A stretch of 64,000 nt of DNA from NCBI RefSeq assembly GCF_000442255.1, contig NZ_KE557273.1, forward strand, positions 257,335 to 321,334. The letters are read 5' to 3'. The notes under the pieces were generated by a model that worked only from the letters and a program-made list of their open reading frames with translations, had not been told where the DNA came from and did not search any database. Positions 1-64,000 of this stretch are shown piece after piece. The stretch comes from Salipiger mucosus DSM 16094 (GTDB lineage Bacteria > Pseudomonadota > Alphaproteobacteria > Rhodobacterales > Rhodobacteraceae). Positions within the stretch are counted from its first letter, which is position 1. Each line of letters begins with the position of its first letter. The position numbers and the translations under genes were made by a program.

Positions 1-462
<462 letters not shown>

Positions 463-471
463 TCCGAAGAC

Positions 472-494
472 GGGACCGGGCCTTGTCCGGTCCC
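472..494 (+). terminator. Hairpin just after tuf
   Basis: GGGACCGG and CCGGTCCC form a perfect 8-bp stem ten bases after the tuf stop. No T-run follows, so it may be an mRNA 3'-end stabiliser rather than a stand-alone terminator. Confidence 0.4.
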
Positions 495-565
495 TCGCCC
501 TCACGGGGGTCAGGCGGCCATCGGGCCGGCAAGGCTCTGAGAGAAAAGGGCTTTGAAAAAATTTG

Positions 566-600
566 GCGGGGCATGCCGTGAGGCGTGCCCCGCTTTCATT
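566..600. terminator. Bidirectional intrinsic terminator between tuf and the convergent small gene
   Basis: GCGGGGCATGCC pairs with GGCGTGCCCCGC around a short loop, followed by TTTCATTT on the plus strand and by a six-T run on the minus strand. It can end tuf transcription and the oppositely oriented gene at 660-887. A second GC stem (604-626) lies directly beside it. Confidence 0.7.
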
Positions 601-659
601 TGCGGGGCAGCCGCTGGGGCTGCCCCGGAGCTTTCCAGGCCGTGCCGGCCTGACGCGGC

Positions 660-887
660 TCAGCGCAGGATCGCGCGGATGCGGTCGCGCTTCTCGGTGT
701 CGTCGCTGCCCGAAACGATCACGGCCAGCAGCTGCGTGCGCTCATGCGCGGTGAGGCTGTCCAGGTCGACCTGCGGTGCGAACTGGTGCACACGGCTCAG
801 GGTGTCGTTGGAGGGGGCTGCGACGGCTGCGCCGGCGCCTGCGGTGAGGGCGAGAACAGTTGCGGTGGTGGTGATGATGCGTTTCAT
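660..887 (-). CDS. Small exported protein with a single 48-residue repeat unit
   Basis: I do not recognise a named family. The 75-residue protein starts with KR and a hydrophobic run ending AAVAA, a good Sec signal peptide, so the mature product would be only about 50 residues in the periplasm. That mature part is one unit of a pattern: P38, then S59-G60 21 residues later, then R67 eight residues later, with a conserved LT near residue 45. The same unit with identical spacing occurs three times in the protein at 1772-2329. The start is supported by GGAGTGA upstream of ATG. It faces tuf tail to tail. Function unknown; a small periplasmic regulator or structural protein is possible but nothing proves it. 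Confidence 0.75.
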
Positions 888-965
888 GGTTCACTCCGTT
901 CTTTCGGTTCTGAGACTGGCGCCCGAGGGCGCCGCCGCGCGGTCCATCGCCGCGTCGACAACTGG

Positions 966-994
966 AATATTGTTTTCCAGCAGTGATTTAGCAA
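966..994 (-). promoter_or_regulatory. Possible promoter of the small exported protein
   Basis: On the minus strand TTGCTA (994-989) and AATATT (971-966) are 17 bp apart, about 80 bases before the ATG at 887. The match is moderate. Confidence 0.35.
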
Positions 995-1325
995 ATCACC
1001 AACCCGCTCACAGCCGCTCGCAAAATTGTGCCCTTGAATGTGTACGACAGCATACGGGTCCGTCGTTCGCGCCCGGATGCGCCGAAAAATCGGGGTTTTT
1101 CGCGCCCTCCGAAAAGAGGCGTCGTGATCGCGGGTATCGTCGAGGCCCGCAGGGGGCGGGTGGCACCGGCTCTGCGCGTGTGTGCACAGGCCTTTCCGAG
1201 CCGTTTTCGAGTGTTTTCCAGGGGAGGTCCGGGGTCTCCCGGCCGGGTCTGGCGGGGTCCTGGCGGCGCGATGCGCGGGGTGTCCCGCGGCCCGGGTTGA
1301 TTGCACGACAAGGCCACTTTCCCGC
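995..1325. other. Non-coding stretch before tRNA-Trp
   Basis: No convincing gene is seen. The one clear structure is an inverted repeat at 1083-1102, CGAAAAA and TTTTTCG around TCGGGG, similar in style to the AT-rich CGAA/TTCG palindromes at other junctions in this window. The open frames on both strands lack plausible ribosome binding sites and protein-like composition. Confidence 0.5.
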
Positions 1326-1354
1326 TTGCATCGGGGCGGTCTGTTTCGTAAAGG
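1326..1354 (+). promoter_or_regulatory. Putative tRNA-Trp promoter
   Basis: TTGCAT (1326-1331), 17 bp, TAAAGG (1349-1354). Transcription would begin a few bases before the mature tRNA end at 1368. Confidence 0.45.
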
Positions 1355-1367
1355 GTGCACCGGCCTT

Positions 1368-1443
1368 AGGGGTATAGCTCAGTTGGTAGAGCGACGGTCT
1401 CCAAAACCGTAGGTCGCGGGTTCGAGCCCTGCTGCCCCTGCCA
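1368..1443 (+). tRNA. trnW: tRNA-Trp (anticodon CCA)
   Basis: The 76-nt cloverleaf is read directly: acceptor stem AGGGGTA pairs with TGCCCCT, discriminator G, and CCA is encoded at 1441-1443. The anticodon stem is ACGGT/ACCGT with loop CTCCAAA, giving anticodon CCA at 1401-1403. The T-arm contains GGTTCGAGCC. It reads UGG. It sits between tuf and secE as in many alphaproteobacteria, here flanked by two repeat-protein genes. Confidence 0.97.
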
Positions 1444-1479
1444 CTCTCCTCACATCACCGAAGCACGGGTCACGGCGAC

Positions 1480-1705
1480 CTGTACGGCTCGTACGGGAGT
1501 TTCGTACGGCTGCGCGCCCCGGCGAGGTCGCCAGCTGCGCCGTGCGTCCTGCATGGCAGCCGCCGCGAGGGCGTCATGTACGGCTCGTACGGGGTTTCTG
1601 TACGGGAGCGCGCGCGGTCCGGCCGGCCACCGCGCCGGCCTCGGGTCGCCGCAGCCGCGAGGCTGGCGTCCTGTACGGCTCGTACGGGGTTTCCGTACGC
1701 TGTCA
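1480..1705. repeat. Three ~95-bp direct repeats with GTACG hairpins behind tRNA-Trp
   Basis: The core TGTACGGCTCGTACGGG followed by GTTTC and GTACG occurs at about 1481, 1577 and 1672, spaced 96 and 95 bp. Similar GC-rich blocks containing CCGCGAGG and GCGTC precede copies 2 and 3, so the unit is longer than the core. Each core can form GTACG/CGTAC or CGTACGG/CCGTACG hairpins. No coding function is seen. It could be 3'-end processing or termination structure for the tRNA transcript, or a locally amplified palindromic element. Confidence 0.7.
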
Positions 1706-1715
1706 TGCGCGCACG

Positions 1716-1746
1716 CAAAAAGGGGCCGCGCCGAAGCGCAGCCCCT
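1716..1746 (-). terminator. Terminator of the three-repeat exported protein gene
   Basis: Read on the minus strand, AGGGGCTGCGC, a TTCG loop and GCGCGGCCCCT are followed by a T-run at 1720-1716. It lies 25 bases after the stop at 1772. Confidence 0.8.
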
Positions 1747-1771
1747 GTTTGGCTCGGAATGAGCGCCGGTC

Positions 1772-2329
1772 TTACGACAGGGCCTGCTCGAGGTCCCGAC
1801 GGATGTCGACATCGCTGCTGCCGCTGTAGATCGCCGCGCGGACTTCGTTCACGTCCTCGGCGGTGAGGTCGGTCAGCTGCGCGTCGGGCACGAAGAACAT
1901 CACGCGCTGCATTTCGGCTTCGGTCAGGGCGGCCGCGTCGCCGGTCACGATGGCCATGACTTCCTCGCGGATGTCGGCCGGCTCGCTGCCCGATTCGATG
2001 ATGGCCTGCGCTTCGACCTTCTGTGCGTCGGTCATCGCGGCGACCTGCCAGTCCGGCACGTACTCCATGATCATTGCGTCAACCTCGGGCGAGACCGAGT
2101 CGATCATGTTGCTGCCTTCGACGATCTGCTGGATCTTGTCGCGCTTCTCGACGTCCGAGTCGCCGCTCTTGGCGATGGCGAAGGCTTCGTCGACCTGGGC
2201 ATCGGTCATCATGGAGACGTCGACGCCGGGCGCGACGGTGTTGATGGCGGTCACCTCGGCCTCGGAAGCGGCATATGCGCCGGTGGCGAGGACGGTCGTA
2301 AGGGCGGTAACGGTCAGGATGCGTTTCAT
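1772..2329 (-). CDS. Exported protein with three 48-residue repeat units
   Basis: This is a 185-residue protein with an N-terminal KR, a hydrophobic core and an AYA-A cleavage site near residue 21, so it is probably periplasmic. The mature part has three units in register: P34/S55-G56/R63, P92/S113-G114/R121 and P148/S169-G170/R177. In every unit Pro to SG is 21 residues and SG to Arg is 8, and a conserved T follows a Met or Leu before the second helix. The gene at 660-887 has one such unit. The ATG at 2329 is chosen because GAAAGGA lies just upstream and the signal peptide begins there; a longer frame upstream lacks both. No named family is recognised; the acidic helical repeats suggest binding or scaffolding, which is inference. 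Confidence 0.85.
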   Translation of the reverse strand: MKRILTVTALTTVLATGAYAASEAEVTAINTVAPGVDVSMMTDAQVDEAFAIAKSGDSDVEKRDKIQQIVEGSNMIDSVSPEVDAMIMEYVPDWQVAAMTDAQKVEAQAIIESGSEPADIREEVMAIVTGDAAALTEAEMQRVMFFVPDAQLTDLTAEDVNEVRAAIYSGSSDVDIRRDLEQALS

Positions 2330-2597
2330 GATATCAGTCCTTTCGTTTACTGGTCTCGAACTCGCAGGGCAGACTGCTCTGCGCTTCTGGCCACACAACA
2401 CCGGCAGATCGCGGGTCGTTCCCCGAAAATCGCTCGCGATTTCCTGAATTTTCGTGTGATCCAAGGTGGTTATGAGCTCAAACGTGCGCGTGAACGCGCC
2501 GCCTGCGAAACGGTTGCGCGGCGAACGTGGCGTTTTTTTCATTCCTTCGTGATCTGCCGTCGCAATCCCGTGATCGGGGCGCGGCGCGGCGGGATGC
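2330..2597. other. Divergent intergenic region between the repeat-protein gene and secE
   Basis: No gene is supported. It holds the upstream region of the minus-strand repeat protein and a 16-bp palindrome AAATCGCTCGCGATTT at 2427-2442. Confidence 0.5.
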
Positions 2598-2626
2598 TTG
2601 CCACGGCGGCCCGCGGCGCGTATACG
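2598..2626 (+). promoter_or_regulatory. Promoter of secE (TTGCCA-N17-TATACG)
   Basis: TTGCCA at 2598-2603 and TATACG at 2621-2626 are exactly 17 bp apart, about 40 bases before the secE start. The same -10 hexamer and spacing recur before rpsL, rpmC and rplO. Confidence 0.65.
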
Positions 2627-2664
2627 CGCGGACGCACTCACAAGAGACGGAAGGCGCAGGCGCC

Positions 2665-2856
2665 ATGGCCAATCCACTCCAGTTCGTTCAGCAGACCCGG
2701 GCCGAGGTCGCCAAGATCTCGTGGCCGACGCGGCGCGAGGTGATCCTGACCACGGTCATGGTCTTCATCATGGCGACCCTGACGGCGATCTTCTTTGCCC
2801 TGGCCGATCTCCTGATCCGGACCGGGCTGCAGGGGCTGCTCAACTTCTTCGGGTGA
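2665..2856 (+). CDS. secE: Preprotein translocase subunit SecE
   Basis: SecE clamps SecY in the inner-membrane translocation channel. The 63-residue protein is the short single-span form common outside enterobacteria: an amphipathic N-terminal segment containing VAKISWPTRRE (residues 16-26), the family signature, followed by one transmembrane helix of about residues 27-50. The ATG at 2665 gives the family N-terminus; longer upstream frames add unrelated residues. It precedes nusG, as in most bacteria, with a terminator-like hairpin between. Its partner SecY is encoded at 38274-39638. Confidence 0.95.
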   Translation: MANPLQFVQQTRAEVAKISWPTRREVILTTVMVFIMATLTAIFFALADLLIRTGLQGLLNFFG

Positions 2857-2921
2857 GCGCGCCCGGCAGGGCCTTGAAATCGCCGGATGACGGCGGTATC
2901 GGACGGCACTGAGTTTTGACG

Positions 2922-2959
2922 GGCGTGCAGCGATTCGAGTTGCACGCCAGTTTTCTTTT
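2922..2959 (+). terminator. Intrinsic terminator or attenuator between secE and nusG
   Basis: GGCGTGCA (2922-2929) pairs with TGCACGCC (2941-2948), followed by TTTTCTTTT. It may partly uncouple secE from nusG-rplKA transcription. Confidence 0.65.
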
Positions 2960-3003
2960 GGGGGAGGCAGCGTTCCGCCCCGCAAGTGAAGGAAGAGGGC
3001 CAG

Positions 3004-3537
3004 ATGGCGAAGCGGTGGTACTCGGTCAGCGTTCTGTCGAACTTCGAGAAGAAGATCGCGGAGCAGATCCGTCAGTCCGTGACCGAGCAGGGGCTCGAGG
3101 ATCAGATTGACGAGGTCCTCGTGCCGACCGAGGAGGTCATCGAGGTCCGTCGCGGCAAGAAGGTGACGACCGAGCGGCGCTTCATGCCCGGCTACGTGCT
3201 GGTGCACATGGAGATGTCGGACCAGGGCTATCACCTGGTCAACTCGATCAACCGCGTGACCGGCTTCCTCGGCCCGCAGGGCCGGCCGATGCCGATGCGC
3301 GATGCCGAGGTCGAGGCGATCCTGGGCCGCGTGCAGGAAGGCGAAGAAGCGCCGCGCACGCTCGTGCACTTCGAGGTGGGCGAGAAGGTCAAGGTCAACG
3401 ACGGCCCCTTCGAGGGCTTCGACGGCATGGTCGAGGGCGTCGACGACGACAACCAGCGCCTGCGCGTCTCGGTGTCGATCTTCGGCCGGGAGACCCCGGT
3501 CGAACTGGAATTCACCCAGGTCTCGAAAGAGGCCTGA
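3004..3537 (+). CDS. nusG: Transcription termination/antitermination factor NusG
   Basis: NusG binds RNA polymerase, suppresses pausing and links it to Rho or to the ribosome. The 177-residue protein has the NGN domain (from KRWYSVSVLSNFEKKIAEQI, with the typical PGYVLV near the middle) and a C-terminal KOW domain around VNDGPFEGFDG. The ATG at 3004 is preceded by AAGGAAGAGG; a GTG six codons upstream would include the Shine-Dalgarno sequence and is less likely. It lies upstream of rplK and rplA. Confidence 0.96.
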   Translation: MAKRWYSVSVLSNFEKKIAEQIRQSVTEQGLEDQIDEVLVPTEEVIEVRRGKKVTTERRFMPGYVLVHMEMSDQGYHLVNSINRVTGFLGPQGRPMPMRDAEVEAILGRVQEGEEAPRTLVHFEVGEKVKVNDGPFEGFDGMVEGVDDDNQRLRVSVSIFGRETPVELEFTQVSKEA

Positions 3538-3682
3538 GGCGAGGCCCCGGGCCATGTCCGGGGCAGGGCGGGGCAACCCGCCCGCGAGCGTGGGAGGCGA
3601 GGGCGGCGCGCCGTCCGGACCGCACCACACCAAGTGAGCGCCCCGCGGTCGCGTCCCGGGGCATTGGGAAAGGAGAAAGCCG

Positions 3683-4132
3683 ATGGCCAAGAAGCTCGCC
3701 GGCAAGATGAAGCTGCAGATCCCTGCAGGCAAGGCAAACCCGTCGCCGCCCGTGGGCCCCGCCCTGGGTCAGCGCGGCATCAACATCATGGAATTCTGCA
3801 AGGCGTTCAACGCCAAGACGCAGGAGATGGAGCCGGGTGCCCCTTGCCCGACCGAGATCACCTACTATCAGGACAAGTCCTTCACGATGGACATCAAGAC
3901 GCCGCCGGCGTCGTACTACCTGAAGAAGGCGGCCGGGATGAAGCCCGTGGGCAAGCGCAACCGTCCGCGCGGTGCCGAGAAGCCGGGTCGCGAGACCGTG
4001 GCGACCGTCACCACCAAGCAGGTGCGCGAGATCGCGGAAGCCAAGATGCGTGACCTGAGCGCGACCGACATCGAGTCGGCCATGCAGATCATTCTGGGCT
4101 CGGCGAAGTCCATGGGCATCGAGGTGAAGTAA
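3683..4132 (+). CDS. rplK: 50S ribosomal protein L11
   Basis: L11 binds the GTPase-associated centre of 23S rRNA and contacts EF-G and RelA. The 149-residue product has the N-terminal domain with the proline-rich segment [13 protein letters not shown] (residues 21-33) and a C-terminal RNA-binding domain ending [20 protein letters not shown] precedes the ATG. One base separates its stop from rplA, so the two are almost certainly translationally coupled. Confidence 0.97.
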
Positions 4133-4133
4133 G

Positions 4134-4832
4134 ATGGCAAAGATCGGAAAACGCACCCGCGCCGCCCGCGAAGCCGTCGCCGGCAAGGAAAACGTCACCG
4201 TCGAGGAAGCCGTCGCGCTGCTGAAGGCGAATGCCTCGGCGAAGTTCGACGAGACCGTCGAGATCGCGCTGAACCTGGGCGTCGACCCGCGCCACGCAGA
4301 CCAGATGGTCCGCGGCGTCGTGGGCCTGCCCAACGGCACCGGCAAGACCGTCCGCGTGGCCGTTTTTGCCCGTGGCCCCAAGGCCGAGGAAGCGGAAGCC
4401 GCAGGCGCGGACATCGTCGGCGCCGAGGACCTGATGGAGACCATCCAGGGCGGCACCATCGAGTTCGACCGTTGCATCGCGACGCCGGACATGATGCCGA
4501 TCGTCGGTCGCCTGGGCAAGATTCTGGGCCCGCGCAACCTGATGCCGAACCCCAAGGTCGGCACCGTGACCATGGACGTGGCCCAGGCGGTCAAGGACGC
4601 CAAGGGCGGCCAGGTCCAGTTCAAGGCCGAGAAGGCCGGCGTGGTGCACGCGGGCGTGGGAAAGATCTCGTTCGACGAAGGCAAGCTGGCCGAGAACATC
4701 CGTGCTTTCGTGGGCGCGGTGGCCAAGGCCAAGCCGACGGGCGCCAAGGGCACCTACATGGAGAAGCTGTCGATCAGCTCCTCGATGGGCCCGGGCGTGA
4801 CGGTCGACATCGCGAACGCCAACGTCGAGTGA
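4134..4832 (+). CDS. rplA: 50S ribosomal protein L1
   Basis: L1 forms the mobile stalk at the E site and in many bacteria represses its own rplK-rplA mRNA. The 232 residues match the family length; recognisable blocks are [31 protein letters not shown] and [17 protein letters not shown]. It starts one base after rplK and is followed by a strong terminator. Confidence 0.97.
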
Positions 4833-4855
4833 TCTCCGGCTGACCGGATCTGCAG

Positions 4856-4883
4856 GGGGCGGGCCAGGCGGCCCGCCCCTTTG
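4856..4883 (+). terminator. Terminator after rplA
   Basis: GGGGCGGGCC pairs perfectly with GGCCCGCCCC around AGGC, followed by TTTG. A second GC hairpin follows at about 4890-4907. Confidence 0.75.
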
Positions 4884-4907
4884 CGTTCGGGCGGGGCGCA
4901 CGCCCCC

Positions 4908-4936
4908 TTGGCAAGCCCGCCCGCAGCGTGTAGGGA
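4908..4936 (+). promoter_or_regulatory. Putative promoter of rplJL-rpoBC
   Basis: TTGGCA (4908-4913), 17 bp, TAGGGA (4931-4936), just after the rplA terminator. It would leave an untranslated leader of about 215 nt before rplJ. Confidence 0.5.
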
Positions 4937-4942
4937 GATCGT

Positions 4943-5158
4943 GCAAGGGCGTTCGCGATTCGCGGGTGCCCTTCATTTCGTCCGAGACGGTGGGTTGGCT
5001 CCGGCCTGTAATTCCTGCCCGAGACGGGAAGGACATACGTTCCGGGCATGATGTGCTCCGGCGACGCGATGCGACGACCCGATCGGACCTTTGTGGCCGG
5101 GGAAACCCGGCCGAAACGAGCCGGAGGGGGTCGCCCCTCCATCAACTGGAGTGAAACT
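4943..5158 (+). promoter_or_regulatory. Long untranslated leader of rplJ, candidate L10 autoregulatory RNA
   Basis: About 215 nt without a supported gene separate the putative promoter from the rplJ start. It contains several potential stems, for example GGGCG and CGCGGGTGCCC near 4951-4976 and GGCCGGGG/CCCGGCC near 5095-5113. In many bacteria this position carries the L10-L12 binding leader; that role is inferred from position only. Confidence 0.45.
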
Positions 5159-5677
5159 GTGGATAGAGCCCAGAAAGAGAAAGTGGTCGAGGAACTCGGC
5201 CAGATCTTCGAAAGCTCTGGCGTCGTGGTGGTTTCCCGCTACGAGGGTCTCACGGTTGCGGACATGACCGATCTCCGGGCGCGCGCACGCGCGGCCGAGA
5301 CGCAGGTCCGCGTCGCCAAGAACAGGCTCGCCAAGATCGCCCTGGAGGGAACGCCGAGCGAAAGCATCGCGCAGTACCTCGAGGGGATGACCGTTCTCAC
5401 CTATTCCGAAGACCCCGTGGCAGCCGCCAAGGTGGTCGAGGATTTCGCCAAGGACAACAAGAAGCTTGAGATCCTTGGCGGGACCATGGGTGGAGCGGCC
5501 CTGGACCGGGCCGGTGTCGAGGCCGTGTCGAAAATGCCGTCGCGCGAGGAACTCATCTCGCAGATCGTCGGCTGCATCGGCGCACCCGCTTCGAACATCG
5601 CCGGTGCGATCGGCGCACCTGCTTCGAACATCGCCTCCATTCTCTCGACCATCGAGGAAAAAGGCGAGGCGGCGTAA
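5159..5677 (+). CDS. rplJ: 50S ribosomal protein L10
   Basis: L10 anchors L7/L12 dimers to the ribosome stalk. I choose the GTG at 5159 because GGAGTGA lies at the right distance and the resulting N-terminus ([17 protein letters not shown]) is that of alphaproteobacterial L10; an in-frame ATG at 5048 would run back through the leader. This gives 172 residues, a normal length. The C-terminal part that binds L7/L12 holds two copies of IGAPASNIA, encoded by 27-bp repeats at 5576-5602 and 5609-5635 that differ at one base. The gene is followed by rplL after 72 bp. Confidence 0.95.
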
Positions 5678-5749
5678 CGCGCACCCGAGACTCTCGTGGG
5701 GTTGCAATACCGCACGTTGGAACACATCTAAGCATACGGAAAACGCAAA

Positions 5750-6130
<381 letters not shown>

Positions 6131-6139
6131 TCGCGGGTT

Positions 6140-6206
6140 GCGCGCCGTCATGGCGCGCTGCGCGACGATGAACAAAGGCTGGCTCCGGGCATTGCCGGGG
6201 CCAGCC
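6140..6206 (+). promoter_or_regulatory. Two hairpins in the rplL-rpoB gap, likely attenuator or processing region
   Basis: GCGCGCC (about 6140-6146) pairs with GGCGCGC, and GGCTGGCTCC (6177-6186) pairs with GGGGCCAGCC (6197-6206) with one wobble pair. No T-run follows. Partial termination or RNase III cutting here is known in E. coli and would explain lower rpoBC output than rplJL; for this organism it is inference. Confidence 0.5.
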
Positions 6207-6386
6207 GAACCCGTCTCAGAGAGGCCCTTCGACGCAGGGGCTTTTCTAAGGCGAGTTCGCCTCGATCGGGAGGCCCCTGGTGGGACAGGGGCCAGGAATG
6301 GATCGGTGATCGCCGTCTCGTATGGACGTGCCGCTGGGGCCCGACAGCCAGCGCGTCCGGTGAGAAGCTGAAAGGTGCTCAAACCA

Positions 6387-10523
<4,137 letters not shown>

Positions 10524-10527
10524 CGGG

Positions 10528-10547
10528 GAATTTTCGGCCGAAAATTC
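10528..10547. repeat. 20-bp perfect palindrome between rpoB and rpoC
   Basis: GAATTTTCGGCCGAAAATTC is a perfect inverted repeat in otherwise GC-rich DNA, five bases after the rpoB stop. It resembles palindromes at 34963, 34987, 43576 and 54319. Role unknown; with no T-run it should not fully stop transcription into rpoC. Confidence 0.8.
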
Positions 10548-10618
10548 TTCTGCCCGGGGTCTTTCATCCGAAGGACACCGGGCCTCCCCCCGACGCACCC
10601 TGATGCAAAGGTTTTGAC

Positions 10619-14875
<4,257 letters not shown>

Positions 14876-14901
14876 TCCTCGCCACAGGCTGAGACACCAA
14901 G

Positions 14902-14933
14902 CGCCCCCGCCATCCGGCGGGGGCGTTTTTCTT
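14902..14933 (+). terminator. Strong terminator after rpoC
   Basis: CGCCCCCGCC and GGCGGGGGCG form a perfect 10-bp stem around ATCC, followed by TTTTTCTTT. Confidence 0.92.
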
Positions 14934-15033
14934 TGCGCGGCGGTGCGGCCGGGGCGGTCACGATGCCGTCAGGGCAGGCAACGGCGCGGGAGCGCCGGGC
15001 GTTCGGCTGATGTCATCAGCAGAGGAGGGCGCC

Positions 15034-16260
15034 ATGACCGCCGCAAAGATCACCACCCTGACCGCGCTCGGCGCGCTTGTCGCCGGATCCGTGCTTGCGC
15101 AGGAGGCGCACGAGTGGGGCCGCAGGAACGCCGATTTCGAGCCGGCCTTCCCCGAGCAGACCCGCGCCGAGATCGTCGTCTCGTCCTATTCCTACGAGAC
15201 CGAGGAACTGGCCACCGGCCTCGAGCACCCCTGGGCGATCGAGGCGCTGCCGGATGACGCCGGCCTGCTGGTGACCGAACGGTCGGGCCAGCTGCGCCAC
15301 GTCGCGATGGACGGCACCGTCTCGGAGCCCATCGCGGGCGTGCCCGAGGTCTTCAACCGGTCCGCCGGCAACAGCACGCAGGCGGGCCTGCTGGATGTGA
15401 AGACGGGCCCGGATTTCGCCGAGACGCGGCATGTCTACCTGACCTATTCCAAGCCGATGAGCGACGGCATGTCGGTGACGGCCGCCGCGCGGGGCACGCT
15501 GTCGGAGGACATGACCGAGCTCACCGGGGTCGAGGACATCTTTGTGCAGGACCCGCCCTCCGCCTCGCCGATGCACTACGGCAGCCGGATCGTCTTTGAC
15601 GGCGAGGGCCATGCCTTTGTGACCACGGGCGAGCATTTCACCGACGAAGAGCGGCAGATGGCGCAGGAGCTGGACAACACCTACGGCAAGGTGGTGCGGA
15701 TCAACCTCGACGGCTCGGTGCCCGAGGACAATCCGTTTGTCGGCGACGAGGACGCGATGGATGCGATCTGGTCCTATGGCCACCGCAACGTGCAGGGCGC
15801 GGCGATGCGCGAGGACGGCACGCTGCTGACGCTCGAGCACGGGCCGGCCGGCGGCGACGAGATCAACATCCCGCAGCCCGGCGCCAACTACGGCTGGCCG
15901 GTGGTCGCCTACGGCACGCGCTACGGCGGGGGGCCCATCGGCAGCGGCGAGCCCCGGCAGGAGGGCATGGAAGAGCCCGCCTACTACTGGGACCCGGTGA
16001 TCGCGCCGGGCGACATGACCTTCTACGAGGGCGAGATGTTCCCCGAATGGGAGGGCGACCTGCTGATCGGCGGGCTCGTGGCGCCGGGCATCGTGCGGCT
16101 GGCCTGGGACGGCGACCGCGTCTCGGAGGAAGAGCGGCTGCTGCGGGAGTTCGGCCGCGTGCGCGATGTCGAGGTGCTGGACGACGGATCGTTCCTGCTG
16201 GCGACCGACTACGGCGACGGGCAGGTGATCCACGTGACCCGCGCGGACGAGGGGGGCTGA
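15034..16260 (+). CDS. Soluble PQQ-dependent sugar dehydrogenase (GSDH family)
   Basis: The protein resembles aldose/glucose-sorbosone dehydrogenases such as YliI, beta-propeller enzymes that oxidise sugars in the periplasm with PQQ. It has 408 residues, with a Sec signal ending VLAQ near residue 20. Family blocks visible are ATGLEHPWAIEALPD, GPDFAETRHVYLTYS, FDGEGHAFVTTGEH, IWSYGHRNVQGAA and LEHGPAGGDEINIPQPGANYGWP. The ATG at 15034 is chosen because AGAGGAGG lies directly upstream; an ATG eight codons earlier lacks a site. No PQQ synthesis gene is in the window, so substrate and cofactor are inferred from family. Confidence 0.85.
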   Translation: MTAAKITTLTALGALVAGSVLAQEAHEWGRRNADFEPAFPEQTRAEIVVSSYSYETEELATGLEHPWAIEALPDDAGLLVTERSGQLRHVAMDGTVSEPIAGVPEVFNRSAGNSTQAGLLDVKTGPDFAETRHVYLTYSKPMSDGMSVTAAARGTLSEDMTELTGVEDIFVQDPPSASPMHYGSRIVFDGEGHAFVTTGEHFTDEERQMAQELDNTYGKVVRINLDGSVPEDNPFVGDEDAMDAIWSYGHRNVQGAAMREDGTLLTLEHGPAGGDEINIPQPGANYGWPVVAYGTRYGGGPIGSGEPRQEGMEEPAYYWDPVIAPGDMTFYEGEMFPEWEGDLLIGGLVAPGIVRLAWDGDRVSEEERLLREFGRVRDVEVLDDGSFLLATDYGDGQVIHVTRADEGG

Positions 16261-16314
16261 GCCCGGAGCCTCTAGCGTCTGGCGGTGCGCCGCGCGGGGT
16301 GCTAAAGGCCGGTC

Positions 16315-17211
16315 ATGCCGGCCCTTTCCGACAATATGCGCGGCGCGCTGCTGATGATCGCCGGGATGGCGGGCTTCACCTTCGGGGATGCCTGCATCAA
16401 GGCCATCGGCGAGGCGATGCCCCTGTCCCAGATCCTCGTGATCCGGGGGCTCTTTGCCAGCGCCTTCATCGCCGCGCTGGCGGCGGCGCTGGGTCAACTG
16501 CGCCTGCATATGTCGCGCCGCGACTGGGGCCTCGTGCTGCTGCGGGCCGTGGCCGAGGCGGGCGCGGCCTTCTTCTTTCTCACCGCATTGCGGCAGATGC
16601 CGCTCGCGAACGCGACGGCGCTGATGCAGACCACGCCGCTGAGCGTGACGCTGGCCTCGGCGCTGGTCTTTGCCGAGCCGGTGGGCTGGCGGCGGTGGAG
16701 CGCCATCGGCGTCGGCTTCCTGGGCATGCTGCTGATCGTGCGGCCCGGGACCGAGGGCTTCACCTCGGCCTCGATGCTGGCGCTGGTGGCGGTGCTTTGC
16801 GTGACGGTGCGCGATCTCGCGACGCGGCGAACCTCGGCGGCGGTGCCTTCGCTGACGGTGACGCTGGTCTCGTCGCTGGGGGTGATGGTCTTTGCCGGCA
16901 GCTGGGCGCTGGGGCAGGACTGGGTGCCGGTCACGCCGCGGCTGGGCTGGCTTCTGGCGGGGGCGACGCTGTTCATCATCGGCGGCTACAGCTTCAGCGT
17001 ACTGGTCATGCGCGTGGGCGACGTGGGGTTCATCGCACCCTTCCGCTACACCGGGCTGGTCTGGGCGCTGATCCTGGGGCTCGTGATCTTCGGCGACTGG
17101 CCGCATCCGCTGACGCTGGTGGGCGCGGCGGTGATCGCGGGGACGGGCCTCTTTACCCTGTGGCGCGAGCGGCGGTCGCGGCGGCTTCAGGCAAAGACGC
17201 TACGGACGTGA
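16315..17211 (+). CDS. EamA/DMT-family transporter
   Basis: The 298-residue membrane protein has about ten hydrophobic helices arranged as two EamA halves. The first half ends with NATALMQTTPLSVTLASALVFAEPVGWRRW, a typical DMT signature, and the second begins near residue 155. Such proteins export metabolites or amino acids; the substrate cannot be told from sequence. AAAGG precedes the ATG. Its last 25 bp overlap the 3' end of the convergent gene at 17187-17990. Confidence 0.88.
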   Translation: MPALSDNMRGALLMIAGMAGFTFGDACIKAIGEAMPLSQILVIRGLFASAFIAALAAALGQLRLHMSRRDWGLVLLRAVAEAGAAFFFLTALRQMPLANATALMQTTPLSVTLASALVFAEPVGWRRWSAIGVGFLGMLLIVRPGTEGFTSASMLALVAVLCVTVRDLATRRTSAAVPSLTVTLVSSLGVMVFAGSWALGQDWVPVTPRLGWLLAGATLFIIGGYSFSVLVMRVGDVGFIAPFRYTGLVWALILGLVIFGDWPHPLTLVGAAVIAGTGLFTLWRERRSRRLQAKTLRT

Positions 17212-17990
17212 TCCGCGGTGATGCCGAAACGCTCGCGCAGGACCGCGAGGGTTTCGGGGCTGGCAGGCGGCAGGTCCACGGGACGGGCGCGTGAGGACTG
17301 GCGCGAGTCGTTGAAGTCGCTGTGGCCGCGCACGAACATGGCGCTGTCGGTGAAGCTGACCACGGGCATGAAGCGGGCGACCTTGCCGTGGGCGAAGTTC
17401 ATGATGCTCTGCGTCACGCCGCCCTGCAGGCACATGGCCATGCCCATCGGGTAGGAATTGAGGACCGTCTCCTCGCCGTGCAGCCCCTCGGCGGAGGGGC
17501 GCAGGATGTAGCCGCGATTGTAGTCGAGCGTGACGAGGCGGTTGCGGCTGCGCAGCCCCTCGAGCATCGCCGCGTCCGCGCGGATGCGGGCGATGAAGTC
17601 GCGCGCGACGGTGTCGTCGTCGTCGAGCCGGAACTGCAGGCAGGGGGCCGCGGGGTCGTGCCGCGCGGCGTTCAGCACCTCGCGGCAGGTGGCGCGGTGC
17701 GGGCCGGGCGGCCGCGCGACCACGACGGCCTGCGGCAGGTCCGCGACCAAGGCGAGCAGGCGTTCGGCGTGGGCCTCGGGGAGGGCTTCGTCGATCAGCA
17801 GGACGAAGGTGAAGTCGGGGTCGGTCTGGCCGCGCAGGCCGGGCAGGGTGATCGCCTCGAAGGTGCGGAAGCGCTGCTCCATGCGGGCCTTTGAATAGAG
17901 GTAGGCGCGCCGCTCGGCGATGCTGGCATGCTCGACCTGGAAGCCGCCCTCGGCGGGCCAGGAAAAGCGGCACAATCCGATGGCCTGCAT
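17187..17990 (-). CDS. Putative rhamnosyltransferase-like glycosyltransferase
   Basis: The 267-residue protein resembles the 'putative rhamnosyl transferase' family of Rhodobacteraceae. Features are an N-terminal IGLCRFSWP segment, QRFRTFEAITLPGLRGQTDPDFTFVLLID, and an acidic LDDDDT motif near residue 122 typical of GT-A nucleotide-sugar and metal binding. There is no signal peptide or membrane helix, so it likely acts in the cytoplasm on a surface-polysaccharide precursor. It is divergent from rpsL and overlaps the EamA gene by 25 bp at its 3' end. The sugar donor is not proven. Confidence 0.75.
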   Translation of the reverse strand: MQAIGLCRFSWPAEGGFQVEHASIAERRAYLYSKARMEQRFRTFEAITLPGLRGQTDPDFTFVLLIDEALPEAHAERLLALVADLPQAVVVARPPGPHRATCREVLNAARHDPAAPCLQFRLDDDDTVARDFIARIRADAAMLEGLRSRNRLVTLDYNRGYILRPSAEGLHGEETVLNSYPMGMAMCLQGGVTQSIMNFAHGKVARFMPVVSFTDSAMFVRGHSDFNDSRQSSRARPVDLPPASPETLAVLRERFGITADHVRSVFA

Positions 17991-18064
17991 CGCGGGACTC
18001 CTCTATGAACCGGTCACGCCTGCATCGCACCGCCGGGCCACGGCTGGCAAGGTGGCGAGCGTTG

Positions 18065-18093
18065 TTGACAAGCCCCGCGACTCCCCCTATACG
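18065..18093 (+). promoter_or_regulatory. Promoter of rpsL-rpsG-fusA-tuf (TTGACA-N17-TATACG)
   Basis: A consensus -35 TTGACA (18065-18070) is 17 bp from TATACG (18088-18093). It is the best promoter match in the window. Confidence 0.8.
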
Positions 18094-18362
18094 CGCCTCA
18101 ATTCGCTAGGGCGTAGTGCGTCCGGCGCGTTTTACAGAACTGGAGCGGTCACGATCCGGGCCATGGCCCCGATCCTCTGGACACCCACCGCGTCGCTCTC
18201 TGACTGGGAGCGCATGCGGTGCTTTGCGTCGTCTCCCGGCCACGGATGGGGCGGCGCGTCATCGGTGACCCGCGGACGCGCGGGGCGCCTGAAAACCTGA
18301 AAGACGCATGGGGCCGACCCCGTGCACCACATATGTGAGAGAACACGGGGAAAGAGACCCAA
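18094..18362 (+). other. Long leader of rpsL
   Basis: About 265 nt separate the promoter from the rpsL ATG. No gene is supported. A near-palindrome GATCCGGGCC/GGCCCCGATC at about 18153-18174 could form a hairpin. Whether it has a regulatory role, for example S7 or S12 feedback, cannot be told. Confidence 0.45.
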
Positions 18363-18734
18363 ATGCCAACGATCCAGCAGCTGATCCGCAAGCCGCGGCA
18401 GCCGAAAGTCAAGCGTTCGAAGTCGATGCACCTGCAGGAGTGCCCGCAGAAGCGGGGCGTCTGCACGCGCGTCTATACCACCACGCCCAAGAAGCCGAAC
18501 TCGGCCATGCGGAAGGTCGCCAAGGTGCGCCTGACCAATGGCTACGAGGTCATCAGCTACATTCCCGGCGAATCGCACAACCTGCAGGAGCACTCGGTCG
18601 TGCTTATCCGCGGCGGCCGTGTGAAGGACCTTCCCGGCGTCCGCTACCACATCCTGCGCGGTGTGCTGGATACGCAGGGCGTCAAGGACCGGAAGCAGCG
18701 TCGCTCGAAATACGGCGCGAAGCGTCCGAAGTAA
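18363..18734 (+). CDS. rpsL: 30S ribosomal protein S12
   Basis: S12 lies at the decoding centre and controls fidelity. The 123 residues show the canonical [13 protein letters not shown] and [18 protein letters not shown] segments; both lysines whose change gives streptomycin resistance are present, so the wild-type form is encoded. A weak GGGGAAAGAG precedes the ATG. It starts the str operon. Confidence 0.98.
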
Positions 18735-18746
18735 GAGGAAGAAGAG

Positions 18747-19217
18747 ATGTCTCGTCGTCACGCTGCAGAGAAGCGCGAAATCCTGCCCGACGCCAAGTAT
18801 GGCGACCGGGTCCTGACCAAGTTCATGAACAACCTGATGGTCGACGGCAAGAAGTCGGTCGCGGAGAAGATCGTCTACAACGCGCTCGAGCGCGTCGAAG
18901 GCAAGGTGAAGCGGGCGCCGGTGGAAGTGTTCCACGAGGCGCTCGACAACATCAAGCCGGCCGTCGAGGTCCGTTCGCGCCGCGTGGGCGGTGCCACCTA
19001 CCAGGTGCCCGTCGAGGTCCGCCCCGAGCGTCGTGAGGCGCTGGCGATCCGCTGGCTCATCACCGCATCGCGTTCGCGCAACGAGAACACGATGGAAGAG
19101 CGTCTTGCTGGCGAGCTGATCGATGCCGTCCAGTCGCGCGGTTCCGCCGTGAAGAAGCGCGAAGACACCCACAAGATGGCCGACGCCAACAAGGCGTTCA
19201 GCCACTACCGCTGGTAA
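18747..19217 (+). CDS. rpsG: 30S ribosomal protein S7
   Basis: S7 nucleates assembly of the 30S head and in E. coli represses the str operon. The 156 residues match the family, beginning [15 protein letters not shown] and ending with the [15 protein letters not shown] tail. GAGGAAGAAG precedes the ATG 12 bp after rpsL. Confidence 0.98.
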
Positions 19218-19238
19218 GCCCAGGAAAGGCAGTCCATC

Positions 19239-21362
19239 ATGGCACGCGATTATCCGCTCGAGCGTTACCGCAACTTCGGCATCATGGCCCACATCGATGC
19301 CGGCAAGACCACGACGACCGAACGCATCCTCTTCTACACCGGCCGGTCCCACAAGATCGGTGAGGTCCACGATGGCGCGGCCACGATGGACTGGATGGAG
19401 CAGGAGCAGGAACGCGGGATCACCATCACCTCCGCGGCAACCACGACCTTCTGGCAGTGGCAGGAAGATCCGACCGCCGAAGGCACGTCGGACACCAAGT
19501 TCCGCTACAACATCATCGACACCCCCGGCCACGTCGACTTCACCATCGAGGTCGAGCGGTCGCTGGCCGTGCTCGACGGTGCGATCTGCCTCCTGGACGG
19601 TAACGCCGGCGTCGAGCCGCAGACCGAGACCGTGTGGCGTCAGGCCGACCGCTACGAGGTGCCGCGCATCGTGTTCGTCAACAAGATGGACAAGATCGGC
19701 GCCGACTTCTTCAACTGCGTGAAGATGATCAAGGACCGCACGGGCGCGACCCCGGTTCCGGTCAACTTCCCGATCGGTGCGGAAGACAAGCTCGAGGGCA
19801 TCGTCGACCTGATCACCATGGAAGAGTGGGTCTGGAAGGGCGAAGACCTGGGCGCCTCCTGGGTGCGTGGCCCGATCCGCGACGAGCTCAAGGACCTCGC
19901 CGACGAGTGGCGCTCGCACATGATCGAGAACGCCGTCGAGCAGGACGACGAGGCCATGGAAGCCTACCTCGAAGGCGAAGAGCCCGACATCGACACCCTG
20001 CGGAAGCTCATCCGCAAGGGCACGCTGAACCTGTCCTTCGTGCCGGTTCTGGGTGGCTCGGCCTTCAAGAACAAGGGCGTCCAGCCGCTGCTCAACGCCG
20101 TGGTCGACTTCCTGCCCGGTCCGCTCGACGTGCCGCCCTACATGGGCTTCTCGCCGGACGACGAGACCGAGACGCGCAACATCGAGCGCAAGCCCGGTGA
20201 CGAGCAGCCCTTCGCGGGCCTCGCGTTCAAGATCATGAACGACCCCTTCGTCGGCTCGCTGACCTTCTGCCGCATCTACTCGGGCCTGCTCGAGAAGGGT
20301 GGTTCGGTCATGAACTCGACCAAGGGCAAGCGCGAGCGCATCGGCCGCATGATGATGATGCACTCGAACTCGCGGGAAGAGATCGACTGGGCCGGTTCGG
20401 GCGACATCATCGCCATCGCGGGCCTCAAGGAGACCACCACGGGCGACACGCTCTGCGACTCGCAGAAGCAGGTCGTGCTGGAAACCATGACCTTCCCCGA
20501 TCCGGTGATCGAGATCGCGGTCGAGCCCAAGACCAAGGCCGACCAGGAGAAGATGTCCGCGGGCCTTCAGCGCCTCGCGGCCGAAGACCCGTCGTTCAAG
20601 GTGGAAACCGACCTCGAGTCGGGCCAGACCATCATGAAGGGCATGGGCGAACTTCACCTGGACATCCTGGTTGACCGTCTCAAGCGCGAGTTCAAGGTCG
20701 AGGCGAACATCGGTGCCCCGCAGGTGGCCTACCGCGAGACCATCGGTCACGCGATCGAGCACACCTACACCCACAAGAAGCAGTCGGGTGGTTCGGGTCA
20801 GTTCGCCGAGGTCCAGCTCGAGATCTCCCCGACCGAGCCGGGCGAAGGCTACTCGTTCGAGAGCCGCATCGTCGGCGGTGCCGTGCCCAAGGAATACATC
20901 CCGGGCGTGGAAAAGGGCATCAACTCGGTCATGGACTCGGGTCCGCTCGCCGGCTTCCCGGTGATCGACTTCAAGGTCGCGCTGGTCGACGGCAAGTTCC
21001 ACGACGTGGACTCCTCGGTCCTCGCGTTCGAGATCGCATCGCGGATGTGCATGCGCGAAGGTCTTCGCAAGGCCGGCGCCAAGCTGCTCGAGCCGATGAT
21101 GAAGGTCGAGGTGGTCACGCCCGAGGAATACACGGGCTCGGTCATCGGTGACCTGACCTCGCGTCGCGGGCAGGTGTCGGGCCAGGAGCCGCGCGGCAAC
21201 GCCGTGGCGATCCAGTCCTTCGTGCCGCTGGCGAACATGTTCGGCTACATCAACACGCTGCGGTCGATGACCTCGGGCCGCGCGCAGTTCACGATGCAGT
21301 TCGACCACTACGATCCGGTTCCGCAGAACATCTCGGAAGAGATCCAGTCCAAGTACGCATAA
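19239..21362 (+). CDS. fusA: Elongation factor G
   Basis: EF-G drives ribosomal translocation and, with RRF, recycling. The 707-residue GTPase shows AHIDAGKT (residues 17-24), DTPGH (94-98) and NKMD (148-151), followed by domains II-V, with the SGQFAEVQ-type segment of domain IV visible. It is 21 bp after rpsG and upstream of tuf, the standard str-operon order. Confidence 0.98.
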
Positions 21363-21450
21363 AGCCGGGTGGCGGGGCCGGTCCCCGCCCTACCCACCAC
21401 CGTAGGGTGGGGCCACGCCCCACCATCCGACAGAAAAAGGAGCCAATACC

Positions 21451-22626
<1,176 letters not shown>

Positions 22627-22648
22627 TCCAAGTCGGATGCGACGGTCA

Positions 22649-22720
22649 GGCCAGGGCCCGCGCGGTCCCGGCCTGATCCGTCGCCCCGACCTTGAATACC
22701 GGGACGGGCTCTGCCCGTCC
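22649..22720 (+). other. Hairpins between tuf and rpsJ
   Basis: TCAGGCC and GGCCTGA bracket a loop at about 22649-22677, and GGACGGGC TCT GCCCGTCC forms a tight stem at about 22700-22718. Neither has a T-run. They may stabilise the tuf 3' end or form part of the S10 operon leader. Confidence 0.45.
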
Positions 22721-22799
22721 CAAACGGGTCCGAAGAGGGGACGGGGTGGTCCCGTCTCCTCCTCTCGACTCTCACGCCTATGAAAAGGCAGACCGAACA

Positions 22800-23108
22800 A
22801 TGCAAAGCCAGAACATTCGCATCCGGCTCAAGGCGTTCGACTACCGCGTGCTGGACTCCAGCACGCAGGAAATCGTGAACACCGCCAAGCGGACCGGCGC
22901 GCAGGTGCGCGGCCCGATCCCGCTGCCGAACAAGATCGAGAAGTTCACCGTTCTGCGTGGCCCCCACGTGAACAAGAAATCCCGCGACCAGTTCGAGATC
23001 CGCACCCACAAGCGGCTGCTCGACATTGTCGACCCGACCCCGCAGACGGTGGACGCGCTCATGAAGCTCGACCTCGCCGCCGGCGTGGACGTCGAGATCA
23101 AGGTGTAA
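22800..23108 (+). CDS. rpsJ: 30S ribosomal protein S10
   Basis: S10 is part of the 30S head and, as NusE, of antitermination complexes with NusB. The ATG at 22800 gives 102 residues starting [19 protein letters not shown], the family N-terminus; a longer upstream frame is unrelated sequence. AAAAGG lies about ten bases upstream. First gene of the S10 operon. Confidence 0.97.
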
Positions 23109-23122
23109 GGAGGGCAACGCTC

Positions 23123-23995
23123 ATGATGCGCTCTGGAGTCATCGCAAAGAAAGTCGGCATGACCCGGCTGTTCATGGAGGACGGGAAGCAGGTTCCCGTG
23201 ACCGTCCTTCAACTCGACGGATGCCAGGTGGTCGCGCAGCGCACCGCCGACAAGGACGGCTACACCGCCGTCCAGCTGGGCTCGGGCTCGGTCAAGGCAA
23301 AGAACGTCACCAAGGCCCTGCGCGGCCACTTCGCCGTCGCGAAGGTCACGCCCAAGCGCAAGATCGCGGAATTCCGCGTCGCGCCGGAGAACATGATCGG
23401 CGTCGGTGAGGAAATCACCGCCGACCATTACTTCGAGGGCCAGTTCGTCGACGTCTGCGGCACCACCATCGGCAAGGGCTTTGCCGGCGGCATGAAGCGG
23501 CACAACTTCCGTGGCCTCGAAGCCACGCACGGCGTGTCGATCAGCCACCGTTCGCACGGCTCGACCGGTCAGTGCCAGGACCCGGGCAAGGTCTTCAAGG
23601 GCAAGAAGATGGCCGGCCACATGGGCGCTGTCCGCGTGACCACGCAGAACCTGCAGGTCGTGCGCACCGACAGCGAACGCGGCCTGATCATGATCAAGGG
23701 CGCCGTTCCGGGCTCGAAGGGCGGCTGGGTGACCATCAAGGACGCCGTGAAGAAGCCGTTCCCCGACGGGGCGATCCTGCCCGCCGCGCTGAAGTCGGCC
23801 GCCGACGAAGCCGCGCGTGCCGCCGAAGAGGCTGCCCGCCAGGCCGAGGAAGAGGCCAAGGCTGCCGAGGAGGCCCGCCTGGCCGAGGAAGCGGCTCAGC
23901 AGGAAGAGGCGCTGAAGGAAGCCGAGGCCGAGATCGACGCCGAGAAGGAAGCCGGTGTGGATCCTTCGGGTGAAAAGAAGGAAGGCGAGCAATGA
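23123..23995 (+). CDS. rplC: 50S ribosomal protein L3 with long acidic coiled-coil tail
   Basis: L3 starts 50S assembly and reaches toward the peptidyl-transferase centre. The core of about 220 residues is normal, including [20 protein letters not shown] and the [26 protein letters not shown] region. The remaining ~70 residues are an Ala/Glu-rich heptad-like helix ([20 protein letters not shown] type) ending in a charged [10 protein letters not shown], making 290 residues against about 210 in E. coli. AGGAGGG precedes two adjacent ATGs at 23123 and 23126; either may be used. The stop overlaps the rplD start by four bases. Confidence 0.95.
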
Positions 23996-24609
23996 AACTC
24001 GACGTGATCAAACTCGACGGCGGTGCCGCGGGCGAAGTCGAGCTGACGGACGAGATCTTCGATCTCGAGCCGCGCGCCGACATCCTGCACCGCGTGGTCC
24101 GCTGGCAGCGCAACAAGGCGCAGGCCGGCACCCACAAGGCCAAGACCCGGTCCGAGACCAGCTACTCGACCAAGAAGATCTATCGCCAGAAGGGCACCGG
24201 CGGCGCACGCCACGGTGACCGCAACGCGCCGATCTTCCGCAAGGGCGGCATCTACAAGGGCCCCGTGCCGCGCAGCCACGCGCACGAGCTGCCCAAGAAG
24301 GTCCGCCAGCTGGGTCTGAAGCTGGCGCTTTCGGCGAAAGCCAAGGCCGGCAACCTGGTGGTGATCGACAACGCCGACGCCGACGGCAAGACCAAGACCC
24401 TGGCGAACCAGGTGAAGGCTCTTGGCTGGAAGCGCGCGCTGGTCATCGACGGCGCCGAGGTCAACGAGAACTTCGCCCGTGCCGCGGCGAACATCGACGG
24501 CCTCGACGTGCTGCCGAGCGTGGGCGCGAACGTGTATGACATCCTCAAGCGTGACACGCTGGTGCTCACCAAGGCGGGTGTCGAAGCTCTGGAGGCTCGA
24601 CTGAAATGA
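23992..24609 (+). CDS. rplD: 50S ribosomal protein L4
   Basis: L4 lines the exit tunnel with L22 and in E. coli represses the S10 operon. The 205 residues include the extended loop [19 protein letters not shown] and the [20 protein letters not shown]-terminus. Start and stop both overlap neighbours as ATGA, so rplC, rplD and rplW are translationally coupled. Confidence 0.97.
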
Positions 24610-24902
24610 GTGCCAAGGCAGAACATTACGACGTGATCCGCAAGCCGGTCGTCACCGAGAAATCCACCATGGTCGGCGAGAACGGCGCGGTGGTCTTCGA
24701 AGTGGCGATCGACGCGACCAAACCCCAGGTCAAGGAGGCCGTCGAGGCGCTCTTCGGCGTGAAGGTGAAGGCGGTCAACACCACCATCACCAAGGGCAAG
24801 GTCAAGCGGTTCCGTGGCCAGATGGGCCGCCGCAACGACGTCAAGAAGGCCTATGTCACCCTCGAGGATGGCAACACCATTGACGTGACCACCGGCCTGT
24901 AA
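24606..24902 (+). CDS. rplW: 50S ribosomal protein L23
   Basis: L23 sits at the tunnel exit and docks trigger factor and SRP. The 98 residues carry [15 protein letters not shown] and the [20 protein letters not shown] loop, typical of the family. It is followed by an unusual 195-bp gap before rplB. Confidence 0.97.
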
Positions 24903-24918
24903 TAGGCACGGCCATCTT

Positions 24919-24945
24919 TCGCGGCGCCGGATTCGTTCGGCGCCG
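24919..24945 (+). other. Hairpin in the rplW-rplB gap
   Basis: GCGGCGCCG and CGGCGCCGC form a perfect 9-bp stem with an ATTCGTT-like loop and no T-run, in the only long gap inside the S10 gene cluster. It may be a processing or partial termination site. Confidence 0.5.
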
Positions 24946-25097
24946 CGTGACTTTGGCGGAAACGCCGTCCGGGGTGCCCGTTTCGGGCACGCCGTTCCAC
25001 CGGGGACCTTCGGGGCCCTACGACCGAGGCGGGATCTCCCGCCGACCACATAGCGGGCCCCACGGGGTCCCGTGTCTGAAAACGGAAGACAGAAAGC

Positions 25098-25940
25098 ATG
25101 GCACTCAAGTCGTACAAGCCGACGACGCCGGGCCAGCGCGGGCTGGTGCTGATCGACCGTTCGGAGCTGTACAAAGGACGTCCCGTCAAGAGCCTTACCG
25201 AGGGCCTGACGAAGAAGGGCGGCCGGAACAACACCGGACGGATCACCGCACGTCGCCGCGGCGGTGGCGCAAAGCGTCTCTACCGGATCGTCGATTTCAA
25301 GCGGAACAAGTTCGACGTCAACGGCATCGTCGTTCGCATCGAATACGACCCCAACCGCACGGCCTTCATCGCGCTCGTCCAGTATGACGACGGCGAACAG
25401 GCCTATATCCTCGCGCCCCAGCGTCTCGCCATCGGCGACAAGGTCGTCTCGAGCGCGAAGGCCGACATCAAGCCCGGCAACTGCATGCCCTTCTCCGGCA
25501 TGCCGATCGGCACGATCGTCCACAACATCGAGCTGAAGCCCGGCAAGGGCGGCCAGATCGCACGCGCCGCGGGCACCTACGCCCAGTTCGTCGGCCGTGA
25601 CGGCGGCTACGCACAGATCCGCCTGTCGTCGGGCGAGCTGCGCCTGGTCCGCCAGGAATGCCTGGCCACGGTCGGCGCCGTGTCGAACCCCGACAACAGC
25701 AACCAGAACATCGGCAAGGCCGGCCGGACCCGTCACATGGGCAAGCGTCCCAGTGTGCGCGGTGTGGTCATGAACCCGATCGACCACCCCCACGGCGGCG
25801 GCGAAGGCCGCACCTCGGGCGGCCGTCACCCGGTCACCCCCTGGGGCAAGCCGACCAAGGGCAAGCGGACCCGCGACACGAACAAGGCGTCGCAGAAGCT
25901 CATCGTCCGCTCCCGTCACGCCAGGAAGAAGGGTCGCTAA
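25098..25940 (+). CDS. rplB: 50S ribosomal protein L2
   Basis: L2 supports 23S rRNA at the peptidyl-transferase centre and subunit joining. The 280 residues show [18 protein letters not shown], the [15 protein letters not shown] core and the conserved [13 protein letters not shown] histidine loop near the C-terminus. rpsS follows after three bases. Confidence 0.98.
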
Positions 25941-25943
25941 CAC

Positions 25944-26222
25944 ATGTCGCGCTCTGTTTGGAAAGGCCCTTTCGTCGACGCTTACGTCCTGAAAAAGGCG
26001 GAGAAGTCGCGCGAAGGCGGCAAGAACGAAGTCATCAAGATCTGGTCGCGCCGCTCGACGATCCTGCCCCAGTTCGTGGGCCTGACGTTCGGCGTCTACA
26101 ACGGCCACAAGCACGTTCCCGTGCTGGTCTCCGAGGACATGATCGGCCAGAAGTTCGGTGAATACTCGCCGACCCGCACCTACTACGGGCACGCGGCCGA
26201 CAAGAAAGCCAAAAGGAAGTAA
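25944..26222 (+). CDS. rpsS: 30S ribosomal protein S19
   Basis: S19 binds 16S rRNA in the 30S head with S13. The 92 residues start [19 protein letters not shown] and contain [24 protein letters not shown], both family hallmarks. It is three bases from each neighbour. Confidence 0.98.
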
Positions 26223-26225
26223 GCC

Positions 26226-26606
26226 ATGGGCAAGGATAAGAATCCCCGCCGCGTGGCGGACAACGAGGCGATGGCCAAGCTGCGCATGCTGCGCACCTCG
26301 CCGCAGAAGCTCAACCTGGTGGCCGCGCTGATCCGGGGCAAGAAGGTCGACAAGGCTCTGAACGACCTGACCTTCTCGAAGAAGCGGATTGCCGTGGACG
26401 TGAAGAAGTGCCTTCAGTCCGCTATCGCGAACGCCGAGAACAACCACGGGCTGGACGTCGACGAGCTGGTCGTCGCCGAGGCCTTCGTGGGCAAGAACCT
26501 TGTGATGAAGCGCGGCCGTCCCCGGGCGCGTGGCCGCTTCGGCCGCATCAACAAGCCGTTCTCGGAAATCACCATCAAGGTGCGCCAGATCGAGGAGCAA
26601 GCCTAA
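26226..26606 (+). CDS. rplV: 50S ribosomal protein L22
   Basis: L22 forms the tunnel constriction with L4. The 126 residues include [20 protein letters not shown] and the tunnel hairpin [18 protein letters not shown]. Its stop codon overlaps the rpsC start as TAATG. Confidence 0.97.
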
Positions 26607-27316
26607 TGGGTAACAAGACCAATCCGATCGGCATGCGCCTTCAGGTCAACCGCACCTGGGACAGCCGCTGGTACGCCGATACCAAGGACTACGGTGATCT
26701 CCTGCTCGAGGATATCGCGATCCGCGAGTTCATCCACGACGAGTGCAAGCAGGCCGGCGTGGCCCGCGTGATCATCGAGCGTCCGCACAAGAAGTGCCGC
26801 GTGACGGTGCACACCGCGCGTCCGGGCGTGATCATCGGCAAGAAGGGCGCCGACATCGAGGTGCTTCGCAAGAAGCTGGCCAAGATGACGGACTCCGAGC
26901 TGCACCTCAACATCGTCGAGGTCCGCAAGCCCGAGCTGGACGCCCGTCTCGTGGGCGAGAGCATCGCGCAGCAGCTCGAGCGCCGGGTGTCCTTCCGCCG
27001 CGCCATGAAGCGCGCGGTGCAGAACGCCATGCGCATGGGCGCGCTCGGCATCCGCGTGAACGTCGCCGGCCGTCTGGGCGGTGCCGAGATCGCACGGACC
27101 GAGTGGTACCGCGAGGGCCGCGTGCCCCTGCACACCCTGCGTGCCGACATCGACTTCGCCAACGTCGAGGCTTCGACTCCCTATGGCATCATCGGGATCA
27201 AGGTCTGGATCTTCAAAGGCGAAATCATGGAGCATGACCCGTCCGCCCGCGATCGCAAGTCGCAGGAAATCCAGGACGGTCCGGCTCCGCGCGGCGCCAT
27301 GGGCGGCCGTCGCTGA
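26606..27316 (+). CDS. rpsC: 30S ribosomal protein S3
   Basis: S3 lies at the mRNA entry channel and has helicase activity there with S4 and S5. The ATG at 26606 gives 236 residues starting [16 protein letters not shown]; the KH domain has the loop [14 protein letters not shown]. The one-base overlap with rplV implies coupled translation. Confidence 0.97.
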
Positions 27317-27329
27317 GGAGGCTTGAACA

Positions 27330-27743
27330 ATGCTGCAACCGAAACGCACAAAATTCCGCAAGATGCAGAAGGGCCGGATCAAGGGCGACGCCAAGGGCGG
27401 CTCTGATCTGAACTTCGGGCACTACGGTCTCAAGGCACTTGAGCCCGAGCGCGTGACGGCGCGTCAGATCGAGGCGGCTCGCCGCGCGATGACCCGCCAC
27501 ATGAAGCGCCAGGGCCGGGTCTGGATCCGCATCTTCCCGGACACCCCCGTGACCGCCAAGCCCATCGAAGTTCGTATGGGTAAGGGCAAGGGCTCGGTCG
27601 ATCGCTGGGCCTGCAAGGTCAAGCCCGGCCGCGTGATGTTCGAGATCGACGGCGTCGCCGAGAACATCGCCCGCGAGGCGCTGCGCCTGGCCGCAATGAA
27701 GCTGCCGATCAAGACGCGCGTCGTGGTCCGCGAGGACTGGTAA
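27330..27743 (+). CDS. rplP: 50S ribosomal protein L16
   Basis: L16 organises the A-site region of the 50S. The 137 residues begin [19 protein letters not shown] and contain [31 protein letters not shown] precedes the start. In most bacteria rpmC and rpsQ follow directly; here a terminator and four unrelated genes intervene. Confidence 0.97.
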
Positions 27744-27777
27744 GCGCCGGCAGTCGCGCTTCGCGACACTTCATATG

Positions 27778-27809
27778 GGCCCCCGCCGGGAGACCGGCGG
27801 GGGCCTTTT
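27778..27809 (+). terminator. Strong terminator after rplP
   Basis: GGCCCCCGCCGG and CCGGCGGGGGCC form a perfect 12-bp stem with a GAGA loop, followed by TTTTC. It ends the rpsJ-rplP transcription unit. Confidence 0.92.
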
Positions 27810-27836
27810 CATGCTCGGGTGACGGGGCGGGGCCTC

Positions 27837-28595
27837 TCAGCCCGGGAAGATCGGCGCCATCTCACGCTGGAAGGCGGCCCAGGTCATGGTGGCGCGATTG
27901 CCCGCGTAGCCGTGGTAGTGCGAGCGCCCCGAGGAATTGGGCAGCCCCGCCCAGATGCGCGCGAGGTTGTTCATGAAGGCGGTGCGCGTGATCTCGCCCC
28001 GTTGCAGGGCGCCGAGGCCCGCCTCGTGCAGCAGCAGGTCGGCGAGCCGGTCCTGCACGCGCGGGGAAAAGCGGGTTTCGGCGGGCAGGTTCAGTGCCTC
28101 GACCAGGCGCCGCAGGGTGGCCGGAATGAACTGGTAGCGGCCGATGGCATGGGGTTGCCCCGGGGTGCGGTCGATCCAGGCGAAAATTTCGGACAGGCGC
28201 AGCTGCGTGGGCGGGCGCCGCGGCTTGATGCGGGCGCCGTATTGCACCGCGTCGTAGCCTGCCGGCCCGGCCTCGGCCCGGGCGATGATGTGGCGGATGC
28301 GTTCCGCCTTGCCCGCAAGCGGGCCGGGCGCGAGATCGGGCGTGAGCCGGGCGCGCGAGAGCAGGCTGCGGCCCCCGGTGCTGCCGGTGAAGAGGCTGGG
28401 ACTGCCGCCCGTGGGCGCGGCAGACCCGGTGGAGAACAGCGGCTGCCCGGCCTGCAGCAGGGGCCCCCGGTCGTCGTCCTGCGGCGCGACGAAAAGCTGC
28501 GCGCGGGCCTGCGCGAGGGCCGGGCCCGCGAGCGCCAGCATCAGCGGCAGGAGGAGGAGGCGCAGCAGGGCCAGCGAGGAGGCGATTCCCGACAT
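27837..28595 (-). CDS. Exported muramidase-like protein
   Basis: The C-terminal half resembles phage-type muramidases (lambda-lysozyme-like glycoside hydrolases): EAGPAGYDAVQYG, then PHAIGRYQFIPATLRRLVEAL, and a final domain with GLGALQRGEI and MNNLARIWAGLP. The N-terminus is a signal peptide from the ATG at 28595 (MSGIASSLALLRLLLLPLMLALAGPALAQ region), giving 252 residues. A start 17 codons upstream is open but would put a charged stretch before the signal. No strong ribosome binding site is seen for either. Probably cuts or remodels peptidoglycan in the periplasm. It converges on rplP across the terminator. Confidence 0.78.
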   Translation of the reverse strand: MSGIASSLALLRLLLLPLMLALAGPALAQARAQLFVAPQDDDRGPLLQAGQPLFSTGSAAPTGGSPSLFTGSTGGRSLLSRARLTPDLAPGPLAGKAERIRHIIARAEAGPAGYDAVQYGARIKPRRPPTQLRLSEIFAWIDRTPGQPHAIGRYQFIPATLRRLVEALNLPAETRFSPRVQDRLADLLLHEAGLGALQRGEITRTAFMNNLARIWAGLPNSSGRSHYHGYAGNRATMTWAAFQREMAPIFPG

Positions 28596-28674
28596 GGCGG
28601 GCAAGCTGCCCCAAACCGGTTGAGAAACCCTTGCCCCTCTCGCCAAGCCGCCAAGGATGGGCTAGATCGGCGTC

Positions 28675-29295
28675 ATGTCCCAGGTTCGCTCGCTCTTCGC
28701 CACCCGTCTCTACCGCGCCGCGCTCTCCGAGCACGGTCCCGCCATCGATCCCGCCGAGCTCGAGGCCTCGTGCTATTCCATCGCCGAGGACGACGAGGCG
28801 GGGCAGGAATGGTGCGAGACCGAGGGCTATCCCGGCTATACCTCCTATGCCTCGCTGACCGATCTGCCCTGGCGCTTCCCGATCTTCGCGGACCTCGTGA
28901 AATCGCTCGACAAGCACGTCATGGCCTTTGCCGAGGATCTCGAGTTCGACCTTGGCGACAAGGGGCTGGTGCTCGAGGACATCTGGATCAACATCCTGCC
29001 CGAGGGCGGCAGCCACGGCTCGCACATCCACCCGCATTCGGTGATCTCGGGGACGACCTATGTCGCGATGCCCGACGGTGCCTCGGCGCTCAAGCTCGAG
29101 GACCCGCGGCTGGGCTTCATGATGGCGGCCCCGGCGCGCCGCAAGGGCTGCCGCGAGGAGCTGCGCAGCTTCGTCTACGAGACGCCGGCGGTGGGCGACG
29201 TCCTGCTCTGGGAAAGCTGGCTGCGCCACGAGGTGCCGATGAACATGGCCGAGGACGAGCGCATCTCGGTCAGCTTCAACTATAAGTGGGAGTGA
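28675..29295 (+). CDS. Putative 2OG-Fe(II) oxygenase
   Basis: The 206-residue protein matches the TIGR02466-type putative oxygenases. The iron-binding region is a His-rich HGSHIHPHS (H114 to H121) with a distal HEVPMN (H185) and a basic residue in ERISVSFNYKW (R196/R197 region) for 2-oxoglutarate. Substrate is unknown. It is divergent from the muramidase gene with 79 bp between starts and has no obvious strong Shine-Dalgarno. It is not a JmjC-type ribosomal oxygenase despite lying next to rplP. Confidence 0.8.
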   Translation: MSQVRSLFATRLYRAALSEHGPAIDPAELEASCYSIAEDDEAGQEWCETEGYPGYTSYASLTDLPWRFPIFADLVKSLDKHVMAFAEDLEFDLGDKGLVLEDIWINILPEGGSHGSHIHPHSVISGTTYVAMPDGASALKLEDPRLGFMMAAPARRKGCREELRSFVYETPAVGDVLLWESWLRHEVPMNMAEDERISVSFNYKWE

Positions 29296-29495
29296 TCGCT
29301 GGTCCGGCCTGCGGCCGGCAATCGCTCCGGGGGAGCGATTGAAGCGATCACGGGCGGAGCCCCGCGGTCCGGGCCTTGGGCCGGCAAACGCTCCGGGGGA
29401 GCGTTTGAGTTCCGAACGGGCGGAGCCCAGCGGTCCGGCCTTCGGCCGGCAATCGCTCCGGGGGAGCGATTGAAGCGATCACGGGCGGAGCCCCG
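29292..29495. repeat. Triple ~65-bp structured repeat
   Basis: Three contiguous units lie at 29301-29365, 29366-29431 and 29432-29495. Each has a first hairpin of the type CCGGCC/GGCCGG, a second hairpin AATCGCTCC-GG-GGGAGCGATT, and ends with ACGGGCGGAGCCC. In unit 2 the second stem reads AAACGCTCC/GGAGCGTTT, so both arms changed together. In unit 1 GTGATCGCT (29292-29300) and AGCGATCAC (29343-29351) can close an outer stem. It lies between the oxygenase stop and the convergent gene at 29507, so it could act as a two-way terminator or RNA end structure. Confidence 0.88.
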
Positions 29496-29506
29496 CGCGT
29501 AACGCC

Positions 29507-29866
29507 TCAGGTCTGCGCCACCAGGGTCGGGGTCTGGACCCCGACGAAGGCCACGTCGTCCCAGGTGACATCCGAGTCCTGCAGGTCGATCGTGACGTCG
29601 CGGGCGGCCTGCGTGGCGCTTTCGTAGCGCAGCAGTAGTTCGGTCGAGAGCGTGTCGTCGCCCTCGCTTCCGGTCACGGGCGCGTAGGAGCTGCCCGAGC
29701 CTTCGCTGAGCTGCATGACGATATCGAGGCCGGGCTCGGCGCCGTCCTCGGTGTCGTTCGGGCCGGCGTCCTCGTTGTCGTCTTCGGGGGAGTCGCTCGG
29801 CTCGTCCCAGTCGAAAGCGACGGCCGTGAGGGCCAAAGCGGCCATACCAAATACCAGAAACAGCAA
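29507..29866 (-). CDS. Small exported acidic protein, TTG start
   Basis: No family is recognised with certainty. The 119 residues begin with a hydrophobic helix (LLFLVFGMAALALTAVAF) and continue with a very acidic linker DWDEPSDSPEDDNEDAGPNDTEDG, then a domain with PVTGSEGDDTLS, which recalls the start of hemolysin-type calcium-binding repeats but is not repeated. The TTG at 29866 is chosen because GGGAG lies seven bases upstream and it completes the hydrophobic segment; an ATG seven codons later is the alternative. It may be a shortened relative of larger RTX-like exported proteins; that is inference. Confidence 0.6.
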   Translation of the reverse strand: MLFLVFGMAALALTAVAFDWDEPSDSPEDDNEDAGPNDTEDGAEPGLDIVMQLSEGSGSSYAPVTGSEGDDTLSTELLLRYESATQAARDVTIDLQDSDVTWDDVAFVGVQTPTLVAQT

Positions 29867-29883
29867 TTCCGATCTCCCGAATT

Positions 29884-29903
29884 CAATTGGAATTGGCCAA
29901 TTG
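29884..29903. promoter_or_regulatory. Inverted repeat upstream of the small acidic protein
   Basis: CAATTGG (29884-29890) and CCAATTG (29897-29903) form an AT-rich inverted repeat 18 bases before the TTG start, in a locally AT-rich patch (29860-29915). It could be an operator; no regulator is identified. Confidence 0.4.
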
Positions 29904-29967
29904 TGGCATAAATCGGCCCTGTGGGGAGGCGCGATCTCCGGGAAGCACTGTTTTCACGCCCCGCGCG

Positions 29968-30360
29968 CTAGCCCATCATCGCGGGAAGCAGGCTCCGGCA
30001 CCTGTCGCTGACGTCCCGGTTGTCCCCGCCAAGGGCCTCCCAGCGGGTCCGCAGCGCCGCGACCTTCGCCTCCTGTGGCGCGGTCCAGGGGCGCGTCTCG
30101 TCTTCGCCGAGGTAGACCGCCATGAGCATGGCGCTGACCCGGATGAAGCTGCGTTCCTCGGCGGTGCAGAGGCTGGCGGCCTCGGGGCTGTCCAGCCGGC
30201 CGAGCTCGCTGGCGATCTCGGCGCGCAGGCCCGCTGTCAGCGGCAGGTCATCAAGCTCGGTGTGCATCGCGGAGCCCGTCGGCGTGGTAGAGGTCGGCGT
30301 GGTGGGCTGGCAGGCGGCCAGGGCGAGCAGGGCGGCAATCAGGGCAGGGCGGGCGAACAT
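29968..30360 (-). CDS. Small putative lipoprotein
   Basis: The 130-residue product has a type II signal peptide with lipobox LALAAC (Cys at about residue 17), followed by a Thr/Pro linker QPTTPTSTTPTG and a helical domain with two further cysteines (SLCTAEER and SDRCRSLLP), which may pair. GGAGA lies before the ATG. It is probably an outer-membrane or inner-membrane anchored periplasmic protein; no function is recognised. It is transcribed away from rpmC. Confidence 0.7.
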   Translation of the reverse strand: MFARPALIAALLALAACQPTTPTSTTPTGSAMHTELDDLPLTAGLRAEIASELGRLDSPEAASLCTAEERSFIRVSAMLMAVYLGEDETRPWTAPQEAKVAALRTRWEALGGDNRDVSDRCRSLLPAMMG

Positions 30361-30500
30361 GGCGGGTCTCCGGTTTCATGACTGTACCCGATGCAGTATC
30401 CGGGGGCGCGGGACCCGGCGCATTGACCCGGCGCAACGGCTCGCGGGCGGGCGGCCGGACGGCCGACGGGCGGCGATCCCGCCGGTTGCTCGGGAAACCC

Positions 30501-30529
30501 TTGCCAAGCTGGCAAATCCCGCCTATACG
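30501..30529 (+). promoter_or_regulatory. Promoter of rpmC-rpmD unit (TTGCCA-N17-TATACG)
   Basis: TTGCCA (30501-30506), 17 bp, TATACG (30524-30529), about 85 bases before rpmC. Identical hexamers to the secE promoter. Confidence 0.7.
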
Positions 30530-30614
30530 GCCCGCTCATCCACCTCCACCGGGAATCAGGGTGACCCGCGTTAACGACGGGGCCTTCCGGTGATGTTGAA
30601 AAGGAGCGATCCAG

Positions 30615-30821
30615 ATGGACGCCAAGGAACTGCGAGCCAAGACCCCGGATCAGCTCCGGGACGAGCTTGTGGCGCTGAAGAAGGAGGCCTTCAACCTCCG
30701 CTTCCAGAAAGCCACCGGCCAGATGGAAAACACCGCGCGCATGCGCCAGGTGCGCCGCGACGCGGCCCGCGTTAAGACGATTCTGAACGAAAAGGCCGCC
30801 GGCGCGGCTCAGGAGGCGTAA
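30615..30821 (+). CDS. rpmC: 50S ribosomal protein L29
   Basis: L29 lies next to L23 at the tunnel exit. The 68 residues begin [31 protein letters not shown], the family signature, and form two helices. AAAGGAG precedes the ATG. It opens a new transcription unit because the S10 operon was split upstream. Confidence 0.97.
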
Positions 30822-30824
30822 GAC

Positions 30825-31070
30825 ATGCCCAAGCGTATTCTCCAAGGCACCGTGACCTCCACCGCCAACGCCCAGACCGTCACCGTTTCGGTCGTGCGTC
30901 GCTTCAAGCACCCCGTGCTTCAGAAGACGATCAAGAAGTCCAAGAAATACCGCGCCCACGACGAGGCCGGGAAATTCGCCGTCGGCGATTTCGTGCGGAT
31001 CATCGAATGCGCACCAAAGTCGAAGACGAAACGCTGGGAGGTTGTTACCGACTCTTCGGGGTGGGAATAA
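30825..31070 (+). CDS. rpsQ: 30S ribosomal protein S17
   Basis: S17 binds 16S rRNA early in 30S assembly. The 81-residue OB-fold protein has [23 protein letters not shown] and the [13 protein letters not shown] segment. It is three bases after rpmC and 67 bp before rplN. Confidence 0.97.
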
Positions 31071-31137
31071 CTTTTCGGTTTGAACGAAACCCTGGGGGGT
31101 CGAACGAAAACAACCCCCATAGGTCGGGAGAAACCAC

Positions 31138-31506
31138 ATGATCCAGATGCAGACCAATCTGGATGTCGCTGACAATTCCGGTGCCCGGAAAGTTCAGTGC
31201 ATCAAGGTCCTCGGCGGCTCGCATCGCCGCTACGCATCGGTCGGCGACATCATCGTCGTCTCGGTGAAAGAGGCCATTCCGCGCGGCCGCGTGAAGAAGG
31301 GTGACGTCCGCAAGGCCGTCGTCGTGCGCACCGCCAAGGAAGTCCGTCGTGAGGATGGCACGTCCATCCGCTTCGACCGCAACGCCGCCGTCATCCTGAA
31401 CAACTCGGGCGAGCCGATCGGCACCCGTATTTTCGGGCCGGTGGTTCGCGAGCTGCGTGCGAAGAACTTCATGAAGATCATCTCGCTGGCTCCGGAGGTG
31501 CTCTGA
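31138..31506 (+). CDS. rplN: 50S ribosomal protein L14
   Basis: L14 forms intersubunit bridges and is the RsfS target. The 122 residues start [27 protein letters not shown], a highly conserved opening. Its stop overlaps the rplX ATG by one base. Confidence 0.98.
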
Positions 31507-31817
31507 TGGCTGCCAAGCTGAAAAAAGGTGACAACGTCATCGTTCTGACCGGCAAGGACAAGGGCAAGACCGGGACCATCGAGTCCGTCAGCCCGAAGAC
31601 CGGCAAGGCCGTCGTCGGCGGTCTGAACATGGCCGTGCGCCACACCCGCCAGAGCCAGCAGAGCCAGGGCGGGCGCATCCCGCAGGCCATGCCGATCGAC
31701 CTGTCGAACCTCGCCATCGTCGATGCAAACGGCAAACCGACCCGCGTGGGCTTCCGCATGGAAGGCGACAAGAAGGTCCGTTTCGCCAAGACCACGGGGG
31801 ACGTGATCGATGCTTGA
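31506..31817 (+). CDS. rplX: 50S ribosomal protein L24
   Basis: L24 initiates 50S assembly. The 103 residues contain a KOW motif near the N-terminus ([18 protein letters not shown]). It overlaps rplN by one base and rplE by eight, indicating coupled translation. Confidence 0.97.
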
Positions 31818-32370
31818 TAACGCAACCTACACCCCGCGTCTGCGCACGCAGTTCCGCGAGACGATCAAGCCGGCCCTCAAGGAAGAGTTCGGCTACAAGA
31901 ACGACATGCAGATCCCGCGTCTGGACAAGATCGTTCTGAACATCGGTTGCGGTGCCGAGGCCGTGAAGGACTCGAAGAAGGCGAAGTCGGCCCAGGACGA
32001 CCTGTCCGCCATCGCCGGCCAGCACGCCGTCATCACCAAGGCGAAGAAGTCGATCGCAGGCTTCCGCGTGCGTGAAGACATGCCGCTGGGCGCCAAGGTG
32101 ACCCTGCGCGGTGACCGGATGTACGACTTCCTCGACCGCCTGATCGGGATCGCGATGCCGCGCATCCGCGACTTCCGCGGCGTGAAGCCGTCCTTCGACG
32201 GCCGTGGCAACTTTGCCATGGGCATCAAGGAGCACATCGTGTTCCCGGAGATCGAGTTCGACAAGGTCGACGAGGTCTGGGGCATCGACGTCATCATCAC
32301 CACCACCGCCGCAACCGACGCGGAAGCCAAGGCGCTGTTGAAGCATTTCAACATGCCCTTCAACGCCTGA
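31810..32370 (+). CDS. rplE: 50S ribosomal protein L5
   Basis: L5 binds 5S rRNA and contacts P-site tRNA. The 186 residues include the conserved [14 protein letters not shown] and [25 protein letters not shown] blocks. The ATG lies inside the end of rplX. Confidence 0.98.
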
Positions 32371-32382
32371 GGAGCGAGACAC

Positions 32383-32688
32383 ATGGCCAAGAAATCCATG
32401 ATCGAACGCGAGAAGAAGCGTCAGCGCCTGGTGGAGAAGTATGCCGCCAAGCGTGCCGCGCTCAAAGAGATCGCGAACGACGAAAGCAAACCGATGGAAG
32501 AGCGCTTCAAGGCTCGCCTGACGCTGGCGAAACTGCCGCGCAATTCCTCGCCGACCCGCCTGCACAACCGGTGCCAGCTCACCGGACGTCCCCACGCCTA
32601 TTACCGCAAGCTGAAGATCAGCCGTATCGCCCTGCGCGACCTCGGTTCGACCGGCCAGCTTCCGGGCATGGTCAAGTCGAGCTGGTAA
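32383..32688 (+). CDS. rpsN: 30S ribosomal protein S14 (zinc-independent form)
   Basis: S14 is in the 30S head near S3 and S10. The 101-residue protein is the long form; only one Cys ([15 protein letters not shown]) lies in the region where the short form has two CxxC pairs, so it does not bind zinc that way. GAGCGAGA precedes the start. Confidence 0.97.
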
Positions 32689-32701
32689 GGGAGGGTATGA
32701 T

Positions 32702-33094
32702 ATGAACGATCCTATCGGCGATATGCTCACCCGTATCCGCAACGCTCAGCTCCGGCACAAGTCCACCGTGACCACGCCGGCGTCGAAGCTGCGTGGCTGG
32801 GTGCTCGATGTGCTCGCGGACGAAGGTTACATCCGCGGCTACGAGACCGGGACCGACGCGAACGGTCACCCGACTCTCGTCATCAGCCTGAAGTACTTCG
32901 ACGGCGCCCCCGTCATTCGCGAGCTGCAGCGGGTCTCGACCCCCGGCCGCCGCGTCTACAAGGGCGTCACGGACATCCCGCAGGTCCGCCAGGGCCTGGG
33001 TGTCTCGATTGTCAGCACGCCCAAGGGCGTGATGTCGGACGCAAACGCCCGCGCCGCCAATGTCGGTGGCGAGGTGCTCTGCACGGTATTCTAA
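32702..33094 (+). CDS. rpsH: 30S ribosomal protein S8
   Basis: S8 is a primary 16S rRNA binder and in E. coli represses the spc operon. The 130 residues start [15 protein letters not shown] after Met and end with the [18 protein letters not shown] and GGEVLCTVF segments of the family. GGGAGG precedes the ATG. Confidence 0.98.
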
Positions 33095-33105
33095 GGAGGG
33101 ACGTC

Positions 33106-33639
33106 ATGTCTCGTATTGGGAAAAGGCCGGTCGAGCTGCCCTCGGGTGTTTCCGCATCCGTCAGCGGCCAGACCATCGAAGTGACGGGCCCGAAGGGCAC
33201 CCAGAGCTTCACCGCCACCGACGATGTCAGCATCGTGGTCGACGACAGCAGCGTCACCGTTGAGCCGCGCGGCAACTCCAAGCGCGCGCGCCAGCAGTGG
33301 GGCATGTCCCGCACCATCGTTGCGAACATGGTTCACGGCGTTCAGAACACCTTCAAGAAAGAGCTCGAGATCCAGGGCGTGGGTTACCGCGCGCAGGTGC
33401 AGGGCAAGGTGCTCAAGCTGAACCTCGGCTACAGCCACGAGGTCAACTTCGAGATCCCCGAGGGCATCACCATCACGGCGGCCAAGCCGACCGAGGTGAC
33501 CGTCGAGGGGCACAACGCCCAGCAGGTCGGCCAGGTCGCAGCGAACATCCGCGACTGGCGCCGCCCCGAGCCCTACAAAGGCAAGGGTATTCGCTACAAG
33601 GGCGAATACATCTTCGCCAAGGAAGGCAAGAAGAAGTAA
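33106..33639 (+). CDS. rplF: 50S ribosomal protein L6
   Basis: L6 lies near the sarcin-ricin loop. The 177 residues show two related domains, [15 protein letters not shown] at the start and [13 protein letters not shown] near the end. AAGGAGG precedes the ATG. Confidence 0.98.
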
Positions 33640-33650
33640 GGACGCGGACA

Positions 33651-34010
33651 ATGGCAAACAGCAAACGTGTACTGTTCCAGAAGCGCCGCCTGCGCGTCCG
33701 GAACAAGCTTCGCAAGGTGAACGCGGGCCGCATGCGGCTGTCGGTTCACCGGTCGAACAAGAACATCAGCGTTCAGCTCATCGACGACGTGAAGGGCGTG
33801 ACCCTCGCCTCCGCGTCCTCGATGGAGAAGGACCTGGGCCTCGTGGGCAAGAACACCGTCGAGACGGCGCAGAAGCTGGGCTCCACCATCGCCGAGCGCG
33901 CCAAGAAGGCCGGCGTGGAAGAAGCCTACTTCGACCGTGGCGGGTTCCTCTACCACGGCCGCATCAAGGCCCTGGCCGACGCCGCCCGCGAGGGTGGGCT
34001 GAAGCTCTGA
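33651..34010 (+). CDS. rplR: 50S ribosomal protein L18
   Basis: L18 brings 5S rRNA to the 50S with L5. The ATG at 33651, preceded by AAGGA, gives 119 residues beginning [21 protein letters not shown]; a longer overlapping frame inside rplF is not family sequence. The C-terminus [26 protein letters not shown] is typical. Confidence 0.97.
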
Positions 34011-34180
34011 AGATCGCGGTGCGTGTCCGCATGCACCTCAGGGAACTGGCCGGGGGCGCCGATGCGGCGGCCCCGGCGTGCAGGTGCAAGGCACCTCGAT
34101 GATCCGGGGTCCCCGCTGGGATCACCAGGATTGAGCCAAACGGGTGCCCGACCGGGCGCCGAAGAACCGAAGGAAGCCGT

Positions 34181-34759
34181 ATGGCAGAACGTGACAACCG
34201 CCGGGGCGGCCGCCGCGACCGCGACGAAGCCCCCGAATTCGCCGATCGCCTCGTCGCGATCAACCGCGTGTCCAAGACCGTCAAGGGCGGCAAGCGCTTC
34301 GGCTTCGCCGCGCTCGTCGTCGTGGGCGACCAGAAGGGCCGCGTGGGCTTTGGCAAGGGCAAGGCCAAGGAGGTCCCCGAGGCCATCCGCAAGGCCACCG
34401 AGCAGGCAAAGCGCAAGATGATCCGCGTGCCGCTGCGCGAAGGCCGCACGCTGCACCATGACGTCGAGGGCCGCCACGGCGCGGGCCGCGTCGTGATGCG
34501 CACCGCCTCCACCGGTACCGGCATCATCGCCGGCGGCCCGATGCGCGCCGTCTTCGAGATGCTGGGCGTGCAGGACGTGGTCGCCAAGTCGCTGGGCTCG
34601 CAGAACCCCTACAACATGATCCGTGCCACGCTGAACGGCCTGACGCGCGAGCAGTCGCCGCGCAACGTCGCCCAGCGTCGCGGCAAGAAAGTGGCCGACA
34701 TCCTGCCCAAGCGCGACGAAGCGCCGGCGGATTCGAGCCAGGTCGCCGAGGAGGCCTGA
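34181..34759 (+). CDS. rpsE: 30S ribosomal protein S5
   Basis: S5 affects decoding fidelity and mRNA unwinding. The 192 residues contain [32 protein letters not shown], the double-stranded-RNA-binding type domain, and a C-terminal extension. A 170-bp gap with small GC hairpins separates it from rplR, longer than usual. Confidence 0.97.
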
Positions 34760-34762
34760 TCC

Positions 34763-34951
34763 ATGGCAAAGACGATTGTGGTCAAGCAGATCGGTTCGCC
34801 GATCCGTCGCCCGGAAAAGCAGCGCAAGACGCTGATCGGCCTGGGCCTGAACAAGATGCACAAGACCCGCGAGCTCGAGGACACCCCCGCCGTGCGCGGC
34901 ATGGTCGCCAAGATCCCGCACCTCGTGCAGATCATCGAAGAGCGCGGCTGA
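34763..34951 (+). CDS. rpmD: 50S ribosomal protein L30
   Basis: The 62-residue protein starts [32 protein letters not shown], the L30 signature. It is three bases from rpsE. It is the last gene of this unit: rplO, normally next, is displaced 2.7 kb downstream. Confidence 0.97.
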
Positions 34952-34962
34952 GACCGTCGCCC

Positions 34963-35044
34963 AAATTCCTTCGAAGGAATTTGCAGAACTCTTCGAAGAG
35001 TTTTTCGGCGCCTTCCGGGAGATCCCGGGGGGCGCCTTTCATTT
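34963..35044 (+). terminator. Two AT-rich palindromes plus a GC terminator after rpmD
   Basis: AAATTCCTTCGAAGGAATTT (34963-34982) and AACTCTTCGAAGAGTT plus TTT (34987-35005) are perfect palindromes in tandem. They are followed by GGCGCC (35007-35012) pairing with GGCGCC (35031-35036) around CCGGGAGATCCCGG, then TTTCATTT. Together they form a multi-stem terminator closing the rpmC-rpmD unit. Confidence 0.8.
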
Positions 35045-35131
35045 GCGCGGCGGCCGGGGGCTGACCGGAACGTGATTGCCGGGGCCTGCGGTCGGCCTAG
35101 GTCTCACCCCAACGTCAACTGGGAGCGTATC

Positions 35132-35914
35132 ATGGTACAGACCCGCAGATCCTTTCTTGCCACCGCCGCCGCCGGCGCCGGGGCGATCACCGTCCTTCCC
35201 TACGCCGCGAGGGCCGAGGCGCACATGTCCGACAGCTTCATGGACGGCAAGGTGACGGTTCACCCGGTGAGCCACGCCTCCTTCGTCATGGAGACACCCG
35301 CTGGCGTGATCTACGTCGATCCGGTCGGCGGGGCCGGGCAGTACGGCGATTTCCCGGCGCCGAACCTGGTGCTCATCACGCACGAGCACGGCGACCACTA
35401 CGACGCGGACACGCTTTCCGAGCTGGTGGGCGAGGGCGTGCACCTCATCACCAACCCGGCGGTGCACGACATGCTGCCCGAGGGCATGAAGGACGGCGCC
35501 GAGACGCTGGCCAACGGTGACAGCACCGAGTGGGAGGGCGTGACCATCGACGCGATTCCGGCGCATAACACCACCGAGGAGCGGATGAACTTCCACCCCG
35601 AGGGGCGCGACAACGGCTACGTGCTGAGCATGGACGGCTTCCGCACCTACATCTCGGGCGACACCGAGCCGGTCGAGGAGATGCTGGCGCTGGAGGACAT
35701 CGACCTGGCGTTCATGTGCATGAACCTGCCCTTCACGCAGACCGCGCAGCAGGCGGCGGACGCGGTTAAGGCGTTCAAGCCGAGCTACGTCTATCCCTAC
35801 CACTACCGCGGCCGCGACGGCGGGACGCAGGACCCCGAGGAGTTTGCCTCGCTGGTGGGGGATGCCGCCACGGTGAAGATGGGCGGCTGGTACGAAGAGG
35901 GTGAGCTCGGCTGA
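35132..35914 (+). CDS. Tat-exported metallo-beta-lactamase-fold hydrolase
   Basis: The 260-residue protein starts with a twin-arginine signal (RRSFLAT, arginines at residues 5-6) followed by an Ala-rich hydrophobic stretch to about residue 30. The mature part is a UlaG-like metallo-beta-lactamase fold: SHASFVMETPAGVIYVDP, metal motif HEHGDH (H84, H86, D88, H89), IPAHNTT, and YISGDTE. Folding before export would fit a cofactor-bearing metalloenzyme in the periplasm. Substrate is unknown. The ATG at 35132 is chosen for the GGGAG upstream and the signal. It stands alone between two terminators inside the split spc operon. Confidence 0.85.
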   Translation: MVQTRRSFLATAAAGAGAITVLPYAARAEAHMSDSFMDGKVTVHPVSHASFVMETPAGVIYVDPVGGAGQYGDFPAPNLVLITHEHGDHYDADTLSELVGEGVHLITNPAVHDMLPEGMKDGAETLANGDSTEWEGVTIDAIPAHNTTEERMNFHPEGRDNGYVLSMDGFRTYISGDTEPVEEMLALEDIDLAFMCMNLPFTQTAQQAADAVKAFKPSYVYPYHYRGRDGGTQDPEEFASLVGDAATVKMGGWYEEGELG

Positions 35915-35939
35915 GTTCTCGTCTCACTTGCCAAACGGA

Positions 35940-35970
35940 AAAACGCCCCGGCCATCGGCCGGGGCGTTTT
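35940..35970. terminator. Bidirectional terminator between the hydrolase and the helicase
   Basis: AAAACGCCCCGGCC and GGCCGGGGCGTTTT form a perfect 14-bp stem around ATC, with A- and T-runs on both flanks. It serves both convergent genes. Confidence 0.93.
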
Positions 35971-35985
35971 GCGTTTCGGGGCCGG

Positions 35986-37248
35986 TCAGGCCGCGCGGGC
36001 CGGCTTGGAGCGGCGCGGACGGCGCCGCTTGGGGCCGTCGGGGCGCTGACCCTTGGGCGCGCCGCCGGGCCTGCCGCCACCGCCGCCGCCGCGGCGGTTC
36101 TGCTTCGGCTTGGGCTCGGGCTCCCATGCCTCGCCGCCGGCGACGGGGATGGTGCGGCCCATGACCTTCTGGATGTCGCGCAGCTCGCCCATCTCGGTGG
36201 GCGCGCAATAGGCCACGGCGGTGCCGTCGCGCCCGGCGCGGGCGGTCCGGCCGATGCGGTGGACGTAGTTGTCCGCCACGTTCGGCAGGTCGAAGTTGTA
36301 GACGTAGCGCACCGAGGGGATGTCGATCCCGCGCGCGGCCACGTCGGTGGCGACGAGCACGGTCAGGTCACCCTCGCGGAAGGCCTTGAGCGCGCGGTCG
36401 CGCTGGCCCTGGCTCTTGTTGCCGTGCACGGAGCCGGCCGCGAAGCCCGACTTCTCGAGCTGCTTCTTGAGCCGTTCGGCGCCGTGCTTGGTGCGCGAAA
36501 AGACCAGTGCCGCGTCGGTGCGGTGGCTGCCGAGATGCTCGATCAGCAGGGACGACTTGTCGGCCTGCTGCACGAAGTGCACCGACTGCTCGATCTTGTC
36601 GACGGGCTTTCCCGGGGGCGTCACCTCGACCCGCACGGGATCGGTCAGGTAGGCGCGCGACAGTTCGGCCATCTGCTTGGGCATGGTGGCCGAGAAGAGC
36701 ATGGTCTGACGCTCGGTCGGCAGCAGCTGCGCGATGCGGCGCAGCGCGTGGATGAAGCCGAGGTCGAGCATCTGGTCGGCCTCGTCCAGCACCAGGAACT
36801 CGGTCTGGTCGAGCCGCACGGCCTTGCGGTCGAGCAGGTCGATCAGGCGGCCGGGCGTGGCGACCAGCAGGTCGGTGCCGCGCTGCATGCGCTGCACCTG
36901 CGCGTTGATCGACACGCCGCCGACCACGAGGCCGATGCGCACGTCGGTGCCCTGGGCATAGGCGCGCAGGTTGTCGAGGATCTGCTTTGCCAGTTCGCGC
37001 GTCGGCGCGAGGATCAGGCCGCGCGTCGACTTGGGCGCGGGTTTTCCCTCGGCGCGCATGATGGCCGAGAGCAGCGGCAGCCCGAAGGCCGCGGTCTTGC
37101 CCGTGCCGGTCTGGGCGAGGCCCATCACGTCGCGCCCGTTCATGGCGTGCGGAATGGCCTGAGTCTGGATCGGCGTGGGGTCGGTGATGTCAAGTTCGGC
37201 CAAGTTGGCCGAGAGGCGGGGCGGGAGCCCCAGCATGTCGAAATCCAA
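35986..37248 (-). CDS. rhlE: DEAD-box ATP-dependent RNA helicase (RhlE-like)
   Basis: Such helicases unwind RNA in ribosome assembly and decay. Motifs in order: [10 protein letters not shown] (Q motif), AQTGTGKT (residues 45-52), [34 protein letters not shown] and [11 protein letters not shown] basic Arg/Gly/Pro-rich tail (from about residue 375) likely binds RNA. I use the TTG at 37248 because AAGGA is seven bases upstream and the product begins with [11 protein letters not shown] after Met, like relatives; this gives 420 residues. The RhlE label is by general similarity. Location inside the ribosomal cluster is notable for its presumed job. Confidence 0.88.
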
Positions 37249-37565
37249 GAGGATGTCCTTTCGGGGCAGGGGGCAACATGCCGCCTGCCTTATGGAGAAG
37301 CGGGCCGCTGCCACGGGGGCAGGGCGTCACTCGGGTGGCGCCGAATCGTCGCCCACCGGCCGGATTGCCGGAAGACCCTTTGCGGCGTCTGACCCCCCGC
37401 GTGATCTGGGAACCATGTGATTGGAATGTCTGCCGTGCGGGTCGCTGCCGGGCGGAGGCCCGGGCCCGCTGCCCCGCTCACGCGGCGGGTGCGGCAATGA
37501 CGCCTACATGGGCCGGGACGGCGCGGAAGTCAATGGCTTGGCCCCGGGCGGGCCTCTCGCGGGGC
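37249..37565. other. Divergent region between the helicase and rplO
   Basis: No gene is supported in this GC-rich stretch. It must hold the helicase promoter and possibly a long helicase leader, but no clear hexamers were found. Confidence 0.4.
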
Positions 37566-37594
37566 TTGCACCGCCCGCGGGTGCCGTCTATACG
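37566..37594 (+). promoter_or_regulatory. Promoter of rplO-secY-adk (TTGCAC-N17-TATACG)
   Basis: TTGCAC (37566-37571), 17 bp, TATACG (37589-37594), about 95 bases before rplO. Confidence 0.65.
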
Positions 37595-37691
37595 CCCCCG
37601 GTGGCCCTGCGGGGTCCGATTCCGACACACGAAATATGCCGCGTTCGGCCCAACCGTCGCTGGGGGCCGCATCCGGCAAGGAGAAGCGACA

Positions 37692-38162
37692 ATGAAACTC
37701 AACGAACTGCGCGACAACCCGGGCGCCGCCCGGAGCAAGAAACGCATCGGCCGTGGCCCGGGTTCGGGCAAGGGCAAGATGGGCGGCCGTGGTATCAAGG
37801 GTCAGAAATCCCGTTCGGGCGTGGCCATCAACGGCTACGAAGGCGGCCAGATGCCGCTCTACCAGCGCCTGCCCAAGCGCGGCTTCAACAAGCCGAACCG
37901 CAAGAACTACGCCATCGTGAACCTGGGCCTGATCCAGAAGTTCGTCGATGCGGGCAAGCTGGACGCCGGCTCGATCAACGAGGAAAGCCTCGTGGCATCG
38001 GGTCTCGTGCGCCGCAAGCTGGACGGCGTGCGCGTGCTCGCCAAGGGCGAGGTGACCACCGCGCTGACCATCGAGACCTCGGGCGCGTCGAAGTCGGCCG
38101 TCGAGGCGGTCGAGAAGGCCGGCGGCGCCCTCAAGGTCACGGCACCGGCAGCGGCAGAATAA
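37692..38162 (+). CDS. rplO: 50S ribosomal protein L15
   Basis: L15 is a late assembly protein contacting many 23S helices. The ATG at 37692, preceded by AAGGAGA, gives 156 residues starting [22 protein letters not shown] with the following [18 protein letters not shown] segment of the family. It is the first gene after the break in the spc operon. Confidence 0.97.
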
Positions 38163-38273
38163 GCGGGTTGTGAGCGGCTTCCATGCCGCTTACACAGGCC
38201 CCACGTTTTTTCAGGACCGCCGCCGGAGCCGGAAAGCGCTCTCGGCGGCGTTTCCACCTCAGAGAGGACCCGC

Positions 38274-39634
<1,361 letters not shown>

Positions 39635-39638
<4 letters not shown>

Positions 39639-40279
39639 ACATCATTCTTCTGGGACCGCCGGGCGCCGGCAAGGGCACGCAGGCCCGCATTCTTGTCGAG
39701 GAACGGGGCATGGTTCAGCTCTCGACCGGCGACATGCTGCGCGAGGCCAAGGACAGCGGCACCGAGATGGGCAACAAGGTGGCCGAGGTCATGGCCCGCG
39801 GCGAGCTGGTGACCGACGAGATCGTCATCGGCCTGATCCGCGAGAAGCTCGAGGCCGATCCGAACCGGGGCTACATCTTCGACGGTTTCCCGCGCACGCT
39901 GAAACAGGCCGACGCGCTGGCCGAGCTGCTGGCCGAAGAGGGGCAGACGCTGGACCGCGTGGTCGAGCTGCGGGTGAACGACGAGGCGCTGGTCGAGCGC
40001 ATCACCGCCCGGTCGACCTGCGGCAACTGCGGCGAGGTCTACAACGACCTGACCAAGCCGATCCCGGCCGACGGTAAATGCACCAAGTGCGGCGGCACCG
40101 AGTTCAAGCGGCGCGCGGACGACAACGAGGACAGCCTGCGCAAGCGCCTGATGGAATACTACAAGCAGACCTCGCCGCTGATCGGCTACTACTATGCCAA
40201 GGGTCAGCACTGCCGCGTCGACGGCCTGGGCGAGATCGACAGCGTCAAGGCGGCGATCGCGGAGAAGCTGGACGGCTGA
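39635..40279 (+). CDS. adk: Adenylate kinase (zinc LID type)
   Basis: Adk interconverts ATP, AMP and ADP in the cytoplasm. The 214 residues contain the P-loop [10 protein letters not shown] (residues 7-16), the AMP-site DGFPRT and a LID domain with two Cys pairs (CGNC and CTKC) that should bind zinc as in many Gram-positive and alphaproteobacterial enzymes. It overlaps secY by four bases, the classic arrangement. Confidence 0.97.
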
Positions 40280-40304
40280 TCCGGGCGATGCCGCGACGTG
40301 AAAG

Positions 40305-40330
40305 GGCAGGGCCGGGCGCCCTGCCTTTTT
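40305..40330 (+). terminator. Terminator after adk
   Basis: GGCAGGGC (40305-40312) pairs with GCCCTGCC (40318-40325), followed by five T. It lies tail to tail with the BLUF gene and could serve both. Confidence 0.8.
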
Positions 40331-40340
40331 CGTTCCGGGC

Positions 40341-40733
40341 CTAGCCGGCCGCGGCCAGGCGCCCGACCCGGCGGAAGGCGAGCACGGCGCCGTGGTCTCC
40401 GTCGAGGTAGCAGCGCGAGAGGAAGGCGGCGTCCTCGGGGTTGAGCGTGCCGTATCCCATGGTGAACGAGGGAAAGCTGCGCTCGGGGACCTCGCGATTC
40501 ATGCGCTCGATCACGCGGGAGTGGCGCCAGTCCTGCCGGATGCGGGCGAAGAGCCAGCGCACGGGGTCCTTCGGTCCCTCGATGACATGGCAGAAGCCGC
40601 GTTCGTCGCGAAGCAGGTGGCCCGAGATCCCGCGCGCGGGGTTGCGGTTCATGGAGTGGTGGAGGATGTCCAGGTCCGAGGAATGCCCGCGCGGAAAGCG
40701 TGCCACGCTCGTGTAGAGAAGCTGGTAGATCAT
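40341..40733 (-). CDS. BLUF-domain protein lacking the photoactive glutamine
   Basis: BLUF domains sense blue light through FAD using a Tyr-Gln pair. The 130-residue protein is a stand-alone BLUF fold: IYQLLYTSVA with the conserved Tyr7, an Asn at 31 followed by RGISGHLL, then FCHVIEGP and DWRHSRVIERMNREVPERSFPSFTMGYG. The position normally Gln in F-x-Q-x-L-E-G is His49, and the later Trp is Phe (SFTM). The start is the ATG at 40733, where the domain begins; a longer frame upstream is not BLUF-like. It may bind flavin but signal differently or not at all. It separates adk from the alpha operon. Confidence 0.85.
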   Translation of the reverse strand: MIYQLLYTSVARFPRGHSSDLDILHHSMNRNPARGISGHLLRDERGFCHVIEGPKDPVRWLFARIRQDWRHSRVIERMNREVPERSFPSFTMGYGTLNPEDAAFLSRCYLDGDHGAVLAFRRVGRLAAAG

Positions 40734-41024
40734 GCGGCCGGCCAGTGCCTGCGGCGCGATGTCGGTTGTGCGGGGGAGGGGTCCGAAGCTACCATGTCGA
40801 AGGCCAACGCGAGCCGGGACGCAGGGTTCCGACAAAGGGCTTGACGCTGGTGCCGAATCCTCATACCCACCCGCATCTCTACAAGAGACCAATCTTGCGG
40901 GACGGGTCGCTCCCCAACCGCAGATCACCTCATCAGCGGACAGCCCGAGGCGCCATGCGCTTTGGGCTCATGTTGTGAAAAAAGGTTCTGGTGCTACGGA
41001 ACCGCAACGAAAGGAATAAGAGAC

Positions 41025-41393
41025 TTGGCACGTATTGCCGGCGTCAACATCCCGACTCACAAGCGGGTGCCCATCGCCCTCACCTACATCACCGGTATCG
41101 GCCAGAGCTCGGCCAAGGACATCTGCGAGGCGGTCAACATCGACCAGTCGCGCCGTGTCAACGAGCTGTCCGATGCCGAAGTCGTCGCCATCCGCGAGCA
41201 CATCGACGCGAACTTCACCGTCGAAGGCGACCTGCGTCGTGAAACGCAGATGAACATCAAGCGCCTGATGGACCTCGGCTGCTACCGCGGCCTGCGCCAT
41301 CGTCGCAACCTCCCCGTGCGCGGTCAGCGCACCCACACCAACGCGCGCACCCGCAAGGGCCCCGCGAAGCCGATCGCCGGCAAGAAGAAATAA
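41025..41393 (+). CDS. rpsM: 30S ribosomal protein S13 (TTG start)
   Basis: S13 contacts P-site tRNA and the 50S. The family N-terminus [25 protein letters not shown] follows a TTG at 41025, with AAGGAATAAGAG upstream, giving 122 residues; an in-frame ATG 21 codons earlier would add unrelated residues. A weak upstream promoter candidate (TTGACG at 40841 with CATACC 15 bp on) is the only one seen. First gene of the rpsM-rpsK-rpoA-rplQ unit. Confidence 0.95.
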
Positions 41394-41408
41394 GGGAGGC
41401 AGCGAACT

Positions 41409-41801
41409 ATGGCACGTGATACCCGTCGCGGAGGCAAGAAGAAGGTCTCCAAGAACATCGCAGCTGGCGTCGCGCATGTGAACTCCAGCTTCAACAACAC
41501 CAAGATCCTGATCTCGGATGTGCAGGGCAACGCGATCTCGTGGTCGTCCGCCGGCACCATGGGCTTCAAGGGCTCGCGCAAGTCGACCCCCTACGCTGCC
41601 CAGCTGGCCGCCGAGGATGCCGGCAAGAAGGCGCAGGAGCACGGCGTCAAGACCCTCGAGGTCGAGGTGCAGGGCCCCGGCTCGGGCCGTGAGTCCGCGC
41701 TGCGCGCGCTGGCCGCCGTCGGCTTCAACATCACCGCGATTCGCGACGTGACGCCCATCGCCCACAACGGCTGCCGCCCGCCCAAGCGCCGCCGCGTCTG
41801 A
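41409..41801 (+). CDS. rpsK: 30S ribosomal protein S11
   Basis: S11 lies on the 30S platform near the E site. The 130 residues show [20 protein letters not shown] and the C-terminal [18 protein letters not shown], both diagnostic. GGGAGGCAGCG precedes the ATG. Confidence 0.98.
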
Positions 41802-41915
41802 TCGGGACCGCTTTTTCGCGGGGCCGTGCGGGATTCCGCGCGGGCCCGCGTTCGTTTGTAACCTCGGGAGTCCTGGCCTACGGACATGGGGCCGGTGACA
41901 GGAATGGAGGCCTGC

Positions 41916-42932
41916 ATGATCCACAAGAACTGGGCAGAACTGATCAAGCCCAACCAGCTGGAGGTGCGACCGGGTGCAGACCCGACCCGCGTCGCCACGA
42001 TGGTCGCCGAACCGCTCGAGCGCGGCTTCGGTCTCACGCTGGGCAACGCCCTGCGCCGCGTGCTGCTGTCGAGCCTTCAGGGCGCATCGATCACCAGCGT
42101 TCAGATCGACAACGTCCTGCACGAGTTTTCCTCGGTCGCCGGCGTGCGTGAAGATGTGACCGATATCGTCCTGAACCTCAAGGGCGTTTCGCTGCGCATG
42201 GAAGTCGAAGGGCCCAAGCGCCTGTCGATCAATGCCAAGGGCCCGGGCGTCGTCACCGCCGCCGACATCGCCGAGAGCGCAGGCATCGAGGTGCTCAACA
42301 AGGAGCACGTCATCTGCCACCTCGACGAGGGTGCGGACCTCTACATGGAGCTGACGGTCAACACCGGCAAGGGCTATGTCTCGGCTGACAAGAACAAGCC
42401 CGAGGACGCGCCCATCGGCCTGATCCCGATCGACGCGATCTATTCGCCGGTCAAGAAGGTCGCCTACGAGGTCACCCCGACCCGTGAGGGCCAGGTGCTG
42501 GACTACGACAAGCTGACCATGAAGATCGAGACGGACGGTTCGGTCACGCCCGAGGACGCGATCGCCTACGCGGCGCGCATCCTGCAGGACCAGCTGTCGA
42601 TCTTCGTCAACTTCGACGAGCCGGAATCGGCCAGCCGCCAGGACGACGAGGACGGGCTGGAGTTCAACCCGCTCCTGCTCAAGAAGGTCGACGAGCTGGA
42701 GCTTTCGGTCCGCTCGGCGAACTGCCTGAAGAACGACAACATCGTCTACATCGGCGACCTGATCCAGAAGACCGAAGCCGAGATGCTCCGCACCCCGAAC
42801 TTCGGCCGCAAGTCGCTGAACGAGATCAAGGAAGTGCTGTCGGGCATGGGCCTGCACCTCGGCATGGATGTCGAGGACTGGCCGCCGGACAACATCGAGG
42901 ATCTGGCGAAGAAACTGGAAGACCAGTTCTGA
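41916..42932 (+). CDS. rpoA: DNA-directed RNA polymerase alpha subunit
   Basis: Alpha dimers start polymerase assembly; the C-terminal domain contacts UP elements and activators. The ATG at 41916 (GGAGG upstream) gives 338 residues starting [17 protein letters not shown]. The N-terminal domain holds [20 protein letters not shown]; the C-terminal domain has [21 protein letters not shown] and [13 protein letters not shown], including the DNA-contacting residues. An ATG ten codons earlier is less likely. Confidence 0.98.
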
Positions 42933-43063
42933 GCCACTGGCGGGGCGTACTGGAGAGGGCGCCCCGCACCATTCCCGCCCCGCGGGATCGGGCAAATGCC
43001 CCAAGGTGAGGGCCTGACACGCATCGGGCCCCGGACAAAGCAAAACGCAAAGGAGACACGAAA

Positions 43064-43489
43064 ATGCGTCATGGTTCCGGCTACCGCCGCCTCAACCGCA
43101 CCCACGAGCACCGCAAGGCGCTCTTCTCGAACATGGCCGGCTCGCTGATCGAGCACGAGCAGATCAAGACGACGCTGCCCAAGGCCAAGGAACTCAAGCG
43201 GATCATCGACAAGCTGATCACGCTGGGCAAGCGCGGCGACATCCACGCCCGCCGCCAGGCCGCCGCACAGCTGAAGCAGGACATGCACGTCGCCAAGCTG
43301 TTCGAGGTGCTGGGCCCGCGCTACGCCGAGCGTCAGGGCGGCTACTGCCGCGTCCTGAAGGCCGGCTTCCGCTACGGTGACATGGCGCCGATGGCGATCA
43401 TCGAACTGGTCGACCGCGACGCCGACGCCAAGGGCGCCGCCGACAAGGCACGCCTTGCCGCCGAAGAGGCCGCTGCCGACGCGGAATGA
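43064..43489 (+). CDS. rplQ: 50S ribosomal protein L17
   Basis: L17 sits near the tunnel exit. The 141 residues start [21 protein letters not shown] and have an Ala-rich acidic tail ([10 protein letters not shown]) of about 15 residues beyond the E. coli length. AAAGGAGA precedes the ATG. Last ribosomal gene of the cluster. Confidence 0.97.
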
Positions 43490-43512
43490 TCCGCGCCTGA
43501 GCGAGATTTCTG

Positions 43513-43540
43513 GGCCCTGCCGGCGACGGCGGGGCCTTTT
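43513..43540 (+). terminator. Terminator after rplQ
   Basis: GGCCCTGCCG and CGGCGGGGCC pair with one wobble around GCGA, followed by TTTTCGTTTT. Confidence 0.88.
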
Positions 43541-43553
43541 CGTTTTGGGGGCC

Positions 43554-43595
43554 AAATCTTTTCGACAAGATCTGCAAATTCCTGCGAAGGAAATT
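43554..43595. repeat. Tandem AT-rich imperfect palindromes after rplQ
   Basis: AAATCTTTTCGACAAGATCT (43554-43573) and AAATTCCTGCGAAGGAAATT (43576-43595) lie side by side, joined by GC. The arrangement mirrors the tandem palindromes after rpmD. Confidence 0.7.
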
Positions 43596-43640
43596 GGCGC
43601 GGCGCCTCGCGGCCGGGGCGCCGGCCGGCCTTGCGCCAGC

Positions 43641-43669
43641 TTGCATTTCAGCTGCGGCGGGAACATATC
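43641..43669 (+). promoter_or_regulatory. Promoter of the rarA operon
   Basis: TTGCAT (43641-43646), 17 bp, CATATC (43664-43669). Predicted transcription start near 43676. Confidence 0.55.
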
Positions 43670-43687
43670 GGGCACGAGAGGACCGCC

Positions 43688-43768
43688 ATGCTTCGTATCT
43701 GCCCGATCACCCTCACGCGCGCCGCCACGCTGCGCGATCCGCGCCCCGCGCCGGGCACCGGGGGCTGA
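43688..43768 (+). CDS. Possible 26-codon upstream ORF before rarA
   Basis: A short frame MLRICPITLTRAATLRDPR ending PAPGTGG starts with an ATG preceded by GAGAGGA and stops three bases before the rarA start. The predicted transcription start is only about 12 bases upstream. It may be a small protein or a coupled leader peptide. Length alone makes chance likely, so confidence is low; conservation in relatives would decide. Confidence 0.35.
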   Translation: MLRICPITLTRAATLRDPRPAPGTGG

Positions 43769-43771
43769 GGC

Positions 43772-45095
43772 ATGGGCGATCTCTTCGACAGCGGCAGCAA
43801 GCCGCAGCCCGAAGGCGGCGCCAGCACCGCGCCGCGCCCGCTGGCGGACCGGCTGCGCCCGGCGACGCTGGGCGATGTCATCGGGCAGGAGCAGGTGCTG
43901 GGTCCCGAGGCGCCGCTGGGCACCATGCTGGACTCGGGCGCGCTGTCGAGCATCGTCTTCTGGGGGCCGCCCGGCGTGGGCAAGACGACCATCGCGCGGC
44001 TGCTGGCGGACGCGACCGAGCTGCACTTCGTGCAGATCAGCGCGATCTTCACCGGCGTGCCGGACCTGCGGAAGGTCTTCGAGGCCGCCAAGCACCGCCG
44101 CGCGAACGGGCAGGGCACGCTGCTGTTCGTCGACGAGATCCACCGCTTCAACAAGGCGCAGCAGGACAGCTTCCTGCCGCACATGGAGGACGGGACGATC
44201 CTGCTGGTCGGTGCCACGACCGAGAACCCCAGCTTCGAGCTGAACGCGGCGCTTCTGAGCCGCTCGCAGGTGCTGGTGCTCGAGCGGCTGGACCTTGCCG
44301 ATCTCGAGCGGCTCGCGCAGCGGGCCGAGCGCGAGGTGGGCCGCGCGCTGCCGCTCGACGGCCATGCGCGCGAGGCGCTGCTCGAGATGGCCGACGGCGA
44401 CGGGCGGGCGCTGCTGAACCTCGTCGAGCAGGTCACTGTCCTGGCGCATCGAGGGCAAGCTGAACACCGAGGCGCTGAGCGCCAGGCTGACCCGGCGCGC
44501 GGCGCAGTACGACAAGTCGGGCGACGGGCATTACAACCTGATCTCGGCGCTGCACAAGTCGGTGCGCGGCTCGGACCCGGACGCGGCGCTCTACTGGTTC
44601 GCGCGGATGCTGGACGCGGGCGAGGACCCCCGCTACCTCGCGCGGCGCATCACGCGCATGGCGGTCGAGGACATCGGGCTGGCCGATCCGCAGGCGCAGG
44701 CGGTCTGCCTGCAGGGCTGGGAGACCTACGAGCGGCTGGGCTCGCCCGAGGGGGAACTGGCGATCGGGCAGGCGCTGGTCTACCTCGCGCTCGCGCCCAA
44801 GTCGAACGCGGCCTATGTCGCCTACAAGGCGGCGCGCGCCTCGGCCAGGACCACCGGCTCGCTGATGCCGCCCAAGCACATCCTGAACGCGCCGACCTCG
44901 CTGATGAAGGACCAGGGCTACGGCAAGGGCTATGCCTACGACCACGACGCCGAGGACGGCTTCTCGGGGCAGGACTACTTCCCCGACGACATGGAGCGGG
45001 TCGACTTCTACGATCCGGTCGAGCGCGGCTTCGAGCGCGACCTGCGCAAGCGGGTGGACTACTTCGCGCGGCTGCGGCGCGAGCGCAACGCCTGA
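43772..45095 (+). pseudogene. rarA: Replication-associated recombination protein A, frameshifted as sequenced
   Basis: RarA (MgsA) is an AAA+ ATPase acting at stalled replication forks with SSB. The first frame has the P-loop GPPGVGKTT (residues 65-73), LLFVDEIHRFNKAQQD, and TTENPSFELN, then loses similarity just after NLVEQV. Similarity resumes in another frame at 44442 (WRIEGKLNTEALSARL), continuing YDKSGDGHYNLISALHKSVRGSDPDAALYW to the natural stop at 45095. Seven bases lie where six are expected (44435-44441), consistent with one extra base. The joined product would be about 440 residues, the normal length, so the rest is intact. Recent mutation and sequencing error are both possible. Confidence 0.88.
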
Positions 45096-45140
45096 GCCCG
45101 CGCGCTTGACATCGCGGCGGCCGCGGGACACATCCGCAGG

Positions 45141-45518
45141 ATGACTCTCACGCTTCTCCAGGTCGCCGTCGGCGGCGCGCTCGGCGCATCCTCGCGCTAC
45201 CTCGCCGGGGTCGGCATGACCCGGCTGATGGGGCGGGATTTCCCCTGGGGAACGCTGACCGTGAACATCCTCGGCTCCTTCATGATGGGCGTGCTCGTCG
45301 TCGTCATGGCGCATTTCTCGGCCAACCGGCTGTCGCCGCTGCTGGCGGTGGGTTTTCTTGGCGGGTTCACGACCTTCTCGTCCTTCTCGCTGGACGTGGC
45401 GACGCTCTACGAGCGCGGGGCGATGACGCAGGCGGCGGGCTATGTCGCGGTCTCTGTCGTGGTGTCGATCCTGGCCCTCTTCGCCGGGCTGCATTTTGCG
45501 CGGAGCGTGGTGTCATGA
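45141..45518 (+). CDS. crcB: Fluoride channel CrcB/Fluc
   Basis: Fluc proteins export fluoride as antiparallel dimers. The 125 residues have four hydrophobic helices, GGALGASSRYL near the start, TLTVNILGSFMMG, and the signature GGFTTFSSFSLD (residues 74-85). No fluoride riboswitch is seen in the 45-bp gap after rarA. It overlaps the next gene by four bases. Confidence 0.95.
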   Translation: MTLTLLQVAVGGALGASSRYLAGVGMTRLMGRDFPWGTLTVNILGSFMMGVLVVVMAHFSANRLSPLLAVGFLGGFTTFSSFSLDVATLYERGAMTQAAGYVAVSVVVSILALFAGLHFARSVVS

Positions 45519-46561
45519 GCGGTGTCCAGACCATTACCGTGGCGGCGGACGACGGCGACCAGCGGCTCGACCGCTGGCTCAAGCGTCAGTTCCCGCACCT
45601 TCAGCAGGGCCGCATCGAGAAGATGTGCCGCAAGGGCGAGCTGCGCGTCGACGGCGGCCGGGTGAAGGCCGCGACGCGGCTCGCGGCCGGCCAGCAGGTG
45701 CGCGTCCCGCCGCTGCCCGACCCGGCCGAGGCGCCCAAGCCCGCGCCGGAGCCCAGGGTCAGCAACGCCGACGCCGAGATGATCCGCGCCTGCGTGCTGT
45801 GGAAGGACGACCACGTCATCGCGTTGAACAAGCCGCCGGGCCTGCCGACGCAGGGCGGCAGCAAGCAGACCCGCCACGTCGACGGGCTGGCCGAGGCGCT
45901 GAAATTCGGCATGGACGAGAAGCCCCGGCTGGTGCACCGGCTGGACAAGGACACCTCGGGCGTGCTGCTGCTGGCACGCAGCCGCGCGGTGGCCCGCGCG
46001 CTGACCGACGCGATCCGCCACAAGAACACGCGCAAGATCTACTGGGCGCTGGTCGCCGGCGTGCCGACGCCGTACCTGGGCGAGATCAAGTACGGCCTCG
46101 TCAAGGCGCCGGGCCACGGCAAGCACGGCGAGGGCGAGAAGATGATCTGCGTGCACCCGCGCGACATCGACGCGACGCCGGGCGCCAAGCGGGCGCATAC
46201 GCTTTACGCGACGCTCTACCGCGTGGCGAACCGCGCCTCCTGGGTGGCGATGGAGCCGATCACCGGCCGCACCCACCAGCTGCGCGCGCACATGGCCGAG
46301 ATCGGGCACCCGATCATCGGCGACGGCAAATACGGCGGGTCGGGGCAGGAGAACCTGGGCGACGGCTGGGGCGCGCAGCTGGGCGGCGTGATCTCGAAGA
46401 AGCTGCACCTGCACGCGCGGTCGCTGACCTTCCTGCACCCGGTCACCAAGAAGCCGATGACCGTCACCGCGCCGCTGCCCGAGCACATGGCGACCAGCTG
46501 GGAGACGCTGGGCTGGGCCGAGGACATCGCGGCCGACGATCCCTTCGAGAGCCTGCGATGA
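45515..46561 (+). CDS. rluC: RluA-family 23S rRNA pseudouridine synthase (RluC-like)
   Basis: The 348-residue enzyme has an N-terminal S4 RNA-binding domain (QRLDRWLKRQFPHLQQGRIEKMCRKG) and the catalytic motif HRLDKDTSG with the nucleophilic aspartate at residue 144. RluC modifies three uridines in 23S rRNA; the exact target is inferred. ATGA overlaps on both sides tie it to crcB and the HAD gene. Confidence 0.87.
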   Translation: MSGVQTITVAADDGDQRLDRWLKRQFPHLQQGRIEKMCRKGELRVDGGRVKAATRLAAGQQVRVPPLPDPAEAPKPAPEPRVSNADAEMIRACVLWKDDHVIALNKPPGLPTQGGSKQTRHVDGLAEALKFGMDEKPRLVHRLDKDTSGVLLLARSRAVARALTDAIRHKNTRKIYWALVAGVPTPYLGEIKYGLVKAPGHGKHGEGEKMICVHPRDIDATPGAKRAHTLYATLYRVANRASWVAMEPITGRTHQLRAHMAEIGHPIIGDGKYGGSGQENLGDGWGAQLGGVISKKLHLHARSLTFLHPVTKKPMTVTAPLPEHMATSWETLGWAEDIAADDPFESLR

Positions 46562-47238
46562 CCGACCTGCGGCTCGTGATCTTCGACGTGGACGGCACGC
46601 TGGTCGACAGCCAGGCCGATATCCTCGCCTCGATGAGCGCCGCCTTCGAGGCCGTCGCGCTGCCCGTCCCCGGGCGCGAGACGGTGCTGTCGATCGTCGG
46701 CCTCTCGCTGCCGGAGGCCATGTCGCGGCTCGCGCCCGGGGCCGACAAGGCGACGCGCGGGGCGATGGTCGAGGGCTACAAGGCCCGCTACATGACGCTG
46801 CGGTCCGAGAACGGGACGGCGGTCTCCTCGCCGCTCTACCCGCATGTGCGGGGCGTGCTGGACGCGCTGCACGCGCAGCCCGAGACGCTGCTGGGCATCG
46901 CCACCGGCAAGTCGCGGCGCGGGCTGGACAAGCTGGTGGACGGCCACGGCATCCGGCCGCTCTTCGTCACGCAGCAATGCGCCGACGACCACCCGTCCAA
47001 GCCGAATCCGGCGATGCTGAAGGCGGCGCTGGCCGAGACCGGCGTGGCGCCCCGGCGCGCGGTGATGATCGGCGACACGAGCTATGACATGGAGATGGCG
47101 CGCGCCGCCGGGATGCTGGCCATCGGCGTCAGTTGGGGTTACCACGACGCCGCCCGGCTGGCGGATGCGCACATGATCCTCGACGACATCCGGCTGCTGC
47201 CGGGGCTGCTGCAACAGGTCTGGGAGCAGACGGCATGA
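46558..47238 (+). CDS. HAD-family phosphatase, phosphoglycolate-phosphatase-like
   Basis: The 226-residue protein has HAD motif I FDVDGTLVDS (D10, D12), a helical cap, IATGKSRRGLDKL (motif II/III region) and IGDTSYDMEMARAAG (motif IV). It resembles Gph/PpaX-type phosphatases. The substrate cannot be fixed from sequence. It overlaps both neighbours by four bases in a tight operon. Confidence 0.87.
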   Translation: MTDLRLVIFDVDGTLVDSQADILASMSAAFEAVALPVPGRETVLSIVGLSLPEAMSRLAPGADKATRGAMVEGYKARYMTLRSENGTAVSSPLYPHVRGVLDALHAQPETLLGIATGKSRRGLDKLVDGHGIRPLFVTQQCADDHPSKPNPAMLKAALAETGVAPRRAVMIGDTSYDMEMARAAGMLAIGVSWGYHDAARLADAHMILDDIRLLPGLLQQVWEQTA

Positions 47239-47945
47239 GCGAATGGGCGCCCAAGCGTTTCTACGATCACGCCACCGTTGAACCGGTCGGCGCGGGCTGG
47301 ACCGTGCATCTCGATGCGCGGCCGCTGCGCACGCCGGGCAAGTCGCCGCTGGTGGTGCCGACGCCGCCGCTGGCGCAGGCGATCGCCGACGAGTGGCAGG
47401 CGCAGGAGGGGACCATCGACCCCACCGCGATGCCCTTCACGCGCACCGCGAACAGCGCCATCGAGAAGGTCGCGCCGCAGCGCGCCGAGGTGGCGCAGAT
47501 GCTGGCCGACTACGGCGACAGCGACCTTCTGTGCTACCGCGCCGATCACCCCGAGGGGCTGGTCCGGCGGCAGGCCGAGGGCTGGGACCCGATGCTCGAC
47601 TGGGCCGAGCGCACGCTTGGCGCGCGGCTGGAGCCGCGCACCGGCGTGATGCACGCGGCGCAGTCCCCCGCCGCGCTGGAGGCGCTGTCCGCCCGGGTGC
47701 ACGCGCTGGATTCCTTCGAGCTCGCGGCCTTTCACGACCTGGTTTCGCTGACCGGCTCGCTGGTGCTGGGATTCGCCGCCGCCGAGGGGCAGGACGGCGA
47801 CACCCTCTGGGCGCTGTCGCGCATCGACGAGACCTGGCAGGAAGAGCTCTGGGGCGTGGACGACGAGGCCCATGCGACGGCCGAACGCAAGCGCGCGGCA
47901 TTTCACCATGCTCGGCGGTTTTTCGCCCTCTGCAAGGCTGCCTAA
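47235..47945 (+). CDS. ATP12-family F1-ATPase assembly chaperone
   Basis: The 236-residue protein matches ATP12, which in mitochondria and alphaproteobacteria helps assemble the F1 alpha subunit. Visible are KRFYDHATVEP, LDARPLRTPGKSPLVVPT, EWQAQEGTIDPTAMPFTRTANSAI and the ERTLGARL to GSLVLGFA region. The ATG at 47235 overlaps the HAD stop. Last gene of the rarA operon. Confidence 0.9.
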   Translation: MSEWAPKRFYDHATVEPVGAGWTVHLDARPLRTPGKSPLVVPTPPLAQAIADEWQAQEGTIDPTAMPFTRTANSAIEKVAPQRAEVAQMLADYGDSDLLCYRADHPEGLVRRQAEGWDPMLDWAERTLGARLEPRTGVMHAAQSPAALEALSARVHALDSFELAAFHDLVSLTGSLVLGFAAAEGQDGDTLWALSRIDETWQEELWGVDDEAHATAERKRAAFHHARRFFALCKAA

Positions 47946-48142
47946 TCTCGGTCCACCGGGGGTCTCTTTGCGTAAGTTCTGGGCAGAACTCGATGTTTTT
48001 CCCCGGAGCATGGCTTGACCTCTCCGGAAGATTCCTCCCAAACTTACCCCCACTAGTCAGGGGGAAGTCCCACCTAGGTCCAACGGCCCCACGAGGGCCC
48101 GAAACCGGTTCGACAGGGACCGGACAACAGGAAGAGGTAACC

Positions 48143-49162
48143 ATGAAGAATACCGTACTGCTTGGCGCGATGGCGGCCGCCGGTCTGGCGGCAGGTGCCG
48201 CCGGCGCGGCCACGCTCGACGACGTCAAGGCGCGCGGCACCCTGAACTGTGGCGTGACCACCGGTCTCGCCGGCTTTGCGGCTCCCGACGCGAACGGCGT
48301 CTGGCAGGGCTTCGACGTCGGCGTGTGCCGTGCCGTGGCCGCTGCCGTGCTGGGCGATCCGATGGCGGTCGAATTCGTTCCGACCACCGGTCAGACCCGC
48401 TTTACCGCGCTTGCCTCGGGCGAGATCGACATGCTGGCCCGGAACACCACCTGGACCTTCTCGCGCGACAACGACCTGAAGTTCGAGTTCGTCGGCATCA
48501 ACTACTACGACGGCCAGGGCTTCATGACGCCGAAGGAACTGGGCGTGTCCTCGGCCAAGGAACTGGACGGCGCGACCGTCTGCATCCAGACCGGCACCAC
48601 CACCGAGCTCAACCTCGCGGACTTCTTCCGCGTGAACAACATCGACTACGAGCCGGTGCCGATCGAGACCAACGCGGAAGCGCAGCAGCAGTACCTTGCC
48701 GGCGCCTGCGACGTCTACACCACCGACGCTTCGGGCCTCGCCGCAACGCGCGCGACCTTCGAGGATCCCTCGGCGCACGTGATCCTGCCCGAGATCATCT
48801 CGAAAGAGCCGCTGGGCCCGCTGGTCCGTCACGGTGACAACGAGTGGGGCGACATCGTCCGCTGGACGCTGAACGCGCTGATCGCGGCCGAAGAATACGG
48901 CGTCACCTCGGCCAACATCAACGAGCTGAGCGCAGAGCCCACCGACAACCCCGAAGTGAACCGTCTGCTCGGCACCGAGGGCGAGCTGGGCTCGATGATC
49001 GGCCTCGAGGCCGACTGGGCCAAGCGCGCCATCCTGGCCGGCGGCAACTACGGTGAGCTCTTCGAGAAGAACATCGGCGAGAACACCCCGATCGGCCTGT
49101 CGCGCGGCCTGAACGCGCAGTGGACCGATGGCGGCCTGATGTACAGCCCGCCGTTCCGCTAA
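48143..49162 (+). CDS. aapJ: General L-amino-acid ABC transporter, periplasmic binding protein
   Basis: AapJ/BztA captures a wide range of L-amino acids in the periplasm. The 339 residues begin with a signal peptide (to about AGA, residue 22) and then the family 3 binding-protein fold: VKARGTLNCGVTTGLAGFAAPDANGVWQGFDVGVCRA and LARNTTWTFSRD. GAAGAGG precedes the ATG. It heads the aapJQMP operon and is followed by a terminator-like hairpin that could favour binding-protein synthesis over permease. Confidence 0.95.
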   Translation: MKNTVLLGAMAAAGLAAGAAGAATLDDVKARGTLNCGVTTGLAGFAAPDANGVWQGFDVGVCRAVAAAVLGDPMAVEFVPTTGQTRFTALASGEIDMLARNTTWTFSRDNDLKFEFVGINYYDGQGFMTPKELGVSSAKELDGATVCIQTGTTTELNLADFFRVNNIDYEPVPIETNAEAQQQYLAGACDVYTTDASGLAATRATFEDPSAHVILPEIISKEPLGPLVRHGDNEWGDIVRWTLNALIAAEEYGVTSANINELSAEPTDNPEVNRLLGTEGELGSMIGLEADWAKRAILAGGNYGELFEKNIGENTPIGLSRGLNAQWTDGGLMYSPPFR

Positions 49163-49175
49163 GACCACTTGCAGG

Positions 49176-49203
49176 GGGCGCCGGGGAAACTCGGCGCCCT
49201 TTT
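49176..49203 (+). terminator. Partial terminator between aapJ and aapQ
   Basis: GGGCGCCG (49176-49183) pairs with CGGCGCCC (49192-49199), then TTTT. Leaky termination here is common between binding-protein and permease genes. Confidence 0.7.
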
Positions 49204-49308
49204 GCGAAGAAGACGACCCAAGAGAAAATCAGAGTTTCCGAGAGGGGCCGGATACCGGAACAACCGGTGCGACGCCCGGGAAGAACGGAAACCACCGGGG
49301 AGACGACC

Positions 49309-50724
49309 ATGGCGACAATGACGGACCCGCCGGAGCAGAGCTTCCGGCTCAGTCAGCTTATCTACGATACCCGTTACCGTTCGCTGACGATCCAGGTCGT
49401 CGCGATGATCCTGCTGGCACTTGCGCTGTCCTGGCTGGTGTCGAACACCGTCCAGAACCTCGCGGCGCTGGGAAAGGATTTCGATTTCGGCTTCCTCTGG
49501 CAGCCTTCGGGCTACGACATCAACCAGCGCCTGGTCGAATACGACAGCCAGTCGACTCACGGCCGCGCCGCGCTGGTGGGCATCCTGAACACCATTCTCG
49601 TCGCCATTCTCGGCTGCTCGCTCGCCACCGTGCTGGGCGTGATTGCCGGCGTCCTGCGGCTGTCGAACAACTGGCTCGTCTCGCGCCTCATGGCGGTCTA
49701 CGTCGAGGGCTTCCGCAACGTGCCGCTGCTGCTGTGGATCGTGCTGATCTTCGCGCTGATGACCGAGGCCACGCCGCAGCCGCGCGCCTTCCGCGCCGAC
49801 GACGGACCCTCGATGCTGATGGGCGAAAGCGTCGCCGTCACCAACCGCGGCGTCTACATCCCCAACCTTGTCTTCACCCGTTCGCTGGGCGGCAACGAGG
49901 TCGCCGCGCCCGAACCGGAAGAAGAGGAGCCGACCTCGTCCGGCCTGTCGGGCACCTACGGCGGCAGCCGGATCTCGACCGGCGGCTCGGGCGTCTCGAC
50001 CGGGCAGAGCAGCGACGCGTCGGACTCGTCCGGCGACGGCGCGGCGGCCTCCGGCGAGGGCGAGGTCGTGCCGACCTCCTCGGGCTGGGACTGGCTCTTG
50101 ATCCTCGGCGTGCTCTTCGCCGGCATCGCCGGCGCACGCTACGTCTCCAAGAAGGCGACCGAGAAGCAGGAGGCCACCGGCAAGCGGCCGACCACGGCCC
50201 CGATCCAGGCCGGCCTGATCCTGATCCCGCTGATCGCCGTGCTGGTGATCCTTGGCGCGCAATTGAACAAGCCCGTGCTGGGCGGCTTCAACTTCGACGG
50301 CGGCCTGCACCTGCGCAACTCGCTGATCGCGCTCTGGCTGGCGCTGTCGCTCTACACCGGCGCCTTCATCGCCGAGATCGTGCGCGGCGGCATCCTGGCC
50401 ATCAACAAGGGCCAGACCGAGGCCGCCTACGCGCTTGGCCTGCGCCCCGGCACCACGATGAACCTCGTGATCCTGCCGCAGGCGCTGCGGGTCATCATCC
50501 CGCCGCTGATCTCGCAATACCTGAACCTGACCAAGAACAGCTCGCTCGCCATCGCGGTGGGCTACATGGACGCCCGCTCCACGCTGGGCGGCATCACCAT
50601 CAACCAGACGGGACGCGAGCTCGAGGGGATGCTGCTCCTCGGTCTCTTCTACCTTGTTCTGAGCCTCGTGATCTCGAGCTTCATGAACATCTACAACGCG
50701 ACCGTCAAGCTGAAGGAGCGGTGA
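49309..50724 (+). CDS. aapQ: General L-amino-acid ABC transporter permease AapQ with low-complexity insert
   Basis: Inner-membrane permease of 471 residues from the ATG at 49309 (GGGGAGA upstream). Helices are visible near residues 28-46, 88-118 and 138-151, and in the C-terminal half; the coupling EAA loop is EAAYALGLRPGTTMNLVILPQALR. Between residues about 198 and 258 lies a Glu-run and then Ser/Gly/Asp-rich sequence (for example EPEEEEPTSSG and STGQSSDASDSSGDG) not needed for the fold, in the loop between membrane helices. aapM follows one base after the stop. Confidence 0.92.
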   Translation: MATMTDPPEQSFRLSQLIYDTRYRSLTIQVVAMILLALALSWLVSNTVQNLAALGKDFDFGFLWQPSGYDINQRLVEYDSQSTHGRAALVGILNTILVAILGCSLATVLGVIAGVLRLSNNWLVSRLMAVYVEGFRNVPLLLWIVLIFALMTEATPQPRAFRADDGPSMLMGESVAVTNRGVYIPNLVFTRSLGGNEVAAPEPEEEEPTSSGLSGTYGGSRISTGGSGVSTGQSSDASDSSGDGAAASGEGEVVPTSSGWDWLLILGVLFAGIAGARYVSKKATEKQEATGKRPTTAPIQAGLILIPLIAVLVILGAQLNKPVLGGFNFDGGLHLRNSLIALWLALSLYTGAFIAEIVRGGILAINKGQTEAAYALGLRPGTTMNLVILPQALRVIIPPLISQYLNLTKNSSLAIAVGYMDARSTLGGITINQTGRELEGMLLLGLFYLVLSLVISSFMNIYNATVKLKER

Positions 50725-50725
50725 C

Positions 50726-52045
50726 ATGAGCGAGGTACATTCCGAATCGTCTCTCGCCTACGTCCGCGAGACCATGGTCGACCAGAAGGAGCCGCCGCTG
50801 TCGCAGACCGGCGCCTACCGGTGGATCCACGAGAACCTCTTCTCCGGCTGGCTCAACGTGATCCTGACCCTCGGGTCGCTCTGGTTCATCTGGGTGGTGC
50901 TGAGCCACCTCGTGCCCTGGGCCGCCCTCGGCATCTGGGACGCGGGCAGCCTCGCCCAGTGCCGCGAGATCCGGAACGACCTCTACGGCGCGGGCTCGGA
51001 CGTGGCCTGCTGGGCGGTGATCGCCGAACGCTGGCCGCAGCTGCTGTTCGGCTTCTATCCCAGGGACCTCTACTGGCGCCCGGTGCTGGCCTTCGTCATC
51101 TTCTTCATCGCCATCGCCCCGGTGCTGTTCAGCTCGCTGCCGCGCAAGGCGCTCTTCGGCTCGATGGCGGCGCCCTTCGTGATCTACTGGCTGATCTGGG
51201 GCGGCTCGCTCTGGGGGCCCGTCGCCGTCGCCGCGGGCTTCGTGCTGGGCTGGGCGATCATGAACTACGCCGGACCCAAGGTCGGCGTGCTGCCCGCGAT
51301 CCTCGCCTCCATCGTCGTGCCGTTGCTCTACTGGTTCTTCGTCGCCGGGCCGCTTGCGGGGGCGCTGTCCTCGGTGGTGCCGTTGCGGCTGACGAACGTC
51401 GAATCCAACGACATCGGCGGCTTCATGCTGGCGCTGATCATCGGCATCTCGGGCATCCTGCTGTCGCTGCCGCTGGGCGTCGTGCTGGCGCTGGGGCGGC
51501 AGTCGGACATGTTCATCATCAACAAGTGCTCGATCGCCTTCATCGAGATCATCCGGGGCGTGCCGCTGATCGTCTGGCTGTTCACCGCCTCGCTGCTGCT
51601 GAACTACTTCCTGCCGCCGGGCACCAACTTCGACCTGATGCTGCGGGTCATCATCATGGTGACGCTCTTCGCCTCGGCCTATATCGCCGAAGTGGTGCGC
51701 GGGGGCCTCGCGGCCCTGCCCAAGGGCCAGTACGAGGCCGCCGACGCGCTGGGGCTCGACTACTGGAAGTCGATGCGGCTGATCATCCTGCCGCAGGCGC
51801 TCAAGATCGCCATTCCGGGCATCGTGAACACCTTCATCGGGCTCTTCAAGGACACGACGCTCGTGGTCTTCATCGGCCTGCTCGATCCCATCGGCCTGTC
51901 GAACTCGATCCGCGCCTCGACGGAGTGGAACGGCATCTACTGGGAACTCTTCGTCTTCATCGGTCTGTGCTTCTTCCTCTTCTGCTTCGGCATGGGCCGC
52001 TATTCCCTCTACCTCGAGAAAAAGCTCCGTCGCGAGCACAACTAA
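50726..52045 (+). CDS. aapM: General L-amino-acid ABC transporter permease AapM
   Basis: Second permease, 439 residues, with many hydrophobic helices and the EAA loop [24 protein letters not shown]. It pairs with AapQ in the membrane. The segment around residues 100-200 ([22 protein letters not shown] and following helices) is the extra N-terminal membrane region typical of AapM/BztC. aapP begins 11 bp later. Confidence 0.94.
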
Positions 52046-52056
52046 GGAGACCGCAG

Positions 52057-52848
52057 ATGTCGGACATTGCCACCGCTCGCGAGGTCGACCGAAGCCAGAT
52101 GACGGTCTCGGACGAGGTCGCGATCCAGATCTCGAACATGAACAAGTGGTACGGGACCTTCCACGTGCTGCGCGATATCGACCTGACCGTCCATCGCGGC
52201 GAGCGGATCGTGATCGCCGGGCCCTCGGGCTCGGGGAAATCCACGCTGATCCGCTGCATCAACCGCCTCGAGGAGCACCAGGCCGGCACGATCACCGTCG
52301 ACGGGACCGAGCTGGGCTCGGACATCAAGAACATCGACAAGATCCGTTCGGAAGTCGGGATGGTGTTCCAGCACTTCAACCTGTTCCCGCACCTGACCAT
52401 CCTCGAGAACTGCACGCTGGCCCCGATCTGGGTGCGCAAGACGCCCAAGAAGGAAGCCGAGGCCACGGCCATGCACTTCCTCGAGAAGGTCAAGATCCCC
52501 GAGCAGGCGCACAAGTATCCCGGCCAGCTCTCGGGCGGTCAGCAGCAGCGCGTGGCCATCGCCCGCTCGCTCTGCATGAAGCCGCGGATCATGCTCTTCG
52601 ACGAGCCGACCTCGGCGCTCGACCCCGAGATGATCAAGGAGGTGCTCGACACCATGGTCAGCCTCGCGGAAGAGGGCATGACCATGCTCTGCGTGACCCA
52701 CGAGATGGGCTTCGCGCGGCAGGTGGCGAACCGTGTGATCTTCATGGACGCGGGTCAGATCGTCGAACAGAACGAGCCCGAGGCGTTCTTCAACAATCCG
52801 CAGCACGAGCGGACGAAGCTCTTCCTCAGCCAGATCCTGGGGCACTGA
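52057..52848 (+). CDS. aapP: General L-amino-acid ABC transporter ATPase AapP
   Basis: Cytoplasmic ATPase of 263 residues with Walker [10 protein letters not shown] (55-63), Q-loop [11 protein letters not shown], signature LSGGQQQR, Walker [15 protein letters not shown] and a switch His in [16 protein letters not shown] precedes the ATG at 52057. It ends seven bases from the convergent sixA gene and no strong terminator is visible between. Confidence 0.95.
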
Positions 52849-52855
52849 GAGGGCC

Positions 52856-53347
52856 TCAGCCCTCGGTCAGCTCCCGTGGAATGACGAAGGCGCGCGGCTC
52901 TGCCGCGCGCCATTCCGTTTGCGCCCAGTCCGCGATGTCGAAGTCTGCGACCAGCGTGGCCCCGGTGGGGTAGTCGCGAAAGCGCGGGTGCTGCGGGGCG
53001 CGGGCGACGATCTCGTGGGCGAAATCGCAGATGCCGGGGTTGTGGCCCACCATCAGGACGGTGTCGCCCTCGGCCTCGCGCAGGCAGGACATCATGGTCT
53101 CGGGCCCGGCGTGGTAGAGGCGGTCCTCGTAGCGGGCCGGCGCGTCGAGCTGCAGCCGGTCCAGCGTCTCGCGCGTGCGCGCAGCCGTGGAGCAGAGCAT
53201 CTGGCCCGGCAGGTGGCCCTCGGCGCGCAGCCAGTGCCCGAGCGCCGCCGCGCTCTCGCGCCCGCGCGGGTTCAGCGGCCGCGCGTGGTCGGGCTGGCCG
53301 GCGGACCAGTCCGACTTGGCGTGGCGCATGAGGATCAGGGTCTTCAC
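52856..53347 (-). CDS. sixA: SixA-type histidine phosphatase
   Basis: The 163-residue protein has the RHG motif LMRHAKSDW (phospho-accepting H9), the STAARTRETLDRL segment and the second histidine in VGHNPGI (H102). E. coli SixA dephosphorylates a phosphotransfer histidine; the substrate here is unknown. It lies nine bases after argB, probably in its operon. Confidence 0.85.
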   Translation of the reverse strand: MKTLILMRHAKSDWSAGQPDHARPLNPRGRESAAALGHWLRAEGHLPGQMLCSTAARTRETLDRLQLDAPARYEDRLYHAGPETMMSCLREAEGDTVLMVGHNPGICDFAHEIVARAPQHPRFRDYPTGATLVADFDIADWAQTEWRAAEPRAFVIPRELTEG

Positions 53348-53356
53348 GGGAGGCCC

Positions 53357-54250
53357 TCAGCGCTGTCGTCGCGCGGGCGGCAGTTCCGGCGGCCGGATGA
53401 GCGAGCCCGCGCCATGCTCGGTGAAGAGCTCCAGCAGGCAGGCGTTGGGCACCCGCCCGTCGAGGATCACCACGGCGCGCACCCCGTCCTCGATGGCCTT
53501 GAGCGCCGTCTCGGTCTTGGGGATCATGCCGCCGGCGATGGTGCCGTCGTCGGTCATGGCGCGGACCTCTTCCGGGGTCATGGCGGTCACGACCTCGCCC
53601 TCGACGTTCTTGACGCCCGAGACGTCGGTCAGCAGCAGCAGCCGGTCTGCCTTGAGCGCACCGGCCAGCGCGCCGGCGGCGGTGTCGCCGTTGACGTTGA
53701 AGGTCTCGTTGGCGTCCATGCCGGTCGCCACGGGCGCCACCACGGGGATGATCCCGGCGGCAAAGAGATCGCGCAGCACCTGCACGTTGAGTTCGACCGG
53801 GCGGCCGACGAAGCCCAGCTCGGGGTCGTCCGCCTCGCAGACGATGAGATCGTCGTCCTTGCCCGAGAGGCCCACGGCGCGGCCGCCCTCGTCCATGATC
53901 GCCTGCACGATGCGCTTGTTCACGAGGCCGGTCAGGACCATCTCGACGACGTCGACGGTGGCCTGATCGGTGACGCGCTTGCCGCGCTTGAACTCCGAGA
54001 CGATGCCGAGCTTCTTCAGCGTCTCGTTGATCATGGGGCCGCCGCCATGCACGACGACCGGGTTCACGCCGACCTGCCGCATCAGCACGATGTCCCGGGC
54101 GAAGCGGGCCATTTCCTCGGCGTCGCCCATGGCGTTGCCGCCGAACTTGACCACGACGATGGCGCCGGAATAGCGCTGCATGTAGGGCAGGGCTTCGCTG
54201 AGCGTGCGGGCGGTGGCGATCCAGTCTCGGTTCATGGTCTGCTTCTTCAT
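53357..54250 (-). CDS. argB: Acetylglutamate kinase
   Basis: ArgB phosphorylates N-acetylglutamate in arginine synthesis. The 297 residues contain [30 protein letters not shown] and [11 protein letters not shown], the kinase landmarks. I use the ATG at 54250 with GGAAAG upstream; a second ATG five codons later (MNRDW) is possible. It follows engB after a gap containing AT-rich palindromes. Confidence 0.95.
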
Positions 54251-54318
54251 TCCATCGGCTTTCCTGCCGTTGCGTCGGCGTTGCGCCCCTGTCTGTGAAA
54301 TCGCCGCGGGGGACGCAA

Positions 54319-54338
54319 GATTTTTCGTACGAAAAATC
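54319..54338. repeat. 20-bp AT-rich palindrome between engB and argB
   Basis: GATTTTTCGTACGAAAAATC is a perfect palindrome centred on CGTACG in the 119-bp engB-argB gap. It is closely similar in design to the palindrome between rpoB and rpoC. Confidence 0.85.
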
Positions 54339-54369
54339 CTGGCGCCAAAAATCTTCGGAGGACGTTTTT

Positions 54370-55020
54370 TCAGCCGAGGCCGGCGATGATCGCGCGCAGG
54401 GTGGCGATGCCGTCGCCCTTTTCCGAACTGGTCAGCACCAGCTCGGGGTAGGCCGCAGGGTGCTTCGCCAGCGCGCCGCGCACCTGGTCCAGCACCTTTT
54501 CGCGGTCCTTGAGCTTGACCTTGTCGGCCTTGGTCAGCACCGCCTGGAAGGTCACTGCCGCCCGGTCGAGGAGCGTCATGATCTCGTCGTCCACGGGCTT
54601 CACGCCGTGGCGCGCGTCGATCAGCACGAAGGCGCGCCGCAGCGAGACGCGGCCCGCGAGGTACTGTTTCAGCAGCCGCTGCCACTGCTCGACCACCGCC
54701 ACCGGCGCATTGGCAAAGCCGTAGCCGGGCAGGTCGACGAGGTAGTGGCTGTCGGCCAGCGTGAAGTAGTTGATCTCCTGCGTCCGCCCCGGCGTGTTCG
54801 AGGCGCGCGCGATGCCCTTGCGCCCGGTGAGCGCGTTGATCAGGGTCGATTTCCCGACGTTGGAGCGCCCGGCGAAGCAGACCTCGGCGCGGTCGTCCGG
54901 GGGCAGGCCGTCCATGGCGACGACGCCCTTGAGGAAGTCGACCTCTCCGGCGAAGAGCTTGCGCGCGGCCTCGCGCGCGGCGTCGTCGGGCTCTTCTGCG
55001 AGGGGGAAGGGCAGTTGCAT
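54370..55020 (-). CDS. engB: Ribosome biogenesis GTP-binding protein EngB/YsxC
   Basis: EngB assists 50S assembly. The 216 residues show G1 GRSNVGKST (51-59), [13 protein letters not shown]3 DLPGYGFA and G4 TKADK. The ATG at 55020 overlaps the MOSC stop by one base (TGATG), so translation is coupled. Confidence 0.93.
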
Positions 55021-55763
55021 CAGCTCATCTCCAGCAGGTCGCCGCGCGCGATCTCGCCGCCGGCGACGACCTCGGCGCGGACCGAGAAATCGGCGTGTCC
55101 CCAGGTCTTCAGCGCGCCGAGCGTGTCCGCATCGCGCGCGCCGGTCTCGGGGTTCGCCATGGTGGCGGCGCAGCGGCCGGTGCGTTCGCGCACGCGCAGG
55201 GTGGCGCCGCCGATGCGCAGCTCGCGACCGATCCAGTCGAACTCCTCCCAGGGGGCGAGGCCGTCCAGCCAGAGGTTCCCGCGCCAGCGGTGGATCGACA
55301 GCTCGCGGCCCATGCGCTGCTCGACCGCGCGGTGCGAGGCGAGGTTGCACAGGGTCACCGAGGGGAAGTCGCTGTCGGTCATGCCGCGCGAGCGCGCCCG
55401 CACGATGCGGGCCGATGGCGCCCGGTCTTCCGGCATCAGGGGGCGGACCCAGTCGAGGAAGGTGCCTGCGTCGCCATCGGGATCGAAGGTCAGGCCGGGC
55501 CGGTCGGGGTGCGACAGGGTGATCTGCCCCGCCGCGGGATCGAGCCGGGCCGTGATGGCCTGCAGTTGCGGCGCCTTGGCGCAACGGCTGAAATTGGCGC
55601 AGGGCGCCCACTCGCTGCCGTCGGCACCGCTGCGCTCATGCGCGACGGCCCAGGTGCGGTCCCAGGGCAGGCATTGGCCCGCCTCCAGCGTCACGTGATC
55701 GAGCGGCTCGCGGCCGTGGCTCTTGATCGGGTGGCGCCAGATGGAGGCGAGCCCTGCGCTCAT
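55020..55763 (-). CDS. MOSC-domain protein
   Basis: MOSC proteins handle molybdenum-cofactor sulfur or related reactions. The 247 residues begin with a beta-barrel N-domain ([25 protein letters not shown]) and contain the conserved Cys in [18 protein letters not shown]. It overlaps yidC by four bases and engB by one. This yidC-MOSC-engB-argB order is common in Rhodobacterales. Substrate not known. Confidence 0.87.
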
Positions 55764-57619
55764 TTGCCGTCCGGCTTGCCGGGCTTGTTCGCGGCGCTGT
55801 CGGCGGCCTTGTCCTTGCGGCTGAAGCTCTTCTTGATGTTGCCGAAGACGTCCGGCGTGTACCCTTGGCTGCGCATGATCGTGTACTGCTGCAGGAAGGT
55901 GATCGTGTTGTTGGTGATCCAGTAGAGCACCAGCCCGCTGGCGAAGCCGCCGAGCATGAACATGAAGACCCAGGGCATCCAGGCAAAGATCATCTGCTGC
56001 GTCGGATCGGCCGGCGCCGGGTTCAGCTTCTGCTGCAGCCACATCGAGATGCCCAGCAGCAGCGGCAGGATGCCGATGAAGACCAGCGCCAGGATGCTGC
56101 CCGGCTCCGGGGCGGCCCAGGGCAGCAGCCCGAAGAGGTTGTAGAGCGAGGTCGGGTCGGGTGCCGAGAGGTCCTGGAACGGCCCCAGCCAGGGCGCGTG
56201 GCGCAGCTCGAAGGCGACGAAGATCACCTTGTAGAGCGAGAAGAAGATCGGGATCTGCAGAAGGATGGGCAGGCAGCCCGAGGCCGGGTTGACCTTTTCC
56301 TTCTTGTAGAGCGCCATCATCTCCTGCTGGAGCTTCTGGCGGTCGTCGCCGGCGCGCTCCTTGAGCTTCTCCATCTCGGGCTGGAGTTCCTTCATCTTGG
56401 CCATCGAGACGTAGGACTTGAAGGCCAGCGGGAAGAGCACCGCCTTGAGAAGGATCGTCAGGCCGATGATCGACCAGCCCATGTTGCCGATGAGCTGGTG
56501 CAGGTGGTGCAGCACCCAGAACATCGGCTTGGTCAGGAAGAAGAACCAGCCCCAGTCGATGCTGTCGATGAAGCCGTCGACGCCTTCGTCCTGGTATTCG
56601 CGGATGGTTTCCCATTCCTTGGCGCCCGCGAAGAGCCGCGTGGTGACCTCCTCGGTGGTGCCGGGGGCGAGCGTCATCGTCGGCATGACGGACTCGGTCT
56701 GGTAGATGTCGCGGCGGTCGTCGTATTTCGCGACCTGCTTGAAGGCGCTGCCCTGCGCGGGGATGAGCGTGGTCATCCAGTAGTGGTCGGTGAAGCCGAT
56801 CCAGCCGTCCGAGGCGACCTGGGTCACGTCGGCGCGGGCGCCTTCGCTGGGCACGACCTCGAAGTCGGTCATGTCGTCGTAGTCGATCTCGGCGAGGCTG
56901 CCGTCGGCCATGGCGACGACGCCCTCGTGCAGGACGAAGAAGTTCTTGAGGTCGGCAGGCTCGCCGTGGCGCGCGACGATGCCGTAGGGCGCGCTCGAGA
57001 CCTGGGTGTCCCCGGTGTTCTCGACCGACTGGGTGACGCTGAACATGAAGTCCTCGTCGACCGAGATCGTGCGGCGGAAGACAAGGCCCGCGGGGCTGTC
57101 CCAGCGCAGCGTGACGGGGCTCTCGACGGTCAGCGTCTCGCCGTCCTCGATCTCCCACGCGGTGTTGGGGCCGGGCACGTCCTCGAGCGTGAGGCCCGAG
57201 CCGGGGGCCCAGCCGTAGAGCGCGTAGTAGGGCTGATCGCTGCCCACGGGGGCGAGGATCTGGACGTTGGGCGAGCTGGGATCGCGCGTCTCGGTGTAGT
57301 CCTTGAGCTGCAGCGTGTCGATGCGGCCGCCGGCGAGCGAGATCGAGCCCGAAAGCCGCGCGGTGTCGATATCGACGCGCGGTGCGTCGGAGGCCTGGCG
57401 CGAGACCTCTTCGGTCGACGGGCTGTCGGCCTCGGCGCCCGGGGCCACGCCCGGGGTCGAGGCGATGGAGTCGCCGCCCTCGGTCTGGGTCTCGGTGACG
57501 GCCGGGGGCGTCTGGTCCTCGACCGGCTCTTCCGGTGGCGGGAAGAGCACGAACCAGACGAGGATCACGACGAAGCTCAACGCTGTCGCGATGAGCAGAT
57601 TCTTGTTCTGATCGTCCAT
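55760..57619 (-). CDS. yidC: Membrane protein insertase YidC
   Basis: YidC inserts inner-membrane proteins alone or with SecYEG. The ATG at 57619 gives 619 residues starting MDDQNKNLLIATALSFVVILVWFVLFPP (first helix), then a large periplasmic domain (about 60-370) and the conserved core with FLTKPMFWVLHHLHQLIGNMGWSI, GCLPILLQIPIFFSLYKV and a final pair of helices. The tail ends in a Lys-rich segment. The ribosome binding site is weak. Confidence 0.96.
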   Translation of the reverse strand: MDDQNKNLLIATALSFVVILVWFVLFPPPEEPVEDQTPPAVTETQTEGGDSIASTPGVAPGAEADSPSTEEVSRQASDAPRVDIDTARLSGSISLAGGRIDTLQLKDYTETRDPSSPNVQILAPVGSDQPYYALYGWAPGSGLTLEDVPGPNTAWEIEDGETLTVESPVTLRWDSPAGLVFRRTISVDEDFMFSVTQSVENTGDTQVSSAPYGIVARHGEPADLKNFFVLHEGVVAMADGSLAEIDYDDMTDFEVVPSEGARADVTQVASDGWIGFTDHYWMTTLIPAQGSAFKQVAKYDDRRDIYQTESVMPTMTLAPGTTEEVTTRLFAGAKEWETIREYQDEGVDGFIDSIDWGWFFFLTKPMFWVLHHLHQLIGNMGWSIIGLTILLKAVLFPLAFKSYVSMAKMKELQPEMEKLKERAGDDRQKLQQEMMALYKKEKVNPASGCLPILLQIPIFFSLYKVIFVAFELRHAPWLGPFQDLSAPDPTSLYNLFGLLPWAAPEPGSILALVFIGILPLLLGISMWLQQKLNPAPADPTQQMIFAWMPWVFMFMLGGFASGLVLYWITNNTITFLQQYTIMRSQGYTPDVFGNIKKSFSRKDKAADSAANKPGKPDGK

Positions 57620-57657
57620 GAGAGGGGCGCCACCTGTCCTTGGAAAGTCAGTGCCGG

Positions 57658-57686
57658 GTTCAACAGCCCGCACCTGCAAAGGTCAA
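57658..57686 (-). promoter_or_regulatory. Possible yidC promoter
   Basis: Minus-strand TTGACC (57686-57681), 17 bp, TTGAAC (57663-57658). The -35 is good and the -10 poor. It would give a ~30-nt leader. Confidence 0.35.
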
Positions 57687-57788
57687 GCCGATTCACGGGC
57701 GCCGCAGGCTTTTGTGACCATGTCACGCAGGGGCGCGGGCGCACCGGGCCCCGAAGGCCCGGCGGCGGGCACGCGCCGCGCCGGAGGG

Positions 57789-59339
57789 TCAGCCGCTGCT
57801 GCGCCCGAGGTCGCGGGCGCCGGCGATCTCGCGGGCGTGGCTGCGGGCCCATTCCGACAGGTGCGCGGCCGGCATGGGGCGGGCGATGCCGAAGCCCTGG
57901 ACGTGGTCGCATCCGAGCTGGGCCAGCAGGGCGTGTTCCCCCGCGCTCTCGACCCCCTCGGCCAGGGTTTCGAGGTCGAGCCGGTCGGCGAGCCCGAGGA
58001 TCGCGGCGAGCATGCGGCGCTGCTCCTCGTCGCGGTCGATGCGGCTGACGAAGCTGCGGTCGATCTTGAGGCGATGGACCGGAAAGCGGCGCAGGGCTGT
58101 GATCGAGGCGTGGCCGGTGCCGAAATCGTCGAGGTCGATGTGGCAGCCCAGCTCGGACAGCCCGAGGATGTTGCGCGCGACGATGCCCTCGGGCGATTCC
58201 GCGATGACGGTTTCCAGCACCTCGATCGCCAGCCGCCGGGGGTCGAGCCCGAAGCGGTCGAGCTCCCACCTGATGCGGGCGACAAGCTGCGGATTGCGCA
58301 GTTCGGTCGCCGAGAAGTTCACGCTGACGCGGGGCAGGTCGATCCCCTCGGCGTCCCAGCCGCGCAGGGCGGTGAGCGCGTGCTGCAGGATGGTCTCGCT
58401 GAGGCGGTCCATCTGGCCGGCCTCGTCGAGGGGGCCGAGGAAGTCGGCGGGCGGCACGATGCCGCGTTCGGGGTGCAGCCAGCGGGCCAGCGCCTCGACC
58501 CCGCTGATGCGGCCGGTCGAGGTGCAGAGCTGCGGCTGATACCAGGGCTGGATCTGGCCGTTCGCGAGCGCCCGGTCGATGTCGGACAGCAGCGAGACCC
58601 GCGCCCGCCGCTCGGCCCGCATGCCGACCGACCAGGCGCGGACCGCCGAGGGGCCGTTGGCCTGCGCGTCGGCCAGCGCGGTCTGCGCCGCCTCGAGCAG
58701 CTGGGCGCCGTCGCTGCCGTCGGGCAGGCGGGAGAGACCGCAAAAGCCGATGCAGGCCGTCAGGTAATGCGTGCCGGTGGCGGTCTCGGCGGGTTCCTCG
58801 ACCGCGCGCTGCAGCCGGTCGGCGACGGCAAGCTGCGTCTCGAGGTCGAGCCGCAGCGCCGGGCCCAGCAGCACGAGGTAACGCGCGTCGCCGATCCGCA
58901 CGCCCAGGTCCTCGCGCCGCAGCATGGTGCGGATGCGCCGGAGCATGAGCTCGCGCAGCGTTTCGGCGGTGTCCTGGCCGAAATGGCGGGCGAGCGCGTC
59001 GAGCTCCGCCGCCTCGATCACGTAGCAGGCGGTCGAAAGCTCGGCCTCGCGCGCCGCGTGCAGCATCCGGTCCGCAAGCTCCTGCGCGCCCTGGGCGTCG
59101 ACGAGGTCGGCGCCCAGGGCCGCCACGCTGCCGGTCGGCGCCAGTGCGGCGCCCCGGTCGCCGGCCACCATGTAGAGCAGCGGCATCGACAGCGAGAGCA
59201 TGAGCAGCACCGCCTCGCCCCCCATCCAGAAGCCGGCGAGCGACAGCGCGGGCAGGAACGCGAGCATGTGGGGACCATGAAGCCAGGGCTTCAGCAGATC
59301 CCCGACCGCGGCGCGAAGCGCGGCGAGGCGGGATGTCAT
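57789..59339 (-). CDS. Membrane GGDEF-EAL protein with degenerate GGDEF
   Basis: A 516-residue protein probably degrading c-di-GMP. Two hydrophobic helices (about residues 25-58) anchor it. The GGDEF position reads IGDAR (149-153), so cyclase activity is unlikely. The EAL domain is intact: EAL at 282-284, N341, E373, DD at 404-405 in DDFGTGHAS, K425, E461, GVE at 462-464 and Q481. AAAAGGGGG precedes the ATG. It lies between yidC and ttcA, outside the usual gene order. Confidence 0.9.
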   Translation of the reverse strand: MTSRLAALRAAVGDLLKPWLHGPHMLAFLPALSLAGFWMGGEAVLLMLSLSMPLLYMVAGDRGAALAPTGSVAALGADLVDAQGAQELADRMLHAAREAELSTACYVIEAAELDALARHFGQDTAETLRELMLRRIRTMLRREDLGVRIGDARYLVLLGPALRLDLETQLAVADRLQRAVEEPAETATGTHYLTACIGFCGLSRLPDGSDGAQLLEAAQTALADAQANGPSAVRAWSVGMRAERRARVSLLSDIDRALANGQIQPWYQPQLCTSTGRISGVEALARWLHPERGIVPPADFLGPLDEAGQMDRLSETILQHALTALRGWDAEGIDLPRVSVNFSATELRNPQLVARIRWELDRFGLDPRRLAIEVLETVIAESPEGIVARNILGLSELGCHIDLDDFGTGHASITALRRFPVHRLKIDRSFVSRIDRDEEQRRMLAAILGLADRLDLETLAEGVESAGEHALLAQLGCDHVQGFGIARPMPAAHLSEWARSHAREIAGARDLGRSSG

Positions 59340-59401
59340 GTCGCAGCCCCCTTTTCTGACCCGGACGGCGACAGACCTAGAACAAGGAAGTGACTCGGCG
59401 C

Positions 59402-60271
59402 TTAACGCAGGTCGGGAACCGCGTCGTCAGTTTCGGCCTCGGCCTGCGCCGCGCGCATGAGCCCGGCGAAATCGAAGAGCGCCGGGTCCAGCATGTGCGA
59501 GGGCCGCACGTTCATCAGGGCGCGGAACATCACCTGCCGGCGGCCGGGGCTGTTCTTTTCCCAGCCGTCGAGGATCTGCTTCACCTGCTGGCGCTGCAGC
59601 CCGTCCTGGCTGCCGCAGAGGTCGCAGGGGATGATCGGGTAGTCCATCGCGCGCGCGAACTTCTCGCAGTCGACCTCGGCCACGTGGGCCAGCGGGCGGT
59701 AGACGAAGAGATCGCCCTCTTCGTTGACCAGCTTGGGCGGCATGGTCGCCAGCCGCCCGCCGTGGAAGAGGTTCATGAAGAAGGTCTCGAGGATGTCGTC
59801 GCGGTGGTGGCCCAGCACCACGGCGGAACAGCCCTCTTCGCGCGCGATGCGGTAGAGGTGGCCGCGCCGCAGCCGCGAGCAGAGCGCGCAGAAGGTGCGC
59901 CCCTGCGGGATCTTGTCCATGACGACGGAATAGGTGTCCTGGTACTCGACCCGGTGGGGCACCTGCATCCGCTCGAGGAACTCGGGCAGGACCGTCGCGG
60001 GAAAGCCCGGCTGGCCCTGGTCGAGGTTGCAGGCCAGCAGCTCGACGGGCAGCAGGCCGCGCCACTTCAGCTCGTGCAGGACGGCGAGCAGCGTGTAGCT
60101 GTCCTTGCCGCCCGAGAGGCAGACGAGCCACTTGGCGCCGCGTTCGACCATGCCGTACTGGTCCACCGCCTCGCGTGCCTGTTGCACGAGCCGCTTGCGG
60201 AGCTTCTTGAACTCCGTGGTGCGGGGGGCTCCGTGAAAGAGCGGGTGGATATCGTCGCCGGCGTCAAGCAT
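59402..60271 (-). CDS. ttcA: tRNA 2-thiocytidine(32) synthetase TtcA
   Basis: TtcA thiolates C32 of some tRNAs using ATP and a 4Fe-4S cluster. The 289 residues show the PP-loop SGGKDS (53-58), the CxxC pair C128/C131 in [11 protein letters not shown] and C216/C219 in IPCDLCGSQ, plus [11 protein letters not shown]. All expected cluster ligands are present. The next gene on the plus strand diverges from it 117 bp away. Confidence 0.93.
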
Positions 60272-60388
60272 GCGCGGGCATTAGTCGAGAATCCCGGCCC
60301 GGGCAAGCGCGGCGCGCGGCGGCGTGAATGAATGCTGGCGGGCGCGCGGCGCTTTGCTAGTCTGCGGGCAGTCATCGAGGAGGTCTTC

Positions 60389-61132
60389 ATGCCGGTCACC
60401 CGCGGCGGCGAGGCGTTGTTGTCGATTTTCGACCGGGTCTACGTCATCAACCTGCCGGATCGCGCGGATCGCCGGGCCGAGATGGCCGCGCAGCTGTCGC
60501 GCCTCGGGCTGGGGTTCGATCATCCTTCGGTGACGCTGGTGCCCGGCGTGCGGCCCGACGATCCGGGCGAGTTTCCCGGCCTCGGCGTGCGCGGCTGCTA
60601 CATGAGCCACCTCTCGGTGCTCGAGGCCGGGCTGCGCGACGGCGCGGAGCGGTTCCTGCTGCTCGAGGACGACGCGGATTTCGTGCGCGGGATCGAGGAG
60701 CGCCTGCCGGCGCTGGCCGCTGCCGCGCGGGACGAGGACTGGGGTCTCCTCTGGGCCCACATGCCCGGGCGCTACCACGCGCCGCCCACCGCGACGCCGG
60801 ACCTGCTGCACGAGGTTTCGCCCGACACGCCGATCAAGCTGGCGCACATGGTGGGGGTCACGCGCGAGGCGGCCGAACTGGCGCTGCCCTACCTGCGCGC
60901 CATCGCCGAACGGCCCTACGACGACCCGGCGGGCGGGCCGATGCACGTGGACGGGGCCTATTTCTGGTTCCGCCGGGCGCATCCCGGGGTGCGCACCCTT
61001 GCGCCCGAAACGGCGCTGGCGCTGCAGCGCTCCTCGCGCTCGGACATCCATCGCGGCCGCTGGTACGAGACGATGCCGGTGGTGGGAGAACTCGTGGCCG
61101 GGCTGCGGCGGGCGAAGAACGCGCTGCGCTAG
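60389..61132 (+). CDS. Glycosyltransferase family 25 (LPS-biosynthesis-like)
   Basis: The 247-residue protein has [26 protein letters not shown] and LLLEDDADF, the hallmarks of GT25 enzymes that add sugars to lipooligosaccharide. The ATG at 60389 is chosen because GAGGAGG lies five bases upstream; a start 19 codons earlier has no site. Its end overlaps the convergent yidD by four bases. It is the only plus-strand gene in the rpmH-to-yidC block and so looks inserted there. Confidence 0.85.
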
Positions 61133-61365
61133 TCCTTGCGGCGGGGCGGCGGCACGTTGTCGATGCCGCTGCCGCCCCAGGGGTTGCAGCGCAGGATGCG
61201 CCGCGCCGCCAGCCAGCCGCCGCGCAGCGCGCCGTGCGTTTCCAGCGCCTCGAGCGCGTAGGCGGAACAGGTGGGGTGGAAGCGGCAGCCGTGGCCGACC
61301 CAGGGCGACAGGACGAGGCGATAGGCCCGGACGGGCAGGGCGACCAGGTGCGCCAGCGGCGTCAT
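61129..61365 (-). CDS. yidD: Membrane protein insertion efficiency factor YidD
   Basis: YidD is a small membrane-associated helper of YidC-dependent insertion. The 78 residues carry [31 protein letters not shown] and [14 protein letters not shown] with the three conserved cysteines. Its start overlaps the rnpA stop as ATGA. yidC itself is 3.5 kb further on instead of adjacent. Confidence 0.95.
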
Positions 61366-61760
61366 TTCCCCGTGCCGTGGATCTTGCGCAGGGCATGGGC
61401 GAAATCGCCCTGCAGCTGCACGAAGGGGCGTTGCGCGGTGATGTCGCGCCGCCCGATCAGCACGTAGTCCCAGCCGGGCTGGCCGATCTGCGGCAGGGCA
61501 AGGCGCGCGACCTCGCGCAGCCGGCGCTTGGCACGGTTGCGGGCGACGGCGTTGCCGACCTTCTTGGAGCAGGTGAAGCCCACGCGGATCGCCGGATCGC
61601 CGTCGTGCCGAAAGCGGGCCTGCACCAGCATGGACTGCACCGGCTGACGCCGCGCGCGGGCGGCGGCGAGGAAATCGGCGCGCTTGCGCAGCACCGTCAC
61701 CGGGGCATTGGACACACCAAAAGCCGCCCCGGATGTCTCCGGCGCGGCGCTGGCTGCCAT
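61362..61760 (-). CDS. rnpA: Ribonuclease P protein component
   Basis: RnpA binds the RNase P RNA that trims tRNA 5' leaders. The ATG at 61760 (GGAG upstream) gives 132 residues with [25 protein letters not shown], the RNR signature. A longer frame running back through rpmH is not family sequence. It follows rpmH by 35 bp, the universal pairing. Confidence 0.92.
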
Positions 61761-61795
61761 GATGCGCGGCTCCGCCACGGGGCAGAGCGCGCGGT

Positions 61796-61930
61796 TCAGG
61801 CGCTGAGGTTCTTGCGGCCGCGTGCGCGGCGCGCGTTCAGAACCTTGCGGCCGGCTTTGGTCGCCATGCGGGCGCGGAAGCCGTGGCGGCGCTTGCGAAC
61901 CAGGTTCGAAGGCTGAAAGGTGCGTTTCAT
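61796..61930 (-). CDS. rpmH: 50S ribosomal protein L34
   Basis: Read directly from the minus strand: 44 residues starting [18 protein letters not shown] and ending [11 protein letters not shown], the canonical L34. GGAGAAGAG precedes the ATG at 61930. It is too short to stand out as an open frame but is unmistakable. Confidence 0.97.
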
Positions 61931-62020
61931 CGCGCTCTTCTCCGTGTCTCGGGGGCCGTTGCCCCATGTCTCGGGCGGGCCCGAAACGGATTCGCCGGGC
62001 CGCGGTCATTGGAAGCCCGT

Positions 62021-62049
62021 GCTATAGGGAGGTCGGCCCCGCCTGTCAA
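62021..62049 (-). promoter_or_regulatory. Promoter of rpmH-rnpA-yidD (TTGACA-N17-TATAGC)
   Basis: On the minus strand TTGACA (62049-62044) is 17 bp from TATAGC (62026-62021), about 90 bases before the rpmH start. A near-consensus site. Confidence 0.8.
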
Positions 62050-62071
62050 ACCCCCGTAACGGGAAAGCTGC

Positions 62072-62105
62072 AACAATTCCGGGCCCGCGCGGCGCCGGAA
62101 TTGTT
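62072..62105. other. Inverted repeat upstream of the rpmH promoter
   Basis: AACAATTCCGG (62072-62082) and CCGGAATTGTT (62095-62105) are perfect 11-bp inverted repeats around a 12-base GC core, between divergent rpmH and the VTT gene. It may be an operator or a cruciform; no partner is known. Confidence 0.55.
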
Positions 62106-62249
62106 ACAGGGGCCGCAAGACCCCCTGTTTCGTGGCCTGCAGGCGTCACCGGGAATCAAGGCGGCGTGATGGGGGTGTCGCACCGCGGATGCGCGGCGCA
62201 TCTTTACCTCATGACATTGCACAGCGATCCCCCCGCCGGAAAGGCCGAG

Positions 62250-62972
62250 ATGCCGGAGACCAGAAAGCCGGGCCTTGCCCGCCACCTGCCGCTGATCGTG
62301 ATCCTGGCCGTGGCCGTCCTCGGTTTCCTCACCCTGCGCGACCAGCTCACCTTCGACACCCTGCGCGATAACCGCGAGGCGCTGCTGGCGCTCCGCGATT
62401 CGCACTACCTGCTGATGGTGGCGGGCTTCGTGGCGGTCTACATCGCCATCGTCGCCTTCTCGCTGCCGGGGGCGGCGGTGGCCTCGGTCACCGGCGGGTT
62501 CCTCTTCGGGCTGGCGGCCGGCACCGCCTTCAACGTGTTGGCCGCGACCGTGGGCGCGGCGGCGATCTTCCTGGCCGCCCGCGCGGGGCTCGGCCGGGCG
62601 CTCGCGGCGCGGATGGAGGCCTCGGAGGGCACGGTCAAGCGGCTGCGCGACGGGCTGCAGGAGAACGAGATCAGCGTGCTCTTCATCCTGCGGCTGGTGC
62701 CCGTGGTGCCCTTCTTCGTCGCGAACCTGCTGCCCGCGCTGGTCGGCGTCCACTTCCGGAACTTTCTGTGGACCACGGCGCTTGGGATCGTGCCCGGCGC
62801 GCTGGTCTTCACCTCGATCGGCGTCGGCGTGGGCGAGGTCTTCGACCGGGGCGAGGACCCCGACCTCAGCCTTCTGTGGGAGCCGCAGGTGATCGGCCCG
62901 CTGCTGGGGCTCGCCGCGCTGGCGGCGCTGCCGATGGTGATCAAGGCCCTGCGCGGACGAAAGGACATCTGA
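62250..62972 (+). CDS. TVP38/TMEM64 (VTT/DedA-like) membrane protein
   Basis: The 240-residue inner-membrane protein has helices near residues 13-30, 54-75, 80-110 and in the C-terminal half, with the VTT-domain blocks SLPGAAVASVTGGFLFGLAAGTAFN and LRLVPVVPFFVANLLPALVGV. Relatives act in lipid or membrane homeostasis. The ATG at 62250 has GGAAAGG upstream; ATGs at 62211 and 62166 are possible longer starts. The next gene begins four bases after the stop, a pairing often seen with FAD oxidoreductases. Confidence 0.85.
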   Translation: MPETRKPGLARHLPLIVILAVAVLGFLTLRDQLTFDTLRDNREALLALRDSHYLLMVAGFVAVYIAIVAFSLPGAAVASVTGGFLFGLAAGTAFNVLAATVGAAAIFLAARAGLGRALAARMEASEGTVKRLRDGLQENEISVLFILRLVPVVPFFVANLLPALVGVHFRNFLWTTALGIVPGALVFTSIGVGVGEVFDRGEDPDLSLLWEPQVIGPLLGLAALAALPMVIKALRGRKDI

Positions 62973-62975
62973 GCG

Positions 62976-64000
62976 ATGGAACGGATCAAGACGGACATCC
63001 TCGTGATCGGGGCGGGCTCCGGCGGCCTCTCGGTGGCGGCGGGCGCGGCGCAGATGGGCGCGCGGGTCGTGCTGCTCGAGCGGGGCGAGATGGGCGGCGA
63101 CTGCCTGAACTACGGCTGCGTGCCCTCCAAGGCGCTGATCGCCGCGGCGCATCATGCCCAGGCCATGCGCGACGGCGCACCCTACGGCGTCGCCGCCGCG
63201 GAGCCGCAGGTCGATTATGCCGCCGCGCAGGACCACGTCGCCCAGGCCATCGCCCGCATCGCCCCGAACGACAGCCAGGAGCGGTTCGAGGGGCTCGGCG
63301 TGCGCGTGATCCGCGAGGAGGGGCGTTTCCTCTCGGAGACCGAGGTGCAGGCAGGCGATCACGTCATCACCGCCCGGCGGATCGTGCTGGCCACCGGCTC
63401 CTCGCCCTTCGTGCCGCCGGTCCCGGGGCTCGACGGCGTGCCCTACCTGACGAACGAAACGCTCTGGCAGCTGCGCGAGCGCCCCGAGCACCTGCTGATC
63501 GTCGGCGGCGGCCCCATCGGGCTGGAAATGGCGCAGGCGCACCGGCGGCTGGGCTCCCGCGTGACCGTGATCGAGGCCGAGACGGCGCTGGGCCGCGAAG
63601 ACCCGGAGATGGCCGCCATCGTGCTGGAAAGGCTGCGCGCCGAGGGCGTCGAGATCCTCGAGCAGACCGCCGCGCGCGAGGTGCGCGGCAGCGCGGGCGC
63701 CATCGAGGTCGAGACCGCCGACGGCGCGGTGCACCGCGGCTCGCACCTGCTCGTGGCGGTCGGGCGCCGGCCCAATGTCGATGGGCTGGACCTCGACAAG
63801 GCCGGGATCGAGACCACCAAGGCCGGGGTGACCGTCGATTCCGCGCTGCGCACGACGAATCGCCGCGTGCTTGCCGTGGGCGACGTGGCGGGGCAGGGGC
63901 AGTTCACGCATCTTGCGGGCTACCACGGCGGGCTGATCGTGCGCTCGACCGTGCTGGGCCTGCCGGTGCGGACGAAGCCGCAGATCATTCCGCGCGCCAC
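62976..64000 (+). CDS. FAD-dependent disulfide oxidoreductase (mercuric reductase/dihydrolipoamide dehydrogenase-like), 3' end outside window
   Basis: The first 341 codons are present. The N-terminus has the FAD motif GAGSGG (12-17), the redox pair C43/C48 in GGDCLNYGCVPSK, LATGSSPFVPPVPG, a second dinucleotide motif IVGGGPIGLEMA for NAD(P)H and VGDVAG. These define class I pyridine-nucleotide disulfide oxidoreductases. No mer genes or 2-oxoacid dehydrogenase subunits are near, so the substrate is open. AAAGGA precedes the ATG. The C-terminal dimerisation domain is cut off by the window edge. Confidence 0.9.
   Translation, partial: MERIKTDILVIGAGSGGLSVAAGAAQMGARVVLLERGEMGGDCLNYGCVPSKALIAAAHHAQAMRDGAPYGVAAAEPQVDYAAAQDHVAQAIARIAPNDSQERFEGLGVRVIREEGRFLSETEVQAGDHVITARRIVLATGSSPFVPPVPGLDGVPYLTNETLWQLRERPEHLLIVGGGPIGLEMAQAHRRLGSRVTVIEAETALGREDPEMAAIVLERLRAEGVEILEQTAAREVRGSAGAIEVETADGAVHRGSHLLVAVGRRPNVDGLDLDKAGIETTKAGVTVDSALRTTNRRVLAVGDVAGQGQFTHLAGYHGGLIVRSTVLGLPVRTKPQIIPRA

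Follow-up and report, generated by a model that had tools for sequence, protein, structure and literature searches.

The window analyzed here comprises 64,000 nucleotides of Salipiger mucosus DSM 16094 (contig NZ_KE557273.1). Near its start, two small minus-strand genes lie between tuf and secE, and Table 1 collects their coordinates and those of the surrounding features. Both open reading frames that a preliminary description had reported to flank tRNA-Trp are present. Inspection of their translations reveals an MKRI start followed by a hydrophobic stretch ending in small residues in each, and on this reading by eye both products would be exported via Sec-type signal peptides, as had been proposed. 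Neither protein contains cysteine. The computed pI of the long protein after its first 22 residues is 4.05, a value we take to be the calculator's lower limit. A third gene of the same family in this genome, located on a separate contig (C9), encodes 72 amino acids with one unit.

Table 1 Features at the locus, in window coordinates
Feature	Position	Strand	Remarks
tuf (EF-Tu), 3' part	13..462	+	Neighbor of the short gene
Short gene, putative exported protein	660..887	-	75 aa with a single unit; between tuf and tRNA-Trp; unit HMM E 3.8e-17, with this protein's own unit among the HMM inputs
Unit of the short protein, residues 24-75	663..818	-	AF2 pLDDT 87.3, three predicted helices
Conserved leader of the short gene	967..1038	-	Sequence comparison of leaders
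tRNA-Trp (cca)	1368..1443	+	Between the short and long genes
Terminator-like hairpin with T run	1716..1746	-	3' of the long gene; sequence and fold
Long gene, putative exported protein	1772..2329	-	185 aa, three units, acidic
Long protein, unit 3	1775..1927	-
Long protein, unit 2	1940..2095	-
Long protein, unit 1	2114..2269	-
secE	2665..2856	+	Divergent neighbor of the long gene

The interval between tRNA-Trp and the long gene (1460-1699) holds a 49-nt repeat in three copies at spacings of 96 and 95 bp. Each copy contains GTACGGCTCGTACGG and could fold a CGTACGG hairpin, and the exact 15-mer of these repeats occurs in the genome at these three places only. On the minus strand at 1716-1801, over the terminator-like hairpin, Rfam returned a weak SorY match (25.9 bits against a gathering threshold of 111) that is probably due to chance. 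With regard to tRNA-Trp as an integration site, the tRNA 3' end is not repeated among the repeats of at least 14 nt in 440-2680.

The relationship between the units was assessed by alignment and shuffling. The recurring residues singled out in the preliminary description (P38/S59/R67 in the short protein; P34/S55/R63, P92/S113/R121 and P148/S169/R177 in the long one) are all correct, with a G after each S. The four units share a gapless 44-residue core, with pairwise z of 5.7-7.4 and 8-15 of 44 residues identical, and none of 10,000 residue shuffles per pair reaches the observed score for any of the six pairs. A free scan of the mature short protein against the mature long protein gives a score of 75 (null maximum 49, 300 shuffles), and the long protein compared with itself scores best when shifted by 58 residues, at 72 (null maximum 41, 300 shuffles). 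Successive unit prolines in the long protein lie at distances of 58 and 56 residues; the unit thus spans ~50 residues plus short linkers with a conserved core of 44-48. Alignment and shuffle tests thus support the earlier proposal of one repeat family with one unit in the short protein and three in the long. The long protein's units are themselves mutually divergent (13-15 of 44 identical). Among single units, conservation is highest at L21, D17, P14, S/T22 and, between helices B and C, the polar stretch SGDSExEKR; we infer that most of these cap helices or belong to the core, and that K42 and R43 may lie on the surface.

Every unit is predicted to form a compact three-helix domain. The single-unit model, generated from 60 aligned units, has a pLDDT of 87.3 and a pTM of 0.66 with helices at 4-13, 24-34 and 40-51, and the AlphaFold model of three units has a mean pLDDT of 75.9 and a pTM of 0.38. 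Foldseek returned no PDB match at E<=0.001, the best being E 3.5 for the three-unit model and E 3.1 for the single unit. The VIA fold search gave a best Z of 5.2 over 54 residues, to a designed protein, and another search gave Z 3.8. The best PDB match by sequence is also to a designed protein (E 0.0085, 14 residues). Nothing in the fold searches rises above noise, and they are evidence neither of a shared fold nor of a new one.

The preliminary description had recognized no named family in these proteins, and the family-model searches returned none. Pfam and NCBIfam matches (E 0.001-1.5) are scattered over unrelated families, lie under curated cut-offs wherever these are shown and fall in some cases on the signal peptide; the lowest are to AMP phosphorylase (E 0.0016, 1 of 21 members) and DUF7436 (E 0.0022, one relative). 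PADLOC gave no match. Two PHROGs head maturation protease families matched 2 and 1 of 41 units, respectively, at a best E of 0.0026, and were taken as chance. A search of the literature, with a coverage that leaves out most subscription journals, found nothing on this family.

The two window genes are members of a lineage-specific family of small exported proteins of the Rhodobacteraceae/Roseobacteraceae. To describe its spread we used a unit-only profile (A3, 41 units), from which signal peptides were left out because some earlier matches (e.g. residues 1-23) covered the signal peptide only. In a sample holding almost one genome per genus of the taxonomic family, 71 of 394 genomes match this profile at E<=1e-4, and ~18% of the sampled genera (70/393) carry unit genes. 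In the order sample, 25 of 149 genomes match at E<=1e-3, all within the same taxonomic family; since every listed genome in that sample belongs to it, this count says little about other families. The class sample gave two matches among 385 genomes, namely the genome studied here and one other with a weak 25-residue match, in a set that contains few genomes of the taxonomic family, at least four of them without a match. At E<=1e-3 the P0002 search found relatives in 22 genomes out of 61. These comprise every one of the 20 genus members, our own among them, plus 2 of 17 other genomes of the taxonomic family and 0 of 24 from other families; the genus is taken broadly here, as Salipiger together with Alloyangia and Citreicella. 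Scanning of genome contigs gave no match with P0002 and 18 loci with A1, and a tblastn search of plasmids with one relative (L005) as the query gave no match.

Unit number ranges from 1 to 4, with two four-unit proteins seen (L029/L044 and L083), and median lengths are 75, 152 and 192 amino acids for one, two and three units. Cysteine is present in only 2 of 109 family genes. Median computed pI is 4.05-4.17 for multi-unit proteins and 4.86 for single-unit proteins (range 4.05-10.23), with 4.27 for one four-unit protein and 6.05 for the window single-unit copy. One member (L045) comes from a record titled Enemella evansiae (JAFKDC010000014.1); its secE region and unit genes point to Rhodobacteraceae, and the assembly is probably mislabelled.

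Chromosomal position was surveyed on one or two pieces of DNA around the matches in 68 of the 71 genomes, where tuf, secE and tRNA-Trp were mapped. The tuf - tRNA-Trp - secE interval is the most frequent location: in 39 of the 68 genomes, our own included, a unit gene lies within 5 kb of one of these three. Counted by gene, the figure is 81 of 122, with one far gene counted twice on two overlapping pieces, and it is 58 of 76 for genes with a unit E<1e-8. With our own genome left out, 64 unit genes were counted no more than 8 kb from secE, and 62 of them are encoded on the other strand. On the pieces that carry tRNA-Trp, again without our own genome, the tuf side of the tRNA holds 60 single-unit versus 3 two-unit calls, two of the latter where the sequence has unknown letters; 12 multi-unit genes versus 1 single-unit gene lie towards secE. 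In the other 29 of 68 genomes, the fetched members lie elsewhere, some at contig ends and some as diverged branches, and one multi-unit branch adjoins GAF/PEP-utilising-enzyme and aspartokinase-like genes.

tRNA-Trp does not anchor these genes. At all 13 named Salipiger/Alloyangia/Citreicella loci (L032-L044) the gene is divergent from secE. In contrast, tRNA-Trp lies within 0.4 kb in 7 of the 13, 3.5 kb away in one, and is absent from the DNA examined in five, of which one (L035) has DNA that stops 0.8 kb past the gene. That is to say, the constant element is the locus and not the tRNA. In two genomes of the genus (L026, L027), two-unit members adjoin tRNA-Leu (taa). No partner gene was seen at the home locus, where only tuf, secE, nusG, rplK and tRNAs were mapped, and the neighbors at other loci (flavin reductase, GNAT, GAF/PEP-utilising enzyme, aspartokinase-like, sulfate permease and others) suggest none.

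The preliminary description had also read the locus as growing by unit duplication around the tRNA. The part of this idea that stands is that unit number and copy number vary at the locus across genera. In Citreicella sp. C3M06 (L029), units 1 and 2 of the four both have unit 1 of L019 as their nearest relative and each other as the next nearest, a unit duplication in that line. Recent local growth in the window does not stand. For each of window units 1, 2 and 3, the five nearest neighbors by FastTree distances on these short sequences are same-position units in other genomes of the genus, which places the origin of the three-unit gene before the genus. The closest unit to that of the short gene is the C9 copy.

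In several genera, single-unit genes form tandem arrays of near-identical copies, with a period of 253-272 bp, 2.9-3.9 copies and a 93-98% match in four of six arrays scanned (L079, L081, L082, L146). L139 and L078 gave no array call at the same setting despite three and four adjacent single-unit genes, and several arrays sit at contig ends. One genome (L139/L140) has two copies, 96.7% identical, of a 1.4-kb block that holds three single-unit genes; one copy is by tRNA-Trp/secE and the other adjoins a monomeric isocitrate dehydrogenase gene. For multi-unit genes, Nei-Gojobori dN/dS is 0.09-0.25 in eight of nine ortholog pairs; the exception, the window gene versus L004, has 0.66 at 46% identity. 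For tandem copies, where many values rest on few changes, 25 of 30 pairs have dN/dS of 0-0.23 and the other five 0.30, 0.39, 0.40, 0.42 and 0.73. The single-unit genes of L078 compared with its secE-side gene give 0.8-1.0, as might be expected of old paralogs. Most of these comparisons indicate purifying selection, and low dN/dS with copies mostly kept alike fits dosage better than diversification.

Comparison of upstream regions reveals a conserved leader in part of the family. In the window, the short gene leader has TTCAAGGGCAC at 1028-1038, GGTGATTTG at 992-1000 as a degenerate form of CGTGATTTC, and a degenerate CCCnAnnT position at 967-974. With at most one mismatch, TTCAAGGGCAC occurs in 7 of 133 upstream regions at -127 to -159, all of single-unit genes (shuffle mean 0.58, maximum 3). 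An alignment of 32 leaders, 30 of them chosen for having the motif plus those of the window and C9, contains TCAAGnnCAC, GCGTGA, CGTGATTTC and CCC(C/T)A at nearly fixed spacing. Across the 133 regions, GTGATTTC followed by a CCCCATCT-like block is found in 24, with a spacing of 17 in 23 of these, and the corresponding GTGATTTC-N17-CCC.A-like controls give a shuffle mean of 0.15 with a maximum of 1, and 0 on the other strand. Roughly one in two leading single-unit genes has the GTGATTTC-N17-CCCnA leader upstream. Our own genome lacks the exact element; the window copy is degenerate at CCCnA and one looser match lies elsewhere.

Genome-wide, the element is rare. In 12 genomes picked for the leader, GTGATTTC-N17-CCCnAnnT has 11 sites, 10 at family genes and the other inside an ORF; in the 394 genomes of the taxonomic family it has 36 sites against 5 for the reversed pattern. 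Thirteen of 32 sites examined precede a small exported protein of family type by 53-87 bases, and 12 of these proteins score with the unit profile. The thirteenth (L215) reaches E 0.11 with the same layout, DVNVDAL..SQ....L...DDS..R..ARRIL, in a genome without an earlier profile match; the DNA element thus pointed to one diverged member that the profile had missed. Of the other 19 sites, 15 are inside open frames of at least 250 codons, but so are 3 of the 13 family sites, and in GC-rich DNA such a position is therefore no sharp criterion. As both strings, GTGATTTC and CCCnA, were picked from these very sequences, independent support comes only from the constant spacing, the element's rarity across genomes and the single new member.

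Several known controls were compared with this leader. According to PMC9275681, the CenKR envelope regulon of Rhodobacter sphaeroides has OmpR-type TGA-N8-TGA direct repeats upstream of exported-protein genes, and the family leader likewise has GTGA half-sites. CenR control finds no support: a matrix from 31 listed R. sphaeroides sites is not enriched, with 29 of 60 leaders over threshold against a Markov mean of 22.9 (maximum 29) and 40 on the opposite strand. Exact TGA-N8-TGA occurs in 7 of 60 leaders and 2 on the other strand (control mean 3.1, maximum 7), and spacing 9 gives 10. The RpoHI/RpoHII promoter rule, as given in PMC3441632, has TTG at -36 to -34 at a set distance to A-12; an RpoH-type promoter would not fit at TTG, as GTGATTTC-N17-CCC(C/T)A puts TTC there if its A is -12. 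Shared control with secE is not supported either: CGTGATTTC-like sites are found in 4 of 46 secE upstream regions (shuffle mean 1.3, maximum 3; other strand 5). Folding of each leader gave no consistent 5' UTR hairpin.

Our preferred explanation is a lineage-specific exported family acting as soluble, non-catalytic envelope binding modules. To the whole of it we would give an even chance, while its family, locus and leader parts are held with high confidence; the functional part, an envelope binding module tuned by dose and valency, is a tentative proposal. Binding is suggested by export and by three-helix modules in which no catalytic or metal-binding signature is evident, bulk supply by the amplification of single units downstream of a specific leader, and avidity by the repeats. 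Following Sec export and signal-peptide removal, the mature proteins may act as soluble binding modules, without catalysis, in the cell envelope or around it. Bulk supply on demand would come from the single-unit form through gene amplification under the specific promoter/leader, and the acidic multi-unit form would offer several binding sites per molecule, with avidity arising from the repeats. First guesses on the role are helping exported proteins or buffering envelope stress. It is conceivable, though we would not favor it over its negation, that in a new exported domain family of Rhodobacterales a dedicated regulator has essentially one target per genome, the tuf-side array, and that the multivalent form divergent from secE ties the envelope module to the translation/export cluster in a dose-and-valency system.

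If the units were instead periplasmic chaperones of the LTXXQ (Spy/CpxP) family, clients would be held on a helical surface. The units do often carry an L[TS]xx[QE] motif (L-T-x-x-Q/E ahead of helix B), and helices B-C can be aligned with a Spy chain, but this alignment (Z 2.8, 36 residues, 25% identity) is at noise level by the tool's own note and S/T-x-x-E/Q is a common helix N-cap. Membership in PF07813 is not supported: an own-genome search at E<=10 gives three places, all away from the window genes and the C9 copy, and Pfam scans of family members list none. We consider this chaperone reading improbable. Similarly improbable is a role in cation or salt adaptation, with acidic multi-unit forms buffering Ca2+ or maintaining the periplasm in salt water. 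The low pI of the multi-unit proteins, weak PDB profile matches to oncomodulin (E 0.19-0.23) and a host described as moderately halophilic would agree with it; the less acidic single-unit forms, the lack of an EF-hand model among the Pfam scan matches and conserved polar positions that resemble helix caps and K/R rather than acidic loops argue against it. A separate LTXXQ (Spy/CpxP-type) match over cut-off lies elsewhere in the genome (G000:C1:69791-70072).

Two further readings turn on the copies themselves. Small exported products with near-identical tandem copies and multi-unit relatives could be tandem-amplified secreted peptide effectors or signals, bacteriocin- or pheromone-like, with the multi-unit gene as a polyprotein precursor. 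We judge this unlikely, as substitutions between tandem copies are mostly synonymous, the long protein's units differ strongly and an inter-unit processing site is not evident by eye in the alignment. A neutral hotspot, in which small ORFs are copied around tuf without a selected function, would account for the wide copy-number differences and the arrays at contig ends. Low dN/dS in most ortholog and tandem-copy pairs, presence of the family in all 20 genus genomes searched and the conserved leader make it very improbable.

The family has practical appeal. Roughly 18% of the sampled genera in a large, mostly marine taxonomic family carry genes that no family model searched names. The leader is rare elsewhere in these genomes, which makes control of the unit genes testable, and a small three-helix unit should be easy to express, to solve and to use as bait. 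For specialists, the interest lies in which envelope partner or stress selects such dosage.

The three-helix family, its two-sided arrangement and its own leader are not met in the databases and literature searched, and its individual traits invite comparison with known systems. Orphan proteins that are small and exported, with domain repeats and tandem copies, are known. DUF4148 (PF13663) comprises small exported single-domain proteins, as in the unit family; this candidate was rejected, with one single-unit relative at E 0.0058 (17.5 bits versus a cut-off of 27) over residues 1-44, largely signal peptide, and no listing for P0001 or P0002. GA module and protein A-type domains are ~50-residue three-helix repeats that bind protein partners, a format like that of the family unit. 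Identity with the GA module (PF01468) was also rejected: 1 of 21 members matched it, at E 0.11, and at E<=0.1 it was listed for no unit out of 41. Alignment to protein A repeat entries gave Z 2.2-2.6. With Spy/CpxP proteins (PF07813) the family shares small, exported helical products and an L-T-x-x-Q-like motif. In contrast to the long-helix cradle of the Spy/CpxP fold, the family is built from a ~50-residue unit of three short predicted helices that is repeated one to four times.
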